From the NCBI RefSeq assembly GCF_000816105.1, contig NZ_CP007140.1:1080388-1144387 (forward strand): a DNA stretch of 64,000 bases, in the 5' to 3' direction. This stretch comes from Thermococcus guaymasensis DSM 11113. Its GTDB lineage: Archaea; Methanobacteriota_B; Thermococci; Thermococcales; Thermococcaceae. The position numbers and the translations under genes were made by a program. Of this stretch, positions 1 through 64,000 are shown piece after piece; positions within the stretch are counted from its first letter, which is position 1, and the number at the start of each line of letters is the position of its first letter. Below the pieces are notes generated by a model. The model saw only the letters and a list, made by a program, of their open reading frames with translations, did no database searches and was not told the origin of the DNA.

Positions 1-719
1 ACATAGGCTGTTACACCCTCGGTCTCCTCCCGCCGCTCAACGCCGTTGACACCACCGTTGCGATGGGTGCCTCAATAGGTATCGCCCACGGACTTGATGT
101 TGCCTTAAACGGTGTGCCCGGCGAGGACGAGAGGAAGACCGGCAAGGAGAAGAAGGTCATCGTTGCTACCATCGGTGACTCGACCTTCTACCACACCGGA
201 CTTCCTGCACTCGCTAACGCAATCTACAACCGCTCCAACGTGCTCGTCGTCGTCCTCGACAACCTCGTGACGGCAATGACCGGTGACCAGCCCAACCCGA
301 GCACCGGCCAGACCCCGCACGGTGAGGGGAGGAGAATACCAATCGAGGACGTTGCCAAGGCGATGGGCGCCGACTTCGTTGCCGTCGTCGACCCCTACGA
401 CATAAAGGCCACTTACGAGACCATAAAGAAGGCCCTTGAGGTTGACGGTGTCAGTGTCGTCGTCGCGAGGCAGGTCTGTGCCCTCTACAGGATAGGCCAG
501 ATGAGAAGGAAGGGCGAGAAGTGGCCTATCTACTACGTGGACGAAGAAGCCTGTACCGGCTGTAAGATATGTATCAACGCCTACGGCTGTCCGGCAATCT
601 ACTGGGACGAGGAGAAGAAGCAGGCGAGAGTTGAGCCGACCATGTGCTGGGGTTGCGGAGGCTGTGCTCAGGTCTGTCCGTTTGGAGCCTTTAAGCCCGT
701 AGAGGGGGGAGAAGAATGA
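1..719 (+). CDS. iorA: Indolepyruvate ferredoxin oxidoreductase, alpha subunit (3' part)
   Basis: The reading frame is open from the window edge (first full codon at base 3) to TGA at 717-719, so only the C-terminal part is present. The enzyme oxidatively decarboxylates aryl pyruvates from aromatic amino acids to aryl-acyl-CoA, passing electrons to ferredoxin. Visible are the thiamine diphosphate region (GDSTFYHTG, then [15 protein letters not shown]) and, near the C-terminus, two ferredoxin-like clusters, [14 protein letters not shown] and [12 protein letters not shown], which should bind two [4Fe-4S] centres. The stop overlaps the iorB start as ATGA, so the two subunits are co-transcribed and probably translationally coupled. 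The N-terminal part lies outside the window. Confidence 0.95.
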
Positions 720-1324
720 AGGAGTATAACATTGTCATCACCGGTGTCGGCGGCCAGGGTGTCCTTACGGCCGCAAACATCCTCGGTTGGGCCGCCCTTC
801 ACGCGGGCTACAAGGTCAGGATGGGTGAAGTTCACGGCATGAGCCAGCGCTTTGGTAGCGTCGTCTCTTACGTCCGCTTCGGCGAGGAAGTCTACGGCTC
901 GATGGTTCCTGAAGGAAAGGGCGACGTTATCCTCGCCTTTGAGCCGGTTGAGGCGCTCCGCTACATCAACTACCTCAAGGAGGGCGGAATGGTCGTCGTG
1001 AACACAAAGCCCATCGTTCCCGTCCAGGTCTCGATGGGCAAGGCCCGCTACCCCACGCTCGAAGAAATCAGGAAGATCGTTGAGGAGGACTTCAAGGCCA
1101 AGTGGATTGGCTTCAACGCAGAAGAACTCGCCATAAAGGCCGGCCACGTCGTCACGACCAACACCGTCCTCATCGGCGCCCTGACCCAGATTCCGGAGTT
1201 CCCGCTTGACGCGGAGCACGTCAGGGAGGTCATAAGGCTCAGCGTCCCGCCCAAGGCCGTCGAGATGAACATGAAGGCCTTCGATCTCGGTGTCCAGGCC
1301 GCGAAGGAGATTCTGGGGCTCTGA
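716..1324 (+). CDS. iorB: Indolepyruvate ferredoxin oxidoreductase, beta subunit
   Basis: 202 aa. This is the gamma-like/beta subunit of the cytoplasmic 2-oxoacid:ferredoxin oxidoreductase complex. It pairs with IorA and forms part of the substrate/CoA pocket. The N-terminus [14 protein letters not shown] is the family's glycine-rich hallmark, followed by [12 protein letters not shown]. The start overlaps the iorA stop by 4 bases with a GGGGGAGAAG ribosome binding site inside iorA. The length is typical of the family. The next gene begins about 78 bases downstream, after a pyrimidine-rich stretch that probably ends the transcript. Confidence 0.95.
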
Positions 1325-1401
1325 ATGCCCAGTTACTTCTCTTCTTTTGTTCCCCCGAAATTCTTATTAGTTTGAAACAGAATAACTTTTTTGGTGTATC
1401 C

Positions 1402-3030
1402 ATGCAGTGCATCGATGGGAAGACGCTCGATGGCTGGAGGATATCTTCCACTAAGGACGGCTACTGGGCATTCATAGAAGATGAAAAACTCTACATCTTT
1501 GAGTGGACAAAGTATCACGTTGAAGGAACAAACAATGACCTTAGGGAGGTTCTCATCAACGGTAAGCCTGCGAAGAGGCTTAAAAACGGGCTTTTTGTCG
1601 TGTCCTTTGGAAATTTTGTCGGCCTTTCCGAATTAGTCCTCATTTTTGAAAATGGCAGGACAATAACAATGCCCGTTGAAGTCCTTTCGTCCAAGCTCTT
1701 AAAGATTAATCCAGAATTTTTCTCAAATCTCAAGAGCCAATATGAGTGGATTGAGCGGCTTTCAAACGTCCAAAACGCTTTTGTTGATGCGCTAATTGGG
1801 GACATCCTCCAGTATTCGCAGGCAATCCCCTTCTATCTTGAGTCCCCAACCGCGTTCTCAGTTACGGAAAGCGATGAACCCATAAACGAGCTCTTCGCCT
1901 ACCACTTCCTCCGCTCAAACAAAACCCGAATCATCGAGGCCTTTGAGGTGATTATGCACAGGATGAAGCGAGAACTTAGAGTGGAGGAAGAGTGGCTAAG
2001 GCCAGATGAGGTCGACGAAGTAACCCCAGAAACGCTGATTTCAATCGCAGGATATCCAGAATATCTGGCACCAGCGGGAGATGGCGTTCTCGTGGCAAAA
2101 TACTTGAACGGCTACGTCCCCACCAAAGTTCTTGGAAGTAGAAAGTACGAAAGCTTTGACACCCCGGAGAACCGCTTCGCCAAACACTTTCTTAATCTGC
2201 TGATTGAGTGGGGCGAGCGCGTCCTTGAGGCCTTTGGAAATGTTCCCAATGCAGACCTTAAGTCAGTTAAAGAGTTCCTTGGGGGGCTTGAGTTCATCAG
2301 AAGCGATAGCATCTGGGGAGACGTCGGCGAGATGACGGTATTTCCCTACACCTCCCAGACGCTCCTCAAGGGCGACGGCTACCGCGACCTGCTTGAGCTT
2401 TACCGGGAGTTCACGGCCTACGTGCCTTTCTTTGAGGAGCTTCAAAGGGCGATAGACAACAGGGACATAGCGAAGCTCTACGAATACTGGGCTTTCTTCA
2501 GGCTCGTGGAGGAACTTAGCGGAGTCCTTGGAAAGAAGAGCATCCGCATCGTTGTCACGCCCGCAGGGGAGTTATCAGAAAGCGGAGACGTTTACGCACA
2601 ATTTGACAACGGCTGGAGGCTCTACTACAACAAAAGGCTAACCCCAAGGAAGTGGAGCTACTCCGTAACGCTGAGGCCGGACTTTTCACTGTTTAGAAAT
2701 GGAAAACTTATAGGGGTCTTCGACGCGAAGTTCAAGCTTGATGTAGTTGATGAACCCAAGGAAATCGAGGGCTTTGACAAAGAAGACGAGGAAGCAGAGA
2801 GGAGTAGAAACTACACGACGTGGGCAAAGCTTGAGGACATTTACAAGATGCACACCTACAGGGACGCTTTAGGGTGTAATTTCGCGGTGGTGCTGTATCC
2901 GGGAAGGAGGAGTGTGTTTTTTGATATTGACAAAGGTAGATTAAGTGGGAGTTTTGATTTTAGCAGTCTTTTGTCCAGAGATTTGAAGGGTGTTGGATAT
3001 ATTAGGGTGGCACCGGAGGTGAAACTGTGA
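1402..3030 (+). CDS. McrC-like DUF2357 / PD-(D/E)XK nuclease of a two-gene restriction system
   Basis: 542 aa from ATG 1402. A TTG at 1372 in the same frame overlaps the likely TATA region and has no ribosome binding site. The N-terminal ~300 residues are of DUF2357 type. The C-terminal third carries a PD-(D/E)XK nuclease core, with RPDFSLF at about residue 423 and GVFDAKFKLD at about 439 giving the D...D-x-K pattern. The product should be the DNA-cutting partner of the McrB-like motor encoded next, whose GTG start overlaps this stop. In E. coli the order is mcrB then mcrC; here it is reversed. By analogy it cleaves modified foreign DNA. The substrate is unknown and the link to DUF2357 is by motif reading. 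Confidence 0.8.
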   Translation: MQCIDGKTLDGWRISSTKDGYWAFIEDEKLYIFEWTKYHVEGTNNDLREVLINGKPAKRLKNGLFVVSFGNFVGLSELVLIFENGRTITMPVEVLSSKLLKINPEFFSNLKSQYEWIERLSNVQNAFVDALIGDILQYSQAIPFYLESPTAFSVTESDEPINELFAYHFLRSNKTRIIEAFEVIMHRMKRELRVEEEWLRPDEVDEVTPETLISIAGYPEYLAPAGDGVLVAKYLNGYVPTKVLGSRKYESFDTPENRFAKHFLNLLIEWGERVLEAFGNVPNADLKSVKEFLGGLEFIRSDSIWGDVGEMTVFPYTSQTLLKGDGYRDLLELYREFTAYVPFFEELQRAIDNRDIAKLYEYWAFFRLVEELSGVLGKKSIRIVVTPAGELSESGDVYAQFDNGWRLYYNKRLTPRKWSYSVTLRPDFSLFRNGKLIGVFDAKFKLDVVDEPKEIEGFDKEDEEAERSRNYTTWAKLEDIYKMHTYRDALGCNFAVVLYPGRRSVFFDIDKGRLSGSFDFSSLLSRDLKGVGYIRVAPEVKL

Positions 3031-4880
3031 ACGAAGAAGTTTTAGAAGCAATCCTAAGGAAAGAACGAGAAAAATACCATGAAGAATGGAAAGAAAAACG
3101 AAACAGTATTCTTCAAAACATAGAGAGATTGAGAGACTTTGCCAAAAAAGACCACATTACAGGAGAAGACGTGAAGCATATTCATAGTAGTATTACAAAA
3201 GAGTTAAAGCTTCTGACTGGGGTTGAAATTATATGGACTTGGGGCGGGAAAGGTGCGAAAGTTGAAGAGTTCTTTAGCAGACCGGGCTTCAGAAACCTTC
3301 TTTTAAAAGCAGAGAAAATTGAAAACGTAGACGACGCTGAGGAACTTCAAGAACTTTTAATCAAAGTAATCAAAGGGAGACACACTAAGCTATCAACCGT
3401 TAGCTCTTGGCTTTGTGTAATGAACCCCAAAGTGTTTTATCCTATGCACAAACAAACTCTACCAAAACAAGTCAGAGAAAAGATTGGAATAAGGAAAATC
3501 TGGGGTGGAAACACGAATGAAAGGAGCATACAGGAATATATGACTTTTCTAAAAACTATCAACAAGATTAACAAGAAGCTTGGAATCGAAACTATGATTG
3601 AGAGTGCGTTTTACTTGAGCAGATTTAGGGGTTCAGATAATAACAGGGGACCTCAAAAAAGAACTATAGGAAGGTATCTCTCATACAGAGGTTACTTTTA
3701 TTCCCAACACCTCGTCTCCCAGTTCTACACTGCTCTAAAAACCAAGGGCTTCGTAATCCTCTCAGGCCTAACCGGAACTGGAAAGACAAAGATAGCGCAG
3801 GAGCTCGCGGAACTCCTCGATAGCTCTAAGAACCACCTTTTGTTCCTCTCTGTTCGCCCGGACTGGAGGGACTCAAAGGCATTGCTCGGCTATTACAATC
3901 CATTAACGGGAGAATACCACAAGACTTCCCTCTTGGAGTTCATCTTAAAAGCCCTCGCGGACTACGAGAAAAACCGTGAGAATGCTATGCCCTACTTCAT
4001 TATCCTTGACGAAATGAACCTCGCCCACGTCGAGTACTACTTTGCCGACTTCCTCAGCGTCTTTGAGAGCGGAAGAGACGAGGATGGATTCACAAAGGAG
4101 AGCATAAAGCTCCACGATAATGAGGAAGTTGAGATCTTCCAGGGCATTCCCAAAGAGCTCAAACTTCCGCCGAACCTCTATATAGTCGGAACCGTGAACA
4201 TGGACGAGACCACTTACTCCTTCAGCCCAAAGGTTCTGGACAGAGCTTTCGTTGTGGAGTTCCATGATGTTGAACTTGAGGAGTATCCACCGGAGAGAAT
4301 CAAGCTATCAGAGGAGGAAGTCGGAAAGCTAAGAAACGCTGTTCTTGACGATCTTCGGAGGGACGGAGGGTTCTTGGCAGTCCGTAAGAAAGGAAAAGAT
4401 GAATCAGAAGAGGGCGATATTGAAAAAGCCCTTAATGAGCTCAAAGACGCTAACAATGGAAAGTACTGGGAAATCCTCAAACAGCTTAACAAAGCCCTTG
4501 AACCCTACGATCTCCACTTCGGCTATCGTGTCGTTGACGAAATTGCGCTGTTTTTCCAGAGCGCCAAGGAGAGCCAGGACAAAGGCATCGTGGAATTTGA
4601 GGCCGATGACGAAATCTTCGATCTCGCACTTCTTATGAAAGTCCTTCCGAAGTTCCACGGGAACAGGAAGAAGCTCGAAGAACCACTAAAGGCCGTTTTG
4701 AAACTGTGTCTCTCAGAGAGCGCAGGAATTGACGTCCAAGAGCTCAGGAAAGAGAATGTCATTGAACTCCTCAAAAACTGGGAAAGCGGGAAAGAAAACT
4801 TCCGCTTCAAGCACACGGCCAGGAAAGTCCTTCGCATGCTCCGCCAGCTGTACGAGATAGGCTTCGCGAGCTTCAGTTGA
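3027..4880 (+). CDS. McrB-like AAA+ GTPase/ATPase restriction subunit
   Basis: 617 aa, GTG start inside a GTGA overlap with the previous stop, with GGAGGT at 3015-3020. Residues about 1-215 are a mostly helical, lysine-rich N-terminal region I do not recognise. It is where McrB proteins carry their DNA-modification reader. The AAA+ motor follows: Walker A GLTGTGKTK (about 246), Walker B IILDEMNLAHV (about 325), then GTVNMDET (about 388), matching the McrB-type N-x-x-D signature with variation, and the arginine-finger region PKVLDRAF. By analogy it hydrolyses nucleotide, translocates DNA and activates the nuclease. The first ~650 bases are visibly A-rich compared with the motor half, which suggests the reader domain has been swapped. 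Confidence 0.85.
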   Translation: MNEEVLEAILRKEREKYHEEWKEKRNSILQNIERLRDFAKKDHITGEDVKHIHSSITKELKLLTGVEIIWTWGGKGAKVEEFFSRPGFRNLLLKAEKIENVDDAEELQELLIKVIKGRHTKLSTVSSWLCVMNPKVFYPMHKQTLPKQVREKIGIRKIWGGNTNERSIQEYMTFLKTINKINKKLGIETMIESAFYLSRFRGSDNNRGPQKRTIGRYLSYRGYFYSQHLVSQFYTALKTKGFVILSGLTGTGKTKIAQELAELLDSSKNHLLFLSVRPDWRDSKALLGYYNPLTGEYHKTSLLEFILKALADYEKNRENAMPYFIILDEMNLAHVEYYFADFLSVFESGRDEDGFTKESIKLHDNEEVEIFQGIPKELKLPPNLYIVGTVNMDETTYSFSPKVLDRAFVVEFHDVELEEYPPERIKLSEEEVGKLRNAVLDDLRRDGGFLAVRKKGKDESEEGDIEKALNELKDANNGKYWEILKQLNKALEPYDLHFGYRVVDEIALFFQSAKESQDKGIVEFEADDEIFDLALLMKVLPKFHGNRKKLEEPLKAVLKLCLSESAGIDVQELRKENVIELLKNWESGKENFRFKHTARKVLRMLRQLYEIGFASFS

Positions 4881-4890
4881 TTCTTTTTCC
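4881..4890 (+). terminator. T-rich terminator after mcrB-like gene
   Basis: A pyrimidine run (ttctttttcc) follows directly on the stop codon. Archaeal RNA polymerase ends at such T-rich tracts without needing a hairpin. It separates the McrBC-like operon from the ATPase gene, which has its own TATA box at 4898. Confidence 0.4.
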
Positions 4891-4897
4891 AAAACCC

Positions 4898-4903
4898 TTA
4901 TAA
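4898..4903 (+). promoter_or_regulatory. TATA box of the archaeal ATPase gene
   Basis: TTATAA lies about 40 bases before the TTG start at 4939. The predicted transcription start (about 25 bases downstream) falls inside the half-site array at 4903-4939, so a protein bound there would block transcription. Confidence 0.5.
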
Positions 4904-4939
4904 CTTATCCCTGGGTAAGTAACTTACGGTGGGGTAAGT
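4903..4939 (+). repeat. Array of four alternating half-sites before the ATPase gene
   Basis: Four 8-bp half-sites alternate in orientation: ACTTATCC (4903), GGGTAAGT (4913), ACTTACGG (4922) and GGGTAAGT (4932). Gaps are 2, 1 and 2 bases, so starts step by 10, 9 and 10, close to one helical turn. GTAAGT-A-ACTTAC at 4915-4927 is a perfect inverted repeat. The last half-site touches the TTG start. The same motif with the same spacing recurs at 6029-6055, over the stop codon. Confidence 0.8.
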
Positions 4940-6048
4940 TGCTGTTCGACCTTCAGCCGAAGATGAGAAGGGAGGATCTCTACGATAGGGAGGAAGAACT
5001 CAAGGAGTTTTCCGAAGCCGTTGAGCTCGGAGAAACGCTCGTTCTTCTGCTCGGCATCAGGAGACTTGGTAAAAGCTCCCTCCTCAACGTTGCTCTCTCC
5101 GAATCGGGAAAGCCGTTCTCCAAGATTGACGTTCGCTCGCTATACTTCACCCACGGCTCGATCCCTCAGGAGCTGCTCGCGAGAAAACTCCTCGAAGGCC
5201 TCCTCAAGTCCCTGAAGGGCAGGGACAAATTAAGGATTGGCCTGGTGAACGCACTTTCCCGGGTAAAGGGCGTTAAAATTTCTGGCATTCAGGTGGAGTT
5301 CGATGAAAAGCCCGACCTTTCGGAGCTCCTTGAGAGGCTTGACGCATGGGCCGAGAAAACTGGGAAGAGAGTCATAATAGCCTTCGACGAGGCCCAGTAC
5401 CTCAGGCTTTCAGGAATACAGTATGACGGGCTCATAGCGTACGCCGTGGACAACCTGCCAAATCTGACGTTTGTGTTGACTGGCTCCGAAGTCGGAATGC
5501 TCCACGATTTCATAGGACTCGACAATCCCAGAAAACCTCTCTTTGGACGGTACGCGAGAGAGATAACACTGAAGAGGTTTTCAAGGGAACAGAGCGGAGA
5601 TTTCCTGAGAAGGGGGTTCGACGAGCTTGGGGTAAAAGTTCACGAAGAGGAAATCGAGAGAGTCGTTGAGAAGCTCGATGGAATAGTCGGATGGCTGACC
5701 CTCTACGGCTACCTCAGGGGGGTTAGAAAGCTCCCCGAAAAAGATGCCCTCGATGAGCTCTTTGAGAGGGCCAAAGCGCTGGTTCTTGACGAAATCTCGA
5801 CCCTCACAAGGTACAGCGCGAGGTACTGGTACCTCCTGAAGGCAGTTTCCCTGGGAAACGATTCTTGGAGCTCAATAAAGGAGTACGTGGAGTTCAAGGC
5901 AGGAAAGATAAACGATGCGAAGTTCTCTGCTCTGTTGAAAAACCTTGTCAAGTATGGATACCTCGAAAAGACCAGCGACGGCTATTCAATCCCCGACCCC
6001 GTTGTGAGGGAAGTTATAAAGAAAACCAACTTACCCCCGGGTAAGTAG
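4939..6048 (+). CDS. Archaeal ATPase (Arch_ATPase family, P-loop plus winged helix)
   Basis: 369 aa, TTG start at 4939 giving MLFDLQPKMRREDLYDREEEL, typical of the family. Motifs are Walker A GIRRLGKSS (about 38), Walker B IIAFDEAQYL (about 146), sensor-like LTGSEVG, and a C-terminal region predicted to be winged-helix (LKNLVKYGYLEKTSDGYSI). These STAND-like ATPases are multiplied in Thermococcales and their function is mostly unknown; they may bind DNA. Both ends of this gene lie inside copies of the same half-site array, so the gene and its sites look like one unit. Autoregulation or mobility is inference. No ribosome binding site is clear, so translation may be nearly leaderless. Confidence 0.85.
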   Translation: MLFDLQPKMRREDLYDREEELKEFSEAVELGETLVLLLGIRRLGKSSLLNVALSESGKPFSKIDVRSLYFTHGSIPQELLARKLLEGLLKSLKGRDKLRIGLVNALSRVKGVKISGIQVEFDEKPDLSELLERLDAWAEKTGKRVIIAFDEAQYLRLSGIQYDGLIAYAVDNLPNLTFVLTGSEVGMLHDFIGLDNPRKPLFGRYAREITLKRFSREQSGDFLRRGFDELGVKVHEEEIERVVEKLDGIVGWLTLYGYLRGVRKLPEKDALDELFERAKALVLDEISTLTRYSARYWYLLKAVSLGNDSWSSIKEYVEFKAGKINDAKFSALLKNLVKYGYLEKTSDGYSIPDPVVREVIKKTNLPPGK

Positions 6049-6055
6049 CTTACCC
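6029..6055 (+). repeat. Array of three half-sites over the ATPase stop codon
   Basis: ACTTACCC (6029), GGGTAAGT (6039) and GCTTACCC (6048) alternate in orientation with gaps of 2 and 1 bases, the same spacing as at 4903-4939. GGGTAAG-TAG-CTTACCC is a perfect 7-3-7 inverted repeat with the stop codon TAG at its centre. Confidence 0.8.
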
Positions 6056-6064
6056 TCCCCCAGC

Positions 6065-6400
6065 TCAGAACCCCCACCACTCCGACTGTATCTCCTTCAT
6101 CCTCGCAACGGTTCTGAGGGTCTCGTACGACGGGCTCACGGAACCTCGCGGATTTCCCCGCTCAGGTAGTCCTTTATGAATGCGGAAAGCCCCCTATCAA
6201 GACCAACCTAGGAGCCACCTTCCAAAACCACCGCCAGCGGATAGCGCGAGAGCGTTGAACCAGCGTAGGCAAAGAATGCCTCGCTCAACCTGAGCGTCGT
6301 CAGACTCTCGCCGAGAAAGCCGCCGAGGTCTGCTACTGTAGCTCTCCTTCTAAACCACCTCGAAGGTTCTCACCATGGGGGGCTTCACCGTGTTCTTGGG
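6065..6400 (-). pseudogene. Decayed C-terminal part of a histone-deacetylase-like (AcuC/APAH) gene
   Basis: No intact gene is present, but the minus strand still reads as protein. One frame gives TVADLGGFLGES, then RYPLAVVLEGGS, a TAG stop (6208-6210), and VGLDRGLSAFIKDYLSGE. After a frameshift near 6140 comes SPSYETLRTVARMKEIQ ending in WWGF and TGA at 6065-6067. PLAVVLEGG resembles the strand and EGGY loop near the C-terminus of the deacetylase/acetylpolyamine amidohydrolase family, with the tyrosine region damaged by the stop. The N-terminal catalytic half is gone. The assignment is by pattern only. Confidence 0.5.
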
Positions 6401-7012
6401 CTAGAAGTAGCCTCTTTCGTCTTCTCCGGACATGGCCTTCTTTATCTCTTTCAATAGGGCCTTTGCTTCTTCCTTTGTCATTCCGACTTTCTTTATCAGG
6501 AAGTCCATAATCTCGGCCTCGCTCATACCCTTCTGCAGCCTCTCGATGATCATCATGCTGAGTCTTTCAAAAATTGCCTCCTGAAATTCCTCAGTCAGTC
6601 CCAGGGAGTCCATTAGGACATTCATTCCAACCAAGAGGGCAGTTAGTGCGTCGTTGAACTCCTCCTTTCCAAGGCTTTTCTCGTCGAGGTCTACCCTGAG
6701 GATTATCTCGTCATTCATGCCGCTGAGTGTGAACTTCAGCAGGTTCATACGTTCGTTGAGGACAAGGAGCGTGTGGTACGTTTTGAGCCTCTCCTCAAGC
6801 CTCATGGCTATCGTTTCTATCCCTGAAGGGACTGCCAGCCTGATAAAGCCATTGGCGAATATCACGTTCAGGAGAAAGGGTATCTTTGGGTGTTCGGCGA
6901 TGTATTGATTCTCTCCGACCTTCTTTATTTCCCATGGGAGATCGACTATGTCCTCCGCTTCGTCCCTACCGGTGCGGAGCCACTCAAGAATGGCCTCTGT
7001 CAAAGCGACCAC
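6401..7012 (-). CDS. Conserved Thermococcales protein of unknown function
   Basis: 203 aa with GTG at 7012; a TTG four codons inside (LTEAILEWL), behind GGTGG, is an equally good start. I do not recognise a family. The N-terminal ~140 residues alternate strands and helices (KVGENQYIAEHPKIPFLLNVIF), reminiscent of small chaperone-like alpha/beta folds. The C-terminus has a helical segment, MSEAEIMDFLIKKVGMTKEE, like a UBA or SHOCT-type helix pair. It is convergent with the deacetylase remnant and divergent from agmatinase. No membrane segment or metal site is visible. Confidence 0.75.
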   Translation of the reverse strand: MVALTEAILEWLRTGRDEAEDIVDLPWEIKKVGENQYIAEHPKIPFLLNVIFANGFIRLAVPSGIETIAMRLEERLKTYHTLLVLNERMNLLKFTLSGMNDEIILRVDLDEKSLGKEEFNDALTALLVGMNVLMDSLGLTEEFQEAIFERLSMMIIERLQKGMSEAEIMDFLIKKVGMTKEEAKALLKEIKKAMSGEDERGYF

Positions 7013-7100
7013 CTTAAGGGCTATGTTGTTGCCGGGATAAAACAGTTTTGTTCCTAAAACTTTTTTAGGCCCTCATCAATCCATGGCCGGAGGTGAGCAA

Positions 7101-7967
7101 ATGGACTTTCTCTACACCTATGAATCCCTTAAGCTTGAGTTCCCGCTTACCGATCCCGAAAAAGCAAAATTCGTTATCTTAGGCGTGCCATTCGATGGAA
7201 CGACCAGCTTTAAGCCAGGTGCGAGATTTGGGCCGACTCTCATCAGACACGCTACCCTCAACCTTGAGAGCTACATCCTCGACTACGACGTGGACATAGC
7301 AGAATTTCCCATAGCGGACATAGGTGACATTGCAGTCGTCGCAGGCGACCCTCGGAAAACGGCCGACAGGGTCAGAGAGACCATCGAAGAACTTAAGAGG
7401 GTGAACCCCGACGCCCTGCCGATACTCCTCGGCGGTGAGCACTCCCAGACACTCGGGGCCGTTGAAGCCCTCAAACCTGCCAGTTACGTGGTCTTCGATG
7501 CCCACCTCGACCTGAGGAACAGCTACGAGGACAATCCCTACAGCCATGCCTGCGTTGCTAGAAGAATATCAGAACTCGGCATCAAGGAGGCCCTGTTCGG
7601 GATAAGGAGCGGTACGAAGGAGGAAGTGGAGTTCGCGGAGGAGAACGGAATTCGCTGGGTTCACGCAAGAGATTACAGCTTCGATTCCTTCGTGGATCTC
7701 GTGGAGTCCCTGCCCGAACCAGTGTACTTGTCCGTTGACATAGACGTATTTGACGCTTCTATGGTTCCGGACACAGGAACACCCGAAGCCGGCGGCCTGA
7801 GTTTCTGGGATGTGGTGGAGGCAATTGAATGGCTCACTGCCAACAAGAGAATAGCGGGCTTTGACATAATGGAGGTCGCCGGAACCGAACTTGGGGGTGT
7901 GACGGCTCTGACGGCGGCAAAGCTGATGTTTTATTTCATCGGGGCTATGGGAAAGAAAATGCTCTGA
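7101..7967 (+). CDS. speB: Agmatinase-family ureohydrolase (aminopropylagmatine ureohydrolase)
   Basis: 288 aa from ATG 7101, placed behind GGAGGTGA; an upstream in-frame ATG at 7083 overlaps that site. The ureohydrolase metal ligands are visible: GGEHS (about 110), FDAHLDLR (about 132) and SVDIDVFDAS (about 210). The family binds two Mn2+ ions and releases urea. In Thermococcus the known polyamine route goes through N1-aminopropylagmatine to spermidine, so that compound, rather than agmatine alone, is the likely substrate. The gene stands alone with its own promoter. Confidence 0.92.
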   Translation: MDFLYTYESLKLEFPLTDPEKAKFVILGVPFDGTTSFKPGARFGPTLIRHATLNLESYILDYDVDIAEFPIADIGDIAVVAGDPRKTADRVRETIEELKRVNPDALPILLGGEHSQTLGAVEALKPASYVVFDAHLDLRNSYEDNPYSHACVARRISELGIKEALFGIRSGTKEEVEFAEENGIRWVHARDYSFDSFVDLVESLPEPVYLSVDIDVFDASMVPDTGTPEAGGLSFWDVVEAIEWLTANKRIAGFDIMEVAGTELGGVTALTAAKLMFYFIGAMGKKML

Positions 7968-8037
7968 TTTTTCTTTTCCGTGGCCACAACACGGCTATGA
8001 AGTCCCAAAACAGAAGAATAGGAAACAATGGGAAGCA

Positions 8038-8508
8038 TCAACCAAAGAATGCTCCCATCATATCCATCTGTTCCTCGCTCATTGACTTTATTTTGAACTC
8101 GGGCATCTCCCCTTTGAGCTTCTCGTACCCTTCCTTCGTTATTTCCTTCGCTTCGCCGTTCTCAACGAGGTAGAACACCCCGTAGTCCGGGTCGCGGTAA
8201 GCGACGAGGAACTTCTCTACCTCAATGTCGTCAAAGTTAACGAAGATGACGTTACCTCCAGTGTACGGCTTCTTGCACTTGAACGGGAAGCTTGAGGAGT
8301 TGAGCATGGCATCGCCAAGGGCCTGGTTGGCCTTTTCACCGTTTATCTCGGTCCAGAACTTCCTCCCCTCAAAGTCGCCCTCAACGACGATTAAAAACCT
8401 CTGGCCATCGAGCTCGACTACCGGAGCTCCCTTTTCCTGCAGTATCTTAAAGAGCTCGCCGATTGTCTCGGCGTTTTTCAGGGAAGCAACGAATCCTTCA
8501 ACCTTCAT
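8038..8508 (-). CDS. Conserved Thermococcales protein of unknown function
   Basis: 156 aa from ATG 8508, with GGTGG at proper spacing; the GTG at 8517 is part of that ribosome binding site. No named family is recognised. The sequence is soluble alpha/beta with KKPYTGGNVIFVNFDDIEV and YRDPDYGVFYLVENGEAKEIT. The C-terminus MSEEQMDMMGAFFG is methionine-rich. It is divergent from the CLC gene and shares a short AT-rich promoter region around 8541-8550. Confidence 0.75.
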   Translation of the reverse strand: MKVEGFVASLKNAETIGELFKILQEKGAPVVELDGQRFLIVVEGDFEGRKFWTEINGEKANQALGDAMLNSSSFPFKCKKPYTGGNVIFVNFDDIEVEKFLVAYRDPDYGVFYLVENGEAKEITKEGYEKLKGEMPEFKIKSMSEEQMDMMGAFFG

Positions 8509-8540
8509 AGTTTCCACCGGGTGGGTGTTTAGAGAGGGGG

Positions 8541-8549
8541 TATAAAAAC
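8541..8549. promoter_or_regulatory. Divergent promoter between the 8038-8508 gene and the CLC gene
   Basis: GTATAAAAA reads as a BRE/TATA element in both directions. On the plus strand the expected transcription start is near 8570, which excludes ATG 8562 as the CLC start. On the minus strand TTTTTATAC lies about 35 bases before ATG 8508. Confidence 0.5.
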
Positions 8550-8591
8550 CTGCTGGAGGAAATGCTTTTTACATGTTGCACCAGTTCTTCA

Positions 8592-10310
8592 ATGATGTGG
8601 AGCCGAGCGTATGTGGAGAATTGGGTAAAGGTCGTAGTCCTTTCAATCACCGCCGGTTTAGTCGGTGGTCTGGGGGCTGTTCTTTTCAGGCTTTTAATCG
8701 GGTTAACCCACAGATTTTTCTTCCAGGAGATTTTTCAATTTCTAAGCTATCAGGTCGACGGTATTAATTTGGGCTATGTTTTTCTCCCTGCAATCGGCGG
8801 GCTTTTTGTTTCCCTTCTGGTCGTTCGCTTCCCAGAGATCAGAGGGAATGGTATCCCTGAAGTTATAGAGGCGGTGATCTTTAAGGGAGGCAGAATAAGT
8901 GGGCTATTCGCCGTGACAAAGATACTGGCGACCTCGATAACGATAGGCTCTGGGGGTAGCGTTGGAAGGGAGGGGCCAATAGGCTTTATTGGGGCCGCTT
9001 TGACCTCGGCCTTTGCGAAGTGGTTTGGGCTCTCAAAAGAGATGCGCAAGCTCCTCGTTACCTGCGGCCTCGCGGCGGGGATAGCGGGTACCTTCAATAC
9101 GCCCCTTGCGGGGGCCATGTTTGCCCTTGAAGTTGTTTATATGGGCGCTTTTTCTATAAACCTCGTGCCGATTTTCATAGCCTCCGTAACGGGAAATGCC
9201 GTTACACTCGCGGTCCTCAGGAGGGCCTTTGAGGTTGAGATTCCGGGGGGAATGGCTCATACTCTGGCCGAGCTTCCCTTTTTCTTCCTTCTTGGCCTCT
9301 TCCTTGGGGCTTTGGCGGCGTTTTACGTCCGCTTTATTTACGCCACTATAGATGGCTTTGAACGCCTCCGCGTCCCCGAGGCTTTTAAACCAGTTATTGG
9401 TGGCCTTGGTGTGGGCCTTCTTGGTGCGCTCTTTCCCCACTACGGGATCTTTGGGGTTGGTTATGAGGGAATGAGCTTGGCTTTCTATGGAAAACTCGCC
9501 CTCAGTACCCTTATCCTCCTTGGCATTCTCAAAATGCTCGCCACGGCTCTAACCATAGGCTCAGGCCACAGCGGCGGTGTCTTTGCTCCGAGCCTCTACA
9601 TAGGCACGATGTTCGGCTCGGCCTTTGGAATGGTCGTTGCCAAGCTGTTTCCCTCCCTTGGAGCCACGCCGACGGTCTACGCCTTGGCTGGAATGGCAGC
9701 TTTCTTCAGCGGGATGACCCAGGCCCCTATAACTCAGATTCTAATGGTAACCGAGCTGACGAGGAGCTACGCCGTTCTTCCTGCGGTTATGACTTCCGCG
9801 ACCATGGGCTTTCTCACGGCAAGGCTATTTCTGAGAGGTGATTCTGTATATACCCTCAAGCTGTCGAGGAAAGGCTACCGCGTCAGGACGGGAAAGCCGG
9901 TGATTCTGGAGACGATATCCGTCGGGGAGATAATGACAAAGGAGCCAGTTTACGTCACGGCGGACATGACGCTCTTCGATGTTGAACACCTCATAAGCGA
10001 AACGGGCCACGACTGCTTCCCCGTTGTGGACAACGAGGGCAGAGTCATCGGGATAATCGGGGTCAAGGACATACTGAAGAAGCCCTCGTCGGTGAAGAGA
10101 ATGAAGGTGAGGCGATTCCTCCACAGGGCGTACGGTGTTACGTATCCAACGGAGACCGCCGAGACGGCACTTGAAAAGCTGATGGCCTACGACCAGAACC
10201 TCCTCCCCGTCGTCAGGGGGCCGAACGACAGAAGGCTCATCGGCGTCGTGACCAAAAGGGACATATACACCGCCTACTACCGCGGACTGGAGGGAATGTA
10301 CATAGACTGA
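8592..10310 (+). CDS. CLC-family chloride channel/transporter with two CBS domains
   Basis: 572 aa from ATG 8592 (8595 also possible). ATG 8562 lies before the predicted transcription start and only one base from GGAGGA. Chloride-coordinating motifs are GNGIPEV (about 85, in place of GSGIP), GREGP with the gating glutamate (about 124) and GVFAPS (about 328). There are about 10-12 membrane helices up to residue 420, then two cytoplasmic CBS domains (about 440-500 and 510-565). Where E. coli ClC has two glutamates after FII, this protein has FALEV, so the internal proton glutamate position is valine as in chloride channels. Channel rather than antiporter behaviour is therefore plausible but not proved. 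Confidence 0.9.
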   Translation: MMWSRAYVENWVKVVVLSITAGLVGGLGAVLFRLLIGLTHRFFFQEIFQFLSYQVDGINLGYVFLPAIGGLFVSLLVVRFPEIRGNGIPEVIEAVIFKGGRISGLFAVTKILATSITIGSGGSVGREGPIGFIGAALTSAFAKWFGLSKEMRKLLVTCGLAAGIAGTFNTPLAGAMFALEVVYMGAFSINLVPIFIASVTGNAVTLAVLRRAFEVEIPGGMAHTLAELPFFFLLGLFLGALAAFYVRFIYATIDGFERLRVPEAFKPVIGGLGVGLLGALFPHYGIFGVGYEGMSLAFYGKLALSTLILLGILKMLATALTIGSGHSGGVFAPSLYIGTMFGSAFGMVVAKLFPSLGATPTVYALAGMAAFFSGMTQAPITQILMVTELTRSYAVLPAVMTSATMGFLTARLFLRGDSVYTLKLSRKGYRVRTGKPVILETISVGEIMTKEPVYVTADMTLFDVEHLISETGHDCFPVVDNEGRVIGIIGVKDILKKPSSVKRMKVRRFLHRAYGVTYPTETAETALEKLMAYDQNLLPVVRGPNDRRLIGVVTKRDIYTAYYRGLEGMYID

Positions 10311-10319
10311 GGTGGTTCC

Positions 10320-11585
10320 ATGCTCGTTGATGCCGACCTTCACATCCACTCGCGCTACTCGAAGGCCGTCTCAAAGGCGATGACGATACCGAACCTGGCC
10401 CAAAACGCGCGCTTTAAGGGTCTCGGCCTGGTCGGGACAGGTGATATACTGAACCCCCACTGGGAGGCCGAGCTCCTCAAATACGCGAAAAAAGTTGACG
10501 AGGGAACCTATGAGCTCAAAGGGGTTCGCTTCCTCCTCACGACTGAGGTCGAGGACAACAGGAGGGTTCATCACGTCCTAATCTTTCCAAGCATCGACAC
10601 CGTCCGCGAGATGAGGGGAATCCTCAGGAAGTACTCAAACGACATCGATACCGAGGGAAGGCCCCACCTGAGCCTCTCTGCAGGGAAGATAGCCGACATA
10701 GCGAACGAGCTCGGCGTTTTAATCGGCCCCGCTCACGCCTTCACCCCCTGGACCAGCCTCTACAAGGAGTACAACAGCCTGAAGGAGGCCTACGGGGATG
10801 CAAAAATACACTTCCTTGAGCTCGGCCTCTCAGCGGACAGCGAGATGGCGGACATGATAAAGGCCCACCACAGATTAACATACCTCAGCAACAGCGACGC
10901 GCATTCACCAATGCCCCACCGCCTTGGGAGAGAATTCAACCGCTTTGAGGTCAAAGAACCAACCTTTGAAGAAATTCGAAAGGCGATTCTGGGGCGCGGT
11001 GGAAGGAGAATCGTCCTGAACGCTGGTTTAGACCCGAGGCTCGGCAAGTATCATCTAACGGCCTGCTCACGCTGTTACGCCCAGTACTCCCTCGGGGAGG
11101 CGAAAGCCTTCAAATGGAAGTGCCCCAAGTGCGGGGGGCGGATAAAGAAGGGTGTTCGCGACAGAATCCTGGAATTGGCGGACACTAACGAGAGGCCAAA
11201 GGACAGACCACCCTATCTCCGATTGGCCCCGCTGGCGGAGATTATCTCAATGGTTATTGGCAAGGGGGTTGAAACCAAGGCCGTTCGGCTAATCTGGGAG
11301 CGCTTTTTGAGGGAATTTGGGAGCGAGATTAGGGTTCTCGTTGACGTTCCCGTCGGGGAGCTTGCCAGAGTCCACGAGGAAGTCGCCAAAGCCGTATGGG
11401 CCTACCGCAACGGGAAGCTCATCGTTATCCCCGGCGGTGGCGGAAAGTACGGGGAAATAAAGCTTCCCGAGGAGATAAGGAAGGCAAAGGTTGAGGAGCT
11501 TGAGAGCGTTGAAATGGAGGTTCCTGAGGAGACCGAGAAGCCGAGGCAGAGGAGCATAACTGACTTCCTCAAGGTTGCCAAGTGA
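10320..11585 (+). CDS. endQ: Endonuclease Q (PHP-domain DNA repair nuclease)
   Basis: 421 aa. EndoQ nicks DNA 5' of deaminated bases (uracil, hypoxanthine) and abasic sites. PHP-domain metal ligands are visible: ADLHIHSRYS at the N-terminus, TTEVED, GPAHAFTPW and NSDAHSPMPHRLG. A zinc ribbon follows (CSRCYAQY about 248, CPKCGG about 267). The C-terminus QRSITDFL fits a PCNA-interacting (PIP) motif, consistent with the known PCNA link of EndoQ. The start lies 9 bases after the CLC stop behind GAGGTGG, so the two may be co-transcribed. Confidence 0.92.
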   Translation: MLVDADLHIHSRYSKAVSKAMTIPNLAQNARFKGLGLVGTGDILNPHWEAELLKYAKKVDEGTYELKGVRFLLTTEVEDNRRVHHVLIFPSIDTVREMRGILRKYSNDIDTEGRPHLSLSAGKIADIANELGVLIGPAHAFTPWTSLYKEYNSLKEAYGDAKIHFLELGLSADSEMADMIKAHHRLTYLSNSDAHSPMPHRLGREFNRFEVKEPTFEEIRKAILGRGGRRIVLNAGLDPRLGKYHLTACSRCYAQYSLGEAKAFKWKCPKCGGRIKKGVRDRILELADTNERPKDRPPYLRLAPLAEIISMVIGKGVETKAVRLIWERFLREFGSEIRVLVDVPVGELARVHEEVAKAVWAYRNGKLIVIPGGGGKYGEIKLPEEIRKAKVEELESVEMEVPEETEKPRQRSITDFLKVAK

Positions 11586-11586
11586 A

Positions 11587-11660
11587 ATTGGCAGGATTTG
11601 TGAAAAGCTGCCAAACGTGATTGGCAAAATCTTTAAAAATTTGCTAATTGAAATTAGCAA
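11587..11660 (+). repeat. Half-site array in the promoter of the AAA_14 ATPase gene
   Basis: Five half-sites of consensus ATTRGCAR occur: ATTGGCAG (11587), CTGCCAAA inverted (11608), ATTGGCAA (11620), TTGCTAAT inverted (11641) and ATTAGCAA (11653). TTGGCAG/CTGCCAA and TTGCTAATT-GA-AATTAGCAA are perfect inverted repeats. The TATA-like TTTAAAAAT (11632-11640) sits between the sites. Confidence 0.75.
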
Positions 11661-11670
11661 GGTGTGAGTG

Positions 11671-12909
11671 ATGGAAAGCGTTAGGGAGGTCGTCGAGGAC
11701 TACCTTGAACTCGATGTTGGAGGTGTTGAAAGGGAGCTTGATATCCCCCTGCCGAGGGTTCCGAGGGCAGTTGCCATAACCGGCCCGAGAAGAGCGGGCA
11801 AGAGCTTTTACATGCTCCAGCGCTTCAAAGATCTCCTTGGAAAGGTTCCTGCCCTCTACCTGCCCCTTGACGACGATAGAATTTATCCCCCAACGCTCAA
11901 GACTCTCAACGAGTTCCTTGAAGTCTTTCACGAAATCTACAGTGAGAAAAAAGGCATTCTCTTTCTGGACGAGATTCAGGAAGTTGAAAACTGGGAACTG
12001 TTCGTCAAAAGGGCCGTCTCTCTTGGCCACACGGTTTTTGTTTCCGGCTCATCATCTAAGCTCCTCAGCAGGGAAATCGCGACTCAGTTGAGGGGAAGGG
12101 GAATTTCGTTTGAACTCTACCCCTTTTCCTTCAGGGAGTTCCTCCGAGCCAAGTCCTTTACCCCCGGGGAATCCCTGCCAAAGAAGGCGAGGATTAAGGC
12201 CCTCCTTGAGGAGTATTTCCTCTGGGGCGGCTTCCCCGAGGTCGTTCTCGAAGACTCAGAGCTTTTGAAAAGGAGAACCCTCGAAGGCTATGTCGATTTG
12301 ATACTCTACCGCGACGTTGTTGAGCGCTTCGGGGTAAAGAACCCACGGGCGCTTAGGCTTCTTCTGAAGCTTATCGGCTCGTCCTTTGGCAGGGAGTTCT
12401 CGGTGAGCAAGACGGTCAGATATATGAAAGGCATGGGAGTCGAGACCAACAGGAACACGCTGTCCGCTTACCTTGAACACCTTGAGGACGCGTACCTCGT
12501 TCTGAGGGTCAGAAGGCTTGCGCCGCCGAGGGAGAGCGAGAAGGCCCCTCCCAAGGTTTACCTCGTTGATTCTGGCTTGGCAAGGGTGTTTAAGGACAAG
12601 ATTGAGTTCGGAAGGCTGATGGAGTCTGCCGTTTTAGTTGAACTTTTTAGGCAGGGAATCAGGCCGTACTACCTCAAGACCCACAAGTTTGAAGTCGATT
12701 TTGTAATCCGGGAAGGGGATTACTACAGGCTGATTCAGGTAACACGTTCCACCGAGGGAACTCTCGAACGGGAAATCAAAGCCCTTGAGGAAGCTTCAAA
12801 GGTGCTGCCCGTTTACGAAAAGGTGCTCATAACGTGGGATGAGGAGGGGAAAATCAAAGACGTTGAACTGATACCCCTGTGGCGGTGGCTCCTGGGGGTG
12901 AAACGGTGA
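11671..12909 (+). CDS. AAA_14 / DUF4143 family ATPase
   Basis: 412 aa from ATG 11671, with GGTGTG at 11661-11666. The N-terminal AAA_14 domain has Walker A GPRRAGKSF (about 38) and Walker B ILFLDEIQE (about 95), then VSGSSSKLLSREIATQLRGR, the family's conserved serine loop. The C-terminal DUF4143 domain carries a nuclease-fold-like pattern, KFEVDFVIREG and RLIQVTRS, where the usual E-x-K is replaced by Q-V-T, so cleavage activity is doubtful. Members are abundant in archaea and of unknown role. The promoter is covered by its own half-site array, suggesting autorepression. The stop overlaps thiL by 4 bases. Confidence 0.88.
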   Translation: MESVREVVEDYLELDVGGVERELDIPLPRVPRAVAITGPRRAGKSFYMLQRFKDLLGKVPALYLPLDDDRIYPPTLKTLNEFLEVFHEIYSEKKGILFLDEIQEVENWELFVKRAVSLGHTVFVSGSSSKLLSREIATQLRGRGISFELYPFSFREFLRAKSFTPGESLPKKARIKALLEEYFLWGGFPEVVLEDSELLKRRTLEGYVDLILYRDVVERFGVKNPRALRLLLKLIGSSFGREFSVSKTVRYMKGMGVETNRNTLSAYLEHLEDAYLVLRVRRLAPPRESEKAPPKVYLVDSGLARVFKDKIEFGRLMESAVLVELFRQGIRPYYLKTHKFEVDFVIREGDYYRLIQVTRSTEGTLEREIKALEEASKVLPVYEKVLITWDEEGKIKDVELIPLWRWLLGVKR

Positions 12910-13865
12910 GGGAATCCGAAATCATAGACCTCTTCCTCAGACACCTCAAACGACAGGGCGAGTTACCCCTTGGGGACGATGCAGGGGCTTTGAGGCTCGG
13001 CGAGAAGTGGCTCGTCGCGACCAACGATATGCTCGTCAGGAAAACTGACGTGCCCGATATAATGACCCCCGAGCAGGTCGGCTTTAAGGCGGTAACCATG
13101 AACGTGAGCGATATAGCTTCGATGGGGGCGAGGCCGATAGGTTTCCTCTTCTCGCTCGGGATTCCAGGGGATTTGGATTCGGACTACCTTGAGGGGGTTG
13201 CGAGGGGAATAGGGAAAGCCCTCGACTTCTACGGTCTCCCCGTCTTGAGCGCCGACACCAACGAGGCCGACGACCTCATCATAGACGGTATAGCGCTGGG
13301 GCTTGCCGAGAGGCTCCTCACGCGCTCGGGGGCGAAACCCGGTGAGCTGGTCTGCGTCACCGGCGACATTGGGAGGGCTTTAGCTGGCTACCTCGTCTGG
13401 AAGAACGGGCTTGAGGTAGATGATGCCGTCAGGAAGCCCCTTTATGAGAAATTCCTTGAACCGAGGGCGAGAGTCAGGGAGGGGATTGCGCTCTCGAAGG
13501 TCGCCAGCTCGGCGATAGACATAAGCGACGGTCTCGCAAAGGAGCTTCACCTTCTCGCAGAGATGAGCGGAGTTGGGATTGAGGTAAGGGCCGAGAGCCT
13601 GCCAATAGGAAAGGGCGTTGAAGAGGTGGCGGGGCTTTTGGGCCTCGACCCCGTTGAGGTCGCCCTCGCGAGCGGGGAGGAGTTCGAGCTTGTGTTCACC
13701 GTCTCGCCAGAACTTGTAGAGAGCATTGACTTCGAGTTTTCCATCATAGGGCGTGTTACTGGAGGAAAGGGCGTTTATCTTGTTGACGAGGGTGGCAAAA
13801 GGGTCATGCCGAGGCTTGGGTGGGAGCATTTAACTGAATTTCAGATGAAAATCTTATATAGTTGA
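12906..13865 (+). CDS. thiL: Thiamine-monophosphate kinase
   Basis: 319 aa, GTG start at 12906 in a GTGA overlap with the ATPase stop, behind GGGGGTG. ThiL phosphorylates thiamine monophosphate to thiamine diphosphate, the cofactor of, for example, IorA. Typical motifs are PLGDDAGAL near the N-terminus, MNVSDIASMGARP, LSADTNEAD and IDISDGLAKEL. The length is normal. Coupling to an upstream accessory ATPase is odd and suggests the ATPase was inserted upstream of an existing gene. Confidence 0.93.
   Translation: MRESEIIDLFLRHLKRQGELPLGDDAGALRLGEKWLVATNDMLVRKTDVPDIMTPEQVGFKAVTMNVSDIASMGARPIGFLFSLGIPGDLDSDYLEGVARGIGKALDFYGLPVLSADTNEADDLIIDGIALGLAERLLTRSGAKPGELVCVTGDIGRALAGYLVWKNGLEVDDAVRKPLYEKFLEPRARVREGIALSKVASSAIDISDGLAKELHLLAEMSGVGIEVRAESLPIGKGVEEVAGLLGLDPVEVALASGEEFELVFTVSPELVESIDFEFSIIGRVTGGKGVYLVDEGGKRVMPRLGWEHLTEFQMKILYS
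13851..13860 (+). promoter_or_regulatory. TATA box for the ArsR-type regulator gene
   Basis: CTTATATA lies inside the last codons of thiL, about 33 bases before ATG 13893. GGTGG at 13883-13887 is the ribosome binding site. Confidence 0.55.
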
Positions 13866-13892
13866 GCCTTAGTGTTAGTATAGGTGGTCAGC

Positions 13893-14294
13893 ATGAAGGT
13901 GAAGGACTTAATCGGCATGCTCTCTGACAAGCAGAAGAGGAGCGTTGAACGGTGCCTTGAGGAGTGCGATCTGGTTGATATGGAGGAGGAAATCCCGACG
14001 GAGCTCCCAAGTGATGTGATGGAGTTCGTGAAGGTAATAGCAAACCCAATTCGGGCATCTATACTCAAGATGCTCGGAGACAGATGGCTATGTGTCTGTC
14101 TGATCGCTAAGGCCCTTGGTCAGGACCAGACCCTCATAAGCCACCACCTGAGGACTCTAAAGAAGTTTGGCCTCCTTCATGAGAGGCGTGAGGGCAAGCT
14201 CCGCTTCTACCGCACGAACCGGGAAGTCCTTGAGGAGTACCTGAAGAAGCTCTCAGTGGAATTGATGGGTGGTGCTCGTGAGACTTCAGAGTGA
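13893..14294 (+). CDS. ArsR-family winged-helix regulator
   Basis: 133 aa from ATG 13893; the in-frame GTG at 13884 is part of the ribosome binding site. An N-terminal extension (KQKRSVERCLEECDLVDME) precedes the winged helix: IANPIRASILKMLGD, WLCVCLIAKALGQDQTLISH, HLRTLKKFGLLHERREGKLRFY. The CVC pair sits where metal-sensing ArsR/SmtB proteins bind thiophilic metals (usually ELCVCDL), and more cysteines occur in the extension, so metal or redox sensing is plausible. It overlaps the MazG gene and is likely in one transcript with it. Confidence 0.85.
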   Translation: MKVKDLIGMLSDKQKRSVERCLEECDLVDMEEEIPTELPSDVMEFVKVIANPIRASILKMLGDRWLCVCLIAKALGQDQTLISHHLRTLKKFGLLHERREGKLRFYRTNREVLEEYLKKLSVELMGGARETSE

Positions 14295-14559
14295 AGTCGA
14301 TGAGCTGGTGAAGGCCCTTGGAGGTTACTGGAAACCTTTTGAGATGCTGGCCGCGCTGGTTGAAGAGACGGGGGAATTGGCCGATGCTATGCTTGCAGTG
14401 GAGGGCGTGAAGGGAAGGGGCTCCAAGGAAGCACTGGTCGAGGAGATTGGTGACGTCCTGTTTGCCCTCACCTGCATAGCCAACCACTACGGGGTTGATC
14501 TTGGGGAGGCCCTGAAAGCAACTATCGAGAAGTACCGCAGGCGGGATCTATTTCGATAA
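14278..14559 (+). CDS. MazG-like nucleotide pyrophosphohydrolase
   Basis: 93 aa from GTG 14278, with GGTGGT upstream; GTG 14269 and 14272 are alternatives. The all-alpha MazG fold shows the metal-binding pattern EETGELADAM plus EEIGDVLFALTCIA. Such proteins hydrolyse non-canonical or excess NTPs to NMP and pyrophosphate. It overlaps the regulator gene by 17 bases. The exact substrate is unknown. Confidence 0.85.
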   Translation: MRLQSEVDELVKALGGYWKPFEMLAALVEETGELADAMLAVEGVKGRGSKEALVEEIGDVLFALTCIANHYGVDLGEALKATIEKYRRRDLFR

Positions 14560-14572
14560 AGATTGAAAAAAA

Positions 14573-14580
14573 CTTTATAA
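14573..14580 (+). promoter_or_regulatory. TATA box of the envelope gene cluster
   Basis: CTTTATAA, preceded by AAAAA, is about 55 bases before ATG 14635. It likely drives the overlapping genes from 14635 to 17346. Confidence 0.5.
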
Positions 14581-14634
14581 CAGCGATACCTTTTTACCTT
14601 TGCGGGGAGTGAATAGTCAGATGGGGGAGCTTTA

Positions 14635-15516
14635 ATGGTATTTGAAAACCTTGTCCAGAGCACTGAGGAATACATTGGTGTTCTTCGGCACGTTCCCATC
14701 CACTACCTCCTCCTCGCGATAGGTACTTACTACCTGAGCGTCTTCCTTTTCGCCCTCCGCTGGAAGTACGTTCTCAAAGGAACAGGCGTTGACGTTCCCC
14801 TCGCCGAGCTCTTCAAGGCCAACCTTGCGGGTCTCTTCGTGAACAACATAACGCCGATGAGCAGGGGTGGGGGCGAACTTCTCAGAATGGCGTGGATTTC
14901 CAAGCTTCAGGGGATTCCGATGCGAATCTCGGCCGTTACCGTGGTCTACGAGAGAATACTCGAGTCGATACCCGTCATGGTAATGGTAGCTCTGGGTTTC
15001 CTGTACTTCACGACTTCGGAAGCCTTCGCCTTGATTCCCCTCGTGGTAGGGCTCGCCCTCATATGGCTCAAGTGGGAGAAGTTCATAGAGCTCACCCTTC
15101 GCCTCTTCAGGGTGAACCTCTCGGAGGAAGAGCGGGAGAGAATAGTAACCCTTAGGAAACGTGGTGACGTCAACCTGGTTGGGATAGGCACCAGCTCCTT
15201 AGTCTGGGTTCTCGACGTTCTCAGGCTCAAGCTAATCACGTTGGCACTAGGTTTGAACGTCTCCCTCCCAGTTTTAGTCCTCGCCTCGGTTATCAACCTG
15301 ATACTCGGTATCGCCGCCTTCACCCCCGGGGGGATTGGAGTGGTTGAGGGTGGCTTGATCGGGACACTCACATACCTGGGCTTTCCTCCAGCGTTGGCTG
15401 TTTCAACCGTGCTACTCGAAAGGTTTATCTCCTATGTGTTGGGTAGCATATCGGGGTTGCTGGTGCTCCTTACGTCAGGAGGAAGGGAAGCATGGAGAGC
15501 CTTAAAATCGCGATAG
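14635..15516 (+). CDS. UPF0104 / LPG-synthase-like integral membrane protein
   Basis: 293 aa with about 7-8 predicted membrane helices (HYLLLAIGTYYLSVFLFAL, LIPLVVGLALIWL and others). The family (YbhN / AglD C-terminal type, related to the membrane half of lysylphosphatidylglycerol synthase) has the signatures NNITPMSRGGGELLRMAW and FTPGGIGVVEGG. The role is thought to be lipid or lipid-linked sugar flipping. The gene overlaps the glycosyltransferase gene by 25 bases, which supports joint work on lipid-linked glycans or surface polymers. The ribosome binding site is GGGGGAG at 14623-14629. Confidence 0.88.
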   Translation: MVFENLVQSTEEYIGVLRHVPIHYLLLAIGTYYLSVFLFALRWKYVLKGTGVDVPLAELFKANLAGLFVNNITPMSRGGGELLRMAWISKLQGIPMRISAVTVVYERILESIPVMVMVALGFLYFTTSEAFALIPLVVGLALIWLKWEKFIELTLRLFRVNLSEEERERIVTLRKRGDVNLVGIGTSSLVWVLDVLRLKLITLALGLNVSLPVLVLASVINLILGIAAFTPGGIGVVEGGLIGTLTYLGFPPALAVSTVLLERFISYVLGSISGLLVLLTSGGREAWRALKSR

Positions 15517-16631
15517 CGAGCGACTGGTACTACCCAAAGCTCGGTGGTGTGGCCGTTCATATGCACGATCTTGCACTTCACCTACGAAAACTTGGGCACG
15601 AGGTTGCTATAATCACGAATAATCGCAAAACCGGAAAGGAAGCTGAGCTAAAGGAGGCTGGGATAAATCTAATCAAGGTTCCCGGGTGCATCCTGGGAAG
15701 CGTTAATATGAGTGCGTTCTCTCGCAACGCTGCGAGCATGATTCCGTACATAAGGGACTGCGATATCGTTCACGGCCACCACGCGTTTACTCCCTTGGCC
15801 CTTAAAGCAGTCTCCGCGGGAAGGAAGGTGGGAAAGGCAACCCTTCTAACGACTCACAGCATAAACTACGAGAATTCGCCCGCAATAAAGGCCCTTGGTA
15901 GGATGGCCTTTCCATACTACCGATATTATCTTCACAATCCCCACAGGATAATCGCCGTCAGCAGGGCCTCAAAGGAGTTCATAAAGCGTTTTACTAGTGT
16001 CCCAGTGGATATCATTCCAAACGGTGTCAACGTTGATTTCTTTGATATCCCCTTTTCAAAGGAGGAAGCCAAGGAAAAGCTGGGCCTCAACAAGAATGTA
16101 GTTCTCTACGTTGGTAGGATAGAGCCGAGAAAAGGAGTTAGCACGCTAATCAATGCCATGAGGTATGTGGATGGAGAGCTTTTAGTGGTTGGTCAGGGCA
16201 GTATGCTCCCTCTTTTGAGAAATAGGGCCAAACTTCTCGGCATTTCAGAGAAGGTCAAGTTCCTTGGTAAGGTGGAGTACTCAAGGCTTCCCCTTTTCTA
16301 TCGTGCCAGCGACGTCTTCGTTCTTCCGAGCCTAAGCGAGGCCTTTGGCATAGTCCTGCTTGAGGCAATGGCCAGCGGGACTCCAGTTATCGGAACGCAA
16401 GTGGGGGGGATTCCTGAAATAATAGACGGTTGCGGCCTGCTCGTTCCGCCGGGAGACGCAAAGAAGCTGGCCGAGGCGATAAACCTCGTCCTAAACAACC
16501 AGAACGTTGAGAAGCGCCTAGCCCGTCTTGGGAAGCGGAGGGTGGAAACTGTCTACGACTGGAGCGTCGTGGTAAGGAAGATAGTGGCCCTCTATCGGGA
16601 GGTTCTCGACGAGGTGGCTGAGAATGGCTAA
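15492..16631 (+). CDS. Glycosyltransferase family 4 (PIG-A-like)
   Basis: 379 aa, ATG 15492 behind AGGAGG. It has a GT-B fold: the N-terminal acceptor domain starts IAIASDWYYPKLGGVAVHMH, and the donor domain has YVGRIEPRKGVSTLI and the E-x7-E motif in EAFGIVLLEAMASGTP. It transfers a sugar from a nucleotide donor to a lipid or glycan acceptor at the cytoplasmic membrane face. Flanked by a flippase-like protein and a polysaccharide deacetylase, it probably builds a cell-envelope glycolipid or polysaccharide. Donor and acceptor cannot be read from sequence. Confidence 0.9.
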   Translation: MESLKIAIASDWYYPKLGGVAVHMHDLALHLRKLGHEVAIITNNRKTGKEAELKEAGINLIKVPGCILGSVNMSAFSRNAASMIPYIRDCDIVHGHHAFTPLALKAVSAGRKVGKATLLTTHSINYENSPAIKALGRMAFPYYRYYLHNPHRIIAVSRASKEFIKRFTSVPVDIIPNGVNVDFFDIPFSKEEAKEKLGLNKNVVLYVGRIEPRKGVSTLINAMRYVDGELLVVGQGSMLPLLRNRAKLLGISEKVKFLGKVEYSRLPLFYRASDVFVLPSLSEAFGIVLLEAMASGTPVIGTQVGGIPEIIDGCGLLVPPGDAKKLAEAINLVLNNQNVEKRLARLGKRRVETVYDWSVVVRKIVALYREVLDEVAENG

Positions 16632-17346
16632 AATAGTGATACTCACCTTCGACGTTGAGCATGACTGTCCGCCCTTTGCAGAAACCAAGGAAGGAATGAA
16701 GAAAGGTCTGCCACGGATCATGAAGCTCCTTGAGGAGTTTGGAATCAGAGGGACGTTCCTTTTCACCGGCAGAATCGCGGAGGAGTTCCCGGAGCTGGCT
16801 GAGCGCGCTGGGAAGAAGCATGAGCTCGGCTGTCACGGCCTTGAGCACGAGCGCTTCGACAGGCTGTCTTACGAGGAGGCGAGACAAAGGCTGATGGAAG
16901 CGAAGGCAATACTTTCCCGATTCGGGGACGTCATCTCATTCCGCGCCCCCAACTTCCAGTTCCCCGACGAATACTACAGGATTCTTGCCGAACTTGGATT
17001 TAGGGTTGATTCGAGCAAGGCAAAACATAAGGGGTGGAAATCCGGCATCACTGAGATAAGCGGTATCCTCGAAGTCCCTGCTACAACGACATCCATTATA
17101 ACGAGGCTTCCCTGGGGGCTCCAGGAAAGGTTCCACCGCGGTTTCGAAAGCCCCATCATCTACATATTTCACCCCTGGGAGTTCGTTAGGATGCCTAGAA
17201 CCCTTAGACCCGATTGCTGGTTTGGAACTGGAGAAGGGGCACTTGAGAAGCTGCGGAAGCTCATTGAATTCCACCTCAATAGCGGAGCGAGGTTCCTGAC
17301 GCTCCGGGAGTTCTACGAGGAATACCAAAAGCTTAAACGTGAATAG
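16624..17346 (+). CDS. Polysaccharide deacetylase (carbohydrate esterase 4-like)
   Basis: 240 aa, overlapping the glycosyltransferase stop by 8 bases. The NodB-homology fold shows TFDVEHD (catalytic Asp and metal Asp), FLFTGRIAEEFPEL, CHGLEHERFD (metal His pair), FRAPNFQF and a C-terminal FHPWEF. It should remove acetyl groups from N-acetylated sugars. It has no signal peptide, so it acts in the cytoplasm, probably on a precursor made by the neighbouring glycosyltransferase. Confidence 0.88.
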   Translation: MAKIVILTFDVEHDCPPFAETKEGMKKGLPRIMKLLEEFGIRGTFLFTGRIAEEFPELAERAGKKHELGCHGLEHERFDRLSYEEARQRLMEAKAILSRFGDVISFRAPNFQFPDEYYRILAELGFRVDSSKAKHKGWKSGITEISGILEVPATTTSIITRLPWGLQERFHRGFESPIIYIFHPWEFVRMPRTLRPDCWFGTGEGALEKLRKLIEFHLNSGARFLTLREFYEEYQKLKRE

Positions 17347-17371
17347 TCAAACTCTTTTTTAGGTGGGAGCT

Positions 17372-18421
17372 ATGAGAGAGGCCCTTTACTGGGAGCCCCT
17401 CGAGGGGGGCAAAGTTAGGTGTAAGCTCTGTCCCCTCAACTGCATCATTAGCGAGGGAAAGAGGGGTTCCTGTAAGATTAGGAAGAACATCGGAGGTAAG
17501 CTCTACACGCTCAACTACGGCAAGGTTTCGGCCATCGGAGCGGACCCCGTCGAGAAAAAACCACTTTTCCACTTCTGGCCCGGTTCCTGCGCGCTCTCGA
17601 TAAGCACCGTCGGCTGCAACATGCACTGCAAGCACTGCCAGAACTGGGAGATAAGCCAGGCCGATGAGAACTTTCCGTACCTCCACGACATGACGCCTGA
17701 GATGGTTGTGGCGATAACGAAGCGCTACGGCTGCGAGAGCATAGCATACACCTACAACGAGCCCGTAATCTGGTACGAGTTCGTCCTCGATACGGCGAAG
17801 CTCGCGAAGAAGGAGGGAATTTACAACCTCCTCATCACCAACGGCTACATCAACGAGGAGCCGTTTAGAGAGCTCGCGCCCTACATAGACGCCATGAACA
17901 TTGACATCAAAGCTTTTAGCGACGAGTTCTACATGAAGATAGCGGGCGTCCCGAGCGGTGAGCCGAGCAGGAGGACGGCGGTTATAGCGAAGAAAGACTT
18001 TGGAATCCACGTCGAGTTGACATACCTCATAATCCCGACGCTCAACGACAAGGAAGAGGAAATCCGCGCCTTCGCCCGCTGGGTGGTTAATGAGCTCGGC
18101 GACGACACACCCGTTCATTTCTCGCGCTTCTTCCCGCACTACCAGCTCAGGCACCTTCCGCCGACACCTCTTGAAACGATGGACATGGCCTACCGCGTGG
18201 CGAGGGAGGAGGGTCTGAAGTTCGTTTACATCGGCAACGTGCCAGGGCACCCGGGGGAGAACACCTGCTGCCCGCGCTGTGGAAAGCCCTTAATAGTCCG
18301 CTACGGCTTCGAGATTACCGAGTACAACATAACCGAGGACGGAAGGTGTAAGTACTGCGGTGAGAAGATACCGATAGTCGGCACCTACAAGAAAAAGCAC
18401 TATCCGGGGATGTGGTGGTGA
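17372..18421 (+). CDS. amrS: AmmeMemoRadiSam system radical SAM enzyme
   Basis: 349 aa from ATG 17372, with AGGTGGGA at 17361-17368. An N-terminal CKLCPLNC cluster motif and the radical SAM C-x3-C-x2-C motif CNMHCKHC (about 81) are followed by NWEISQ. The C-terminus has two CxxC pairs (CCPRCGKP, CKYCGE) for zinc. The family co-occurs with Memo and AMMECR1-like proteins, and its reaction is not established. The Memo and AMMECR1 partners are not adjacent here. A 305-aa antisense frame across this gene is a coding shadow. Confidence 0.9.
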   Translation: MREALYWEPLEGGKVRCKLCPLNCIISEGKRGSCKIRKNIGGKLYTLNYGKVSAIGADPVEKKPLFHFWPGSCALSISTVGCNMHCKHCQNWEISQADENFPYLHDMTPEMVVAITKRYGCESIAYTYNEPVIWYEFVLDTAKLAKKEGIYNLLITNGYINEEPFRELAPYIDAMNIDIKAFSDEFYMKIAGVPSGEPSRRTAVIAKKDFGIHVELTYLIIPTLNDKEEEIRAFARWVVNELGDDTPVHFSRFFPHYQLRHLPPTPLETMDMAYRVAREEGLKFVYIGNVPGHPGENTCCPRCGKPLIVRYGFEITEYNITEDGRCKYCGEKIPIVGTYKKKHYPGMWW

Positions 18422-19215
18422 GGTTGATCGAGGCAATCCTCTATTTTGAGGTCCTCGGGAGGACGAGGCTCGCTGTCGAGGACAGGGTGAAGAGAACGGT
18501 TGACGGACTTAAGATGTCTCCCTTGGAGATAAAGCGGCTGGATATAGGGGATGTTATAGAGGATCCTGAGCTTGATCCTCTCAGCTTTTCTGCCCTCCTA
18601 GAGGCTAGGGTAGAAGGAGAGCTGCGCGATCTGGCAGATGCTGTTGCAGAGTACGGCCCGACACTTGTGGAAATCCTCAAGCCTGGAAGAATCGAAGTGC
18701 CCGCGGAAGGGCTTTCAGACCTGCTACTCAACCTGGCGAGAAAAGTGCGGGAGCTTAGGGGAGGCAGGGTTGTTATACCAATTCCTCAAAACCTGAAAGA
18801 GATCCCCGTTCCGGAAGTGGGTTTTGACGAGGAGGAGCTCTGGGAGGCTGTCTATCAGGGCAGGGAACTTCTCTACAGGCTTTCGTTGGTGCTTCCTCGG
18901 GAAATGGAGAGGGATACTCTCCTGAAGCTTCTTCTCCTTGAGGGATGCGGGGTCAACGAGCTTAAGATAACCGACCTTGATGGTGTAAGGGAGTTCAGCA
19001 CAGAGGCCGTTTCGTCCTTTGAGTCGCTTTTCGCCGTTGCTTTCAGGTACAGCCCTAAGACACTGGAAATTCTTGAGCCTCAGATAGTGGATATAACTGC
19101 CCCTGAACTTCAGAACGCTCTCAGTGACTTGGGCTCCTTTGTTAATTCCATTCTGATGGGCGAGGATCTCCAGAAGGCCTATGAAAAGGACACATTTTCA
19201 TTTAAACTTGGTTGA
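18418..19215 (+). CDS. Conserved Thermococcales protein of unknown function
   Basis: 265 aa from GTG 18418, overlapping the amrS stop as GTGA; GTG 18412/18415 and TTG 18424 are alternatives. I do not recognise a domain. The protein is acidic, leucine-rich and mainly helical, without membrane segments (LRDLADAVAEYGPTLVEIL, DLLLNLARKVRELRGG). It ends about 70 bases before the S-layer gene. A support role in envelope biogenesis is only a guess from position. Confidence 0.7.
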   Translation: MRLIEAILYFEVLGRTRLAVEDRVKRTVDGLKMSPLEIKRLDIGDVIEDPELDPLSFSALLEARVEGELRDLADAVAEYGPTLVEILKPGRIEVPAEGLSDLLLNLARKVRELRGGRVVIPIPQNLKEIPVPEVGFDEEELWEAVYQGRELLYRLSLVLPREMERDTLLKLLLLEGCGVNELKITDLDGVREFSTEAVSSFESLFAVAFRYSPKTLEILEPQIVDITAPELQNALSDLGSFVNSILMGEDLQKAYEKDTFSFKLG

Positions 19216-19225
19216 GAGCAGTCGA

Positions 19226-19236
19226 AAAGTATATGA
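19226..19236 (+). promoter_or_regulatory. Probable S-layer gene promoter
   Basis: AAAGTATATGA is preceded by a T/A-rich stretch and followed about 50 bases later by the start codon. GGGGGT at 19275-19280 is a strong ribosome binding site, fitting a highly expressed surface protein. Confidence 0.45.
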
Positions 19237-19286
19237 GGTTGAAGGAGAAGGTAGGAGATGATGCAGGAGAATAAGGGGGTATGCTG

Positions 19287-21164
19287 ATGAAAATACCTAG
19301 AAAAGACAGCATGAAGATTTTTGCCCTCCTTTTGGGGGTTATGTTCCTTCTCTCGATCGGCGGTGCATCGGCCGGGCCCAACTACATAGTCCCTACAGGG
19401 CTCAAAGACATAAGCAACGTCCCGAAGAGCTTCTTCGTGAGGCCAGATGGGACCCCGAACGTGAAGATAGTCGTTGGGAGCTACGCCAAGGCTGAGGACG
19501 TTGCAAGTGCGGCCGACATAGCGGCTGCCCTGGGGAGCATCCTTTACGAGGAGGAAGAGGCAAAGAACATCGCGGTTAAACTGAGAAAGGCCGGCGAGAC
19601 CGATGTTGTCCTTGAGCAGGTCATATACAGGTATGACTATGAGACGATGACCGTTGACCACGGCCTTCCCTACAACGGTGGCCTCGTGAACTGGTCTAAG
19701 TCCTACGACGAGCTTCCGGCAGATTACTGGTTCAACGGTGCCTCATACGCTGGGAACTACTCAACCTGGGCCGGTTCATTCTCCGCACAGTTCAAGGTGA
19801 GGGACAGGGATTCAGTTAACGGCAACGAGTTCTACGGCTGGGACATCGAGATCAACGAGCTTTCACTCCTTCCAGTCGACCCTGCCGACTGGGACGGATC
19901 CGCACCCCCAAGGCAGGCGGACATTGAGATACCCTCCCGTGGGATCGTTGTCTCAGTGGACTATACCCTCTACAACTACACCGTGAAGAAGAGCGAGGTT
20001 GTCAGAGAGGCTTACCCTGAGTGGGGAGTCCCCGAGGAAACCGTTGTGGTAAACGAGAGCAGGGTGGGCAACGCCATAGACGTTGAGCTCGACAACGGGA
20101 CGATAGTCGATACCATAAGCCAGGGGATCCAGGCAGGGGATGAATTCACCCTTCTTGGCACCAAGTACCATGTCTTCTCCGTTGGCAGCGGGAGCTTTAC
20201 AGCCGGTGAAGTCCTCGGAACCGACTGGTTTGCCCAGAACGAGAGCAAACTCCTCGGCAACAGTAGGTGGGAGGTAACCCTGATCGGTGCGGATCCCCTG
20301 CAGGAAGAGGCGATAGTGACCGTTAAAGACACAAAAACCGGAGAGCTTTATGGGCCGGTTTTCCTCAAGCTTGGCAAGCCGGAAGACGTTGTTGTCTCGG
20401 GCGACACCGTTGAGCTCCAGCTGAAGCTTGAGGCCCTCTCTGAGAACCTCATACTCGGAAAGATAGCTCAGATAAGTGGCTACGCCAATATAAAAACGTA
20501 CTCAAGCGGTGCATACGTTGAGTACAATGACCAGAGATGGATAATCAGTGTTGACTCGGACGGCAAGTACATCAAGGGAATCAGCATGACCAACGAGGAT
20601 GAGCTCATTGGAAACCCCCTCGACATCTTGGGGATCTACACGATTAAGTACTCCTTTGACATGAAATCCCTGAACGAGAAGGACGTTAACTTTGACATCA
20701 ACCGCGATGGTGAAATAACGGACACCAGCTACGTCGCCGCCAGGGCCACAATAACCGTCCTTGACAACCACCCGAAGATTCAGGAACTCGTGGTTTCCGT
20801 TGGGGACAGAATTCCGGGCACTGACTACGTTATCTCAGGGGTTACTGATGTCAAGAACATAGTCCTGAAGACCCCAACCCAGCCGATAACGATCCTCGAC
20901 AGAGATGTTGACCTCACGAACCCAACGTCCAACTACATTCTGGTTGGATCCAACAAGGCCAACATCCTGACCTCAATGATCTTTGGCCACTATCACCTGC
21001 CGGTTGACTTCAGAGTCTGGTTCGGCGAATACCCAGTTCTCGGTTACATCCCGCACTGTGACCTCCTTAATGGCAGGGGAGTCATAATAGTTGCCGGTTC
21101 GACGCCTAAAGCAACCAGGGAGGCTGCCACTATCCTCATGCAGTATATAGCTGGCCTTTCCTGA
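19287..21164 (+). CDS. S-layer protein
   Basis: 625 aa from ATG 19287, six bases after GGGGGT; ATG 19281 abuts that site. A Sec signal peptide (MKIFALLLGVMFLLSIGGASA) is followed by GPNYIVPTGLKDISNVP, typical of Thermococcus S-layer proteins. The mature chain is acidic and beta-rich with many N-x-S/T sequons (NWS, NYS, NYT, NES, NGT), so it is likely N-glycosylated. The C-terminal domain ends with ASTPKATREAATILMQYIAGL, the S_layer_C type. It forms the paracrystalline cell coat. The upstream glycan-type genes and the downstream anchored protein may work with it. Confidence 0.9.
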   Translation: MKIPRKDSMKIFALLLGVMFLLSIGGASAGPNYIVPTGLKDISNVPKSFFVRPDGTPNVKIVVGSYAKAEDVASAADIAAALGSILYEEEEAKNIAVKLRKAGETDVVLEQVIYRYDYETMTVDHGLPYNGGLVNWSKSYDELPADYWFNGASYAGNYSTWAGSFSAQFKVRDRDSVNGNEFYGWDIEINELSLLPVDPADWDGSAPPRQADIEIPSRGIVVSVDYTLYNYTVKKSEVVREAYPEWGVPEETVVVNESRVGNAIDVELDNGTIVDTISQGIQAGDEFTLLGTKYHVFSVGSGSFTAGEVLGTDWFAQNESKLLGNSRWEVTLIGADPLQEEAIVTVKDTKTGELYGPVFLKLGKPEDVVVSGDTVELQLKLEALSENLILGKIAQISGYANIKTYSSGAYVEYNDQRWIISVDSDGKYIKGISMTNEDELIGNPLDILGIYTIKYSFDMKSLNEKDVNFDINRDGEITDTSYVAARATITVLDNHPKIQELVVSVGDRIPGTDYVISGVTDVKNIVLKTPTQPITILDRDVDLTNPTSNYILVGSNKANILTSMIFGHYHLPVDFRVWFGEYPVLGYIPHCDLLNGRGVIIVAGSTPKATREAATILMQYIAGLS

Positions 21165-21165
21165 T

Positions 21166-21178
21166 TCTTTACTTTTTT
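21166..21178 (+). terminator. T-rich tract after the S-layer gene
   Basis: ATTCTTTACTTTT follows the S-layer stop within a few bases. It may cause partial termination; the next start (21189) is close, so read-through is possible. Confidence 0.35.
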
Positions 21179-21188
21179 GGTGGTACCA

Positions 21189-21842
21189 ATGGCTAGGAGG
21201 CATCTGGTTATAGCTTTCGTCGTCGTTGCCCTTTTTCTTGTGGGGTTCATTTTGAACTCTTGGTACTCTGCGTATACATCGCTTTTTCACCAGACTCCTC
21301 CCTCGAAGATCATGGTTCAGGGTGAAGACGTGAGTATAGAGGGCTACCTACAGACAGACCCCCTCTGGCTCGTTAATGCAACGCTTTACCACCACTACGA
21401 CCGCGTTACCATAGTCCTCGGGAGCGAGGACACCAGAGAGTACTGCGACAGGACGGGGAAGTGCCAGTTCCGGATGCTCGCCGCCGCTGAGATCTCGTGT
21501 GTCGTGGGCAAGCTCATGGGTTCATACTACTATGAGACCGCGCGGAGTATGGGCTACAACGACTCCATAGCCAGAGCATTTGCCCTTGAGCAAGTCTCTA
21601 GTCGGATTGATGCCAGTAAATGGCTCACATTCCAGCTCAAGCTTTCCATAGGCCGCGGCAGGATCGGAAACGAAAACCATCTGTTGATAATCCTCAGAGG
21701 CCCACTAGATGGGGCGGTCGGGAACAGAATCTACGTCCCCAGGAAGGGTGTATTAGTTTTAGAGGCTTTGAGCGAAGAGACTCTGTATCGCGAGGCTCTC
21801 TTGATTGAAGGAATAATGGGGATAAGCTGCTCAAAAAGTTAG
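21189..21842 (+). CDS. Membrane-anchored extracellular protein of unknown function
   Basis: 217 aa from ATG 21189 behind GGTGGT. A single N-terminal membrane helix (HLVIAFVVVALFLVGFILNSW) with positive MARR before it predicts a type II anchor with the rest outside. The ectodomain has two close cysteines (YCDRTGKCQF), another in AEISCVVG and one near the C-terminus, possibly disulfide-bonded. I do not recognise a family. It follows the S-layer gene by 24 bases, so it may be expressed with it and function at the cell surface. Confidence 0.7.
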   Translation: MARRHLVIAFVVVALFLVGFILNSWYSAYTSLFHQTPPSKIMVQGEDVSIEGYLQTDPLWLVNATLYHHYDRVTIVLGSEDTREYCDRTGKCQFRMLAAAEISCVVGKLMGSYYYETARSMGYNDSIARAFALEQVSSRIDASKWLTFQLKLSIGRGRIGNENHLLIILRGPLDGAVGNRIYVPRKGVLVLEALSEETLYREALLIEGIMGISCSKS

Positions 21843-21847
21843 GAAAA

Positions 21848-22423
21848 CTACCACTCCTCTTCCTCTTCTATGAGGCCGTACTTTTCAAGCTCGTGGAGAA
21901 GCTTCTTTACGGCTTCCCAAGCGTCTTTTTCGCTCTTAGCACCGGAACAGACGATTTTGCCTGAAGAGAACAGCAGTATTACGGCTTTCGGCTCTTTGGC
22001 GCGGTATATAATGCCCGGGAACTGTTCCGGCTCGTATTCACAATTTGGGAGGCTTAGTGCGACGACATCAAGGTTGAATTCCATGCCGATATCTCCGCTG
22101 AACACCATGTTCTGGATGTCTATCTGGGGTGGCTTTGTGAATTTAGTCCCCACCTTTGTCTTGAGCATCTGAGTGAGCTTTTTAACGGCTCTCTCTATAT
22201 CCTCAACACTTTTAGCTCCCGTAACGACAAGCTTCCCTGAGCTGAAGATGAGAAGAGCGACTTTTGGATCGTCAAAGCGGCAGATTATTCCGGGAAACTC
22301 CTCTGGGTTGTACTTCGAATTGGGGCAGATTTCAATGACCTTTTCGAGGTTCAGTTCAGCGAAGAGGTCAACAGAAGCAACGATATTTTCGATTCTGAGC
22401 TTTACGTTACTTATATCGACCAA
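21848..22423 (-). CDS. tbp: TATA-box-binding protein
   Basis: 191 aa from TTG 22423, six bases behind GGAGGTG, giving [19 protein letters not shown] as in Pyrococcus. The saddle is formed by two ~90-residue repeats with matching blocks [13 protein letters not shown] and [13 protein letters not shown], and [17 protein letters not shown] versus [17 protein letters not shown]. An acidic tail (EEEEEW) follows. It recognises the A/T-rich promoter box together with TFB (encoded at 43044). An upstream GTG at 22438 overlaps the ribosome binding site and is rejected. Confidence 0.97.
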
Positions 22424-22457
22424 GGTCAGCACCTCCACCGATGGGTTTAAAAACCCC

Positions 22458-22466
22458 TTTATAAAT
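22458..22466 (-). promoter_or_regulatory. TATA box of tbp
   Basis: On the minus strand ATTTATAAA, followed by GGGG, is about 35 bases before the TTG start, leaving a leader of roughly 10-15 bases. Confidence 0.55.
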
Positions 22467-22522
22467 GGGGGCCGTTGCTTTTTAAAGCTTTATGCTCAAG
22501 AAGGAACATTAAAAAGAAGAGT

Positions 22523-22948
22523 TCAGAGGTAGGCCTCAACGAGGGTCTTGCCGGCTTCGGTCAGGCTCTTGGTTCCGAGGAACCCGAGCTGGCGGAGCAT
22601 CGTTAAAGCTTTCTTTATCTCGTCGTCGCTGAGGCTGGGGTGCTTCCTGATGACGTCGACTTCCTCAATCTCGTAGTCCCTGGTCTCTCCCTTCTCCTTC
22701 CATATCCCCTTGAAGGTCTCGATGTTGTCGTAGATGACCCTGAGCACGTTGTAGAGCGTCGGCGTGACGCTGAACTTGACCTTGACTATCTCCTGGAGCT
22801 TGGCGTTTTCGAGGGCGGTCTTTACCTTGTCTCCGAGCTCGGTGAGCTTGACCATACCGTTCTGGAGCTCCACGACGAAGCCCTTGGCCTCGGCCTCGCC
22901 GATTGCCCTGATTATCTCCTTCTCGTCCCCGCCGACGTAGTCCTTCAC
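22523..22948 (-). CDS. Conserved helical protein; N-terminus possibly disturbed
   Basis: 141 aa from GTG 22948. No ribosome binding site precedes that GTG, while the frame stays coding-like for seven more codons upstream (REVVELV before KDYVGG) until a TGA. This suggests the natural start was lost by a small indel, or that the start is non-standard. The content resembles two winged-helix-like units: EIIRAIGEAEAKGFVVELQNG and DDEIKKALTMLRQLGFLGTK, with TPTLYNVLRVIYDNIE between them. A DNA-binding or scaffolding role is possible; no family is recognised. Confidence 0.65.
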   Translation of the reverse strand: MKDYVGGDEKEIIRAIGEAEAKGFVVELQNGMVKLTELGDKVKTALENAKLQEIVKVKFSVTPTLYNVLRVIYDNIETFKGIWKEKGETRDYEIEEVDVIRKHPSLSDDEIKKALTMLRQLGFLGTKSLTEAGKTLVEAYL

Positions 22949-23054
22949 GAGCTCAACGACTTCCCTTCAATGTTTAATGCTTGAAGGACCTACCCCTTTA
23001 GAAACATGATGTTTTCAAAACTTTTGATAACTAAAAGTTCAAAAAATAAAAGGG

Positions 23055-23900
23055 TCACTTGCCGCCGCCCTCCTGCTTAACTGGGTAGGGCATGAACTCT
23101 ACCGTTCCCCTCTGCCTGACGGGCTGTTTGTAGAGCTCCATCAGCGCGTAGACCTCTTCCGGCACGTCCGTCTCCACGTGAAGTCCGAGCTCCTTAGCCT
23201 GCTCGTAGGTTATTGGATAGTCATGCGTCCATTTGCCCTCGGTGAGTATCTGGGCGAGTTCCCTCGCCTTCTCCTCTCCGTACCTATCCTTAAGCAGGTA
23301 GAACACAAAGTCCCGCACCTGTTTTATGGCCTTCTCAGCGACGTCTGCAAGGATAAGTGTCTGATCGTCAACTTTATCGGCGCCTTTCTTCTCGACCGCC
23401 CTGATGATGCTCGGGGCCGGATACTGATCCAGCTGGGGGTCAACGGGGCCAAGAACGGCGTGCGGGTCCATTATTATCTTGTCAGCGGCGAGTGCTATCA
23501 GCGTGCCGCCGCTCATGGCATAGTGGGGGATTATAACGCGCGTCTCGGCAGGGTGGTCTTTCAATGCTTTTGCTATCTGAGTAGCCGCCAGAACAAGGCC
23601 ACCTGGAGTGTGGATTATGAGGTCTATCGGCTTGTCCTTCGGTGCCATCCTGATTGCCCTGAGGACTTCCTCACTGTCTTCGATGCTGATGAACTTGTAA
23701 ACAGGGATCCCAAAGAGCCCTATGCTCTCCTGCCTGTGTATCATCGCTATGACCGTCGAACCGCGTTTTCTGGAAAGCCGCTGGAGCATCCTAGCCCTCG
23801 TTACCTGAAGCCCCCTGTACTGTATCTGTGGCCACAGCAACAGATACATGAAGAACAGCCACCACAGGAGCGAGCCGAAAAATCCGCTTAGCGGGTCCAT
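23055..23900 (-). CDS. Membrane-bound Clp-fold serine protease (SDH family, SppA/ClpP-like)
   Basis: 281 aa from ATG 23900, behind GAGGTGAGG; a longer frame to 23945 lacks a site. One N-terminal membrane helix (LLWWLFFMYLLLWPQ) is followed by a ClpP-like fold: IDLIIHTPGGLVLAATQIA, the nucleophile region HYAMSGGTLIALAAD, and DPHAVLGPVDPQLDQYP. It is the archaeal DUF114 family and probably degrades membrane or signal-peptide fragments. It stands alone and is divergent from the DUF356 gene. Confidence 0.88.
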   Translation of the reverse strand: MDPLSGFFGSLLWWLFFMYLLLWPQIQYRGLQVTRARMLQRLSRKRGSTVIAMIHRQESIGLFGIPVYKFISIEDSEEVLRAIRMAPKDKPIDLIIHTPGGLVLAATQIAKALKDHPAETRVIIPHYAMSGGTLIALAADKIIMDPHAVLGPVDPQLDQYPAPSIIRAVEKKGADKVDDQTLILADVAEKAIKQVRDFVFYLLKDRYGEEKARELAQILTEGKWTHDYPITYEQAKELGLHVETDVPEEVYALMELYKQPVRQRGTVEFMPYPVKQEGGGK

Positions 23901-24015
23901 AGCCCTCACCTCACTGGTTTTGACATAATCTTTGCGCTTTCCCAATATTTAAGACTTTGTACGCAACAGGGCAGGTTTATAAACAGTTCGTGCAACCATC
24001 TTCCGGTGAGAGACC

Positions 24016-24444
24016 ATGAGAAACACGATAGTTTTGGTTAGAACCGATAACTTTCAGAAGGCGAGCATCGCTTTAGCTGACCTCGTGAGATACGGCGGTA
24101 TGAAGATTCGCGGTGATCCGAGGATCATACCCCCCGCGCTCTCTGACTGGGCCTTTGAGAAGATAAGCGGTGAGAAGCCGAGGAAGAGATTTAAAGCCCA
24201 CGTCGTTGCTCAAATTGACCTTCCACCGAAGAAGGCAATAGGAAGACTTATGGATATTCATCCACCCGCCCATGTGTTGGTAATTCCACCTGACACGGAA
24301 GTATGGGAAGAGCTAATGCGCCTGTGGGGAACCTTTGAGAAGCTTAGGGGCTTCCATCCACCAAAGAGAACGAAGGCCGAAGAGGCCAGACAGAAAGCTG
24401 AGAAGAGGAAGGAAAAGGAAGAGTGGGAGTTCGGGGAGGTTTAG
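24016..24444 (+). CDS. DUF356-like conserved archaeal protein
   Basis: 142 aa, ATG 24016 with GGTGAGAG upstream. The N-terminus (MRNTIVLVRTDNFQKASIAL, then ADLVRYGGMKIRG) resembles archaeal DUF356 proteins of unknown function. The centre HVVAQIDLPPKKAIGRLMDI HPPAHVLVIPP suggests an alpha/beta fold. The C-terminal 25 residues are a charged helix rich in Lys/Glu. The next genes on the opposite strand are a decayed toxin-antitoxin pair. Confidence 0.65.
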   Translation: MRNTIVLVRTDNFQKASIALADLVRYGGMKIRGDPRIIPPALSDWAFEKISGEKPRKRFKAHVVAQIDLPPKKAIGRLMDIHPPAHVLVIPPDTEVWEELMRLWGTFEKLRGFHPPKRTKAEEARQKAEKRKEKEEWEFGEV

Positions 24445-24454
24445 GGGAGAACAT

Positions 24455-24890
24455 TTAGTCCTTCTTTTCCCCGGCCTGTTTAAGGTCGTTGTCCAGCGTT
24501 CCAAGGTTTCTCACTTCAAAGACAAGTGGCGAGGATTATTGCATCATTCGGGAGCAGGTTGTGCTTTCGCATAAGCCCGTAAGATACCTCAAGAACTTCA
24601 TCGTCTGTAGGGATAACGTGAAACTGGTTGAGGAAATCCTTTGGCTCCTCGGTGAGGATTATGTTTCCTATCTCGCCCCGCTTTTTGATTGTGAACGGGG
24701 AAACTCCAGTTTTAAGGCCGATGTAGTGAAAAAGGAACTCACTGAAAACTATGTCGTTGATTACTGGAACCAAATTGGAGTTGAGAAGCTCTTCAAAGAG
24801 CGAAACGGCGGAGGGATTACCTTTTAGTCCCTCGATTAAAACGGATGAGTCCAAAAAGATAAGCTCACTGGAGGTACCAGTCCTCTTCAT
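24455..24890 (-). pseudogene. vapC-like PIN-domain toxin gene with C-terminal frameshift
   Basis: From ATG 24890 the frame gives a PIN domain: LIFLDSSVLIEG (first Asp), INDIVFSEFLFH (Glu) and LLPNDAIILATC (Asp). It then stops at 24516-24518 as CL-stop. Dropping one base from the A run at 24519-24522 restores EVRNLGTLDNDLKQAG to a TAA at 24455. LGTLDNDL is the last PIN strand with its acidic position. The toxin is therefore cut just before its final active-site segment and is probably inactive, unless the base is a sequencing error. Confidence 0.7.
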
Positions 24891-25032
24891 TGATATCCCC
24901 TTGAACTTGCCAAGGTACTTGGAAAGAATTGCTCTGCTTAACCCTTTCCCATCTCACGCTCAAGTATAATTTTATCTTCCGCTCGATGAGGCGCTCCATT
25001 CCTGAGGGCACTTTCACGACTATCTCACCCAT
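24891..25032 (-). pseudogene. vapB-like antitoxin gene with broken frame
   Basis: ATG 25032 behind GGTGGTTTCA opens MGEIVVKVPSGMERLIERKI, typical of VapB. Coding sense then moves to the next frame (ILEREMGKG, near 24968) and again to a third (LSRAILSKYLGKFKG, near 24940), which runs into vapC. Both shifts can be explained by one missing base in a homopolymer run. The antitoxin partner of the frameshifted vapC is therefore also decayed. Confidence 0.6.
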
Positions 25033-25072
25033 TGAAACCACCAGAGTAAATAGAACTAAAAGGATTTAAACT

Positions 25073-25606
25073 TCACTTCTTCCTCTTCCTTATCCTGATG
25101 TTCGCGATGTCTCCAAGTGTCGGCTCGTAGTCCCTTGGGATCGTCTTTTTCTCGGTCTCTACCTCACCGCCGGTCTCGATGAGCGTTATCTTGAAGTACT
25201 TCTCAAGCTTCCGAGCTTCCTTAATGGTCGGCTCGCGGTAGCCGTGCGCTATTGCCCTCAGGTCGTTCACGGAGAGCCCAATCTCATGTGACAGTTCCTC
25301 ATAGCTTTTGCCGGAGCGTTGGATGGCCTTGTAAACCCTCTCAGCGAAGTCCTCAACGATTTCTTCTGTGTAAAGCGGCCTCTCACGGTAGGGTTTTGGC
25401 CCCCTCTTTGGCTTTGGAGCGGGAGTCGGTCTCCTCCTCGGCTCCCTTCCCGTCGGCATTATGCTGAAGCCGGACTTCTTCCTTCCATATTTCTCATAAC
25501 AGCGGTCGCAGACGAGAACCTCGGCACCTTCGAGCCTTATCTTGTGGCCTGGTCCCCTTATTGGGGCCCCACAGATCTCGCAGTAACGGGGCTTAGCCTT
25601 GCTCAT
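25073..25606 (-). CDS. Archaeal multiprotein bridging factor aMBF1
   Basis: 177 aa from ATG 25606, behind AAGGTGGTAG. The N-terminal zinc ribbon has YCEICGAPIRG and VCDRCYEKYG. A basic Pro/Arg/Lys linker (REPRRRPTPAPKPKRGPKPY) leads to a C-terminal HTH_3 domain, SYEELSHEIGLSVNDLRAIA. The eukaryotic homologue bridges activators and TBP; the archaeal protein is linked to ribosomes and translation. The length and order match the archaeal family. It is divergent from the acetyltransferase gene. Confidence 0.92.
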   Translation of the reverse strand: MSKAKPRYCEICGAPIRGPGHKIRLEGAEVLVCDRCYEKYGRKKSGFSIMPTGREPRRRPTPAPKPKRGPKPYRERPLYTEEIVEDFAERVYKAIQRSGKSYEELSHEIGLSVNDLRAIAHGYREPTIKEARKLEKYFKITLIETGGEVETEKKTIPRDYEPTLGDIANIRIRKRKK

Positions 25607-25647
25607 AGCTACCACCTTCTTGCTCCACTAAAGGCTTGGAGTCAGGC

Positions 25648-25655
25648 TTTTTAAA
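25648..25655 (+). promoter_or_regulatory. TATA box of the acetyltransferase gene (leaderless)
   Basis: TTTTTAAA ends 22 bases before ATG 25677, so transcription should begin at or next to the start codon. No ribosome binding site is present, consistent with a leaderless mRNA. Confidence 0.55.
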
Positions 25656-25676
25656 CCCCACCCCTACTTTAAACTG

Positions 25677-26180
25677 ATGGCAGAGAAGGAAAAAGTGAGA
25701 ATAGAGAAGCTGCAAAAGCTCGACCAGGAGACGCTTGAGAGACTGGTGGAGATTTACATGAACGCCTACGAGGGAATGCGCGAATACGGCGGTGAGGGAG
25801 AGAGCTACGCGAAGCGCTATCTCCGATGGTGCTGGAGCAAGGCTAAAGACGGCTTTTTCGTTGCCAAAATAGGCGACGAGATAGTCGGCTTCATAGTCTG
25901 CGACGACGACTGGTACAGCAGGTACGAGGGGAGAACAGTCGGGGCCATACACGAGTTCGCGGTGGACAAAAGATATCAGGGACATGGGATAGGACACAGG
26001 CTCATGGAGAAGTGCCTTGAGTACCTCAAGGGAAAGGACATCGAGCTCTGGGTCGGCGAGAAGAACGAGAGGGCGAAGAGGTTCTACGAGGAGTACGGCT
26101 TTAGGGATGTTGGAAAGCACGGCATCTGGGTGAGGATGGTCAGGCGAGCAGAAAAGGTGATAAAAGAAAGAGAGAAGTAG
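25677..26180 (+). CDS. GNAT-family N-acetyltransferase
   Basis: 167 aa. The GNAT fold is shown by EFAVDKRYQGHGIGHRLMEK (acetyl-CoA pyrophosphate loop Q-x-x-G-x-G) and by VGEKNERAKRFYEEYGF near the C-terminus. The N-terminus is highly charged (MAEKEKVRIEKLQKLDQETL). The acceptor is unknown. It could be a protein N-terminus or a small molecule. Confidence 0.9.
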   Translation: MAEKEKVRIEKLQKLDQETLERLVEIYMNAYEGMREYGGEGESYAKRYLRWCWSKAKDGFFVAKIGDEIVGFIVCDDDWYSRYEGRTVGAIHEFAVDKRYQGHGIGHRLMEKCLEYLKGKDIELWVGEKNERAKRFYEEYGFRDVGKHGIWVRMVRRAEKVIKEREK

Positions 26181-26196
26181 TTTATTGGTGGTTGCA

Positions 26197-26487
26197 ATGC
26201 CCTGCATTCAGCCTCCAGATCCAGACAAGGTGAAGAACATGAAGGAAGAGAGCTTCATTAGGGAAGGAAAGGGCAAGCTCAGGGTCACGATGGAGGGGAG
26301 CGAGACACTCGAAACTACGATGAGCGGAAGACTGAAGAGCGTCGAGGAAATTGCCGAGATGCTCGGCGTTGAGACCAAAGACGGGAAGATAGACGCGGTA
26401 GTTGACGGCGTGAAGGTCAGGATGGAGAAGGACAGACTTGAGCTTGAGTTTGAGAACGGGGACAGGATGAAAATTGAGAAGGCTTAG
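26197..26487 (+). CDS. Small conserved protein of unknown function
   Basis: 96 aa from ATG 26197, behind GGTGG; the TTG/GTG triplets upstream form the ribosome binding site. The protein is charged (RVTMEGSETLETTMSGRL, DGVKVRMEKDRLELEFENGD) with a central helix (SVEEIAEMLGVET), and suggests a small beta-rich domain. It lies 16 bases after the acetyltransferase gene and its last 4 bases overlap the convergent vapC end. Confidence 0.7.
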   Translation: MPCIQPPDPDKVKNMKEESFIREGKGKLRVTMEGSETLETTMSGRLKSVEEIAEMLGVETKDGKIDAVVDGVKVRMEKDRLELEFENGDRMKIEKA

Positions 26488-26873
26488 TCCTCGATTATTA
26501 TGGCGTCCCCCAAGAGACGAAAATGGTGATCGGTTGTAACTACGAGCGCCCCATACTTTCTGCCAGTTTCGGAGATAATGCAATCCGCAAGGGAGACGTG
26601 CTTGTTTTTGTCATTCTTTCGTATTTTTGCATGTAGTTTTCCGGCATTTATTGCGATTTCTCTATCCAACGGAACTACCAGGCTCATATCCGCTATTGTC
26701 TCTATTATTCCCGAATCAATTCCGTTTCTTTCAAGAAAACTGCTGAGCTCTGCAAGAACCAGAGTTGGAACAACCACAAGCTCAGATTCATTGAGGATTT
26801 TTAGTACGGCATTTCCCTTCTCAGTACCTTTAATAAGCTCTACGAGGGCAGAAGTATCGGGAATAACTATCAT
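26484..26873 (-). CDS. vapC: VapC-family PIN ribonuclease toxin
   Basis: 129 aa. PIN-domain acidic residues are all present: IVIPDTSALVELI (Asp), TLVLAELSSFLE (Glu), HVSLADCIISETG (Asp) and LVVTTDHHFRLL (Asp), so it should be an active Mg2+-dependent RNase. Its ATG overlaps the vapB stop as ATGA, the usual coupled antitoxin-first layout. The 3' end overlaps the convergent gene by 4 bases. The target RNA is not readable from sequence. Confidence 0.9.
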   Translation of the reverse strand: MIVIPDTSALVELIKGTEKGNAVLKILNESELVVVPTLVLAELSSFLERNGIDSGIIETIADMSLVVPLDREIAINAGKLHAKIRKNDKNKHVSLADCIISETGRKYGALVVTTDHHFRLLGDAIIIED

Positions 26874-27022
26874 ACCCTCACATCCACCCGGTCTTCTTCT
26901 TTGAACTCAGGGAGTCCCTTAGCTATTCCAAAGAGCTTTTCCCAATTCTTTTTTCGCGATTTGCCTCCAAGGAGATTTTTCAGTTCCTCCTCCCTGAGAG
27001 GAACTTTAATTTCAATAACCAT
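26870..27022 (-). CDS. vapB: VapB-type antitoxin
   Basis: 50 aa from ATG 27022: MVIEIKVPLREEELKNLL, a central basic stretch (GGKSRKKNWEKLFG) and an acidic C-terminus, ending RVDVRV. The N-terminal strand then helix fits a DNA-binding antitoxin, and the C-terminus would block VapC. The stop overlaps the vapC ATG by 4 bases. The assignment relies on size, order and coupling. Confidence 0.75.
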   Translation of the reverse strand: MVIEIKVPLREEELKNLLGGKSRKKNWEKLFGIAKGLPEFKEEDRVDVRV

Positions 27023-27070
27023 CCAATCACCCAAACTAGGATTAGAAAAAAGGCAAAATAAAAATTTCTA

Positions 27071-27475
27071 TCACTTCAAAATGGGCCTGAACTTGTAGCC
27101 GTAGAGGATGATTCCGTCCTCCTCGAACTCCCTGACCTTTCTGGTTACCGCCTCGACCTCCATGCCGAAGTCTATCTCCTCTGGGTCAACGTCGGTGAGC
27201 TGGGCCAAAACGACGGGCCCCTCCTCGAGCTGGACGAGGGCAAGCGGGTAGGGCTTGTAGTACTCAAAACCGCTCGGCGGGTTCCTCACTATCGTCCAGC
27301 TGATGACCTTGCCCTTTCCGCTGAACTCGTACTCCTCGACGTTCCTCGAACCGCATACGGGGCAAACCTGCCTGTGCGGGAAGAAGACGTGGCCGTTCTC
27401 ACACTTTCCGCCTATGAGCCGGTACTTCTCGCGGAAGTGCCTCCAGTAGCGGGAAACCTGCATCGGACGGGCCAT
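27071..27475 (-). CDS. DUF35 zinc-ribbon/OB-fold protein of the thiolase/HMG-CoA synthase complex
   Basis: 134 aa from ATG 27475, behind GGAGGGTG, which lies in the last thiolase codons. An N-terminal zinc ribbon ([22 protein letters not shown]) is followed by an OB fold (GKGKVISWTIVRNPPSGF, PVVLAQLTDVD). In archaea DUF35 bridges acetoacetyl-CoA thiolase and HMG-CoA synthase into one channelling complex, and the three genes here are consecutive. The first ribbon knuckle has C-x3-H instead of two cysteines. Confidence 0.92.
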   Translation of the reverse strand: MARPMQVSRYWRHFREKYRLIGGKCENGHVFFPHRQVCPVCGSRNVEEYEFSGKGKVISWTIVRNPPSGFEYYKPYPLALVQLEEGPVVLAQLTDVDPEEIDFGMEVEAVTRKVREFEEDGIILYGYKFRPILK

Positions 27476-27477
27476 TT

Positions 27478-28638
27478 TCACACCCTCCTGAGTACGTTAA
27501 CGGTTATGTTCGAACCGGTTCCACCTATGTTTTGGGTGAGACCTATCTCCGCATCCGGAACTTGGTTCGGCGCTTCTCCGCGGAGCTGGAGCACCGCTTC
27601 GACAGTCTGATAAACGCCGGTAGCTCCAACAGGGTGGCCCCTTGACTTAAGTCCGCCCATCGTCTGTATTGGATAATCGCCGTCAATCGCTATCTGTCCT
27701 TCTCTGGCAAGCTTCGCCCCCTCACCCTTCTTGGCGACGCCGAGCGCCTCAAGGCTCAGGGCGGCCATGATAGTGAAGGCGTCGTGAACCTCAAAGAAGT
27801 CGATGTCCTTCGGCTCGACGCCGGCCATCTTGTAGGCCCTCTCGGCGGCAATCTTTGCGGCCTTAAGGGTGAGCAGGTTCTCCCTGTTGGCGAGGTTGAT
27901 TGTGTCTATCGCCCTTCCCATTCCTGCAACCTCAACCCACTTCTCCTTTGGGACTCCGAGCTCCTTGGCCTTCTCGGGCGTCGTGATTATCACAGCAGCG
28001 GCACCGTCACAGACGGGTGAAGCATCGAAGAGCTTGACCGGGTCGGCTATGTATGGGCTTCTCATCACCGTCTCGACGCTGATGGGCCTCTTGAACATCG
28101 CGTAGGGGTTCTTGGCACCGTTAGCGTGCGCGTTGACCGCGAAGAGCGCCAAATCTTCCTCGGTGTAGCCGTAGGTCTTCATGTAGTAGCGCATCACGAG
28201 CGCGTTGAGGGCGACGAAGCTCGCCCCGTGAAAGAGCTCCCACTCAGCGTCAGCGGCATAGGCGAGGTATCTGGTAGTGTCGCTTGGCCAGGCATCTGTC
28301 ATCTTTTCAACGCCGACGACAGCGACAACATCTTCCAGCTCGCTGAGGACGGCCTTAACGCCCTCCTGGACGGCGGCACCGCCGGATGCACAGGCAGCTT
28401 CAATTTTAACTGCGGGAATGTTGCCGAGGCCGGCCCAGTCGGCTATGAGGGCACCGAGGTTCTCCTGCTCCACGAGGGGGCCGGATATCATGTTTCCGAC
28501 GTAGAGAGAGTCAACCCTGTCAATTCCGGCGTCGTCCATCGCCTTGAGAAGAGCCTCGACCGCGAGATCCCTAAGCCCAAGCTTCCAGTGCTCACCAACC
28601 GGGGTCATACCGGCACCGATTATGACGGCCTTCCTCAT
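27478..28638 (-). CDS. Acetyl-CoA C-acetyltransferase (acetoacetyl-CoA thiolase)
   Basis: 386 aa from ATG 28638, with GAGGTGG upstream. It condenses two acetyl-CoA to acetoacetyl-CoA at the entry of the mevalonate pathway for archaeal lipids. The nucleophilic cysteine is in EAACASGGAAVQEG. VHDAFT and SRGHPVGATG supply the histidines, and the C-terminus reads LTQNIGGTGSNITVNVL. The order HMG-CoA synthase, thiolase, DUF35 with gaps of 2-10 bases shows one operon. Confidence 0.94.
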   Translation of the reverse strand: MRKAVIIGAGMTPVGEHWKLGLRDLAVEALLKAMDDAGIDRVDSLYVGNMISGPLVEQENLGALIADWAGLGNIPAVKIEAACASGGAAVQEGVKAVLSELEDVVAVVGVEKMTDAWPSDTTRYLAYAADAEWELFHGASFVALNALVMRYYMKTYGYTEEDLALFAVNAHANGAKNPYAMFKRPISVETVMRSPYIADPVKLFDASPVCDGAAAVIITTPEKAKELGVPKEKWVEVAGMGRAIDTINLANRENLLTLKAAKIAAERAYKMAGVEPKDIDFFEVHDAFTIMAALSLEALGVAKKGEGAKLAREGQIAIDGDYPIQTMGGLKSRGHPVGATGVYQTVEAVLQLRGEAPNQVPDAEIGLTQNIGGTGSNITVNVLRRV

Positions 28639-28648
28639 CTCAACCACC

Positions 28649-29701
28649 TCACAGTATGTACTTCTTCCTCGCCTTCGCGTAGAGGGCGTAGTCGATGTAC
28701 TTCTTCCTCTCGACGTAGTCCTTGACCTTCGGCGCGAGGTCGCGCTTCTCCTCTATTGCATCCTGGACAACAACGCTGAAGGCGTCGCTTCCAGCTCCAG
28801 AACCGAAGGAAACCCACAGAATCCTGTCGCCGGGCTTGGCTATGTCGAGAACCGCTGAAACGCCGACCATGGTAGCTCCGCTGTAGGTGTTTCCGATGGT
28901 TCCAGAAAGAAGCCCAGGAAGTATCTTCTCCTTGGGAATTCCGAGTATCTTGCCGACGGTGAGCGGGAACTTGACATTAGGCTGGTGGAAGACCGCGTAG
29001 TCGAAGTCGTTGACAGTTAACCCGAGCTCCTCCATCAACGTTTTTGCCGCGTTGATTATGTGGTGGAAGTAGGCCGGCTCACCGGTAAAGCGGTTTCCGT
29101 GCCTCGGATAGTGCTCGTGCTGGCGCCTCCAGAAGTCGGGCGTGTCCGTAACGTAGGAGTAGCTTCCCTCGAAGTAAGCAACGGTTTCAGAGCTCTTCGG
29201 CCCGACGATGAATGCCGCTCCGCCCGCTCCAGCGGTGAACTCAAGGTGGTCTCCGGGCCTTCCCTGGGCGGTGTCGGCACCGATGGCCATCGCGTAGTCG
29301 GCCATCTCGGAGCCAACGAAGCCTATGGCAGTCTGCAAAGCCTCGGTTCCGGCTTTACAGGCGAACTCGAAGTCGGCAGTGCTGACGTCTGGAGTCGCGC
29401 CGATTGCCTCGGCGATGACGGTTCCGGTGGGCTTTACGGCGTAGGGCTTGCTCTCCGAGCCGAACCAGATGGCGCGGATAAGCTTTGGGTTGATTCCAGC
29501 CCTCTTGAGCGCGTTTCTGGCAGCTTCAAGCCCTATGGTGAGCGCGTCTTCGTCGAGGCCGGGAACGGCCTTCTCCTCAATTGGAAAGCTCGAAACACCC
29601 CAAATGCGCCCTATCTCCTCGGCTTTGATTCTATACATCGGAACGTAGGCACCGTAGCCGACTATGCCCACTTCCCTCTTCGGCTTCAGAAGTTTCTTCA
29701 T
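28649..29701 (-). CDS. Hydroxymethylglutaryl-CoA synthase
   Basis: 350 aa from ATG 29701, behind GGTGATG; GTG/ATG codons at 29710/29707 belong to that site. It joins acetoacetyl-CoA and acetyl-CoA to HMG-CoA. The thiolase-superfamily fold shows the catalytic cysteine in [11 protein letters not shown], the histidine in [11 protein letters not shown] and the C-terminal [14 protein letters not shown]. It is the first gene of the three-gene mevalonate-entry operon, and the promoter lies in the ~140 bases before the divergent AIM24 gene. Confidence 0.94.
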
Positions 29702-29810
29702 GGGCATCACCTACAAAACGCTTGAACGTAACTTCGCCTGAGGTTGAGCCCGGCCTTATAAAAGTCTTTCGGTAAAAGTGAAAAGGAATTTAGGCAATTG
29801 ACGAGGGATT

Positions 29811-29820
29811 GGTATATATA
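29811..29820 (+). promoter_or_regulatory. TATA box of the AIM24-family gene
   Basis: GGTATATATA lies about 30 bases before TTG 29851, giving a very short leader that still includes GGTGGT at 29841-29846. Confidence 0.6.
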
Positions 29821-29850
29821 CCCCCTTGAGAACTAAACTTGGTGGTAAAC

Positions 29851-30522
29851 TTGAGATACGAGATACTCCACAGGCCGAGTTTTTCCCTCCTCAACGTTGA
29901 GCTTGAGGGCGGAGAGGCAGTTCAGGCCGAGACGGGGGCGATGGTTCACATGAGCCCCAACATTAAGATAGAGACTAAGATGAAGGGCGGACTCCTCGGA
30001 GCCCTGAAGAGGAGCGTTCTTGGCGGGGAGAGCCTTTTCATCAACACGTTTCGAGCGGAAGGTGGACCTGGAGAAGTTGGCTTTGCTCCCGCGTACCCGG
30101 GAGACATAGAAGCCTTTGAGCTCGACGGAACGTTATACGCCCAGAGTGGGGCGTTTTTGGCGAGTTCGGAGGACGTTGAGATCAACACGAAGTGGGGAGG
30201 TGCGAAGACCTTCTTCGGAAGGGAAGGACTCTTCCTTCTCAAACTGACCGGAAGGGGAACGGTTTTCCTGTCGAGCTTCGGGGCGATATACAAAAGGGAG
30301 CTCAGAAACGAGAGGTTCGTAATAGACACCGGCCACATGGTCGCCTTCAGCGAGGGCCTCGACTTTAAGGTCAAAAGGGTCGGGGGACTCAAGAGCACCT
30401 TCCTGAGTGGGGAAGGCCTCGTTGCGGAGTTCTCCGGAACTGGAACGCTCTACATCCAGACGAGGAGCACTGAGAGCTTCGTTAGTTGGCTGACACCCTT
30501 CCTGCCCACGAAGAGTGACTGA
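29851..30522 (+). CDS. AIM24/TIGR00266 family protein
   Basis: 223 aa from TTG 29851, four bases after GGTGGT; the TTG at 29839 precedes the ribosome binding site. The beta-helix-like AIM24 fold is shown by LEGGEAVQAETGAMVHMSPN, then GGESLFINTFRAEGGPGEVG and a C-terminal GGLKSTFLSGEGLVAEFSG. Function is unknown in prokaryotes; the yeast relative affects mitochondrial inner-membrane organisation. It is a monocistronic unit. Confidence 0.88.
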   Translation: MRYEILHRPSFSLLNVELEGGEAVQAETGAMVHMSPNIKIETKMKGGLLGALKRSVLGGESLFINTFRAEGGPGEVGFAPAYPGDIEAFELDGTLYAQSGAFLASSEDVEINTKWGGAKTFFGREGLFLLKLTGRGTVFLSSFGAIYKRELRNERFVIDTGHMVAFSEGLDFKVKRVGGLKSTFLSGEGLVAEFSGTGTLYIQTRSTESFVSWLTPFLPTKSD

Positions 30523-30558
30523 GCACTTATTTACCTTTTTATCAAAAAGAAATGGATA

Positions 30559-31239
30559 TCAGGGCTTCCTAACGACGAAGAGGGCGTGGTCCTTCTCGTA
30601 GGGCTCCAAACTAAGACGCTCAACGACCTCGAAGTAGCTCGCGAGTTCCCTCTCGACCTCTTTGAAGACCTCCTCCGGCTCCTTGGTGACGTCAATGCTC
30701 CTGCTCTTGACCGAAATCATTCCGTAGCCTCCGCTCTTGAGGTAAACTTTGGCGTTATCTATGAGGATTTTCGCCTGAGTCGGCTGGGCGACGTCCTCGA
30801 AGATGACGTCAACCTTCGGAACGAGGGCGCGGTAGCCTTCGGGCTTCGTCGCGTCGCCGAGTATCGGGACGATGTTCCTCCTCTCCTCGACTATTGGAAC
30901 GAGCTCCCTGAGAACCCTCGGCGAGAACTCGACGCCAAATATCTTGCCCTCCCAGCCGACGACGTCGCTGACGTGGGAAGCGGTGGTTCCGCTCGCTATC
31001 CCGAGGTAGAGAACCGTTGAGCCGGGCTTAATCGGGAAGTTCTTGAGGCCGTTGAGTATCGCCGCTCCAAGCTTTGAACGGCTCGGGTTCCAAATCCTGT
31101 ACTCCTCTCCCTCGAACTTCACAACGCGCTCCCCGTAAACCCTCTGGCCGGGGACGAGGTTCTTGGTGGCTATCTTCTCGCTACCGTCATCGTCAATGAC
31201 TATGTAAACGCCCGGGAACCTGTGCTTCTTAACCTTCAT
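30559..31239 (-). CDS. flpA: Fibrillarin-like rRNA/tRNA 2'-O-methyltransferase
   Basis: 226 aa. This is the catalytic subunit of C/D box sRNPs, placing 2'-O-methyl groups on rRNA and tRNA with S-adenosylmethionine. The SAM-binding region reads [15 protein letters not shown], then [14 protein letters not shown]; the catalytic-core region [13 protein letters not shown] follows, and [12 protein letters not shown] is conserved. It follows nop5 by 5 bases, the standard archaeal operon. The two guide RNA candidates at 35.4 and 39.8 kb would be its partners. Confidence 0.96.
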
Positions 31240-31244
31240 CTACC

Positions 31245-32513
31245 TCACCTCTTGCCCTTCTTTTTCTTCTTACCCTTCTTATCGGGCTTACCCTTACCCT
31301 TCTTCTCCTTCCTGCCCTTCTCGTGCTTCTTACCTTTCTTGTCCTTGCCCTTGAACTTCTTCTTTTTCTTCTTCTCTGGCTTGGCCTTCCTCTTGGGCGG
31401 ATTCGGGTACTTCTCCTTTATTTCCTTGATTCTCTGCTCGAGCTCCTTCTTGAGCTCCTCACCGATGTATTCACCAGAGAAGTAGTCAACGCGAGCCGCT
31501 ATTGCAAGTTTACCAGCGAGGGCCCTTGCGATCTTACCCCTTTGCCACCAGGGTGAGCGGTTTATAGCTGGATACTGGAAGATGACGCCGTGCTTTGGCG
31601 GCTTTGCACCCGTCCTGAGGTGCCTGAAGAGGGCCTTCTCGGCTCCAAGAACCTGTATCGTCGAAGCGGGCATCATGGCGAGCTCCTTAAGGCCTCCAGC
31701 GAGGCTCATAAGCCTGGCTGCAAGCTTTGCACCGACTAAAGCCTTCAGGTTCGGAGCCACCTCGTCCATCGCCGTCTCAAGGTAGTCCTCGATCTGCTCC
31801 CTCAGCTTGTAGAGGTCGCTTATCTCGCTCGCGAGCTTCCTTATGATTTCGCTGTCGAACTTGCCGAGCGGTGCCCCCATAGACTTCTCGGCCGCTTTGA
31901 GGATCTTCTCAACCTTGCCCTCGGAGAATCCGAGCTTCTCAAGCTTCTCCCTGCTCACGTTCTCCCTTGGGCCAATTTCCTTAACGAAAGTCACATACTG
32001 CGGGTGCTTGGGCAGGATTTCGTCCAGCTCGGGGAAGTGGAGGCCGTACCACTCCCTCAGCCTTGAAACGAGGAGGTTAATGACCTTGTCGATGTCGTCC
32101 AGAGCTTCGATGGCCTGTATGATCATCTTGTCGCGCGCACCGCTCTGCTCCTGTATGCGGAGCCTCGTTAATGCAACGCCAACGGTGTAGTACTCGTCGA
32201 ACCAGTTATCGCCGAGGAACTCCCCTGGGCTTGAGCGCAGCTTTTCTCCCGCTATGTTCGGAAACTCGGCGGTGGCGTTGTAGCCGAGCTCCTTAAGCTT
32301 TCTGCCCAGCTCGGTGTCCTCCACGATGAACTCTTTGTACCCCTCTCCCTTCAGCTCGTCGAGGAGGGCAATCAGCTCGTCGCTCGGCTCTCCCTTCAGG
32401 AGCTTGTCGAGGCTTATCTCGGGCTTCCCGCTGAAGGGTTTGCTGGCGATGAGCTTCCCGCTCTCGTCGAAGGCATAAATGCCCCGCACGTTCTCCGCTA
32501 TGTAAACTTTCAT
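31245..32513 (-). CDS. nop5: Nop5/Nop56-like C/D sRNP core protein
   Basis: 422 aa from ATG 32513, with GGTGATGATA upstream. Nop5 bridges fibrillarin and L7Ae on C/D guide RNAs. An N-terminal fibrillarin-binding domain is followed by a coiled coil and the NOP domain (GAEKALFRHLRTGAKPPKHG, then YPAINRSPWWQRGKIARALA). The last ~45 residues are almost all lysine with glycine and glutamate, an unstructured RNA-binding tail. It heads the operon with flpA. Confidence 0.95.
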   Translation of the reverse strand: MKVYIAENVRGIYAFDESGKLIASKPFSGKPEISLDKLLKGEPSDELIALLDELKGEGYKEFIVEDTELGRKLKELGYNATAEFPNIAGEKLRSSPGEFLGDNWFDEYYTVGVALTRLRIQEQSGARDKMIIQAIEALDDIDKVINLLVSRLREWYGLHFPELDEILPKHPQYVTFVKEIGPRENVSREKLEKLGFSEGKVEKILKAAEKSMGAPLGKFDSEIIRKLASEISDLYKLREQIEDYLETAMDEVAPNLKALVGAKLAARLMSLAGGLKELAMMPASTIQVLGAEKALFRHLRTGAKPPKHGVIFQYPAINRSPWWQRGKIARALAGKLAIAARVDYFSGEYIGEELKKELEQRIKEIKEKYPNPPKRKAKPEKKKKKKFKGKDKKGKKHEKGRKEKKGKGKPDKKGKKKKKGKR

Positions 32514-32542
32514 TATCATCACCTTCTAAGTTTTTGTTTCTG

Positions 32543-32552
32543 GGGTATAAAA
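32543..32552 (-). promoter_or_regulatory. TATA box of the nop5-flpA operon
   Basis: On the minus strand CTTTTTATAC lies about 30 bases before ATG 32513, with GGTGATG as ribosome binding site. Confidence 0.55.
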
Positions 32553-32629
32553 AGGGTTGCTCGTTTTAAATCCTTGCGGGCAAATTCTTAAATAACTTTG
32601 GGCCCATATAAAAGCGCGGGGGGAAGATT

Positions 32630-33673
32630 ATGCTTACTAAGCTCATCATTGAGAACTACAAATCGATAGAACGAGCTGAGCTCGACTTCTCAAAGATAAA
32701 CCTACTTATAGGGCCGAATGGGAGCGGTAAAAGCTCTGTGCTTGAGAGTGCGGAAATCATGGGGTTTACAAAGAAGTACGTGTCTTCAATAGCCACTCAC
32801 GTATCCAACAACAGGATTATCGAAAAACTTGGAAGCATGGCATTTTTTGGCAATCTTGTTTATAATCATGAAACCAACAGAGAGATCCTGATATCAGGAG
32901 AATTCAAAAATTCCCTCATTTCAACTATTGAGGTCAAATTAACCCGAGAACAGGGAGAGAGAAAGATTAACACCTTGGCGTCTTTGAGGTCTTCTATTGA
33001 TGTCGAAATTTCACGTATCTTCCACATACTGAAGGCGAATCGGAGAATTGAACGGCGCTTACATGGTGTTACCGGCAATACATACAATATTGATACGACC
33101 AATGCCCACCAACTCTTTTACTACGCCTGCTACCGCACCGAGTTCAAAGAGAACATCCAGATGATAAGGGAGTTTTACTCCCGCTACGGTCTTCATGATG
33201 TTAGATGGGTTCCCACGGAGAGGCCAAACGAATACGAGATTATAGCAACAACACCAGAAGGAGTCGATGTAAACCTCGCCGATGCAGGAGCTGGTTTGGC
33301 GGCTCTGTTTCCAATAGTCGTCGCGCTCTCGTTCTATCCGGAAGGAAGCACGGTCTTTATAGAACACCCAGAGATGCATCTCCATCCCAAGCTCCAGTAC
33401 GAGCTCGCCGAGTTTCTCTTAATGGTATTAGAGAAAAGGAACTATCAGTTGATAATCGAGACCCACTCAGAGCATCTCCTCTACGGCCTGCTAAACGCAG
33501 TCGCCCAAAAACGCCTGGAACCTGAGGAGCTCACGGTGTATTCCACAAGGAAAGAGAGAGGGAAGTCAGTGTTCGAAAAGATGATAGTTCATGAAGACGG
33601 GAGCCTCGAAGGGAACCTTTCCGATTTCCTTGAAGCAGACATTGATGCATTTCTCGACTGGCTCAAGGCGTGA
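32630..33673 (+). CDS. ABC/OLD-like AAA ATPase (DUF3696-type), likely defence module
   Basis: 347 aa, ATG 32630 with GGGGGA upstream and a TATA-like TTAAATAAC at 32589-32597. Walker A is LIGPNGSGKSSVLE (about residue 27), the signature-like region GAGLAALFPIVVAL, Walker B TVFIEHPEMHLHPK, and the H-loop region LIIETHSEHLLYGLL. The C-terminus (EADIDAFLDWL) fits DUF3696-type proteins. The middle (33-250) is AT-rich compared with flanking genes. It is coupled to a PIN-type nuclease gene by a 4-base overlap or a gap of a few bases. Such ATPase/nuclease pairs are common in antiphage defence; the role here is inferred. Confidence 0.85.
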   Translation: MLTKLIIENYKSIERAELDFSKINLLIGPNGSGKSSVLESAEIMGFTKKYVSSIATHVSNNRIIEKLGSMAFFGNLVYNHETNREILISGEFKNSLISTIEVKLTREQGERKINTLASLRSSIDVEISRIFHILKANRRIERRLHGVTGNTYNIDTTNAHQLFYYACYRTEFKENIQMIREFYSRYGLHDVRWVPTERPNEYEIIATTPEGVDVNLADAGAGLAALFPIVVALSFYPEGSTVFIEHPEMHLHPKLQYELAEFLLMVLEKRNYQLIIETHSEHLLYGLLNAVAQKRLEPEELTVYSTRKERGKSVFEKMIVHEDGSLEGNLSDFLEADIDAFLDWLKA

Positions 33674-33678
33674 TTAAA

Positions 33679-34185
33679 ATGCCGGTTGTTGTCGTTGTCG
33701 ATACCAACGTGCTTAGATACGCCCTTGAGGCCGAGAAAAACATCCGCTCAGACAGAGAAACAATGACCGCTTATGAAGTTCTTGTTAAACTCCTCAGCAG
33801 TGATACTGTGGTTCTTGTACTCAACGAAGAGACCGCAAAGGAATACTCTAGACACATTGAGGCAGTTAGGCAGGAAATTCGACGAAAAAGACTCCACCCC
33901 CAATTCTTCTCGCTGTTGAGGATAATCAAGGCAAAATCCAAAAAGGTGCCCGTTGAGATGCATGAGTTTGACATCAAAGGTGAGCCCGTTGGAAGGAAAG
34001 ACGTTCATCTCCTAAACTCTGCCAAGACGGGTGCACTAAAATTCAACACCAGAAAAGCATTTGTTGTAACGTTTGCCCAAGATGTTTACCGTGGAAAAGA
34101 AGCAAGAAACGGAAAGGGCGTGATTATATACCTACTCAATTTAAGAAACGAAAACGAAAGAAAAATGCTTGAGGAGCTTCTTTAG
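33679..34185 (+). CDS. PIN-like nuclease paired with the ATPase
   Basis: 168 aa from ATG 33679; a GTG at 33670 overlapping the ATPase stop is also possible. The N-terminus PVVVVVDTNVLRYALEAEKN has the first PIN aspartate; NEETAKEYSRHIEAV supplies the glutamate; GRKDVHLLNSAKTG and VTFAQDVYRG supply later aspartates. Spacing is longer than in VapC and no antitoxin gene is present, so the ATPase probably controls it. It is followed by a ~135-base region before the THUMP gene. Confidence 0.8.
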   Translation: MPVVVVVDTNVLRYALEAEKNIRSDRETMTAYEVLVKLLSSDTVVLVLNEETAKEYSRHIEAVRQEIRRKRLHPQFFSLLRIIKAKSKKVPVEMHEFDIKGEPVGRKDVHLLNSAKTGALKFNTRKAFVVTFAQDVYRGKEARNGKGVIIYLLNLRNENERKMLEELL

Positions 34186-34320
34186 TCCTCCCAGGGCTTG
34201 GTATACTTTTTTATGAAAAAAGACCAGCGTTTTTGCTCATAGTTGATCTCCCTCTATAAAAAGATTTCATGCCTCCAAAGGTCTATAAACCCACCGATTG
34301 ACCTATGGTTGGTGTTAAAG

Positions 34321-35379
34321 ATGGGTGAGGGTAAGAAGTTCATAGTCAAGACCCAGAGAGGTATGGAGAGCGTTGCTGCAAATTACATATCCGAGGTACT
34401 GCCCGATGCAAATGTCTGGGCGTCTCCAATGGGTTATTCTGGTCTCATAATTGTGGAGAGTTCTGCTGAAGATGCTCTTGATAAGATACTCCAGATCCCC
34501 GAAGTGGAGCGCGTGATTCCCGTGATCGTCGAGACTGAGGCGAATCTTGAGAAGATAGCGGAGAGTGCGGAAAAACTGGCTGGCTTCATCGGTGAAAACG
34601 AAACCTACGCCGTGAAGACCAAGAGGCGCGGGAAGCACGACTTTTCGAGCATTGACGTCAATAGGGTTCTTGGAGCTAAGATCAAGGAGCTCACCAACGC
34701 CGACGTCAATCTGAGCTGGCCCGACAAAGTCGTTCAGGTGGAGATAATAGGGGATAGGGCGTACATTTCGGTTATTCCCGGTGATGAGTTCAGGAAATAC
34801 ACCCCCGACAAGATAGACGCGAGAAAGCTCTTCTCCAAGCTCACGCTTGTTCAGATGCCCTATTGGGGGGACTACAAAGCGTGCAGACTCTTTGGAGAAA
34901 AAATCGGGAGAGCAGCACAGGCCTTTGAAGTTAAAGAGCTTATAATCGCCCCCAAAGAAAAGATGGACGCCTATGAACTCATGGAGTTCATCAGGGGAGT
35001 TAAAGTCGGCCAGGAGAGCCGCTACCAGATCCAGAGAGATGCGTATCCATGGAAGGTTGAAAAGGTTCCGGTCACGGTGTGGGATCTCTATCAGGTCGTG
35101 AGGGACAAGAGGAGGAAAAAGAGGCTGCTGATAATCACTGATCCCAAGGGGCCGACTCTGGCGGAGGTCAAGGATAAACTGGCAAGGGATCTCCACTACG
35201 CTAAGGAGGTCGTCGTGTTCATAGGTTCAAGGGAGGGCATCCCAAAGGGGCTCTTCCGCTTTGCCGATTACGTCGTTGACCTTGCCCCTTACATGACGTT
35301 CGCAACGGAGCATGGAATACCTGCGGCTCTGGTCTCTCTGTGGGAGGTTTATGAAGAGTTCCTGAGAAAAGAGGAGTGA
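34321..35379 (+). CDS. THUMP-domain RNA-binding protein, SPOUT-like (COG1818 type)
   Basis: 352 aa from ATG 34321, with GGTG at 34311; the open frame extends upstream without a usable start. The N-terminal region (FIVKTQRGMESVAANYISEV, then AVKTKRRGKHDFSSIDVNRV) forms a ferredoxin-like plus THUMP domain that binds tRNA. The C-terminal half (RLLIITDPKGPTLAEVKDKL, VVVFIGSREGIPKGLFRFAD, VDLAPYMTFATEHGIPAA) looks like a SPOUT methyltransferase fold with a trefoil-knot end. The modified position is not known to me. Confidence 0.82.
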   Translation: MGEGKKFIVKTQRGMESVAANYISEVLPDANVWASPMGYSGLIIVESSAEDALDKILQIPEVERVIPVIVETEANLEKIAESAEKLAGFIGENETYAVKTKRRGKHDFSSIDVNRVLGAKIKELTNADVNLSWPDKVVQVEIIGDRAYISVIPGDEFRKYTPDKIDARKLFSKLTLVQMPYWGDYKACRLFGEKIGRAAQAFEVKELIIAPKEKMDAYELMEFIRGVKVGQESRYQIQRDAYPWKVEKVPVTVWDLYQVVRDKRRKKRLLIITDPKGPTLAEVKDKLARDLHYAKEVVVFIGSREGIPKGLFRFADYVVDLAPYMTFATEHGIPAALVSLWEVYEEFLRKEE

Positions 35380-35381
35380 AC

Positions 35382-35439
35382 GGCGTCAGACCCTAAGGTC
35401 GTCCTCACAGCTCGGGAATCCGCCGTAGTCATCATCCGC
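35382..35439 (-). ncRNA. C/D box guide sRNA candidate
   Basis: Minus strand: C box ATGATGA (35429-35435), a 13-nt guide, D' box CCGA (35412-35415), C' box GTGAGGA (35402-35408), a ~12-nt guide and D box CTGA (35386-35389). GGCG before the C box and CGCC after the D box form the closing stem. Box order, spacing and length (~58 nt) fit archaeal C/D sRNAs that direct 2'-O-methylation through FlpA/Nop5. The C box contains the TGA stop of the DUF92 gene. Targets were not identified by eye. Confidence 0.75.
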
Positions 35440-36157
35440 CCAGTGCGTAGAAGACGAGTGCCCCTATTAGACCTCCGATCAGGGAAGCTAGAAAATTGGT
35501 GCCGTTGTTGTCGAGGAGTCCTTTGTTTTCAAGGGTGGCACCAATGAGGCTGTCAACGTTAACCCCGAGGAACCCTCCCATCAGGATGGCAAGGGCCATC
35601 GTGAAGTCGTACTTTGTTAGGGGTAGTGCAAAGGGCACGATCACTAAAATCCCGAGAAGTGCAAAGAACTCTCCGGCGAGGGAAATGCCTCCGTTCGTGC
35701 CGGGTTTCACGGGCTTGAAAGTTGTGATAAGTCTTGGTCTTTTCCCATAGATCTTCCCGAGCTCGCTGGCGAGGGTGTCCCCGTTGACTGTCGCTATCGC
35801 TGAAAAGGCTGCTGCCCAGAACACGTCCTGCCTCGTGATAGCTTCGATAATGAGGAATATAAGGACAGCAAGACCGTTCCCGAGGACGTTTCCGATACTT
35901 CTGGTTTTTTCTTCAACCGAAGAGAATCCTCTCTTCACTTTTTCATCAAAATGATATTTAGTGGCTGCAACACCAGCTATGAGAAACAGGAGGAGCGCGA
36001 GGAATGTGTAAACGCCTCCCAGATAGATTACAAGGATACCAAGAAGGGTTGAGGTCAGGGTTCCTGCTAGGTCGAGTGCCCGTACCCGGTACGCAATCAC
36101 ACCTAGGAGTGGCACGATGAGGCCCATAATGAGCGTTGTGGAGGATGGATCGTGCAT
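35432..36157 (-). CDS. DUF92 integral membrane protein (VTE6-like)
   Basis: 241 aa with about 6-7 membrane helices (LIMGLIVPLLGVIAYRV, LIYLGGVYTFLALLLFLIAG and others). TIGR00297/DUF92 motifs are visible: ATVNGDTLASELGKIYGKRP, TFKPVKPGTNGGISLAGEF and MGGFLGVNVDSLIGATLENK. The plant relative VTE6 is a phytyl-phosphate kinase, so a polyprenyl-phosphate or CTP-dependent lipid reaction is possible. Its stop codon is the core of a C/D sRNA C box. Confidence 0.85.
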   Translation of the reverse strand: MHDPSSTTLIMGLIVPLLGVIAYRVRALDLAGTLTSTLLGILVIYLGGVYTFLALLLFLIAGVAATKYHFDEKVKRGFSSVEEKTRSIGNVLGNGLAVLIFLIIEAITRQDVFWAAAFSAIATVNGDTLASELGKIYGKRPRLITTFKPVKPGTNGGISLAGEFFALLGILVIVPFALPLTKYDFTMALAILMGGFLGVNVDSLIGATLENKGLLDNNGTNFLASLIGGLIGALVFYALGG

Positions 36158-36260
36158 GTCCTTGGCCCCCTGATTTTATTGGTGTTTCCTGTGTCATATC
36201 GTGGCAGGTCGTTTATTACTCTTTCCCTCGACTATCACCGAGAATTAAAAAAGAATCAGA

Positions 36261-36716
36261 TTAAAAAGTCTGGAACTTGCAGGTCTCGGTTATGAATGTT
36301 ATGTCGAGATGGTCGATGTCCTTGATGTCGCTTGTTATAGATTCAATAATCGACTGAATTTCTTTCATGTCTTTTGGGGCTACTACGTGGACAACTAAAT
36401 TGTGCGTGCCTAGGGCTTTCTGTATGATTTTGACGTGCTCTTTGTCCTTGAGGATGCTGACGACATCATCGAGCTTTGCACCCGGCTTTAGAGTTATGCC
36501 AAGGACTATGTGGGAGTATCCAAGTGCCTCATAGTCAGGTATGACGGTATATTTTTGGACTATGCCCATCTTTTCAAGCTTGTTCATCCTTCTGGATATC
36601 CTCTGGCGTGTTGTTCCAATGGCTTCTGCCAGCTCTTTGTACGTCAACCTAGCGTTTTCAGAAAGAAGACGGACGATTTTGATGTCGACGGGGTCTATTT
36701 TAACCTTTCTTGGCAT
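36261..36716 (-). CDS. Lrp/AsnC-family transcription regulator
   Basis: 151 aa from ATG 36716, behind GGAGGTG. The N-terminal helix-turn-helix (LTYKELAEAIGTTRQRISRR) and the C-terminal RAM/effector domain (HIVLGITLKPGAKLDDVVSI, NLVVHVVAPKDMKEIQSIIE) are standard. It probably senses an amino acid and forms octamers. On the minus strand a TTATAA lies 40-50 bases upstream. The ~250 bases between this gene and lonB are AT-rich and contain no gene I can support. Confidence 0.9.
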   Translation of the reverse strand: MPRKVKIDPVDIKIVRLLSENARLTYKELAEAIGTTRQRISRRMNKLEKMGIVQKYTVIPDYEALGYSHIVLGITLKPGAKLDDVVSILKDKEHVKIIQKALGTHNLVVHVVAPKDMKEIQSIIESITSDIKDIDHLDITFITETCKFQTF

Positions 36717-36970
36717 CCCAACACCTCCAGTATTTACTGTTTTCATAGCTTCTTTGGAGGTTATAAGATTTTCGGAAAATTTTCAATATCTTGTGGGGGG
36801 GTCATTAAATATATAACATGATGATATGTCCTATAATCTAAGTATTCAATTATAGAATGAGTCATGTTACTTTATGTTGCAGTATCGTGATGTCATTATT
36901 CTAATGCAACAACCTTCTAGGATTAAATTACTAAACAAAGTTTTAAATTTGGAGTGTAAAAAAAGAAAAA

Positions 36971-38857
36971 TCAAGACTTGGTGAGAGGCAGGGCACTCCT
37001 AATCCTCTTCAAGAGCTCCTCTTTTTTCTCAGAGTCTTCGAGCGCTATCTCAAGGACTTCGTCAATGGTCTCAACGGGGATTATCTGTATTTTTTCTGCT
37101 TTATCCTTGCTCAGGAAGACGTCCTTCTCGTTGGCCTTGGGGATTATGACCGTTTTTATGCCCGCCTCGATGGCCGCTTCGATCTTTGGAGTTGCGCCAC
37201 CTATCGGCAGAACCTCACCGCGGACGCTGAGAGAACCCGTCATGGCCACGTCCTGCCTTATCGGAATCTCCTCTAAAGCAGATATGACGGCGGTTGCGAC
37301 GCTTATGCTCGCTGAATCACCCTCAACGCCTTCGTAGGTCTGAAGGAACTGGACGTGTATATCGTACCTGCTGATGTCCTCTCCCTTGTAGCGCTTGATT
37401 ATCGCCGAAACGTTCTGCACGGCCTCTTTTGCTATCTCGCCGAGTTTTCCGGTTACGATTATCTTACCCTCTTCTTTGCTTGCTGCAGGGGCAACTACCG
37501 CCTCAATCGGGAGGACTATGCCGCTCTGTTCTCCTATGACCGCCAGCCCGTTTACCCGTCCGATTTCTCCGCCTTCGGTCTTTATCACCTGGTATTCTTT
37601 CTTGTTCTCGATGTACCAATCGGCGAGCTGTTTCTCAAGGGGCCTTGCCATCTTCATTGCCTCAAGGACGTCCTCCCTTTCCACGTACTTCTTGCCTTTC
37701 TTCACTGCTATATCGCCGGCCGCCCTGACGATACCGCCGAGATCACGTAGGCGGAGGGTAAGGTGGCCCTTCCTGCCGGCCCTCTTCTGAGCCTCACGGA
37801 CGATTTCCTCAACGGCGTCTCTCGTGAAGTGCGGAATCTTGCCGTCGCGCTTGACTTCCTGGGCAACGAACTGGACGAGCTTCCTGCGGTTCTCTATTGT
37901 GTCTGGCATCGTGGTGCGCATGTAGACCTCGTAACCGTAGCCCCTAATCCTCGAGCGCAAAGCCGGGTGCATCTTGTCAACGGTATCGAGGTTTCCTGCC
38001 GCGACGAGGATGAAGTCACAGGGAACGGGCTCCGTCCTGACCATCGCACCGCTCGAGAGCTCGCTCTGACCAGTAATCGGGAACTTCTTCTCCTGCATCG
38101 CGGTGAGGAGGCTCTGCTGCATTTTGAGGGAGAGTGTGGCTATCTCGTCGATGAACAGAACGCCCTTGTGGGCGCGGTGTATCATTCCTGGCTCAACGCG
38201 CTCGTGGGCGGGAGTACCTAATCCACCACTCTGGAACGGGTCATGTCTTACGTCGCCAAGTAGTGCTCCCGCATGTGCCCCTGTTGCGTCCACGAACGGC
38301 GCCTTCGTCCTTCCGCAGTTGTCGACGAGGAGCTTGGGCACAAGAACGCTCGTTTTCAGCCTCATGTTTGAGAGGACCATTATCGTGAGGATTATTACGA
38401 AGAGCCCCATGAGGAAGTTCTGAGTGCTGTACTGCATCATGACGGCCATCATGACCATGAAGGTTATCGCAAGCAGGAGGTAGGATTTTATGTTCTCCTG
38501 ATTCTTGGCCTTTTCCCGGTACTTCTGCACTATCCTTCTTCCCTGACATGCCGGAACCGTCTTGATCTTGGGCATGTTCTCGTCTTCTGGGTTTGGGAAG
38601 ACGAGAATGTCTTCCAGGTTCTCCGTGGGAAGGAGTTCGGCCATCGCCTGCCCCAGCATTGATTTACCTGTTCCCGGCTCTCCGATTAGGAGGACGTGTC
38701 TCCTCTGGCCCGCTGCTGTCTTGATGACCTCAACGGCGTGCTCCTGACCGATGACCTGGTCTATGAGCCTCTCAGGGACTTTTATCTCCTCAGTCGTCTC
38801 AAATTCAATTCCAAGGTCTAGAGTCTCGCCGGTTTGGAGGGTTCTCTCCTCTCCCAT
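36971..38857 (-). CDS. lonB: Archaeal membrane-anchored Lon protease (LonB)
   Basis: 628 aa from ATG 38857, behind AAGGGGATG; TTG at 38884 lies before that site. ATP-dependent protease. The AAA+ domain with Walker [15 protein letters not shown] is interrupted by two membrane helices ([34 protein letters not shown]) as in archaeal LonB; Walker B is [14 protein letters not shown]. The C-terminal protease domain has the Ser in [13 protein letters not shown] and the Lys in [15 protein letters not shown]. No intein is present. The divergent promoter contains a perfect palindrome (38909-38933). Confidence 0.95.
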
Positions 38858-38908
38858 GGGCATCCCCTTCTCTGCCTCTGGCAATGCTACCCCGCGAGGC
38901 TTATAACT

Positions 38909-38933
38909 TTATCTTTGAAGGGCAAAGATAAAA
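38909..38933. promoter_or_regulatory. 25-bp palindrome in the lonB divergent promoter
   Basis: TTTATCTTTG, a 5-base spacer (AAGGG) and CAAAGATAAA form a perfect 10-5-10 inverted repeat. It abuts the minus-strand TATA element of lonB (AGTTATAAG, 38901-38909) and overlaps the A/T-rich element (GATAAAATA) that would serve the plus-strand gene. It is very likely an operator; length and A/T ends resemble archaeal heat-shock repressor sites, but the identity is not established. Confidence 0.65.
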
Positions 38934-38966
38934 TACCCTCGGGGCTATCAACTATGGGGGATGAAA

Positions 38967-39764
38967 ATGCCGAAGGGAGTGGAAGACCACATTATGTTCA
39001 CTGCAAAGCACGGAAACTGGAAGGTTGCTGATAGACTCCTTGATATGGATGACAGTACCAAGGTCGCCCAGTTTCTGGCTAAGGTCGCGAACACGGTGAA
39101 CTCTAAAATTCCAGAGTACCTGACGGACACCATGAACATTGCGGGGATAATGAGCCTTGCCGAGGGGTTTGATGGGGATCTCAAAGATGTTGTCGTATCC
39201 CTTAAGTCTCCCGGTACCTCAAGAAAACTAAGTGCCCTCGTCTTTGAGGAGGACAAGAAGCTCAAAAAACTCCTCGTTGACGTGGCCCGGGCAGTGCTCG
39301 TGAGGTTTACACTCTCAAGGTTCGTCAAAATAGACTACCCTGAGGGCCCGCTGGAAGGCGTAAACATTGTATTCCCATTCCCGGAGGATCATGTGAACTT
39401 TACTGCCAAACACGGCAGGTGGATAGTCGTTAAGAGGCTCATAATAGATGAGGCAACGCCTAACGTGGACATCGCCCGGCTGCTGGCCAGCATAAACGAG
39501 ACCGTAACGCTTAAACTTCCAGCCTATGCGGGAATTGACATTGAAGGTATAGAGGCGTGGTTCGGGGTCAAAAAGAAGGTAAAGAAGTCAGAAATTCCCT
39601 CCATCGTCGAGAGGTACCTGGACTTCCAGCCTTCGGAGTTTGCCCCCTCAGGCTTTGAGGAGCATGCAAGGGTATACGCCCTCAGGAAAGCTCTGGAGCT
39701 GGTGGGTCTTTCGTTGGATGTTCCCGCTAAGAGTCTTGAGAAGTACCTCGAAAAGAAACCGTGA
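38967..39764 (+). CDS. Internally duplicated Thermococcales protein of unknown function
   Basis: 265 aa from ATG 38967, with GGGGGA at 38956-38961. Two copies of one ~75-residue unit are visible: EDHIMFTAKHGNWKVADRLL (from residue ~7) and EDHVNFTAKHGRWIVVKRLI (from ~138), each followed by a helix (VAQFLAKVANTVNSKIPEYL; IARLLASINETVTLKLPAYA). A lysine-rich linker and a helical C-terminus follow. No known family is recognised. It is divergent from lonB across a shared operator, so it may be stress-regulated. Its stop TGA lies in the C box of a guide RNA. Confidence 0.75.
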   Translation: MPKGVEDHIMFTAKHGNWKVADRLLDMDDSTKVAQFLAKVANTVNSKIPEYLTDTMNIAGIMSLAEGFDGDLKDVVVSLKSPGTSRKLSALVFEEDKKLKKLLVDVARAVLVRFTLSRFVKIDYPEGPLEGVNIVFPFPEDHVNFTAKHGRWIVVKRLIIDEATPNVDIARLLASINETVTLKLPAYAGIDIEGIEAWFGVKKKVKKSEIPSIVERYLDFQPSEFAPSGFEEHARVYALRKALELVGLSLDVPAKSLEKYLEKKP

Positions 39765-39817
39765 TGAGGCCGAGGACACCCGACCGGTGGGATGAGGAGT
39801 CTTCGCTTCGCTGAGGT
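39757..39817 (+). ncRNA. C/D box guide sRNA candidate
   Basis: Plus strand: C box GTGATGA (39761-39767), 12-nt guide, D' box CCGA (39780-39783), C'-like GGGATGA (39789-39795), 15-nt guide, and D box CTGA (39811-39814), closed by ACC/GGT. Length ~60 nt and spacing fit archaeal C/D sRNAs. It starts inside the last codons of the upstream gene (the TGA stop is in the C box) and ends at the ribosome binding site of ridA. The C' box is the weakest element. Confidence 0.68.
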
Positions 39818-39824
39818 GATTGCC

Positions 39825-40205
39825 ATGGAGAAGGAGCTTGTGTTTCCGAAGGGGATTTCCCCGATAGGTCCCTACAGCCCGGGCGTTATTGCCTCGGGCA
39901 AACTCCTTTTTGTCTCTGGCCAGATTCCGCTTAACCCTGAGACTGGCGAGTTAGTCCGGGGAGCGTTCAAGGAGATGGCCAGACAGGCTATCAAAAACCT
40001 TCTCTCGGTCGTTGAGGCCGCAGGGGGCAGTGCAGAGAACGTGGTTAAGGTGACTGTTTATTTAAGGGACATGGGCAAATATGCGGAGTTCAACGAGGTT
40101 TACTCGGAGTTCTTCAATGAGTCAAGGCCTGCAAGGGCGGTCGTTGAGGTTTCAAACCTGCCAAAGGGCGTTGAGGTTGAGATAGAGGCCATAGCCGTAC
40201 TTTGA
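39825..40205 (+). CDS. ridA: RidA-family enamine/imine deaminase
   Basis: 126 aa from ATG 39825, with GAGGTGATT upstream. RidA hydrolyses reactive 2-aminoacrylate-type enamines to ketoacids. Characteristic blocks are ISPIGPYSPGV, FVSGQIPLNPETG and the C-terminal RPARAVVEVSNLPKGVEVEI, including the arginine that binds the substrate carboxylate. It forms a trimer in known members. It is followed closely by a JAMM protease gene. Confidence 0.95.
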   Translation: MEKELVFPKGISPIGPYSPGVIASGKLLFVSGQIPLNPETGELVRGAFKEMARQAIKNLLSVVEAAGGSAENVVKVTVYLRDMGKYAEFNEVYSEFFNESRPARAVVEVSNLPKGVEVEIEAIAVL

Positions 40206-40229
40206 TTCTTAATTTTTGGAGGGCAGAAG

Positions 40230-40604
40230 TTGATAGACAAAGTTAGAGTCAGGAAAGAGCTTATGGAATACCTTTTGGAGCTCGCGAAGAGCTTTTATCC
40301 GAATGAATTCGCGGGCTTTCTACGTGAGCGTGACGGTGTTTTTGAGGAAGTTCTCATAGCGCCGGCCGGCCATTTTGGGAGAACTTCAGTCTTTTTCAAT
40401 ACGTGGATGCTCCCTCTGGAACACGATATCAAGGGAACCGTTCACTCCCATCCGAACCATGTATGCCAGCCCTCTCAACAGGATTTATGGTTCTTTTCAA
40501 AGTTCGGGGGAATTCACATTATTCTCTGCTATCCCTTTACCCCTGCCGATGTACGGGCATTTTTGAGCTCTGGAGAGCCCGTAGAGATTGAGGTGGTTCC
40601 CTGA
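40230..40604 (+). CDS. JAMM/MPN+ metalloprotease
   Basis: 124 aa from TTG 40230, six bases after GGAGGG. The JAMM zinc site is complete: PNEFAGFL supplies the glutamate and VHSHPNHVCQPSQQDLWFF supplies H-x-H-x10-D with the conserved serine replaced by the S of QPSQQD. Archaeal JAMM1 enzymes remove ubiquitin-like SAMP proteins from conjugates. It lies 25 bases after ridA and may share its transcript. Confidence 0.9.
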   Translation: MIDKVRVRKELMEYLLELAKSFYPNEFAGFLRERDGVFEEVLIAPAGHFGRTSVFFNTWMLPLEHDIKGTVHSHPNHVCQPSQQDLWFFSKFGGIHIILCYPFTPADVRAFLSSGEPVEIEVVP

Positions 40605-40660
40605 ATTTTTCCGTTCTAAACCCCCTTTATGTGGAAGTTATCCCGAAAACTACTTAAACA

Positions 40661-40677
40661 TTTTTGGTTATCCTAAC
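40661..40677 (+). promoter_or_regulatory. Possible DtxR-type operator before the regulator gene
   Basis: TTTTTGGTTATCCTAAC is an imperfect palindrome (TTTTGG / TCCTAA around TTA) just after a TATA-like TACTTAAAC (40651-40659). It resembles the TTAGG...CCTAA core of metal-regulator sites, so autoregulation is plausible. Confidence 0.4.
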
Positions 40678-40687
40678 TCAGGTGAGG

Positions 40688-41113
40688 ATGTTGGAGGTCA
40701 GCAAGCGTGAGGAGGAGTACCTTGAGACCATGTACCTCCTTTACAGGAACAAAGGTGTAATCCGGGTCAAAGACATCGCCAAACGCATGAGAGTGAGGCC
40801 CCCCAGTGTCATTGATGCCCTCAAAAAGCTGAGCAGTAAGGGTTTGGTTGAATACGAAAAGTACGACAGAATCCTCCTAACTGAAGAGGGGAAGAGGATA
40901 GCTGAGAAGACTTACGAAAAGCACAAGTTCTTAACGGAGTTCTTTGTGGAGATCCTTGGAATTCCTCCCGAGATAGCTGAAGCGGACGCCTGCCAGTTTG
41001 AACACTACGTTCATGATGAGACTGTGGAGAGAATGAGGAAGTTTGCCCAGTTCATACGTGAGCAGTGTCCCTACGCCATAAAACAGTTTACCAAAAGGAA
41101 GAAAGAGGAATGA
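40688..41113 (+). CDS. DtxR/MntR-family metal-dependent regulator
   Basis: 141 aa from ATG 40688 (TTG 40691 possible). The N-terminal winged helix (EEEYLETMYLLYRNKGVIRV, DIAKRMRVRPPSVIDALKKL) is followed by a dimerization/metal domain with HKFLTEFFVEIL, EADACQFEHYVHDETVERM, whose Cys, Glu and His residues are the classical metal ligands. It would repress iron or manganese uptake genes when metal is bound. It lacks the SH3 domain, so it is MntR-like. The convergent neighbour is a purine permease. Confidence 0.9.
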   Translation: MLEVSKREEEYLETMYLLYRNKGVIRVKDIAKRMRVRPPSVIDALKKLSSKGLVEYEKYDRILLTEEGKRIAEKTYEKHKFLTEFFVEILGIPPEIAEADACQFEHYVHDETVERMRKFAQFIREQCPYAIKQFTKRKKEE

Positions 41114-41174
41114 TATTCCAGTTCTGATTTATTTCCTTAAGCCTTTGAATAAGTGAAAAAACGAATGAATTAAC

Positions 41175-42503
41175 TCAAAAGACACCTGCAAGATAGGCAA
41201 AATACACGATGAAAACCAGTGTAAGGACGTACATGAGCGGGTGCACTTCTTTCCAGCGTCCGTTGAAGACTTTGAGTACCGTGTAACTTATGAACCCCAT
41301 GCCTATACCGTCGGCTACGGAGTAGGTAAATGGTATCGTTATGAGCACTAGGAACGCCGGGATCGCTTCCGTGGGGTCTGAGAAGTCGACCTCCTTTATT
41401 GCACTGAGCATGTAGTAACCCACTATAATGAGCGCAGGGGCTGTGGCGAACGTTGGAATTGCTCCTGCTAAGGGTGCTATAAACAGGCCTATTCCAAGGA
41501 AGAGCAGGCCCGTAACGAGGGCCGTCATCCCCGTCCTTCCGCCCTCTTCTATGCCGGCCGCGCTTTCAATGTAAGTTGTAACTGTGGAGGTTCCTAGTAC
41601 AGCTCCAAGTGTGGTTCCTATGGCATCGGTTAGAAGAACCTTATCTGCATCGGGAACCTTTCCATCTTTAGTGAGGAACCCTGCCTTGGCGCTGAGCCCT
41701 GTGACGGTTCCGAGGGTGTCAAAGAAGTCGACCATGAAGAACGCGAAGACGACACCGAGGGCCCCGACATTGAGGAGACCGTGGAGATCCATCTGCATGA
41801 AGGTATAGCTTATGTCCGGGGTTGAGAAAAGATTTTCAGGCCATGGTGCCGCGCCTGTAACCCATCCAATTACACTGGTTGTGAGGATTGATATCAGCAG
41901 GGCTCCTTTAATGCGGAGGGATATCAGCACTCCGGCGAGCAGGAGGCCAAAGAAAAACAGCACCCCCTGTTTGGTTGCCAACACCGAAGCGTTCAAGTCT
42001 GTTAAGGCCAAGACCCCGTCTTTTGTGGTGGCCGTCAGGAGTCCCATGTCATTGAGGGCTATGAACGTTAAAAACAGGCCAATGCCGGCTCCAACCGCGT
42101 ACTTCTGGCTCAGGGGTATGGCGTGTATTATGGCGCTCCTTACCTTGGTCACACTCAGTATTATGAATATTATGCCCTCCACAAAGACCGCCGCAAGGGC
42201 TACCCTCCAACCGTACTTCGGGGCGACCGTATATGCGAAGTAGGCGTTCAATCCCATTCCGGGTGCAAGGGCGAAGGGCTTTTTGGCGTAGATTCCCATA
42301 AGAATCGTTGTGAAGCCGGCGGCTAGGGCAGTGACCGCAACGAGGGAGTCAAAGGCTTCCTTGCCCATGGCATCGCTGAGTATCATCGGATTAACAAAAA
42401 GGATGTATGCCATAGTCATGAAAGTTGTAATTCCAGCGAGCACTTCGGTCTTCATGTTGGTTCCGTACTTCTCGAATTCAAAATATCTCTCGAGGGCCTT
42501 CAT
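41175..42503 (-). CDS. NCS2/AzgA-type nucleobase permease
   Basis: 442 aa, ATG 42503 with GAGGTGATC upstream. There are about 13-14 membrane helices. The start YFEFEKYGTNMKTEVLAGIT and TFMTMAYILFVNP is typical of AzgA guanine/hypoxanthine/adenine transporters, as are GMGLNAYFAY, FFDTLGTVTGLSAKAG and ESAAGIEEGGRTG. It is expected to import purines with protons. The DNA upstream has two direct copies of ATTGGCTG (42516, 42582), of unknown meaning. Confidence 0.92.
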   Translation of the reverse strand: MKALERYFEFEKYGTNMKTEVLAGITTFMTMAYILFVNPMILSDAMGKEAFDSLVAVTALAAGFTTILMGIYAKKPFALAPGMGLNAYFAYTVAPKYGWRVALAAVFVEGIIFIILSVTKVRSAIIHAIPLSQKYAVGAGIGLFLTFIALNDMGLLTATTKDGVLALTDLNASVLATKQGVLFFFGLLLAGVLISLRIKGALLISILTTSVIGWVTGAAPWPENLFSTPDISYTFMQMDLHGLLNVGALGVVFAFFMVDFFDTLGTVTGLSAKAGFLTKDGKVPDADKVLLTDAIGTTLGAVLGTSTVTTYIESAAGIEEGGRTGMTALVTGLLFLGIGLFIAPLAGAIPTFATAPALIIVGYYMLSAIKEVDFSDPTEAIPAFLVLITIPFTYSVADGIGMGFISYTVLKVFNGRWKEVHPLMYVLTLVFIVYFAYLAGVF

Positions 42504-42666
42504 GGGATCACCTCCATTGGCTGATTCGTGTTTAAAAAAGTGTTCTTTTAAACCTTTTTTAGCATCTTATTGTTAAAACAGATTGGCTGTGGTTCCTCGG
42601 GGACAAGTACAAAAACTTTCCTATAGTGCATTTATTCATAAAAGCCTTTCGGATATGATAGAAAAG

Positions 42667-42674
42667 TTTATAAG
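42667..42674 (+). promoter_or_regulatory. TATA box of the gar1-tfb operon
   Basis: TTTATAAG lies about 50 bases before ATG 42723; AGCGAAAAGC precedes the predicted transcription start and GGGGTGGGG is the ribosome binding site. Confidence 0.5.
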
Positions 42675-42722
42675 TTAATCAAGCGAAAAGCTTAAAAGGA
42701 GATGGCCTTTTGGGGTGGGGCT

Positions 42723-43037
42723 ATGAAGCGGCTTGGGAAAGTTTCTCACTATGCGAAGCAGGGGTTTCTGATAGTCAGAACAAATTGGGTGCCCAGTCTG
42801 AACGATCGCGTCGTTGACAAGGATCTTACCTTTGTTGGTATTGTCAAGGATGTTTTTGGTCCCGTGAAAGCACCTTTTGTTGCAGTAAAACCCAGAGTAA
42901 AGAAGCCCGAAAGCTACGTGGGTTCTGTTCTGTACGTTGATAACAGGGCTAATAACAAAGCCCGGCGAAATAAGAAAGGGACTCAGTCTAAAAAGCGGCG
43001 CCCTGCGAGACGCCCCGCCCCCAAGAAAAGGGGGTGA
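42723..43037 (+). CDS. gar1: H/ACA RNP protein Gar1
   Basis: 104 aa from ATG 42723. Gar1 binds Cbf5 in the pseudouridine-forming H/ACA RNP. The beta-barrel core reads DRVVDKDLTFVGIVKDVFGP and KAPFVAVKPRV, and a C-terminal basic tail (KKGTQSKKRRPARRPAPKKR) follows. It is coupled to tfb by a gap of 6 bases, the arrangement found across Thermococcales. Confidence 0.93.
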   Translation: MKRLGKVSHYAKQGFLIVRTNWVPSLNDRVVDKDLTFVGIVKDVFGPVKAPFVAVKPRVKKPESYVGSVLYVDNRANNKARRNKKGTQSKKRRPARRPAPKKRG

Positions 43038-43043
43038 GAACCT

Positions 43044-43955
43044 TTGGCCGATAAGAGGGTGTGTCCGGTTTGTGGATCAACTGAGTTTTTCTTTGATAGA
43101 AGTAGGGGAGAACTCGTATGTAGGGTCTGTGGCTACGTGCTTGAGGAAAACATTGTTGATGAGGGCCCGGAGTGGAGGGCCTTTGATCCGGATCAGAGGG
43201 CAAAGAGGGCAAGAACCGGGGCGCCGATGACCCTTATGATCCATGATAAGGGCCTATCAACGGATATAGACTGGCGCGATAAAGATATTCACGGCAATCA
43301 AATAACTGGCATGTACAGGAGCAAGCTCAGAAGGCTTCGCATGTGGCAGAGGAGAATGAGGATAAACGACGCCGCCGAGAGGAACTTGGCGTTCGCGCTG
43401 AGCGAGCTCGACAGAATGGCGGCTCAGATGAGGCTGCCCAGACGGGTCAAGGAAGCCGCCGCTGCCCTTTATCGCAAGGCCGTTATGAAGAAGCTCATCC
43501 GCGGACGTTCAATAGAGGGCATGGTTTCGGCTGCTCTGTACGCGGCCTGCAGGATGGAAGGCATTCCGAGAACCCTTGATGAAATAGCGAGAGTGTCAAA
43601 GGTCAGCAAGAAGGAGATAGGGAGGAGCTACCGTTTTATGGCGAGGGGTCTCGGGTTGAACCTCCGTCCCACAAGCCCGATAGACTACGTTGATCGTTTT
43701 GGGGATGCCCTCGGTGTGAGTGCCAGAACGAAACAGCGTGCCAAGGAAATCCTTCAGGAGGCCATAAAGAGGGGAATCACGAGCGGAAAGGGTCCAACGG
43801 GGCTTGCAGCCGCTGCCCTCTACGTCGCTTCACTCCTGGAAGGTGAAAAGAGAACCCAGCGCGAGGTCGCTGAGGTTGCCCACGTAACTGAAGTGACGGT
43901 TAGGAACAGGTATAAGGAGCTCGTTGAGAAGCTCAACATCAAGGTTCCGATGTGA
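43044..43955 (+). CDS. tfb: Transcription initiation factor B
   Basis: 303 aa from TTG 43044, with GGGGTGAG upstream. The N-terminal zinc ribbon has [20 protein letters not shown] and CRVCG. The B-finger/linker ([20 protein letters not shown]) and two cyclin folds follow (first from [10 protein letters not shown], second from [12 protein letters not shown]). The BRE-recognition helix region is [20 protein letters not shown]. It loads RNA polymerase at TBP-bound promoters. Thermococcus usually has two TFBs; the gar1 linkage suggests this is the main one. Confidence 0.96.
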
Positions 43956-43966
43956 GGTGTTTCTTT

Positions 43967-44458
43967 TTGAGGATCGCCGTCCTCAGCGACACTCATGTGG
44001 GGGACAAGGCGAGAGCCCTCCCTCCCGTTCTTATTGAGAAAATGCACAACGCCGAACCCGAACTTATCCTCCACGCGGGGGATGTGACGGCTCCAATTGT
44101 CCTAGAAACACTCGAAGAGATAGCTCCAGTTTTAGCCGTCAGGGGAAACGTTGATTATCTAGGCCTCCCGGAGGAAGAGAAAATTGAGGCAGATCAGATT
44201 AGGATAGGCGTGATCCATGGCCACCAGCTACTCTCACTTAACGCGCAGTTTTTGACTTTGAAAGCCCTTGATATGGATGTCGACCTGCTGGTTTTTGGAC
44301 ATACGCACCGCTTCTACTTTGACTCCTTTAGCCTCTACGGTAAAAGAGTTTATTTGCTCAATCCGGGCTCGCCAACGTTTCCAAGATGGGATGATGCGGG
44401 CTTTGTTCTTCTGAGAACTGGTGAAGAACTTTTGGTTGAAAGGATAAAACTCTGGTAA
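43967..44458 (+). CDS. YfcE/MJ0936-type metallophosphoesterase
   Basis: 163 aa from TTG 43967, with GAGGTG at 43954-43959 inside the tfb stop region. Metal-binding motifs of the calcineurin-like family are all present: VLSDTHVGD, LILHAGDVTAP, VRGNVDYLG, GVIHGHQL and LVFGHTHRFYF. It is a small two-metal phosphodiesterase. The substrate is unknown. Confidence 0.92.
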   Translation: MRIAVLSDTHVGDKARALPPVLIEKMHNAEPELILHAGDVTAPIVLETLEEIAPVLAVRGNVDYLGLPEEEKIEADQIRIGVIHGHQLLSLNAQFLTLKALDMDVDLLVFGHTHRFYFDSFSLYGKRVYLLNPGSPTFPRWDDAGFVLLRTGEELLVERIKLW

Positions 44459-44478
44459 AAGAGAACAGGAAAAGGGCA

Positions 44479-44682
44479 TCAGCTCCTGATGGCGAGCTTG
44501 ATGTCCTCGGCCTTGACGGTCTTCCTGCCGGCGTGGTGGGCAAGCTCAACGGCCTTCTTGGCGATCTCTATGCCCTTCTCCTCAAGGTGCTCGGCGAGAA
44601 CCTTGGCGGCCTCCTCACTAACGCGGGCGGCACCGGCCTTCCTTATAAGCCTGTCGACCGGGGCAATCGGCAACTCAGCCAT
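44479..44682 (-). CDS. Archaeal histone
   Basis: 67 aa from ATG 44682, behind GGAGGTG. It is a minimal histone fold: [40 protein letters not shown] and [25 protein letters not shown]-type ending. It dimerises and polymerises on DNA to form hypernucleosomes. A strong TATA element (TTTATATAG on the minus strand, 44743-44751) lies about 65 bases upstream. Thermococcus normally encodes two histones; only one is in this window. Confidence 0.97.
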
Positions 44683-44742
44683 TTCATACACCTCCATCAA
44701 GTTGTATAGGAGTCTTTTGCACTTTATTTTAGGCCTAACGCC

Positions 44743-44751
44743 CTATATAAA
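44743..44751 (-). promoter_or_regulatory. TATA box of the histone gene
   Basis: Minus-strand CTTTATATAGGG is a near-consensus archaeal box A, consistent with a highly expressed gene. The leader is about 35-40 bases. Confidence 0.6.
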
Positions 44752-44874
44752 GTTTTCGGAATTGGGGGAAGTAGGAACCCGTGAATCACCAGATAGATCG
44801 TTACATGTGACCTAAATTGGTATGGAGAAACAGCGCGCTTGAATTTAGGAAATAAAAAAAGATTGGGCTGCAGT

Positions 44875-45057
44875 TTAACTGTTGTTCACTTCACTCAATT
44901 CTTTTTGTAGGTACTCGGAGATTGTCTTTGAGGACTCGTTGATGGTTCTGCCGGCTTCCTCTGCTGCCTGTCTAACGTACCGTATCACTATTGCGACTAT
45001 CATGAGCGCCACTGCAAGCATCATTAAGTACTCTATGGCGGCCTGGGCACGCCTCAT
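44875..45057 (-). CDS. Small class III signal peptide (pilin-like) protein
   Basis: 60 aa, ATG 45057 behind GGTGAGAG. The N-terminus MRRAQAAIEYLMMLAVALMI fits a class III signal: basic residues, cleavage before Q, glutamate at +5 of the mature chain and a hydrophobic helix (IVAIVIRYV). It should be cut by a prepilin peptidase (FlaK/PibD/EppA type) and assemble or anchor at the membrane. The mature remainder is an amphipathic charged helix. It stands alone, far from archaellum genes, so its partner is unknown. Confidence 0.8.
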   Translation of the reverse strand: MRRAQAAIEYLMMLAVALMIVAIVIRYVRQAAEEAGRTINESSKTISEYLQKELSEVNNS

Positions 45058-45177
45058 GCTCTCACCCTTTTGTTAGTCATCCTCCCCGTAATGATATTTA
45101 GTTAGCTTTTCTATTAAACCCTTTGGTTACACGCAATTGTTTTTAAGCTGGTTGGCATACCTAGTAGAGGGGTAAAG

Positions 45178-45774
45178 ATGAAATTTGTACTGGATACTAG
45201 CATTTTTGTCAACCCTGACATCAGATCCTCCTTTGGGGAGAACCCAACCGAGGCCGTTAGATCCTTTCTAGAGTACGCTAAGGCCCTCTTCGGCAAGGTG
45301 GAGTTTTACATGCCGCCTGGAATATACCGGGAAGTACTAAACTTTGTGGAGGAGGACGTGTTTCCGGAGCTTGAACTTTACATTATAAAGAAGCCCCCTA
45401 ACGTTCATGACATAAAAATCCCCGCTTTCGTTGTATATGAACTCATTGACGACATACGGAGAAGGATAGATAAAGGCCTTCGAGTGGCGGAAAAGGCTGT
45501 GAGGGAGAGCGTTATCGAGACCGATAACGTTGATAAAATCATCCAGAAACTCAGAAGAAACTACCGCAAGGCCCTGAGGGAGGGGATAGTTGACAGTAAG
45601 GAGGACTTTGAGCTGATCTTGCTGGCGAAGGAGCTCGATGCTATCATAGTTTCTGCGGATGTGGGCATACTCACGTGGGCCCAGAAAATGGGGATCAAAT
45701 GGATAGATGCAGCCAAGTTCAAGGAAGTTCTTGAGGAGCTCGTTGAGAAGGTCAGGGAAGAGAAAAATTTATAA
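45178..45774 (+). CDS. HARP-type protein-only RNase P (annotated elsewhere as RNA ligase partner)
   Basis: 198 aa. HARP (homolog of Aquifex RNase P) removes tRNA 5' leaders. The PIN-like core has MKFVLDTSIFVNPD at the N-terminus and SKEDFELILLAKELDAIIVS followed by ADVGILTWAQKMG near the C-terminus, giving the clustered aspartates; the spike helices lie between. The gene is directly upstream of two tRNA genes. Archaea with HARP also have the RNA-based RNase P, so its in vivo role is unclear. Confidence 0.9.
   Translation: MKFVLDTSIFVNPDIRSSFGENPTEAVRSFLEYAKALFGKVEFYMPPGIYREVLNFVEEDVFPELELYIIKKPPNVHDIKIPAFVVYELIDDIRRRIDKGLRVAEKAVRESVIETDNVDKIIQKLRRNYRKALREGIVDSKEDFELILLAKELDAIIVSADVGILTWAQKMGIKWIDAAKFKEVLEELVEKVREEKNL
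45763..45773 (+). promoter_or_regulatory. tRNA promoter inside the HARP stop region
   Basis: AATTTATAAAT overlaps the last two codons and stop of HARP and lies about 30 bases before tRNA-Thr. It would give a transcription start just before the tRNA. Confidence 0.6.
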
Positions 45775-45800
45775 ATGCTCAACTTCATCGTATCATCGAC

Positions 45801-45877
45801 GCCCCGGTGGCTCAGCCTGGTGGAGCGGCCGCTTGGTAAGCGGCAGGTCGCGGGTTCAAACCCCGCCCGGGGCTCCA
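45801..45877 (+). tRNA. tRNA-Thr (anticodon GGT)
   Basis: Acceptor GCCCCGG pairs with CCGGGGC. The anticodon stem GCCGC/GCGGC closes loop TTGGTAA with GGT at 45835-45837; the T arm is GCGGG-TTCAAAC-CCCGC. Discriminator T and an encoded CCA end at 45877. It reads ACC/ACT codons. Confidence 0.95.
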
Positions 45878-45886
45878 GTTTCTTGG

Positions 45887-45964
<78 letters not shown>

Positions 45965-46083
45965 TCTTTGGTAACTTCACTTCAGTTCTTGGCAATTCGA
46001 TTCCTTCTATCGGATCTTTTATCCAATAACCTTAAATACCCCTCCGCCTTCTCTTGATTGGACAATTAATCCAGGTGATGAGG

Positions 46084-47955
46084 ATGAAAAAGGCAACGGT
46101 TTTTGTTCTTGTCCTCCTCATGATGGGCTCTGTGATAGCCCTAGGCTGTATCGGAGGTTCGGGTACATCGTCCAGTTCCTCCAGCACCACCACCTCAGCT
46201 TCTTCCACGGCCACTCTGACTACAAAGACTACCGCTACTTCGAGCACTACCACAACAGCTACTACGACTACCACAGCGGAGCACACCCAGACTGAAACCC
46301 CATACTACCCGGTAACTATCAAGGACTTCGCGGACAGAACCGTCACGATAGAAAAAGAGCCGAAACGCGTTGTTACCCTTGCTCCCTCACTCACTGAGTA
46401 TCTCTACTACCTCGGACTTTTTGACAGGGTCGTTGGGGTTACCAAGTTTGACGACTTTCCGGCAGGGATCGCCAACGTGACCCGGATTGGTGGTTACGGT
46501 AAGTACGCCAACCTTGAGCTTATAGCGAACCTCAGCCCGGACCTTATAATAGCGGACAGTTATTCCCTCTCAATTCTCGACCAGCTCGAGAAGATAGCCC
46601 CAGTCATAATAGTCGATCCCCACAGCATAAACGATATTCCGAAGGCACTGGATCTCTTGGGCAGGATCTTCAACGTTGAGGACAAGGCTAAGGAGGTCTC
46701 CTCCCAGTTCAAGGAGCTCAGCTCAGCGGTTTCTGGTTTTGAGGAGGTTAAGGCGTTCTATGTTGTCTGGGGAGATCCATTGACCACCGCTGGCGGCGAT
46801 ACCTTCATCAGCGACATCATAAACCTCGCCGGTGGGAGGAACATCTTCAACGACACGAGCGGATGGCCGACTGTCAGCATAGAGCAGGTTCTCGCGAGGG
46901 ACCCGGAGGTCATAATCCTAACTCCCCACTGCGGTATAGACCTTGAGGACGCTTACGAGAAGTTTGCCGGTACTTCAGCGGCCAATAGCGGCAGGATATA
47001 CATGGTGGAGAACGAGAACGATCTCATCCATCCGAGCCCAAGGGTTGTCAGGGGACTTGAAATACTGGCAAAGCTCCTCCACCCGAAGGCCTTCAGGGAG
47101 AAGTACCCGATGACGATAACGGACTTTATGAACAGGACCGTTACCATACCGAAAGAGCCCCAGAGGATAGTCTCCCTCGCACCCAGCATAACGGAGACTC
47201 TCTTTTACATAGGGGCCGGTGATAAGCTCGTGGGCGTTACCAAGTGGGCCGACTGGCCGCCTGCCGTTAAGAACATCTCCAAGATAGGTGGTTACGGTAA
47301 GTACGCCAACCTTGAGCTCATAGCCAACCTCAGTCCGGATCTCATAATAGCGGACAGCTATTCCCTCTCGATCCTCGACCAGCTCGAGAAGATAGCCCCA
47401 GTCGTAATAGTCGATCCAAAGGACATCAGTGGGATTTACAGGCAGATCGACCTCCTCGGGAAGGTCACCAACAGGGAGGAGCAGGCAAAACTTGTGATAG
47501 GCGAGATGAAGGGGGAGATAGCCTACATCGAGTCCAAGGTCAGGGATCTCCCACGTCCTAAGGTGTTCTTCATCCTGAGCTATTACCAAGGTTACTGGAC
47601 CGCTGGTCGGGACACATTCATGGACAGCGTGATAGCGCTCGCCGGTGGAAGGAACGTATTTAACGACACAAAGGGCTGGGTCAAGGTCAGCGATGAGCAG
47701 ATAATAGTGAGGGATCCTGATGTCATAGTGGTTCTTCCGACCGCTGGCGTAAACGCCACCGAGCTCTGCAACGGCCCGCTCTCTGCTACAACAGCCGTCA
47801 AGGAGGGCAGGGTCTACACTGCCACCGACTCCAACGTCTACCAGAGGCCCAGTCCGAGGATAGTCGTGGCCATAGAGGAGATGGCCAAGTTTTTGCATCC
47901 GGATGTTTTCAACGTAAGCTTTAACTCCACAGTTTGTGCGGTCTCGACGGGTTGA
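46084..47955 (+). CDS. Tandem-domain metal-chelate/cobalamin-type substrate-binding lipoprotein
   Basis: 623 aa from ATG 46084, behind AGGTGATG. The N-terminus has a signal with lipobox VIALGCIGG, so the protein is lipid-anchored outside the cell, then a ~50-residue Ser/Thr linker, likely O-glycosylated. Two complete Peripla_BP_2 (BtuF/FecB-like) domains follow, about residues 80-345 and 350-615, starting PVTIKDFADRTVTIEKEPKR and PMTITDFMNRTVTIPKEPQR. An almost identical stretch is shared (GGYGKYANLELIANLSPDLI and on). No permease or ATPase gene is adjacent. Ligands could be cobalamin or iron chelates. Confidence 0.9.
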   Translation: MKKATVFVLVLLMMGSVIALGCIGGSGTSSSSSSTTTSASSTATLTTKTTATSSTTTTATTTTTAEHTQTETPYYPVTIKDFADRTVTIEKEPKRVVTLAPSLTEYLYYLGLFDRVVGVTKFDDFPAGIANVTRIGGYGKYANLELIANLSPDLIIADSYSLSILDQLEKIAPVIIVDPHSINDIPKALDLLGRIFNVEDKAKEVSSQFKELSSAVSGFEEVKAFYVVWGDPLTTAGGDTFISDIINLAGGRNIFNDTSGWPTVSIEQVLARDPEVIILTPHCGIDLEDAYEKFAGTSAANSGRIYMVENENDLIHPSPRVVRGLEILAKLLHPKAFREKYPMTITDFMNRTVTIPKEPQRIVSLAPSITETLFYIGAGDKLVGVTKWADWPPAVKNISKIGGYGKYANLELIANLSPDLIIADSYSLSILDQLEKIAPVVIVDPKDISGIYRQIDLLGKVTNREEQAKLVIGEMKGEIAYIESKVRDLPRPKVFFILSYYQGYWTAGRDTFMDSVIALAGGRNVFNDTKGWVKVSDEQIIVRDPDVIVVLPTAGVNATELCNGPLSATTAVKEGRVYTATDSNVYQRPSPRIVVAIEEMAKFLHPDVFNVSFNSTVCAVSTG

Positions 47956-48020
47956 CTTCTATTTTTTCTTTATCCGGAATATATTTAACCCCCCTAACTC
48001 TATAGCCATCGGGATGCGGT

Positions 48021-48935
48021 ATGGAGTTTCGGAAGATACAGTTTACAGGCAGAAGTTCATACATAGTCTCCCTTCCCAAGAAGTGGGTAGTTGGGAATAA
48101 TCTAAAGCAGGGCGATATAGTGCCAATGGTGCTAAACCCTGACGGGAGTATCACGATATTTCCTAGGGAACCTAAGGACACCAGTGAGAAAAAGAGACTT
48201 GAGATCTCAAAAGATTATTCCCCAGACATGGCGGTCAGGCTCGTTATCTCTGCTTACATTCAGGGGTACGACACGTTTGAGATAATTTTTCCTGAGGAGA
48301 TGCCATTTTACAAGGTGAAGATAAGAAAGATCCTTCAGGGTTTGCCGGGTGTTGAGATAATACTCGACGAGCCCACGAGAATAATAGCCAAGAGCCTTCT
48401 TGATGAAAAGGAAGTAACCCTGTCTGAAATACTGATGAGGATCAGGTCGATAGTTATATCGATGCTGGGCGATCTTGAACTGCTTGTGGACAATCCAAAT
48501 GAAAATGAAATAATCAAGGATCTCCATGACCTTGAAAACGAGCTGGATAGGTTTTATTTCCTGACCATCAGGACGGCAAACCGGCTTCTTTCACAGCGTA
48601 CCATTGCCGAGGAGAGCGGGATAATAAGGAGGCACTTTGACCTCATAGGGATCCTGTTCATAGTCCGCAACATTGAACGCATAGGAGACCATATAATTCG
48701 GATCTCTGAAGTTCCAGAGCCCCTTGACTTTTCGACCCTCAAGTCTCTTTTTACGGAAGTCCTTGACAGGATATCTGACAGGGATCTCAAGAAAATTGAC
48801 AGGATCATGCTCCGTCTCAAAAAGGAGATCAAGGCAGTGGATTCCAAGGAGTCAGCCGCGAAGGAAAGCTACCGCAGGATCCTTGAGTACCTTGAGAATA
48901 TAGGAGAAACGATAATAAACATGGCCCTGAGCTGA
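48021..48935 (+). CDS. PhoU-domain protein with N-terminal AbrB/SpoVT-like domain
   Basis: 304 aa. The N-terminal ~50 residues (RKIQFTGRSSYIVSLPKKWV, GDIVPMVLNPDGSITIFP) form a swapped-hairpin AbrB-type DNA-binding domain. The C-terminal half is a PhoU-like helical bundle with NELDRFYFLTIRTANRLL and FLIVRNIERIGDHI-type E/D metal motifs (IGILFIVRNIERIGDHIIRI). This archaeal architecture is thought to link phosphate status to transcription. No pst genes are adjacent. The ATG has a weak GGGATG site and a TATTTAA element 35 bases upstream. Confidence 0.85.
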   Translation: MEFRKIQFTGRSSYIVSLPKKWVVGNNLKQGDIVPMVLNPDGSITIFPREPKDTSEKKRLEISKDYSPDMAVRLVISAYIQGYDTFEIIFPEEMPFYKVKIRKILQGLPGVEIILDEPTRIIAKSLLDEKEVTLSEILMRIRSIVISMLGDLELLVDNPNENEIIKDLHDLENELDRFYFLTIRTANRLLSQRTIAEESGIIRRHFDLIGILFIVRNIERIGDHIIRISEVPEPLDFSTLKSLFTEVLDRISDRDLKKIDRIMLRLKKEIKAVDSKESAAKESYRRILEYLENIGETIINMALS

Positions 48936-48980
48936 TCCTTAACCTTATAACCTCAACCTAAAACCACCAGGGGGGTTAAT

Positions 48981-49802
48981 ATGAAAGTCATAATGTCTAC
49001 GAAGGTCGATCTTGCTTCAATGAACATTAAACAAAAGCTGATAGAGAACTTTGGATTCAAGGAGACCGATACCCTTTTTGATGAAAACCCTGTTTTTAAG
49101 AAGGGAGACGTGCTCCTGCTGACAACCAACGAGGAAATGATATACTATGACAACCTGGATGCTGCGATTGAGGCCCAGCTTGGAGTTGTCCCAGAGCTGA
49201 TAGTCTTTGCTTCCCGCCACTCAAGCAAGGCAAAAATGCCCGCCCTAACAACCCACGTGACCGGGAACTGGGGGAAAGCCATGTACGGGGGCAAAGATCG
49301 TTCTCTGGCCATAGCTCATCCCACAGCTATGAAACTCGCCCTCCTTAAGCTCAGTGAGCTCAACGATCTCGGATGGACCGTCTGCTATGAAGCAACACAC
49401 CACGGTCCGAGTGAGCTCAACGTTCCCAGTCTTTTCGTAGAGATCGGCTCAGGTGAAGAGGAGTGGGTAAACGACCGTGCCGGTGAAATACTGGCGGAGA
49501 CGATAGTTCACGTTCTTGAGAACGCCGGGAAAAAACGCGGATTCAAGCCAGCCCTTGGAATCGGAGGAGGACACTACGCACCCAAACAGACAAAGCGCGC
49601 GCTTGAGAGTGAGCTGGCGTTCGGACACATACTCCCCAAGTACGCGCAGCCCGTTGAGGAGGACACGCTGATACAAGCGATTGAGCGAACGTGGGGAGGA
49701 GTTGAAGCAATATATGTGGACTGGAAGGGCACTAAGGGGGAGATGAGAAAGACCGCAAGGGCTCTGGCCGAGAAACTTGGTCTTGAGTTTATCCGGGACT
49801 GA
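48981..49802 (+). CDS. dtdA: D-aminoacyl-tRNA deacylase (DTD2/GEK1 type)
   Basis: 273 aa, with GGGGGG upstream of ATG 48981. It removes D-amino acids mis-attached to tRNA. Family motifs are [56 protein letters not shown] and [12 protein letters not shown], with the zinc-binding histidines. The length is standard. Confidence 0.94.
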
Positions 49803-49868
49803 AATGACGAAAGGTTTAAAGACTTCAAGGTCAATATAACCCAGCATTTGGCTATCGGTGTAGCTAAG

Positions 49869-49877
49869 TTTATATAC
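49869..49877 (+). promoter_or_regulatory. TATA box of ftsZ
   Basis: TTTATATAC is followed by two direct copies of CTTGCAG (49877-49883 and 49894-49900) around the predicted transcription start. The start codon is at 49930, with GGAGGGT as ribosome binding site. Confidence 0.6.
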
Positions 49878-49929
49878 TTGCAGCCTGCATTTACTTGCAG
49901 ACGTTAAATTACACCCGGAGGGTCGGAAG

Positions 49930-51051
49930 ATGTTGAAACTGATTGAGGATGCCATTGATAAAACTGCCGCTCCCGTCCAGCCAAAGACTGAGCCTCAGGT
50001 TGAGGTTCAGAGTGACATTGATGAGGAGCTCAAGAAACTTCTCGAGCAGATTCAGGCGAAGATTTACGTTGTTGGTGTCGGCGGCGCTGGCTGTAACACT
50101 ATTAACAGGATGATGCAGGTTGGTATTCAGGGGGCCAAGATAATAGCCGTTAATACCGATGCACAGGATCTTCTCAAGATCAGGGCCCACAAGAAGATAC
50201 TCATAGGAAAGGAGCTTACCCGCGGTCTTGGCGCTGGAAACAACCCCAAAATCGGAGAAGAGGCCGCCAAGGAGAGCGAGAGAGATATCAGAGAGGCCAT
50301 TGAAGGAGCCGACATGGTCTTCGTCACCTGCGGTCTCGGTGGTGGTACCGGTACCGGTGCTGCCCCCATTATCGCGGAGATGGCAAAGAAGATGGGTGCC
50401 CTAACTGTCTCGGTTGTAACTCTCCCGTTCACAGTAGAGGGTATAAGACGCATCAAGAACGCTGAATACGGTCTTGAGAGGCTCAGGAAAGCCAGTGACA
50501 CGGTCATAGTTATCCCGAACGACAAGCTCATGGAGGTTGCCCCAAACCTCCCGATCCACATGGCCTTCAAGGTCGCCGACGAGATACTTGTCCAAGCCGT
50601 CAAGGGCATCACCGAGCTCATCACCAAGCCTGGCCTCGTCAACCTCGACTTCAACGACGTCCGCGCGGTCATGAAGGACGGCGGTGTCGCCATGATCGGT
50701 ATCGGCGAGAGCGACAGCGAGAAGCGTGCCCTAGAGGCCGCCCAGCAGGCCCTCAACAGCCCGCTCCTCGACGTTGACATCAGCGGTGCCAAGGGTGCCC
50801 TTATAAGCATCAGCGGAAGCGACGTCAAGCTTGAGGAGGCCCAGCAGATCATTGAGCTCGTTACGAGCAAGCTCGACCCAGAGGCTCAGGTAATCTGGGG
50901 TATACAGCTCGACGAAGAACTCGATAAAATGATAAGGATCCTCCTCGTTGTCACCGGTGTTAGCTCGCCCTATGCCGTTACCGAGGAAGAGACATCTCCC
51001 TACGGTGAGGAAGAGCGGCGCGTAGTAAGGCTTGACCTTGAGGAGTTCTGA
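49930..51051 (+). CDS. ftsZ: Cell division protein FtsZ
   Basis: 373 aa. It is a tubulin-like GTPase that forms the division ring. An N-terminal extension ([20 protein letters not shown]) precedes the nucleotide fold: [21 protein letters not shown], the signature [18 protein letters not shown] and T7 loop [15 protein letters not shown]. The acidic C-terminal tail ([20 protein letters not shown]) has a final LDLEEF that may bind partners such as SepF. The downstream gene secE starts about 60 bases later with its own promoter-like region. Confidence 0.96.
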
Positions 51052-51113
51052 AACCGTTACCTTTTTATTTGCTTTTAATCTCGCCTTAAGCAAGCGGAGT
51101 AGGGGTGTTCATC

Positions 51114-51308
51114 ATGAGCGGAAACTACGGTGAAAAGGTCAGGAACTTCCTTTCAGAGTCGAGAAGGGTCCTCCTCGTAACTAAAAAACCGAGCTGGAAG
51201 GAGTACAAGCTCGCGGCTAAGATAACCGGACTGGGAATGATAGTAATCGGAACAATTGGGCTGCTCATAACAGTAATCAGCTACCTAATAACGGGCACAG
51301 GCCTCTGA
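51114..51308 (+). CDS. secE: Protein translocase SecE/Sec61-gamma subunit
   Basis: 64 aa from ATG 51114 behind GGGGTG. An amphipathic N-terminal helix with the conserved [20 protein letters not shown] is followed by one membrane helix ([17 protein letters not shown]). It clamps SecY in the translocon. It starts the conserved cluster secE-spt5-rpl11-rpl1-rpl10-rpl12, with spt5 about 12 bases downstream. Confidence 0.95.
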
Positions 51309-51319
51309 TGGTGGTTTCC

Positions 51320-51778
51320 ATGAGCGATGGCAAGATATTCACAGTGAGGGTCACCGTCGGTCAGGAGGAAACCACCGCGAAGCTCATCTACAGTAAGGTT
51401 AAAACATACAACCTCCCAGTTTATGCAATACTCGCCCCGAGCAAGGTAAAGGGCTATATCTTTGTCGAAGCCCCAAGCAAGAGTGTGGTGGATGAGGCAA
51501 TAAAGGGCATCAGACACGCCAAGGGGACGCTGCCGGGGGTAGTGAAGTTCGAGGAGATAGAGCACTTCCTTGAGGAGAAGCCGGCCGTGAGCGGCTTCGA
51601 GCCGGGAGACATAGTTGAGCTCATCTCCGGCCCGTTCAAGGGTGAGAAGGCCAAGGTTGTTAGGGTCGATGAGAGCAAGGATGAGATCGTCGTTGAGCTC
51701 ATCGGTGCCATAGTTCCAATCCCCGTGACGGTCAGGGGAGAATACGTTAGACTTATAAGCAAGCACCAAAAGGAGTGA
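51320..51778 (+). CDS. spt5: Transcription elongation factor Spt5 (NusG homologue)
   Basis: 152 aa from ATG 51320, with GGTGG upstream; an earlier ATG at 51308 overlaps the secE stop. The NGN domain ([40 protein letters not shown]) binds the RNA polymerase clamp; the C-terminal KOW domain ([20 protein letters not shown]) contacts ribosomal or RNA partners. Its partner Spt4 is at 62979. Confidence 0.96.
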
Positions 51779-51806
51779 ACGGTTTACGGATTGAGAGGTG
51801 AGAACG

Positions 51807-52298
51807 ATGCCACAGGTCGTTGAAGTCCTCGTTGAGGGAGGAAAGGCTTCACCCGGACCCCCGCTCGGTCCGGCAATCGGTCCACTCGGACTGAACGTTA
51901 AGCAGGTCGTTGACGAGATAAACAAGGCCACCAAGGAATTCGAGGGAATGCAGGTTCCCGTTAAGATCATCGTTGAGGACCCCAAAAAGAAGACCTTCAG
52001 GATCGAAGTTGGTATCCCGCCGACCAGCCAGCTCATCAAGAAGGAGCTTGGAATTCCGAAGGGCTCAAGCGAAGCAGGCCACACTCCGGTCGGGAACCTC
52101 ACCATGGATCAGGTCATTAAGATAGCCAAGATGAAGATCGACCAGATGCTCGCGCCAACACTCAAGGCTGCGGCCAAGGAGGTCATTGGCACTGCGCTCA
52201 GCATGGGCGTCACCGTTGAAGGGAAGGATCCGAGGGAAGTCCAGAGGGAGATCGACGAAGGCCTTTACGACGAGATTTTTGAGAAAGCCGAGGAGTGA
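51807..52298 (+). CDS. rpl11: Large-subunit ribosomal protein uL11
   Basis: 163 aa from ATG 51807, behind GAGGTGAG. It forms the base of the GTPase-associated stalk. The classic block [20 protein letters not shown] is near the N-terminus and the rRNA-binding C-terminal domain contains [12 protein letters not shown] and [11 protein letters not shown]. It is co-transcribed with spt5. Confidence 0.97.
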
Positions 52299-52320
52299 GG
52301 GAAAACTTTAAAAATCCCTC
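52297..52320 (+). other. Hairpin with internal TATA-like tract between rpl11 and rpl1
   Basis: GAGGGA and TCCCTC (6-bp arms) flank AAACTTTAAAAA. The CTTTAAAAAT tract can serve as a TATA box for an internal rpl1 promoter about 60 bases upstream of its ATG, or the structure may slow read-through. Confidence 0.4.
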
Positions 52321-52377
52321 CTTTTAGGCATCTTTGGCTTTTTCGGTTCAAATCAAAAAAGAAAGGGAGGGCTGTAA

Positions 52378-53028
52378 ATGGCCTTCGACAGGCAGAAACT
52401 CGTGGAAGCGGTGAAGGAGGCGAAGGCCCGGGCTAAGCCGCGCAACTTCACACAGACCGTCGAGATGGCAGTCAACCTCAAGGATATAGACCTCCGCAAG
52501 CCGGAGAACAGGTTTAAGCTTGAGGTTGTGCTGCCCCACGGTCGTGGGAAGGAGCCAAAAATCGCGGTCATCGCTGATGGTGCTGTGGCTGAGGCGGCTA
52601 AAAAGCTCGGGCTTGATGTGATTAGTGGGGAGCAGCTTGAGGAGCTTGCAAAGAGCCCGAGGGAAGCGAGGAAATTAGCGAAGCGCTACGACTTCTTCAT
52701 TGCCGCGGCTCCGCTGATGCCCAAGATAGGTAAGTACCTCGGTAGGTACCTCGGTCCGAGGAACAAGATGCCACAGGTCGTTCCGCCGACCATGACTAAC
52801 CTTGAGCCGATAGTTGAGAGGCTCAAGAGGACCGTCAGGATACAGCTCAAGAACAACCCGGTAGTCCATGCCAGGATTGGCACTGAGGACATGGACGACG
52901 AGAAGCTCGCTGAGAACGCTGAGGCGGTTCTCAACGCAATAATCAACAAGCTTGAGCGCGGCGAGAACCAGGTGAAGTCAGTGTACATCAAGACCACAAT
53001 GGGACCGGCCGTTAAGGTTGAGAGGTGA
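52378..53028 (+). CDS. rpl1: Large-subunit ribosomal protein uL1
   Basis: 216 aa, ATG 52378 behind GGGAGGG. It forms the L1 stalk and in some archaea represses its own mRNA. Typical motifs are [50 protein letters not shown] and [10 protein letters not shown]. The 79-base gap before it holds a hairpin and a possible promoter, which is larger than the other gaps in this cluster. Confidence 0.97.
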
Positions 53029-53033
53029 GGAGA

Positions 53034-54056
53034 ATGGCCCACGTAGCCGAGTGGAAGAAGAAGGAAGTTGAAGAACTCACCAAGATCATCAAGAACCACC
53101 CAGTGATTGCCCTCGTTGACGTGGCCGGTGTCCCAGCTTATCCGCTCAGCAAGATGCGTGACAAGCTTCGCGGGAAGGCCCTTCTCAGGGTCAGCAGGAA
53201 CACCCTCATCGAACTGGCCATAAAGAGGGCGGCCCAGGAGCTGGGTAAGCCAGAGCTCGAAAAGCTCATAGACCACATACAAGGTGGAGCCGCAATACTC
53301 GCCACCGAGATGAACCCCTTCAAGCTCTACAAGCTCCTCGAGGAGAGCAAGACCCCGGCGCCAGCTAAACCTGGAGCAGTTGTCCCAAAGGACGTCGTCA
53401 TTCCAGCAGGGCCTACTTCAATTGCCCCGGGCCCGCTCGTTGGTGAGATGCAGGCCCTTGGAATCCCCGCGAGGATTGATAAGGGTAAGGTCAGCATCCA
53501 GAAGGATCACACCGTCCTTAAGGCGGGTGAGGTCATAACCGAACAGCTCGCGAGAATCCTTAACGCCCTTGGTATCGAGCCCCTTGAGGTCGGTCTCAAC
53601 CTCCTCGCTGCCTACGAGGACGGTATTATCTACACCCCGGACGTCCTTGCGATAGACGAGCAGGAATACATCAACATGCTCCAGAAGGCCTACATGCACG
53701 CGTTCAACCTGTCCGTCAACACCGCATACCCGACCAAGCAGACCATCGAGGCAATCATCCAGAAGGCTTACCTTGGAGCCAAGAACGTCGCTGTGGAGGC
53801 CGGCTACATTACACCGGAGACCATCGAGGAGGTCTTTGGCAGGGCCCTGCGCGCTGTCCTGCTCATAGCACAGCAGCTGCCTGAGGACCTGCTCGACGAG
53901 AAGACCAAAGAACTTTTAAACGCTCAGGCCCAAGTGGCCGTTGCCGCGGCTCCTCAGCCAACCGAGGAGAAGGTTGAGGAGGCCGAGGAAGAGGAGGAAG
54001 AAGAGGAGGCATCCGAGGAGGATGCGCTCGCTGGACTGGGCGCCCTCTTCGGCTGA
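53034..54056 (+). CDS. rpl10: Large-subunit ribosomal protein uL10 (P0)
   Basis: 340 aa from ATG 53034, with GAGGTGAGG in the rpl1 stop region. The N-terminal rRNA-binding domain ([37 protein letters not shown]) is followed by the archaeal insertion and three helices that hold P1 dimers. The acidic C-terminus ([20 protein letters not shown], then FG) matches that of rpl12, the common hook for translation factors. Confidence 0.97.
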
Positions 54057-54132
54057 ACTTTCAATTTCCCTCGTATCCTGACAACTCCACGTGAAAATGA
54101 ATAAAAAATGAAGATGATTGGAGGTGCGAAAA

Positions 54133-54453
54133 ATGGAGTACGTGTATGCCGCTCTGCTGCTCCACGCCGCTGGTAAGGAGATAACCGAGGAGAACCTCAA
54201 GAAGGTGCTTGAGGCTGCTGGTGTTAGCCCGGATGAGGCCAGGATAAAGGCCCTTGTTGCCGCCCTCGAGGGCGTCAACATCGACGAGGTCATCGAGAAG
54301 GCCGCCATGCCGGTCGCCGCTCCGGTCGCCGTTGCCGCTGCTCCAGCTCCGGCCGAGGGCGGTGTCGAGCAGGCTCAGGAGGAGGAAGAGGAAGAAGAGG
54401 AAGAGGTCAGCGAGGAGGAGGCCCTCGCCGGTCTCGGTGCTCTCTTCGGCTGA
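54133..54453 (+). CDS. rpl12: Large-subunit ribosomal protein P1 (archaeal L12)
   Basis: 106 aa from ATG 54133, behind GGAGGTG. The N-terminal dimerisation helices ([20 protein letters not shown]) are followed by an Ala/Pro hinge and an acidic tail, [13 protein letters not shown]. Several dimers bind the P0 protein. The last gene of the cluster is followed by a pyrimidine-rich tract shared with the convergent dcd gene. Confidence 0.97.
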
Positions 54454-54468
54454 ATCCCTCACATTTCT

Positions 54469-54939
54469 TTATTTCTTAGTTCTCTTTGAGAGCGCTATTC
54501 TCCTGCTGCCCTGATAGTTCCCACGGTACGGATTTTTTGCCGGTCCTTCGAGCCTGATGAACGCTATCTGGACGAACCTTTCTCCGTATTCCAGTGTCAC
54601 TGGTTCGTCTGAGGCATTGAACAGCATGAGGGTCAGGTTTCCATCCCATCCTGGATCGACCCAGGCAAACGAACCAAGGATCCCTTCTCGTGCTAGGCTG
54701 CTCCGGATCTTCATGTCGCCCATTACATCATCGGGAAGCCTTACCCTTTCAAGGGTCAAAATTAGGGCGTGCTTCTTTGGTGGGATCGTGATTTTTCCTT
54801 CCTTTTCAACGTCCACCAGCTTTCCATCAAGGTATGCCTCCTTCCCGACTCTGAGGTCGTATCCTGCAGGTTGAAGCGATTCCTTTGAGAATGGTTCTAT
54901 CAGTATCTCCTTTTCGATCTTCCAGTCTGGGAGGAGCAT
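54469..54939 (-). CDS. dcd: dCTP deaminase
   Basis: 156 aa. It deaminates dCTP to dUTP for thymidylate synthesis. Motifs are ESLQPAGYDLRVGKEAYLD, DVMGDMKIRSSLAREGI, SFAWVDPGWDGNLTLMLFN and YEGERFVQIAF-like YGERFVQIAFIRLE. S/R/E residues of the active site are present (RSSLAREG). The C-terminus (YRGNYQGSRRIALSKRTKK) closes over the nucleotide. It may be bifunctional with dUTPase activity, as in some archaea. Confidence 0.93.
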   Translation of the reverse strand: MLLPDWKIEKEILIEPFSKESLQPAGYDLRVGKEAYLDGKLVDVEKEGKITIPPKKHALILTLERVRLPDDVMGDMKIRSSLAREGILGSFAWVDPGWDGNLTLMLFNASDEPVTLEYGERFVQIAFIRLEGPAKNPYRGNYQGSRRIALSKRTKK

Positions 54940-54987
54940 GGTCTTTCACCGCAAGCTTTATTTTGAGTCACCTTAAAACGGTTCCGA

Positions 54988-55064
<77 letters not shown>

Positions 55065-55065
55065 A

Positions 55066-55090
55066 GAAACTTTTGCCGAGCAAAAGTTTC
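55066..55090 (+). repeat. Perfect hairpin directly after tRNA-Arg
   Basis: GAAACTTTTGC, CGA and GCAAAAGTTTC form an 11-bp stem with a 3-base loop, starting 2 bases after the tRNA CCA. It could mark the 3' end of the precursor or be one end of the repeat-bounded segment 55083-55588. Confidence 0.6.
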
Positions 55091-55588
55091 ATCAAAGTTG
55101 GTAGCTCCTTTTCAGAGGCTCTAAATCTTGATGGATTTTCTCGTCTAATGATCGTCTAGAGTACGAGAACTTTATCAGATTGCCCTGTTCTCGTGGGTTT
55201 AACTTCGGAATCGACGCCCTTCGGGCGTCGGAGGAAAGTAAACCCCCTTAATAAGCTCGGATTTTGTTCATTGTTCTCATTAAAAACAGGTTCTCAAAAG
55301 AAAGAAAACCAAACTTTCCAAACGCCACAATGCAAAGAGCTACAAGCTTTTGGTGAAGCTTTTTCCAAAAGCTTCCTGCGCGAGCGCCGTTCTCACTATC
55401 GTTCGAACGTCCTTGACGGATGGCGGAAGGGGGTGTGTTTCTAAAACACCATTTGACAGGGAGGGGTTTCTTTTTCGAGGTGCTCTTTTGTGGGGTTCTA
55501 TCGGGAAGGCGTCCGGTGGCGCTTGAGATTGCAAACGCTCTCAAAGAGCTTTAGATTAGGGGGACTCGCCAAACTTTGATGAGACTTT
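55083..55588. repeat. Gene-free segment bounded by imperfect inverted repeats
   Basis: AAAGTTTCATCAAAGTTGG (55083-55101) reappears inverted as CCAAACTTTGATGAGACTTT (55569-55588) with one mismatch and one extra base. No convincing gene lies between; the open frames there are low-complexity. Inside are several other inverted repeats: ACGAGAAC...GTTCTCGT (55163-55194), a 51-base structure at 55195-55245 and AAGCTTTTGG...CCAAAAGCTT (55344-55374). It may be a small non-autonomous element or an unannotated RNA locus. Confidence 0.45.
55195..55245 (+). other. Strong GC-rich stem-loop, possible structured RNA
   Basis: An inner stem CGACGCCC-TTC-GGGCGTCG (55212-55230) sits in an outer stem GGGTTTAACTT / AAGTAAACCC (one bulged A), separated by an asymmetric purine-rich internal loop. 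In hyperthermophiles such GC-rich islands in AT-rich spacers often mark non-coding RNAs. No C/D boxes and no ACA end are evident. Confidence 0.45.
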
Positions 55589-55609
55589 ATGGGGGCTGGA
55601 AGGATAAAA

Positions 55610-55618
55610 TTTATAAAT
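55610..55618 (+). promoter_or_regulatory. TATA box of tRNA-Gln
   Basis: TTTATAAAT lies 27 bases before the tRNA, the distance expected for transcription starting a few bases upstream of the mature 5' end. Confidence 0.65.
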
Positions 55619-55644
55619 CCCACCTTAAACCTATCAACGGGCAT

Positions 55645-55720
55645 AGCCCCGTGGTGTAGCGGCCAAGCATGCGGGACTCTGGATCCCGCGACCGGGGTTC
55701 GAATCCCCGCGGGGCTACCA
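55645..55720 (+). tRNA. tRNA-Gln (anticodon CTG)
   Basis: Acceptor AGCCCCG pairs with CGGGGCT, discriminator A and encoded CCA. The anticodon stem CGGGA/TCCCG closes loop CTCTGGA with CTG at 55679-55681. It reads CAG. Confidence 0.94.
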
Positions 55721-56123
55721 TCCAAATGGGCTCCAGACGAACATCGAACCCCGTGTTTTACTCCCATTCTTAATTTGAGCATCTGAATTCTGATCTATGT
55801 TTTCAGGCCTTGCAAAAAGCTTTCTCAACAGCCTCATAAAATACTGGAATATTTTCCTATCCTCTCATTGTACGACAATTTTGCAATGGTGAATGCACTT
55901 GTCACTGATTCTAATTCTACCTTATAGTGTCTCTTTTTGCAATATTGCTTATTATTCAGGCTTTTTTGGCAGATTTGCAAACTCTCGAAACCAAAGTTTT
56001 GAATTCAAACTTTTTAAGAACCTTTTTAAGGAGAAGGGCATAATATACTTCTAGTTATTCAAGAGGCGGGTAAAATGTCTTGTACAGTTCATTCTAATCG
56101 AGAAAGTGTGAGGAGGCTTGGTA
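55721..56123. other. AT-rich spacer with a possible decayed coding remnant
   Basis: No intact gene. On the minus strand one frame (about 55996 down to 55836) stays open for ~50 codons in AT-rich DNA, reading for example KQYCKKRHYKVELESVTSAF and IAKLSYNERIGKYSSIL. A one-base shift then gives FYEAVEKAFCKA and TGA at 55803-55805. It may be a relic gene; no family is recognised. Near 56040-56048 ATAATATAC can be the promoter of the winged-helix genes that follow. Confidence 0.3.
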
Positions 56124-56345
56124 ATGAACGAAAATTTAGACATCGAGTGCGAGATCAAGAATATTCTGAGGGTAGAGGGTCCGTTGAGTGTTGCTTTTAT
56201 TACCCGGTTCTTGAACGAGAGGGGCATTGAGTGCACGAGACAGAAGGTTGAGCGTGTTCTTAGAAATCTTGTCTCCAGGGGAGTTGTTGTGGCTTCTCTT
56301 CAGTATAACCGGAGAAAGCAGTATCAGTTGGGGAGGAAAGATTGA
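56124..56345 (+). CDS. Small winged-helix DNA-binding protein
   Basis: 73 aa from ATG 56124, behind AGGAGG. The whole protein is one winged helix: CEIKNILRVEGPLSVAFITR, FLNERGIECTRQKVERVLRN and LVSRGVVVASLQYNRRKQYQ. Strongly basic C-terminus. Its stop overlaps the start of the next gene (TGATG), so both are made together. Position just upstream of the DUF1102/signal peptidase operon suggests a regulator of it. Confidence 0.75.
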   Translation: MNENLDIECEIKNILRVEGPLSVAFITRFLNERGIECTRQKVERVLRNLVSRGVVVASLQYNRRKQYQLGRKD

Positions 56346-56830
56346 TGAGATCTGTGGCCTCTTCAAATGTTATCCTAGGAAATAAGAGGCGGATGCTCCT
56401 AATTGAATACCTCCAGAAGTTTGATGGACGGGCCGAGTTAAGAGATGTGGTCGAGTATATAGCTGAGAAGGAGGGCAACACAGATAGAAGGCACAGGAAG
56501 AGCGTTTACGTTAGCCTCATGCAGACCCACATCCCAAAGCTTGAGCGCGAGGGTGTGGTGGCCTTTGAGCGTGGAGTTATAACTCTCCTCCGGGTTCCCG
56601 ACAACGTTACCCTGTACATGGAGGTTGTTCAGAGGAACGATATAAGCTGGAGCACTTTCTCCGCTGGCCTCTCAATTATCTTTCTCATTACAGCCCTGTG
56701 GTTCAGAGATCCCCTCCTGATCTTTGCTTCCGTTGTTTACCTAGTCGTGGCGATTTTACAGCATAGGAAGACGTACTGTGTTCTTCAGCCAAAAAGATCA
56801 AAAGGAAGGGGAAATTCTAGTAAAAAATGA
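56345..56830 (+). CDS. DUF7344-type winged-helix protein with two membrane helices
   Basis: 161 aa from ATG 56345, with GGGGAGG eight bases upstream. The N-terminal winged helix resembles haloarchaeal DUF7344: ILGNKRRMLLIEYLQKFDGR, AELRDVVEYIAEKEGN, RKSVYVSLMQTHIPKLEREG. Two predicted membrane helices follow (STFSAGLSIIFLITALWF, LLIFASVVYLVVAIL) and a basic tail. It could act as a membrane-tethered transcription regulator. It ends 12 bases before the palindromic operator of the next operon. Confidence 0.78.
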   Translation: MRSVASSNVILGNKRRMLLIEYLQKFDGRAELRDVVEYIAEKEGNTDRRHRKSVYVSLMQTHIPKLEREGVVAFERGVITLLRVPDNVTLYMEVVQRNDISWSTFSAGLSIIFLITALWFRDPLLIFASVVYLVVAILQHRKTYCVLQPKRSKGRGNSSKK

Positions 56831-56841
56831 GGTAATATCCC

Positions 56842-56857
56842 ATTACCGTTCGGTAAT
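56842..56857. promoter_or_regulatory. Palindromic operator of the DUF1102 operon
   Basis: ATTACCG-TT-CGGTAAT is a perfect 7-2-7 inverted repeat with a further GGTAAT half-site at 56831-56836. It sits 8-10 bases upstream of the TATA box, where TFB contacts the BRE, so a bound regulator would interfere with or assist initiation. The two winged-helix proteins encoded directly upstream are the obvious candidates. Confidence 0.7.
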
Positions 56858-56865
56858 CTCCAACT

Positions 56866-56874
56866 TCATATATA
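56866..56874 (+). promoter_or_regulatory. TATA box of the DUF1102/signal peptidase operon
   Basis: CATATATAG is a near-consensus box. The transcription start expected near 56897 leaves a leader of about 155 bases before TTG 57054. Confidence 0.65.
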
Positions 56875-57053
56875 GGTGAGGCGGCAACTGTCCTTGGGTG
56901 CGACCGTATGGTTGCCCTGATTCGGGGCATCCGTGGTGGCAGCTTGGTTTCAAGTGTTGAGTGTGTGGTAAGGTTGCGGATCCTGGCATGCATATGGATC
57001 CCGCACTCGCAGTGTGGCCTGTTCCACGGTGCCTCTATACGGAGGCGAAAAAA
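56875..57053 (+). other. Long GC-rich leader with inverted repeats
   Basis: No gene is convincing here. Inverted repeats include GGCAAC (56883) with GTTGCC (56911), and TTGCGGATCC with GGATCCCGCA near 56972-57006. A leader this long is unusual in Thermococcales. It may regulate translation of the first DUF1102 protein or encode a processed RNA. Confidence 0.4.
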
Positions 57054-57659
57054 TTGAGAAAGAATATTGCCCTTGGAGTTTTTGGCCTGTTGGTGGCCTT
57101 TGGCCTTGTATTTGGGGCTGGAGCTAACTTCAGGGACTACAACGCTGACAGGAGCGTCCACTGGGACATCGTCAGCGATGATAACGAACTCATTGACCTG
57201 ACGCCCATTCAGCCCTACGCGTACCTAAACGACGGTGGCGTCCTCGTTGTTGACATAAGCCCAGACAACCCGAACTACCCAGGCTACGGCAAGGGCCTCA
57301 GCCCGAACTCGGAGTACAACTTCGACGAGGTCTTTGAGGTAAGCAACGACCTTTGGGAGGACAACATGACCATCGTCGTCAGGATAACCAACGCCAACAC
57401 CGCGATTCAGTTCTACGGCGCGGACCACAACATCCACGACGCCAGCACTGGCGCAGTTGTTTACGCCAGCGACATGGCCAAGAACGACGTCTGCTTTGTG
57501 ATAGGCTCAGGAGAGGCCGTTAAGGTCGGTATGGACTTTACCGTTGGGAACTCACTTCCAGGAGACAGTGAGAGCAGCAGCATACACATCCAGGCATGGA
57601 GACTCGGCACTGAGCCCAGCGACCTAGTTGGTAAGTGCGGTCAGCCAGTGAGCCCATGA
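57054..57659 (+). CDS. DUF1102 secreted protein, TasA/camelysin-like fibre subunit candidate 1
   Basis: 201 aa from TTG 57054, eight bases after GGAGG. A hydrophobic N-terminus (MRKNIALGVFGLLVAFGLVF) is followed by GAGANFRDYNADRSVHWDIV. This has the form of the signal used by SipW-type peptidases: glycine-rich stretch, small residue, aromatic-x-Asp, then charged residues. The mature part is acidic and beta-rich (DDNELIDLTPIQPYAYLNDG), expected to be a jelly-roll/Ig-like fold. A paralogue follows 15 bases later and the signal peptidase after that. Family recognised as archaeal DUF1102; fibre role inferred. Confidence 0.8.
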   Translation: MRKNIALGVFGLLVAFGLVFGAGANFRDYNADRSVHWDIVSDDNELIDLTPIQPYAYLNDGGVLVVDISPDNPNYPGYGKGLSPNSEYNFDEVFEVSNDLWEDNMTIVVRITNANTAIQFYGADHNIHDASTGAVVYASDMAKNDVCFVIGSGEAVKVGMDFTVGNSLPGDSESSSIHIQAWRLGTEPSDLVGKCGQPVSP

Positions 57660-57674
57660 AAGGAGGAATGAAAG

Positions 57675-58208
57675 ATGAATAAACTATTTGGATTGGCTTT
57701 ACTGATGGTTGGAATGCTCCTGGCGGTTGGTGCAGGCGCAAACTTCAGGTACTACTCAGCCGACAGGCAGGCGAGCTTCGATGTCGTCTCCGACGACAAC
57801 GAACTTATTGATTTGACGGCCCTTCAGCCCTATGTGACCTACGACGCTGGAAAGATGTACGTCGACATCAGCCAGTACAACCCCAACCATCCGACAGGCG
57901 GTGGAAACGGCATGAGCCCCAACACCACCTACGTCTTTGAGGAAATGTTCCAGGTAAGCAACGAGCTCTGGGAGAACAACGAGACCAACTATCCGATATG
58001 CGTCACCATAAAGACCGAGCACGATGATGTGATGATCTTCGCGGGTGACTACGACAACATGATAGCCGGACCCGCCAGCAACATCCAGTTCACAGTTGAA
58101 CACGGAAACCCGATTCCGATTGGAATGATATTCGACAACACAAACTCGACAATTGGTCAGTACCAGTTCCAGATGAGCATTGAGGCCGTTGCAGGCGCGT
58201 GCCCGTGA
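57675..58208 (+). CDS. DUF1102 secreted protein, fibre subunit candidate 2
   Basis: 177 aa, ATG 57675 behind AGGAGG. It is a clear paralogue of the preceding protein: signal MNKLFGLALLMVGMLLAVGA, then GANFRYYSADRQASFDVVSD and DNELIDLTALQPYVTYDAG, with FEEMFQVSNELWENN against FDEVFEVSNDLWEDN. A sequon-rich segment (NTTY, NET, NST) suggests N-glycosylation. The C-terminus ends with a cysteine near the end (GACP), as the first has GKCGQP. It could be a major or minor subunit of the same surface fibre. Confidence 0.8.
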   Translation: MNKLFGLALLMVGMLLAVGAGANFRYYSADRQASFDVVSDDNELIDLTALQPYVTYDAGKMYVDISQYNPNHPTGGGNGMSPNTTYVFEEMFQVSNELWENNETNYPICVTIKTEHDDVMIFAGDYDNMIAGPASNIQFTVEHGNPIPIGMIFDNTNSTIGQYQFQMSIEAVAGACP

Positions 58209-58258
58209 TTTCGTTTTAGGGGCCTTTGCCCCATTCTAGCCTTTGAGAAGGGATAGCA

Positions 58259-59335
58259 ATGAAAAAACTGATTGAGAATGTGGCAATAGTGTTGATGCTC
58301 ATATTCCTGGCCACATCAGTGGCGGGATTCATCCTTGATAGGCCTGTTCTGGTTTCTTACGCATACTCCGAGAGCATGACGCCGACCATAGACAAAGGCG
58401 ACCTCTTTTTCATAAACCCCCTCTCAAAGGCTGGAGACGTCGGTGACATAATAATCTTCCACCGACGCGATGGATGGACAGTCCATCGGATATATGCAAT
58501 CACAGAAGAGGGCTACATCACCAAAGGAGACAACAACGTGGCAACCGACCAGCAGGACGGTGTCTATCCACCAGTAACTGAGAAAGATGTTATTGGAAAA
58601 GTCATAGTGATTGGGGGACATCCTCTGGTAATACGTGGCGGGGGGGACTTCATCGAGAACCTCCGTTCAAAAATGAACAACGTATACATTGTTGGTGCCC
58701 TGATAATTATAGGTACCGTTCTGACGTTTTCGGGCGGAAAGAAAAATAAAAAACACCGCAAAAAATCGAAGAGATTCTTCAAGGTGCCCATGAAAACCGT
58801 GTATGCCGCGGTATCGGTACTGATAATAGCAGGTTTTCTGTTCGTCACAATGGCATCATGGGGCACACTTGCGTTTACGTACTCATCAACGCTGGCCGGA
58901 GGACAGAAAGAGGGCTGGTACCTCCCAGGAACCACATTTGAAAAGAATCTCAGCGTCGAAAACCATGCGGTGTATCCTTTCTACTACTTCATAGAACCCA
59001 AAAGCGAGAGAGTGAGGCTGCTAAGTGAGGACACGTTCGAGATCCCCGGGGATGGGAGCCACAGCGTTCTTCTGGCGGTGTCAGTGCCCGGGGACACCAG
59101 AATATACAGGGAGGAAATCGAGGTTCACTCGTACCCTGCGATTCTGCCGTCAGGCACCATACGCTGGGCCTATAACATCGACCCCTACCTGCCCCTGCTC
59201 CTTTACTCCATTGAACTCGCCGCGATAATGATGGTTTTCTACTACCTCGCGGGCATTGGGGAAGGGGAAATAGTGAGAATTAGAGTCAGAAGAAGAAGCA
59301 TCCTGAGCAAGATAACGGGAGATGGTTTATTATGA
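58259..59335 (+). CDS. SipW-like signal peptidase I with extended C-terminal ectodomain
   Basis: 358 aa. The N-terminal half is an archaeal/Sec11-type signal peptidase: membrane helix (VAIVLMLIFLATSVAGFIL), Ser in YSESMTPTIDKGDLFF (about 38), His in WTVHRIYAI (about 75) and Asp in GDNNVATDQQDGVYPP. A second helix (YIVGALIIIGTVLTFSGG), a lysine-rich loop and a third helix (VYAAVSVLIIAGFLFVTMAS) follow. Then comes a ~110-residue external beta-type domain and a last helix near 325. Normal Sec11 enzymes are half this size. It overlaps the next gene as ATGA and likely processes the DUF1102 proteins. Confidence 0.85.
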   Translation: MKKLIENVAIVLMLIFLATSVAGFILDRPVLVSYAYSESMTPTIDKGDLFFINPLSKAGDVGDIIIFHRRDGWTVHRIYAITEEGYITKGDNNVATDQQDGVYPPVTEKDVIGKVIVIGGHPLVIRGGGDFIENLRSKMNNVYIVGALIIIGTVLTFSGGKKNKKHRKKSKRFFKVPMKTVYAAVSVLIIAGFLFVTMASWGTLAFTYSSTLAGGQKEGWYLPGTTFEKNLSVENHAVYPFYYFIEPKSERVRLLSEDTFEIPGDGSHSVLLAVSVPGDTRIYREEIEVHSYPAILPSGTIRWAYNIDPYLPLLLYSIELAAIMMVFYYLAGIGEGEIVRIRVRRRSILSKITGDGLL

Positions 59336-60705
59336 GAACCCTGTTTTTCCTGACGGCATTTATCTTGGGGGCACTGCTGATCATCGGTTCAAGCGGTAAT
59401 TTCAGGACGTACACATCGGAAAGGGCGGCGTGGATAAACGTCGTCAGCGGGGAAGATTCGTACATCGCGTACAGGTGTATAGAAAATCCACTGATCATCG
59501 ATGCGGGCTCCAGCGTGGAGTTCGTGGCGGTTACAGTGGAGAACAAGATGAACGTCCCAATCTCCGTCCACATAACCGCGGATTTCTCCAACCTGCCGCT
59601 GGGAGCGGTGGGAAGCGTTGAGGACACCGTAAAGACCCTCGACCCAGGAGAAATCGCCCAGTTCAGGGGTAACATAGAAAGCGCACCCTCTGCAAGCGGC
59701 GGCCCCTACGAGGTACCGGTTACAGTATACGCCGAATGGGACGGGGGAGACGCAAAGATAGAGGCGTGCTCCATAAACGTGATGTTCAGCGGGGGACCCA
59801 CGATAGAGAAAGAGCTAATCTGCGGTAACACCGAGGTACCCACGCACACATATCAGGAGTGGAGGTTCAGGATAAAGGTCACGAACCCCGGGATCGCCAG
59901 GAACCTGACGATAAAGGACGTCGTGAGGGGAGAGTTTGGAATAGACTCGATAGCCCCAAGCACCGGAAACTACACCGTAATTCAGCACGGAGCGTCTCAT
60001 CACATCATATGGGATGTCGAGTTGGACGCGGATGAAACCGCATACATGGACGTGACGATACACACCAAACTCAACCCCGCAGGAAAGCAGGAGTTCACAT
60101 CGTGTGGGGATTACAGCCTGAACGACGGTGCCGAGATAGTCGGATACAACATCACCAGCAACAGCATCACGGTCCACGCAATCTGCGAGGGAAACGACTG
60201 CAGCCTGGATGTGACGAACACAAAGGTGAGCGGACCAAACCCGCTGAAGGCCAACATCCCCGCCGATTACCACACAAGAATATCCGTGGAGAACACAGGC
60301 GGGGCAAAGACCGTCGTGATGAAGCAGTACGTAGGGAAACACTTCACCCTAACGGACTACAGCCCAAGCAAGGGCAGCGTAACCGTGGAGCCAGTTCTCA
60401 CAGGGGGAACGATGGTAACGTGGACGCTCCACTTATCACCAGGGGAGACAGCGGACCTTGATCTGTACGAGCACACATCAGGAATACACGTCTGCGGGCA
60501 CCTCCCCAGGATAGTCCTGTTAACAAGTAAAATTTACGTGGAGGACTGCGGGTGTACGGCGAATCCCATCCTCGTGGTAGTCAAAAAGAGATGTGGCTGC
60601 CATTCGGAAGTTCCTGACATGGGAATAGACGAATACGTTTCGGACAACATGGAAAGCTGCGACGCCCAGCCCGAGGGCACCTGCCCCTGGATGGACGGCG
60701 GCTGA
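59332..60705 (+). CDS. Multi-domain secreted protein with DUF1102-like signal region
   Basis: 457 aa, overlapping the peptidase stop by 4 bases. The N-terminus LGALLIIGSSGNFRTYTSER and AAWINVVSGED has the same pattern as the two DUF1102 proteins. After this N-terminal domain come at least two repeated ~120-residue beta-sandwich-like units (RFRIKVTNPGIARNLTIKDV; TRISVENTGGAKTVVMKQYV), like DUF11/CARDB modules. A cysteine-rich C-terminus (DCGCTAN, KRCGCHSE, ESCDAQPEGTCPW) suggests disulfides. It could be a fibre tip, adhesin or cell-surface anchor. Confidence 0.75.
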   Translation: MRTLFFLTAFILGALLIIGSSGNFRTYTSERAAWINVVSGEDSYIAYRCIENPLIIDAGSSVEFVAVTVENKMNVPISVHITADFSNLPLGAVGSVEDTVKTLDPGEIAQFRGNIESAPSASGGPYEVPVTVYAEWDGGDAKIEACSINVMFSGGPTIEKELICGNTEVPTHTYQEWRFRIKVTNPGIARNLTIKDVVRGEFGIDSIAPSTGNYTVIQHGASHHIIWDVELDADETAYMDVTIHTKLNPAGKQEFTSCGDYSLNDGAEIVGYNITSNSITVHAICEGNDCSLDVTNTKVSGPNPLKANIPADYHTRISVENTGGAKTVVMKQYVGKHFTLTDYSPSKGSVTVEPVLTGGTMVTWTLHLSPGETADLDLYEHTSGIHVCGHLPRIVLLTSKIYVEDCGCTANPILVVVKKRCGCHSEVPDMGIDEYVSDNMESCDAQPEGTCPWMDGG

Positions 60706-60729
60706 ATTATTTAGGAGGCATGATTTGGT

Positions 60730-61731
60730 ATGAAGATTAATAAAACCAATAGAAGAAAATTCCTCGGGGTTGCGATTGCAGTCTCACTTGGACTGGCGAT
60801 CACGTTTATGGTCTACTCCGGGCTGGCATACGCGCGAAGCCCCACAACCACGCATGCGTCCTATGAGACCGCATACGTGGAAACTGGAAAGCTGACCCAT
60901 TGGGGGTTCTTTACCAATGAAACGGTCTACAAAAACGGAACTAGCCTTGAGTATTATCCTGAAAAAATAACGAGCTACATAGCTGGTAACTACGTATACC
61001 TAGCCGAGCCAGGAGCAACGGCACACTACAGAGCGGCCTTGAAGACGGACTACTACGTAACCTCTGGAAAGGATAGGATATACATCACGAATACGAGCCA
61101 GATCCTTGGGGAGGGCGACTTCTCCGGCACGTTTTCAGTCCCAGTAACCTTTAACCTCACGGACATGGAGATATCCCTTAAACGGATACGTGAAGGAACG
61201 GGGCTGTACCGGGCAGAGGCTGACGTTTACCTCCTCGTCGAGGTTGCGTCTAATGAACGGGAGGCGTTTGTTCAAAGGGTTTCCTTGACCCGAGATAGCG
61301 GTGGAATGCTCACGCTGAAGGGCGCTGAAAAGGAGAACAAGAAAGTCATAAGGCACGTCAACACCACGGTCAATAAAGTAAGCTTCCTCGGGAAGGAAGT
61401 CAACGTATCCACCGCCAGGACAGTTTTTCCGGTGATGGCTGTGCTCTTCATCATACCTCCACTCGGGTTTGCCTACCTCTCCAGGGAGAGAAAGGTGGAC
61501 GAACTGAAGGGACTCAGGAAGTTCATAGTCGAGGGAGTCCCAAGCGCCATCGGCACGATCGATCCGGTGAACCTTGAGTCAGTCGAAGACCTAGAGAAAG
61601 TGTTCGATCTGGTCGATAAGCCAATAGTGCACTACCGGCAGGATGGCGAGGACGTCTATGCCATAGTGGATGGAGACGTGGTTTACGAGTACAGAAAGCC
61701 CCTTCCAGGGGGAGGGAAGGAGGCCAACTGA
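60730..61731 (+). CDS. DUF5305-like membrane protein
   Basis: 333 aa, ATG 60730 behind AGGAGGCAT. An N-terminal helix (FLGVAIAVSLGLAITFMVYS) starts an external domain with YETAYVETGKLTHWGFFTNE, EYYPEKITSYIAGNYVYLAE and AHYRAALKTDYYVTSGKDRI, which match the archaeal DUF5305 pattern. A second helix near residue 240 (TVFPVMAVLFIIPPLGFAYL) leads to a ~90-residue cytoplasmic tail (FIVEGVPSAIGTIDPVNLES). DUF5305 proteins often lie beside archaeal signal peptidases. It may be an assembly or anchoring factor for the operon's secreted proteins. Confidence 0.75.
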   Translation: MKINKTNRRKFLGVAIAVSLGLAITFMVYSGLAYARSPTTTHASYETAYVETGKLTHWGFFTNETVYKNGTSLEYYPEKITSYIAGNYVYLAEPGATAHYRAALKTDYYVTSGKDRIYITNTSQILGEGDFSGTFSVPVTFNLTDMEISLKRIREGTGLYRAEADVYLLVEVASNEREAFVQRVSLTRDSGGMLTLKGAEKENKKVIRHVNTTVNKVSFLGKEVNVSTARTVFPVMAVLFIIPPLGFAYLSRERKVDELKGLRKFIVEGVPSAIGTIDPVNLESVEDLEKVFDLVDKPIVHYRQDGEDVYAIVDGDVVYEYRKPLPGGGKEAN

Positions 61732-61840
61732 GGCCTTTCCCTTTCTCCCGCTTTTTTCCGATTGCCCCAACCAACAACTTTAAAAGCCCTATTCGAGAGC
61801 CTAAGCTAGATGTTCTTAAGGAGGTAAGAGGTGGTTAGAG

Positions 61841-62377
61841 ATGAACCCGTTCCACGAGCTTGAGCCCGGACCGGAGGTTCCAGAGGTTGTTTACGCTCTC
61901 ATAGAGATTCCAAAGGGAAGCAGGAACAAGTACGAGCTCGACAAGAAGACCGGCCTTATAAAGCTCGACAGAGTGCTCTACAGCCCGTTCTTCTATCCGG
62001 TCGACTACGGAATAATCCCGCAGACCTGGTACGACGACGGCGACCCGTTCGACATAATGGTCATCATGCGCGAGCCGGTCTACCCGCTCACCATTATCGA
62101 GGCCAGGCCGATAGGCATAATGAAGATGGAGGACTCTGGGGATAAGGACTGGAAGGTTCTCGCGGTTCCAGTTGAAGATCCGTACTTCAAGGACTGGAAG
62201 GACATAGACGACGTCCCCAAGGCCTTCCTCGACGAGATAGCTCACTTCTTCCAGCGCTACAAGGAGCTCCAGGGCAAGGTCACCAAGATAGAGGGCTGGG
62301 GCAACGCCGAGGAGGCCAAGAAGGAAATCCTCCGTGCCATCGAGCTCTACAAGGAAAAGTTCGGCAAGAAGGAGTGA
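61841..62377 (+). CDS. ppa: Inorganic pyrophosphatase (family I)
   Basis: 178 aa. It hydrolyses pyrophosphate to drive biosynthesis. Motifs are [36 protein letters not shown], the signature [10 protein letters not shown] with its metal-binding aspartates, and [14 protein letters not shown]. The length is standard and it forms hexamers in known archaeal members. AAGGAGGTAAGAGGTGG precedes the ATG. Confidence 0.97.
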
Positions 62378-62394
62378 TTTCTTTTCTCTCTTAT
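62378..62394 (+). terminator. T-rich terminator after ppa
   Basis: TTTCTTTTCTCTCTT follows the stop within a few bases, an archaeal-type terminator before the rpo7 operon. Confidence 0.4.
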
Positions 62395-62414
62395 TCCCCC
62401 AAGGAGGTTAAGGC

Positions 62415-62975
62415 ATGTACAAGCTCCTCAAGATTAAGGACGTCGTTAGGATTCCACCAAGGATGTTCACGATGGAGCCCAAGGAGGCCGCAAAGCTCGT
62501 CCTCCGCGAGACCTACGAGGGCATTTACGACAGGGATGAGGGTGTTATTCTGGCCGTCATGGACGTTGAAGAGATAGGGCAGGGTGTTATCGTTCCAGGA
62601 GACGGCGCGACATACCATGAGGTCATCTTCAACGTCCTGGTCTGGAAGCCGGAGATGCACGAGGTCGTTGAGGGTGAGGTAATAGACATCGCCCCATACG
62701 GTGCCTTCATCAGGATAGGCCCGATGGACGGTCTCGTCCACATCAGCCAGCTCATGGATGACTACGTCGTTTTCGACGAGAAAAACAAGCAGTTCGTTGG
62801 TAAAGAGAGTGGAAGGATTCTCAAGCTCGGCGATGATGTCAGGGCTAGGATAATCGCGATAAGTGTCAAGAGCAGGGTCATAAGGGAGAACAAGATAGGC
62901 CTCACCATGCGCCAGCCCGGCCTCGGGAAGAGGGAGTGGATTGAGAAGGAGAAGAAAAAAGCAAAGGAGGAGTGA
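62415..62975 (+). CDS. rpo7: RNA polymerase subunit Rpo7 (E')
   Basis: 186 aa, with AAGGAGGT upstream. It forms the stalk of archaeal RNA polymerase with Rpo4. The N-terminal tip domain (YKLLKIKDVVRIPPRMFTME) is followed by an S1/OB RNA-binding domain (EVIDIAPYGAFIRIGPMDGL, VHISQLMDDYVVFDE). It starts a tight operon with spt4, a CoA biosynthesis gene and rps24e, a conserved archaeal arrangement. Confidence 0.97.
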   Translation: MYKLLKIKDVVRIPPRMFTMEPKEAAKLVLRETYEGIYDRDEGVILAVMDVEEIGQGVIVPGDGATYHEVIFNVLVWKPEMHEVVEGEVIDIAPYGAFIRIGPMDGLVHISQLMDDYVVFDEKNKQFVGKESGRILKLGDDVRARIIAISVKSRVIRENKIGLTMRQPGLGKREWIEKEKKKAKEE

Positions 62976-62978
62976 GCC

Positions 62979-63167
62979 ATGGCCAAAGAGCGCGCCTGCA
63001 GACACTGCCACTACATAACTACCGAGGATCGCTGCCCGGTCTGCGGCAGCAGGGATCTCAGCGACGAGTGGTTTGACTTGGTTATCATCATAGACCCCGA
63101 GAAGAGCAGGATAGCTCAGAAGCTCGGTGCAAAGGTTCCAGGAAAATACGCCATCCGCGTGAGATGA
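62979..63167 (+). CDS. spt4: Transcription elongation factor Spt4 (Rpo subunit E'')
   Basis: 62 aa, three bases after rpo7. Zinc-binding pairs are CRHC and CPVCGS; then DEWFDLVIIIDPEKSRIAQK and LGAKVPGKYAIRVR. It binds the Spt5 NGN domain (gene at 51320) and raises polymerase processivity. Confidence 0.96.
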   Translation: MAKERACRHCHYITTEDRCPVCGSRDLSDEWFDLVIIIDPEKSRIAQKLGAKVPGKYAIRVR

Positions 63168-63168
63168 C

Positions 63169-63714
63169 ATGTGCGGGAACTTCTACTTTTACCTTCCTCC
63201 CAGTCTGCGGAAAGAGTTAAAGATGCCCCTCGGTGAGCTGGTTAGGGGTGAGATCCCTGAGCCCTACCGCAAAATTCTCCCGGCCCTTCGGCGGGCATCC
63301 TTCTTGATAACGGTTGGTGACGTTGTAACTGAAAATGTCATTCGGTTGGGTGTCCATCCTTCAGTCGCTATCTATGACCACCGTACGAAGAGGAAGGAAT
63401 ACGCGCCTTCAGTCGGCGATTCGGAGGTAGTCTTCCTGACCGTTAAAAATCCCCCCGGAACGATAACGAAAGCTTTATTAAACGCCATCAGAAAGGGAGT
63501 CGAGATCGCCGGAAGGGGAAAGAAAGTTCATATAAAGGTCAACGGAGAGGAAGACCTTGCGGCGATCCCTGCCGTGCTGTATGCCCCCTATGAGAGCCTT
63601 GTCCTCTACGGCCAGCCCGACGAGGGGGTAGTGCTTATAAAGGTAACACCCGAATGCAAGCGCAGGTGTGCCCGCATCTTAGCAAATATGGAGGTGGTTC
63701 GTGATGGAGATTAA
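63169..63714 (+). CDS. GTP-dependent dephospho-CoA kinase (DUF359)
   Basis: 181 aa, ATG 63169, one base after the spt4 stop. This archaeal enzyme makes CoA from dephospho-CoA with GTP and is unrelated to CoaE. The family region [31 protein letters not shown] and [20 protein letters not shown] is clear, with conserved aspartates (GDVVT, YDHRTKR, GEEDL). It overlaps rps24e by 11 bases. Confidence 0.93.
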
Positions 63715-64000
63715 GGTGACCGAGATAAGGGAGAACAAGCTCCTCGGCAGAAAGGAGATATATTTCGACATTATCCACGAGGGCGAGCCTACCCCGAGCA
63801 GGGAGGCGGTGAAGGGTAAGCTCGCCGCAATGCTCGACCTCGACCCGAACACAATGGTGCTCCAGTACATCAGGAGCTACTTCGGAAGCCACGTTTCCAA
63901 GGGCTACGCCAAGGCCTACGAGACGAGGGAGAGGATGCTCTACATAGAGCCCGAGTACATCCTCCTCCGCGACGGCCTCATCCAGAAGGAGGAAGAGTGA
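63704..64000 (+). CDS. rps24e: Small-subunit ribosomal protein eS24
   Basis: 98 aa from ATG 63704, behind GGAGGTGG, complete with TGA at the last three bases of the window. Typical eS24 blocks are [40 protein letters not shown] and [19 protein letters not shown]. It is found next to rps27ae in most archaea, which should follow just outside the window. Confidence 0.96.

Follow-up and report, generated by a model that had tools for sequence, protein, structure and literature searches.

The seven-gene block at 56124-61731 of the window, the 64,000-nucleotide stretch of Thermococcus guaymasensis DSM 11113 DNA analysed here, can best be considered an operon that makes a Taf-type, donor-strand-assembled fimbria, a reading to which we give a probability of about 0.8. 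The cluster is nearly universal in Thermococcus and Pyrococcus and probably builds a thin surface fibre. Its closest relatives appear to be the recently named haloarchaeal Taf fimbrins, and sequence comparison places the DUF1102 system within the Taf kind, as a divergent branch with putative Sec export. The initial annotation had described a surface-fibre operon with a dedicated peptidase, and this interpretation holds through the homology to Taf fimbrins, the beta-sandwich model and the linked peptidase, the fibre itself being the predicted product. A 17-bp operator and a leader with a Shine-Dalgarno (SD) hairpin and a covarying helix are new here and go beyond that annotation.

The gene block and its conservation

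The block consists of seven ORFs on the same strand, all present as first described, with Pfam and NCBIfam confirming the families:

56124..56345, + strand: small winged-helix-like regulator, first gene of the block (73-75 aa; wHTH matches sub-threshold only)
56345..56830, + strand: DUF7344 protein, wHTH domain and two C-terminal TM helices (Pfam 2.1e-18)
57054..57659, + strand: DUF1102a, pilin-like subunit (TTG start; mature from 57126; Pfam DUF1102)
57675..58208, + strand: DUF1102b, pilin-like subunit (mature from 57741; Pfam DUF1102)
58259..59335, + strand: ER-type (SEC11-like) signal peptidase (NCBIfam TIGR02228; TM-beta-TM extension)
59332..60705, + strand: 457-aa Ig-stalk protein sharing the N-terminal segment of the pilins (Pfam DUF11 1.5e-5)
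60730..61731, + strand: DUF5305 membrane protein (Pfam 1.4e-9)

Ribosomal protein genes flank the block on one side and pyrophosphatase/rpoE on the other. Start codons overlap the preceding stops at 56345 and 59332, which is a sign of tight coupling, and DUF1102a initiates at a TTG codon (57054) with the SD sequence GGAGG at 57041-57045. The two DUF1102 proteins match the Pfam family with E values of 7.8e-55 and 1.4e-53 and are the only ones encoded in the genome (1.92 Mb, one contig). The earlier wording of two winged-helix genes upstream is reasonable and is firm for the DUF7344 protein, but the 75-aa protein reaches only sub-threshold wHTH matches.

DUF1102 is present in 87 of 94 Thermococcaceae genomes, and in 72 of the 74 good ones, while in the rest of the phylum the match is borderline at most. 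The order DUF7344, two or three DUF1102 genes, peptidase and DUF5305 was found in all 40 fetched regions, which represent six genera; this constancy, together with the genome counts, indicates that the gene association is not due to chance. The core of the gene order is thus conserved as the initial annotation anticipated, the small regulator being recognised in 30 of the 40 regions. DUF1102 homologues lie beside a signal peptidase in both the Thermococcaceae and the haloarchaea. A third DUF1102 gene, whose product lacks the NFR N-terminus, occurs in 18/40 regions. A counterpart of the 457-aa gene occupies the same position, and in one genus (g3) it is cut to a single domain of 123-148 aa that mostly retains a related N-terminus, e.g. 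STFRSYTAER.

Deletion or decay has removed the block from three genomes, leaving a DUF7344::DUF5305 fusion (locus L108), a 457aa::DUF5305 fusion (L107) or, in L106, pseudogenes in a copy that has decayed and carries seven stops in its peptidase. The block is dispensable and tends to disappear as one unit. In one relative (genome G080, locus L105) the DUF1102 genes are gone and the peptidase, the 457-aa protein and DUF5305 are kept, so these partners may have another job too. No copy of the window's DUF1102 was found on plasmids or viral contigs.

Subunits, partner proteins and relatives

The DUF1102 signals begin with MNK or MRK, are lysine-containing and hydrophobic, end in A-x-A or similar, and have no twin-arginine motif. 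Both mature N-termini, NFRDY at 57126 in DUF1102a and NFRYY at 57741 in DUF1102b, have the form N-F-R-x-Y-x-A-x-R-x-x-x-x-x-V-V, with residues 2, 5, 7, 11, 13 and 15 of the segment hydrophobic or small. Neither a class III prepilin signal nor an N-terminal helix was detected; the A-x-A|N-type signal and the all-beta model bear out the earlier statement that the system is distinct from archaella and type IV pili.

An AlphaFold2 model built from 81 aligned mature DUF1102 sequences is a beta-sandwich with a core pLDDT of about 76-95, in which residues 1-20 are unplaced. When this model was searched against 350,542 PDB chains, the best matches were forms of FimA, the top entry with a probability of 1.00, and the AbpA bundling pilus 7ueg ranked fifth (probability 1.00, TM 0.43-0.48). 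As regards the predicted resemblance to TasA and AbpA, AbpA is one of the fold matches, but FimA came out on top and all TM-scores to FimA and AbpA (0.39-0.48) were below 0.5. The solved chain 9p0a, named 'Pilin', was absent among the best 50 matches listed. Comparison of the DUF1102 sequence with those of solved structures gave chance matches only; a phage tail protein match at E 0.005 was judged spurious. On the basis of the model we infer that DUF1102a and DUF1102b are donor-strand-type fimbrial subunits that would polymerise by strand exchange.

The haloarchaeal Taf fimbriae are represented by the NCBIfam models TafA (NF052520), TafC (NF052521) and TafE (NF052522), and 9p0a is a solved relative of them. 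DUF1102 matches Taf in hhalign at 98.1% (E 7.7e-14) over the whole domain and, after removal of the signal and the N-terminal segment, at 91.6% (E 8e-7) or 87.3%, all with shallow profiles. One Halocatena fimbrin bridges the two families: it matches both Pfam DUF1102 (5e-8) and TafE (9e-11), and aligns with DUF1102b by BLASTP at 25% identity over 167 aa. The Taf profile in turn matches 9p0a at 6e-24. The DUF1102 proteins stay far below the TafA and TafE equivalog cut-offs (23.7 vs 190 and 18.8 vs 155 bits, respectively). When the whole peptidase was used as a tblastn query, matches came up in loci on haloarchaeal plasmids; in the best of them identity was about 26-28% and the alignment covered up to 92% of the query. 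Close to these peptidases lie DUF5305, DUF7344 and fimbrins that pass the Taf cut-offs, with 258 and 201 bits for TafA and with 219 and 166 bits for TafE; in Natrialba the order is fimbrin, CARDB protein, peptidase, DUF5305.

The subunits of the two systems are therefore homologous, down to their N-terminal motif GAF/ANF..Y.A.R..V.VV, and both come with a kit of DUF5305, DUF7344 and an extended signal peptidase, to which the Natrialba locus adds a CARDB-type protein. On the other hand, the haloarchaeal signals carry a twin-arginine motif (MNRR) whereas those of Thermococcus lack the RR, and the thermococcal block is compact and colinear, includes an Ig protein with a copied N-terminus and an extra small regulator, and has its own operator and leader.

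The 457-aa protein has the mature N-terminus NFRTY at 59398. Identity between its family and the pilins is 48% over residues 1-9 and 40% over residues 1-17, falling to only about 8%, ungapped, at residues 31-60, and profile comparison links the family with DUF1102 at 96.7%. Its model shows Ig-like domains strung together, similar to the stalks of adhesins and the legs of integrins, and a fold search with it returned generic Ig stalks only. By analogy, this protein is a candidate TapA-like initiator or adaptor, or an adhesive tip.

The signal peptidase is of the archaeal/SEC11 type and scores above the cut-off of the archaeal signal peptidase I model TIGR02228; S39 and H76 are invariant, and D91 and D97 nearly so. 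Since the genome encodes two further signal peptidases (frames of 165 and 215 aa), that of the operon is probably dedicated to it. Its conserved C-terminal TM-beta-TM extension would find no room in the other two. DUF5305 is a recurrent partner of fimbria-type signal peptidases. No homology to pilins was seen for either the peptidase extension or DUF5305.

Assembly and alternative readings

In the assembly that we propose for the Taf-type fimbria, DUF1102a and DUF1102b would be exported by the Sec pathway, as the lack of twin-arginine and class III signals suggests, and the dedicated ER-type peptidase would cut them after the predicted site A-x-A|N. Once freed by cleavage, an amphipathic N-terminal strand, NFRxYxAxRxxxxxVV, would enter the open beta-sandwich of the subunit that follows. 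In the 457-aa protein this strand sits on a stalk of several Ig domains; the protein may cap, start or anchor the fibre, and DUF5305 with the TM-beta-TM extension of the peptidase may form the membrane site of assembly or anchoring.

The initial annotation had assigned the operon to the TasA/SipW family, and a strict system of this type (AbpA-type) would account for the logic of the operon, in which pilins are accompanied by a dedicated ER-type peptidase (Ser-His-Asp) and an accessory protein with a copied N-terminus, as TapA shares its donor segment with TasA (PMC9674648). The beta-sandwich subunits and the N-terminal donor-strand logic of TasA (PMC9674648) are also predicted for DUF1102, AbpA is the fifth fold match, and the operon peptidase has a weak SipW score. 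The assignment to the family nevertheless failed and this reading is quite improbable, as no TasA homology was found: hhalign of DUF1102 with the thermococcal TasA profile gave 6.6%, aligning the signal region alone, with no PDB TasA match, and the SipW-cognate signal model TIGR04088 had nothing above its cut-off in the genome, leaving the DUF1102 proteins unmatched. Moreover, true TasA/TapA/SipW loci form a different, separate cluster in some relatives. Eight Thermococcaceae genomes have a second DUF5305, which in seven of them belongs to a separate locus, adjoining alaS where the flank was read. GTWA|xF-type proteins were seen in six of these seven loci, the remaining one (L120) showing a third protein, peptidase and DUF5305 only. 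Those scanned match the SipW-cognate signal, TasA and TapA models, with L121 as a looser case, and a profile of the separate-locus proteins matches solved TasA at 3.5e-8. Since these loci have the same kit and DUF1102 does not match TasA, the peptidase/DUF5305 kit serves two distinct fibres, one of TasA type and one of DUF1102 type; the DUF1102 system would work like TasA yet is not TasA. Two other fibres are comparable in part. The Sulfolobus threads (Saci_0406) are Sec/SPI-processed donor-strand fibres (PMC9715654), as proposed for DUF1102, with no sequence link seen between them (profile comparison not included), and chaperone-usher pili provide the best fold matches in FimA variants, but the operon has neither chaperone nor usher and sequence identity to FimA is about 10%.

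The DUF1102 proteins could instead be secreted or cell-wall proteins, such as S-layer-associated or matrix glycoproteins, that the linked peptidase processes and that form no fibre. Searches of the literature turned up neither micrographs of DUF1102 filaments nor a proteome or structure of them, and the genome without DUF1102 (G080) retains the three partners. We consider this unlikely in view of the homology that links the proteins with named fimbrins and, by way of these, with the PDB 'Pilin', and of the conserved amphipathic N-terminus, which is unplaced in the model and copied in a neighbouring protein. That the block is a relic or mobile cassette lacking a constant role could be argued from the losses in three genomes and is scarcely credible given its presence in 72/74 good genomes, the fixed gene order and operator position, the intact catalytic residues and the absence of matches on plasmids or viral contigs.

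Promoter palindrome and mRNA leader

The region between the DUF7344 gene and DUF1102a includes the following elements:

56831..56847, no strand: palindrome GGTAATATCCCATTACC, candidate operator (17 bp, GGTAAY-N5-RTTACC)
56869..56874, + strand: TATA box of the pilin promoter (TATATA; from sequence, position conserved)
56893..57053, + strand: leader of DUF1102a, about 160 nt, with elements B and C and the SD hairpin
56924-56936, + strand: leader element B (GGGGCATCCGTGG)
57024-57035, + strand: leader element C (CCACGGTGCCTC)
57031-57046, + strand: SD hairpin (motif found once in the genome)

The palindrome is present with at most one mismatch in 48 of 50 relatives, in 46 of which 21-22 bp separate its end from the TATA box downstream; shuffled sequences satisfy the same criterion in 0.1% of cases, and the only other match in the genome falls within coding sequence. 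A third half-site, GGTAAT, is located at 56852-56857. We propose that one of the operon's wHTH proteins binds the palindrome, a putative pairing of regulator and site. Both may act on the operator, the DUF7344 protein being a candidate membrane-bound regulator.

The SD sequence lies within a conserved hairpin in 23 Thermococcus leaders. As MAFFT/RNAalifold analysis of the whole leader gave only this invariant hairpin, the long-range helix B:C was tested separately. In 20 of 21 leaders the anti-SD strand can instead pair with an element further upstream, whose place is fixed, and the observed pairing was equalled by 4 of 500 shuffles. Three of the nine pairs are changed on both sides; the leaders hold only nine distinct combinations, and independent covariation events are therefore few. 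An Rfam scan of the region gave no match. The folding energy of the leader as a whole was not exceptional (z -1.65), and the translational switch is therefore put forward as a proposal, in which the B:C helix and the SD-sequestering hairpin would be mutually exclusive and could sense a ligand, a protein or temperature. A dual new form of archaeal cis-control, in which a three-half-site operator bound by a wHTH protein of the operon and a bistable leader switch together control fibre production in hyperthermophiles, is a tentative possibility that we regard as somewhat doubtful.

The operator and the leader RNA make the regulation of the operon directly testable. DUF5305 emerges as a partner common to Taf-type and TasA-type systems and may be the assembly factor that has been missing, and two distant archaeal groups, the hyperthermophiles and the haloarchaea, are linked through one fimbria kit, made up of DUF5305, DUF7344, the subunits and the extended signal peptidase. 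With this, a concrete identity is given to DUF1102, which Pfam lists among its families of unknown function and which almost all genomes of Thermococcus and Pyrococcus encode.

Operator and leader RNA of the pilin genes

Window 56831-56857: conserved operator GGTAAY-N5-RTTACC with a third half-site
Window 56893-57053: leader RNA, with a hairpin sequestering the Shine-Dalgarno sequence and a rival long-range helix

The spacing between the operator and the TATA box of the pilin promoter downstream is constant in nearly all Thermococcaceae examined. The long-range helix is covarying and competes with the sequestering hairpin; the leader RNA could be a translational switch.

DUF1102 variation and haloarchaeal Taf loci

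One relative (L105) has the DUF1102 genes alone deleted, with the regulators, peptidase, Ig protein and DUF5305 retained. Some relatives (L034, L042, L043, L047-L054, L060, L062, L063, L065-L067, L071) include a third paralogue of DUF1102 in which the N-terminal segment NFR..Y is absent, possibly an end-cap or anchor subunit that accepts a strand without donating one. Bactofilin/halofilin-like genes annotated 'Polymer-forming cytoskeletal protein' adjoin haloarchaeal Taf loci at:

L130:1602-2420
L128:7303-8475

Other signal peptidase loci

TasA/TapA/SipW-type clusters with DUF5305, distinct from the DUF1102 block, are found in a few Thermococcaceae, adjoined by alaS where the flank was read, and none is present in the window's genome:

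L111:3954-8148
L112:3906-8084
L115:4612-8864
L117-L120 (in L120, third protein, peptidase and DUF5305 alone seen)

The window's genome includes another signal peptidase locus:

L109:8412-10606 (G000:C1 about 696.4-698.6 kb), - strand: 201-aa signal peptidase with neighbours

The adjoining 376-aa and 141-aa proteins both have signal-like N-termini, and this locus is possibly an additional surface system.
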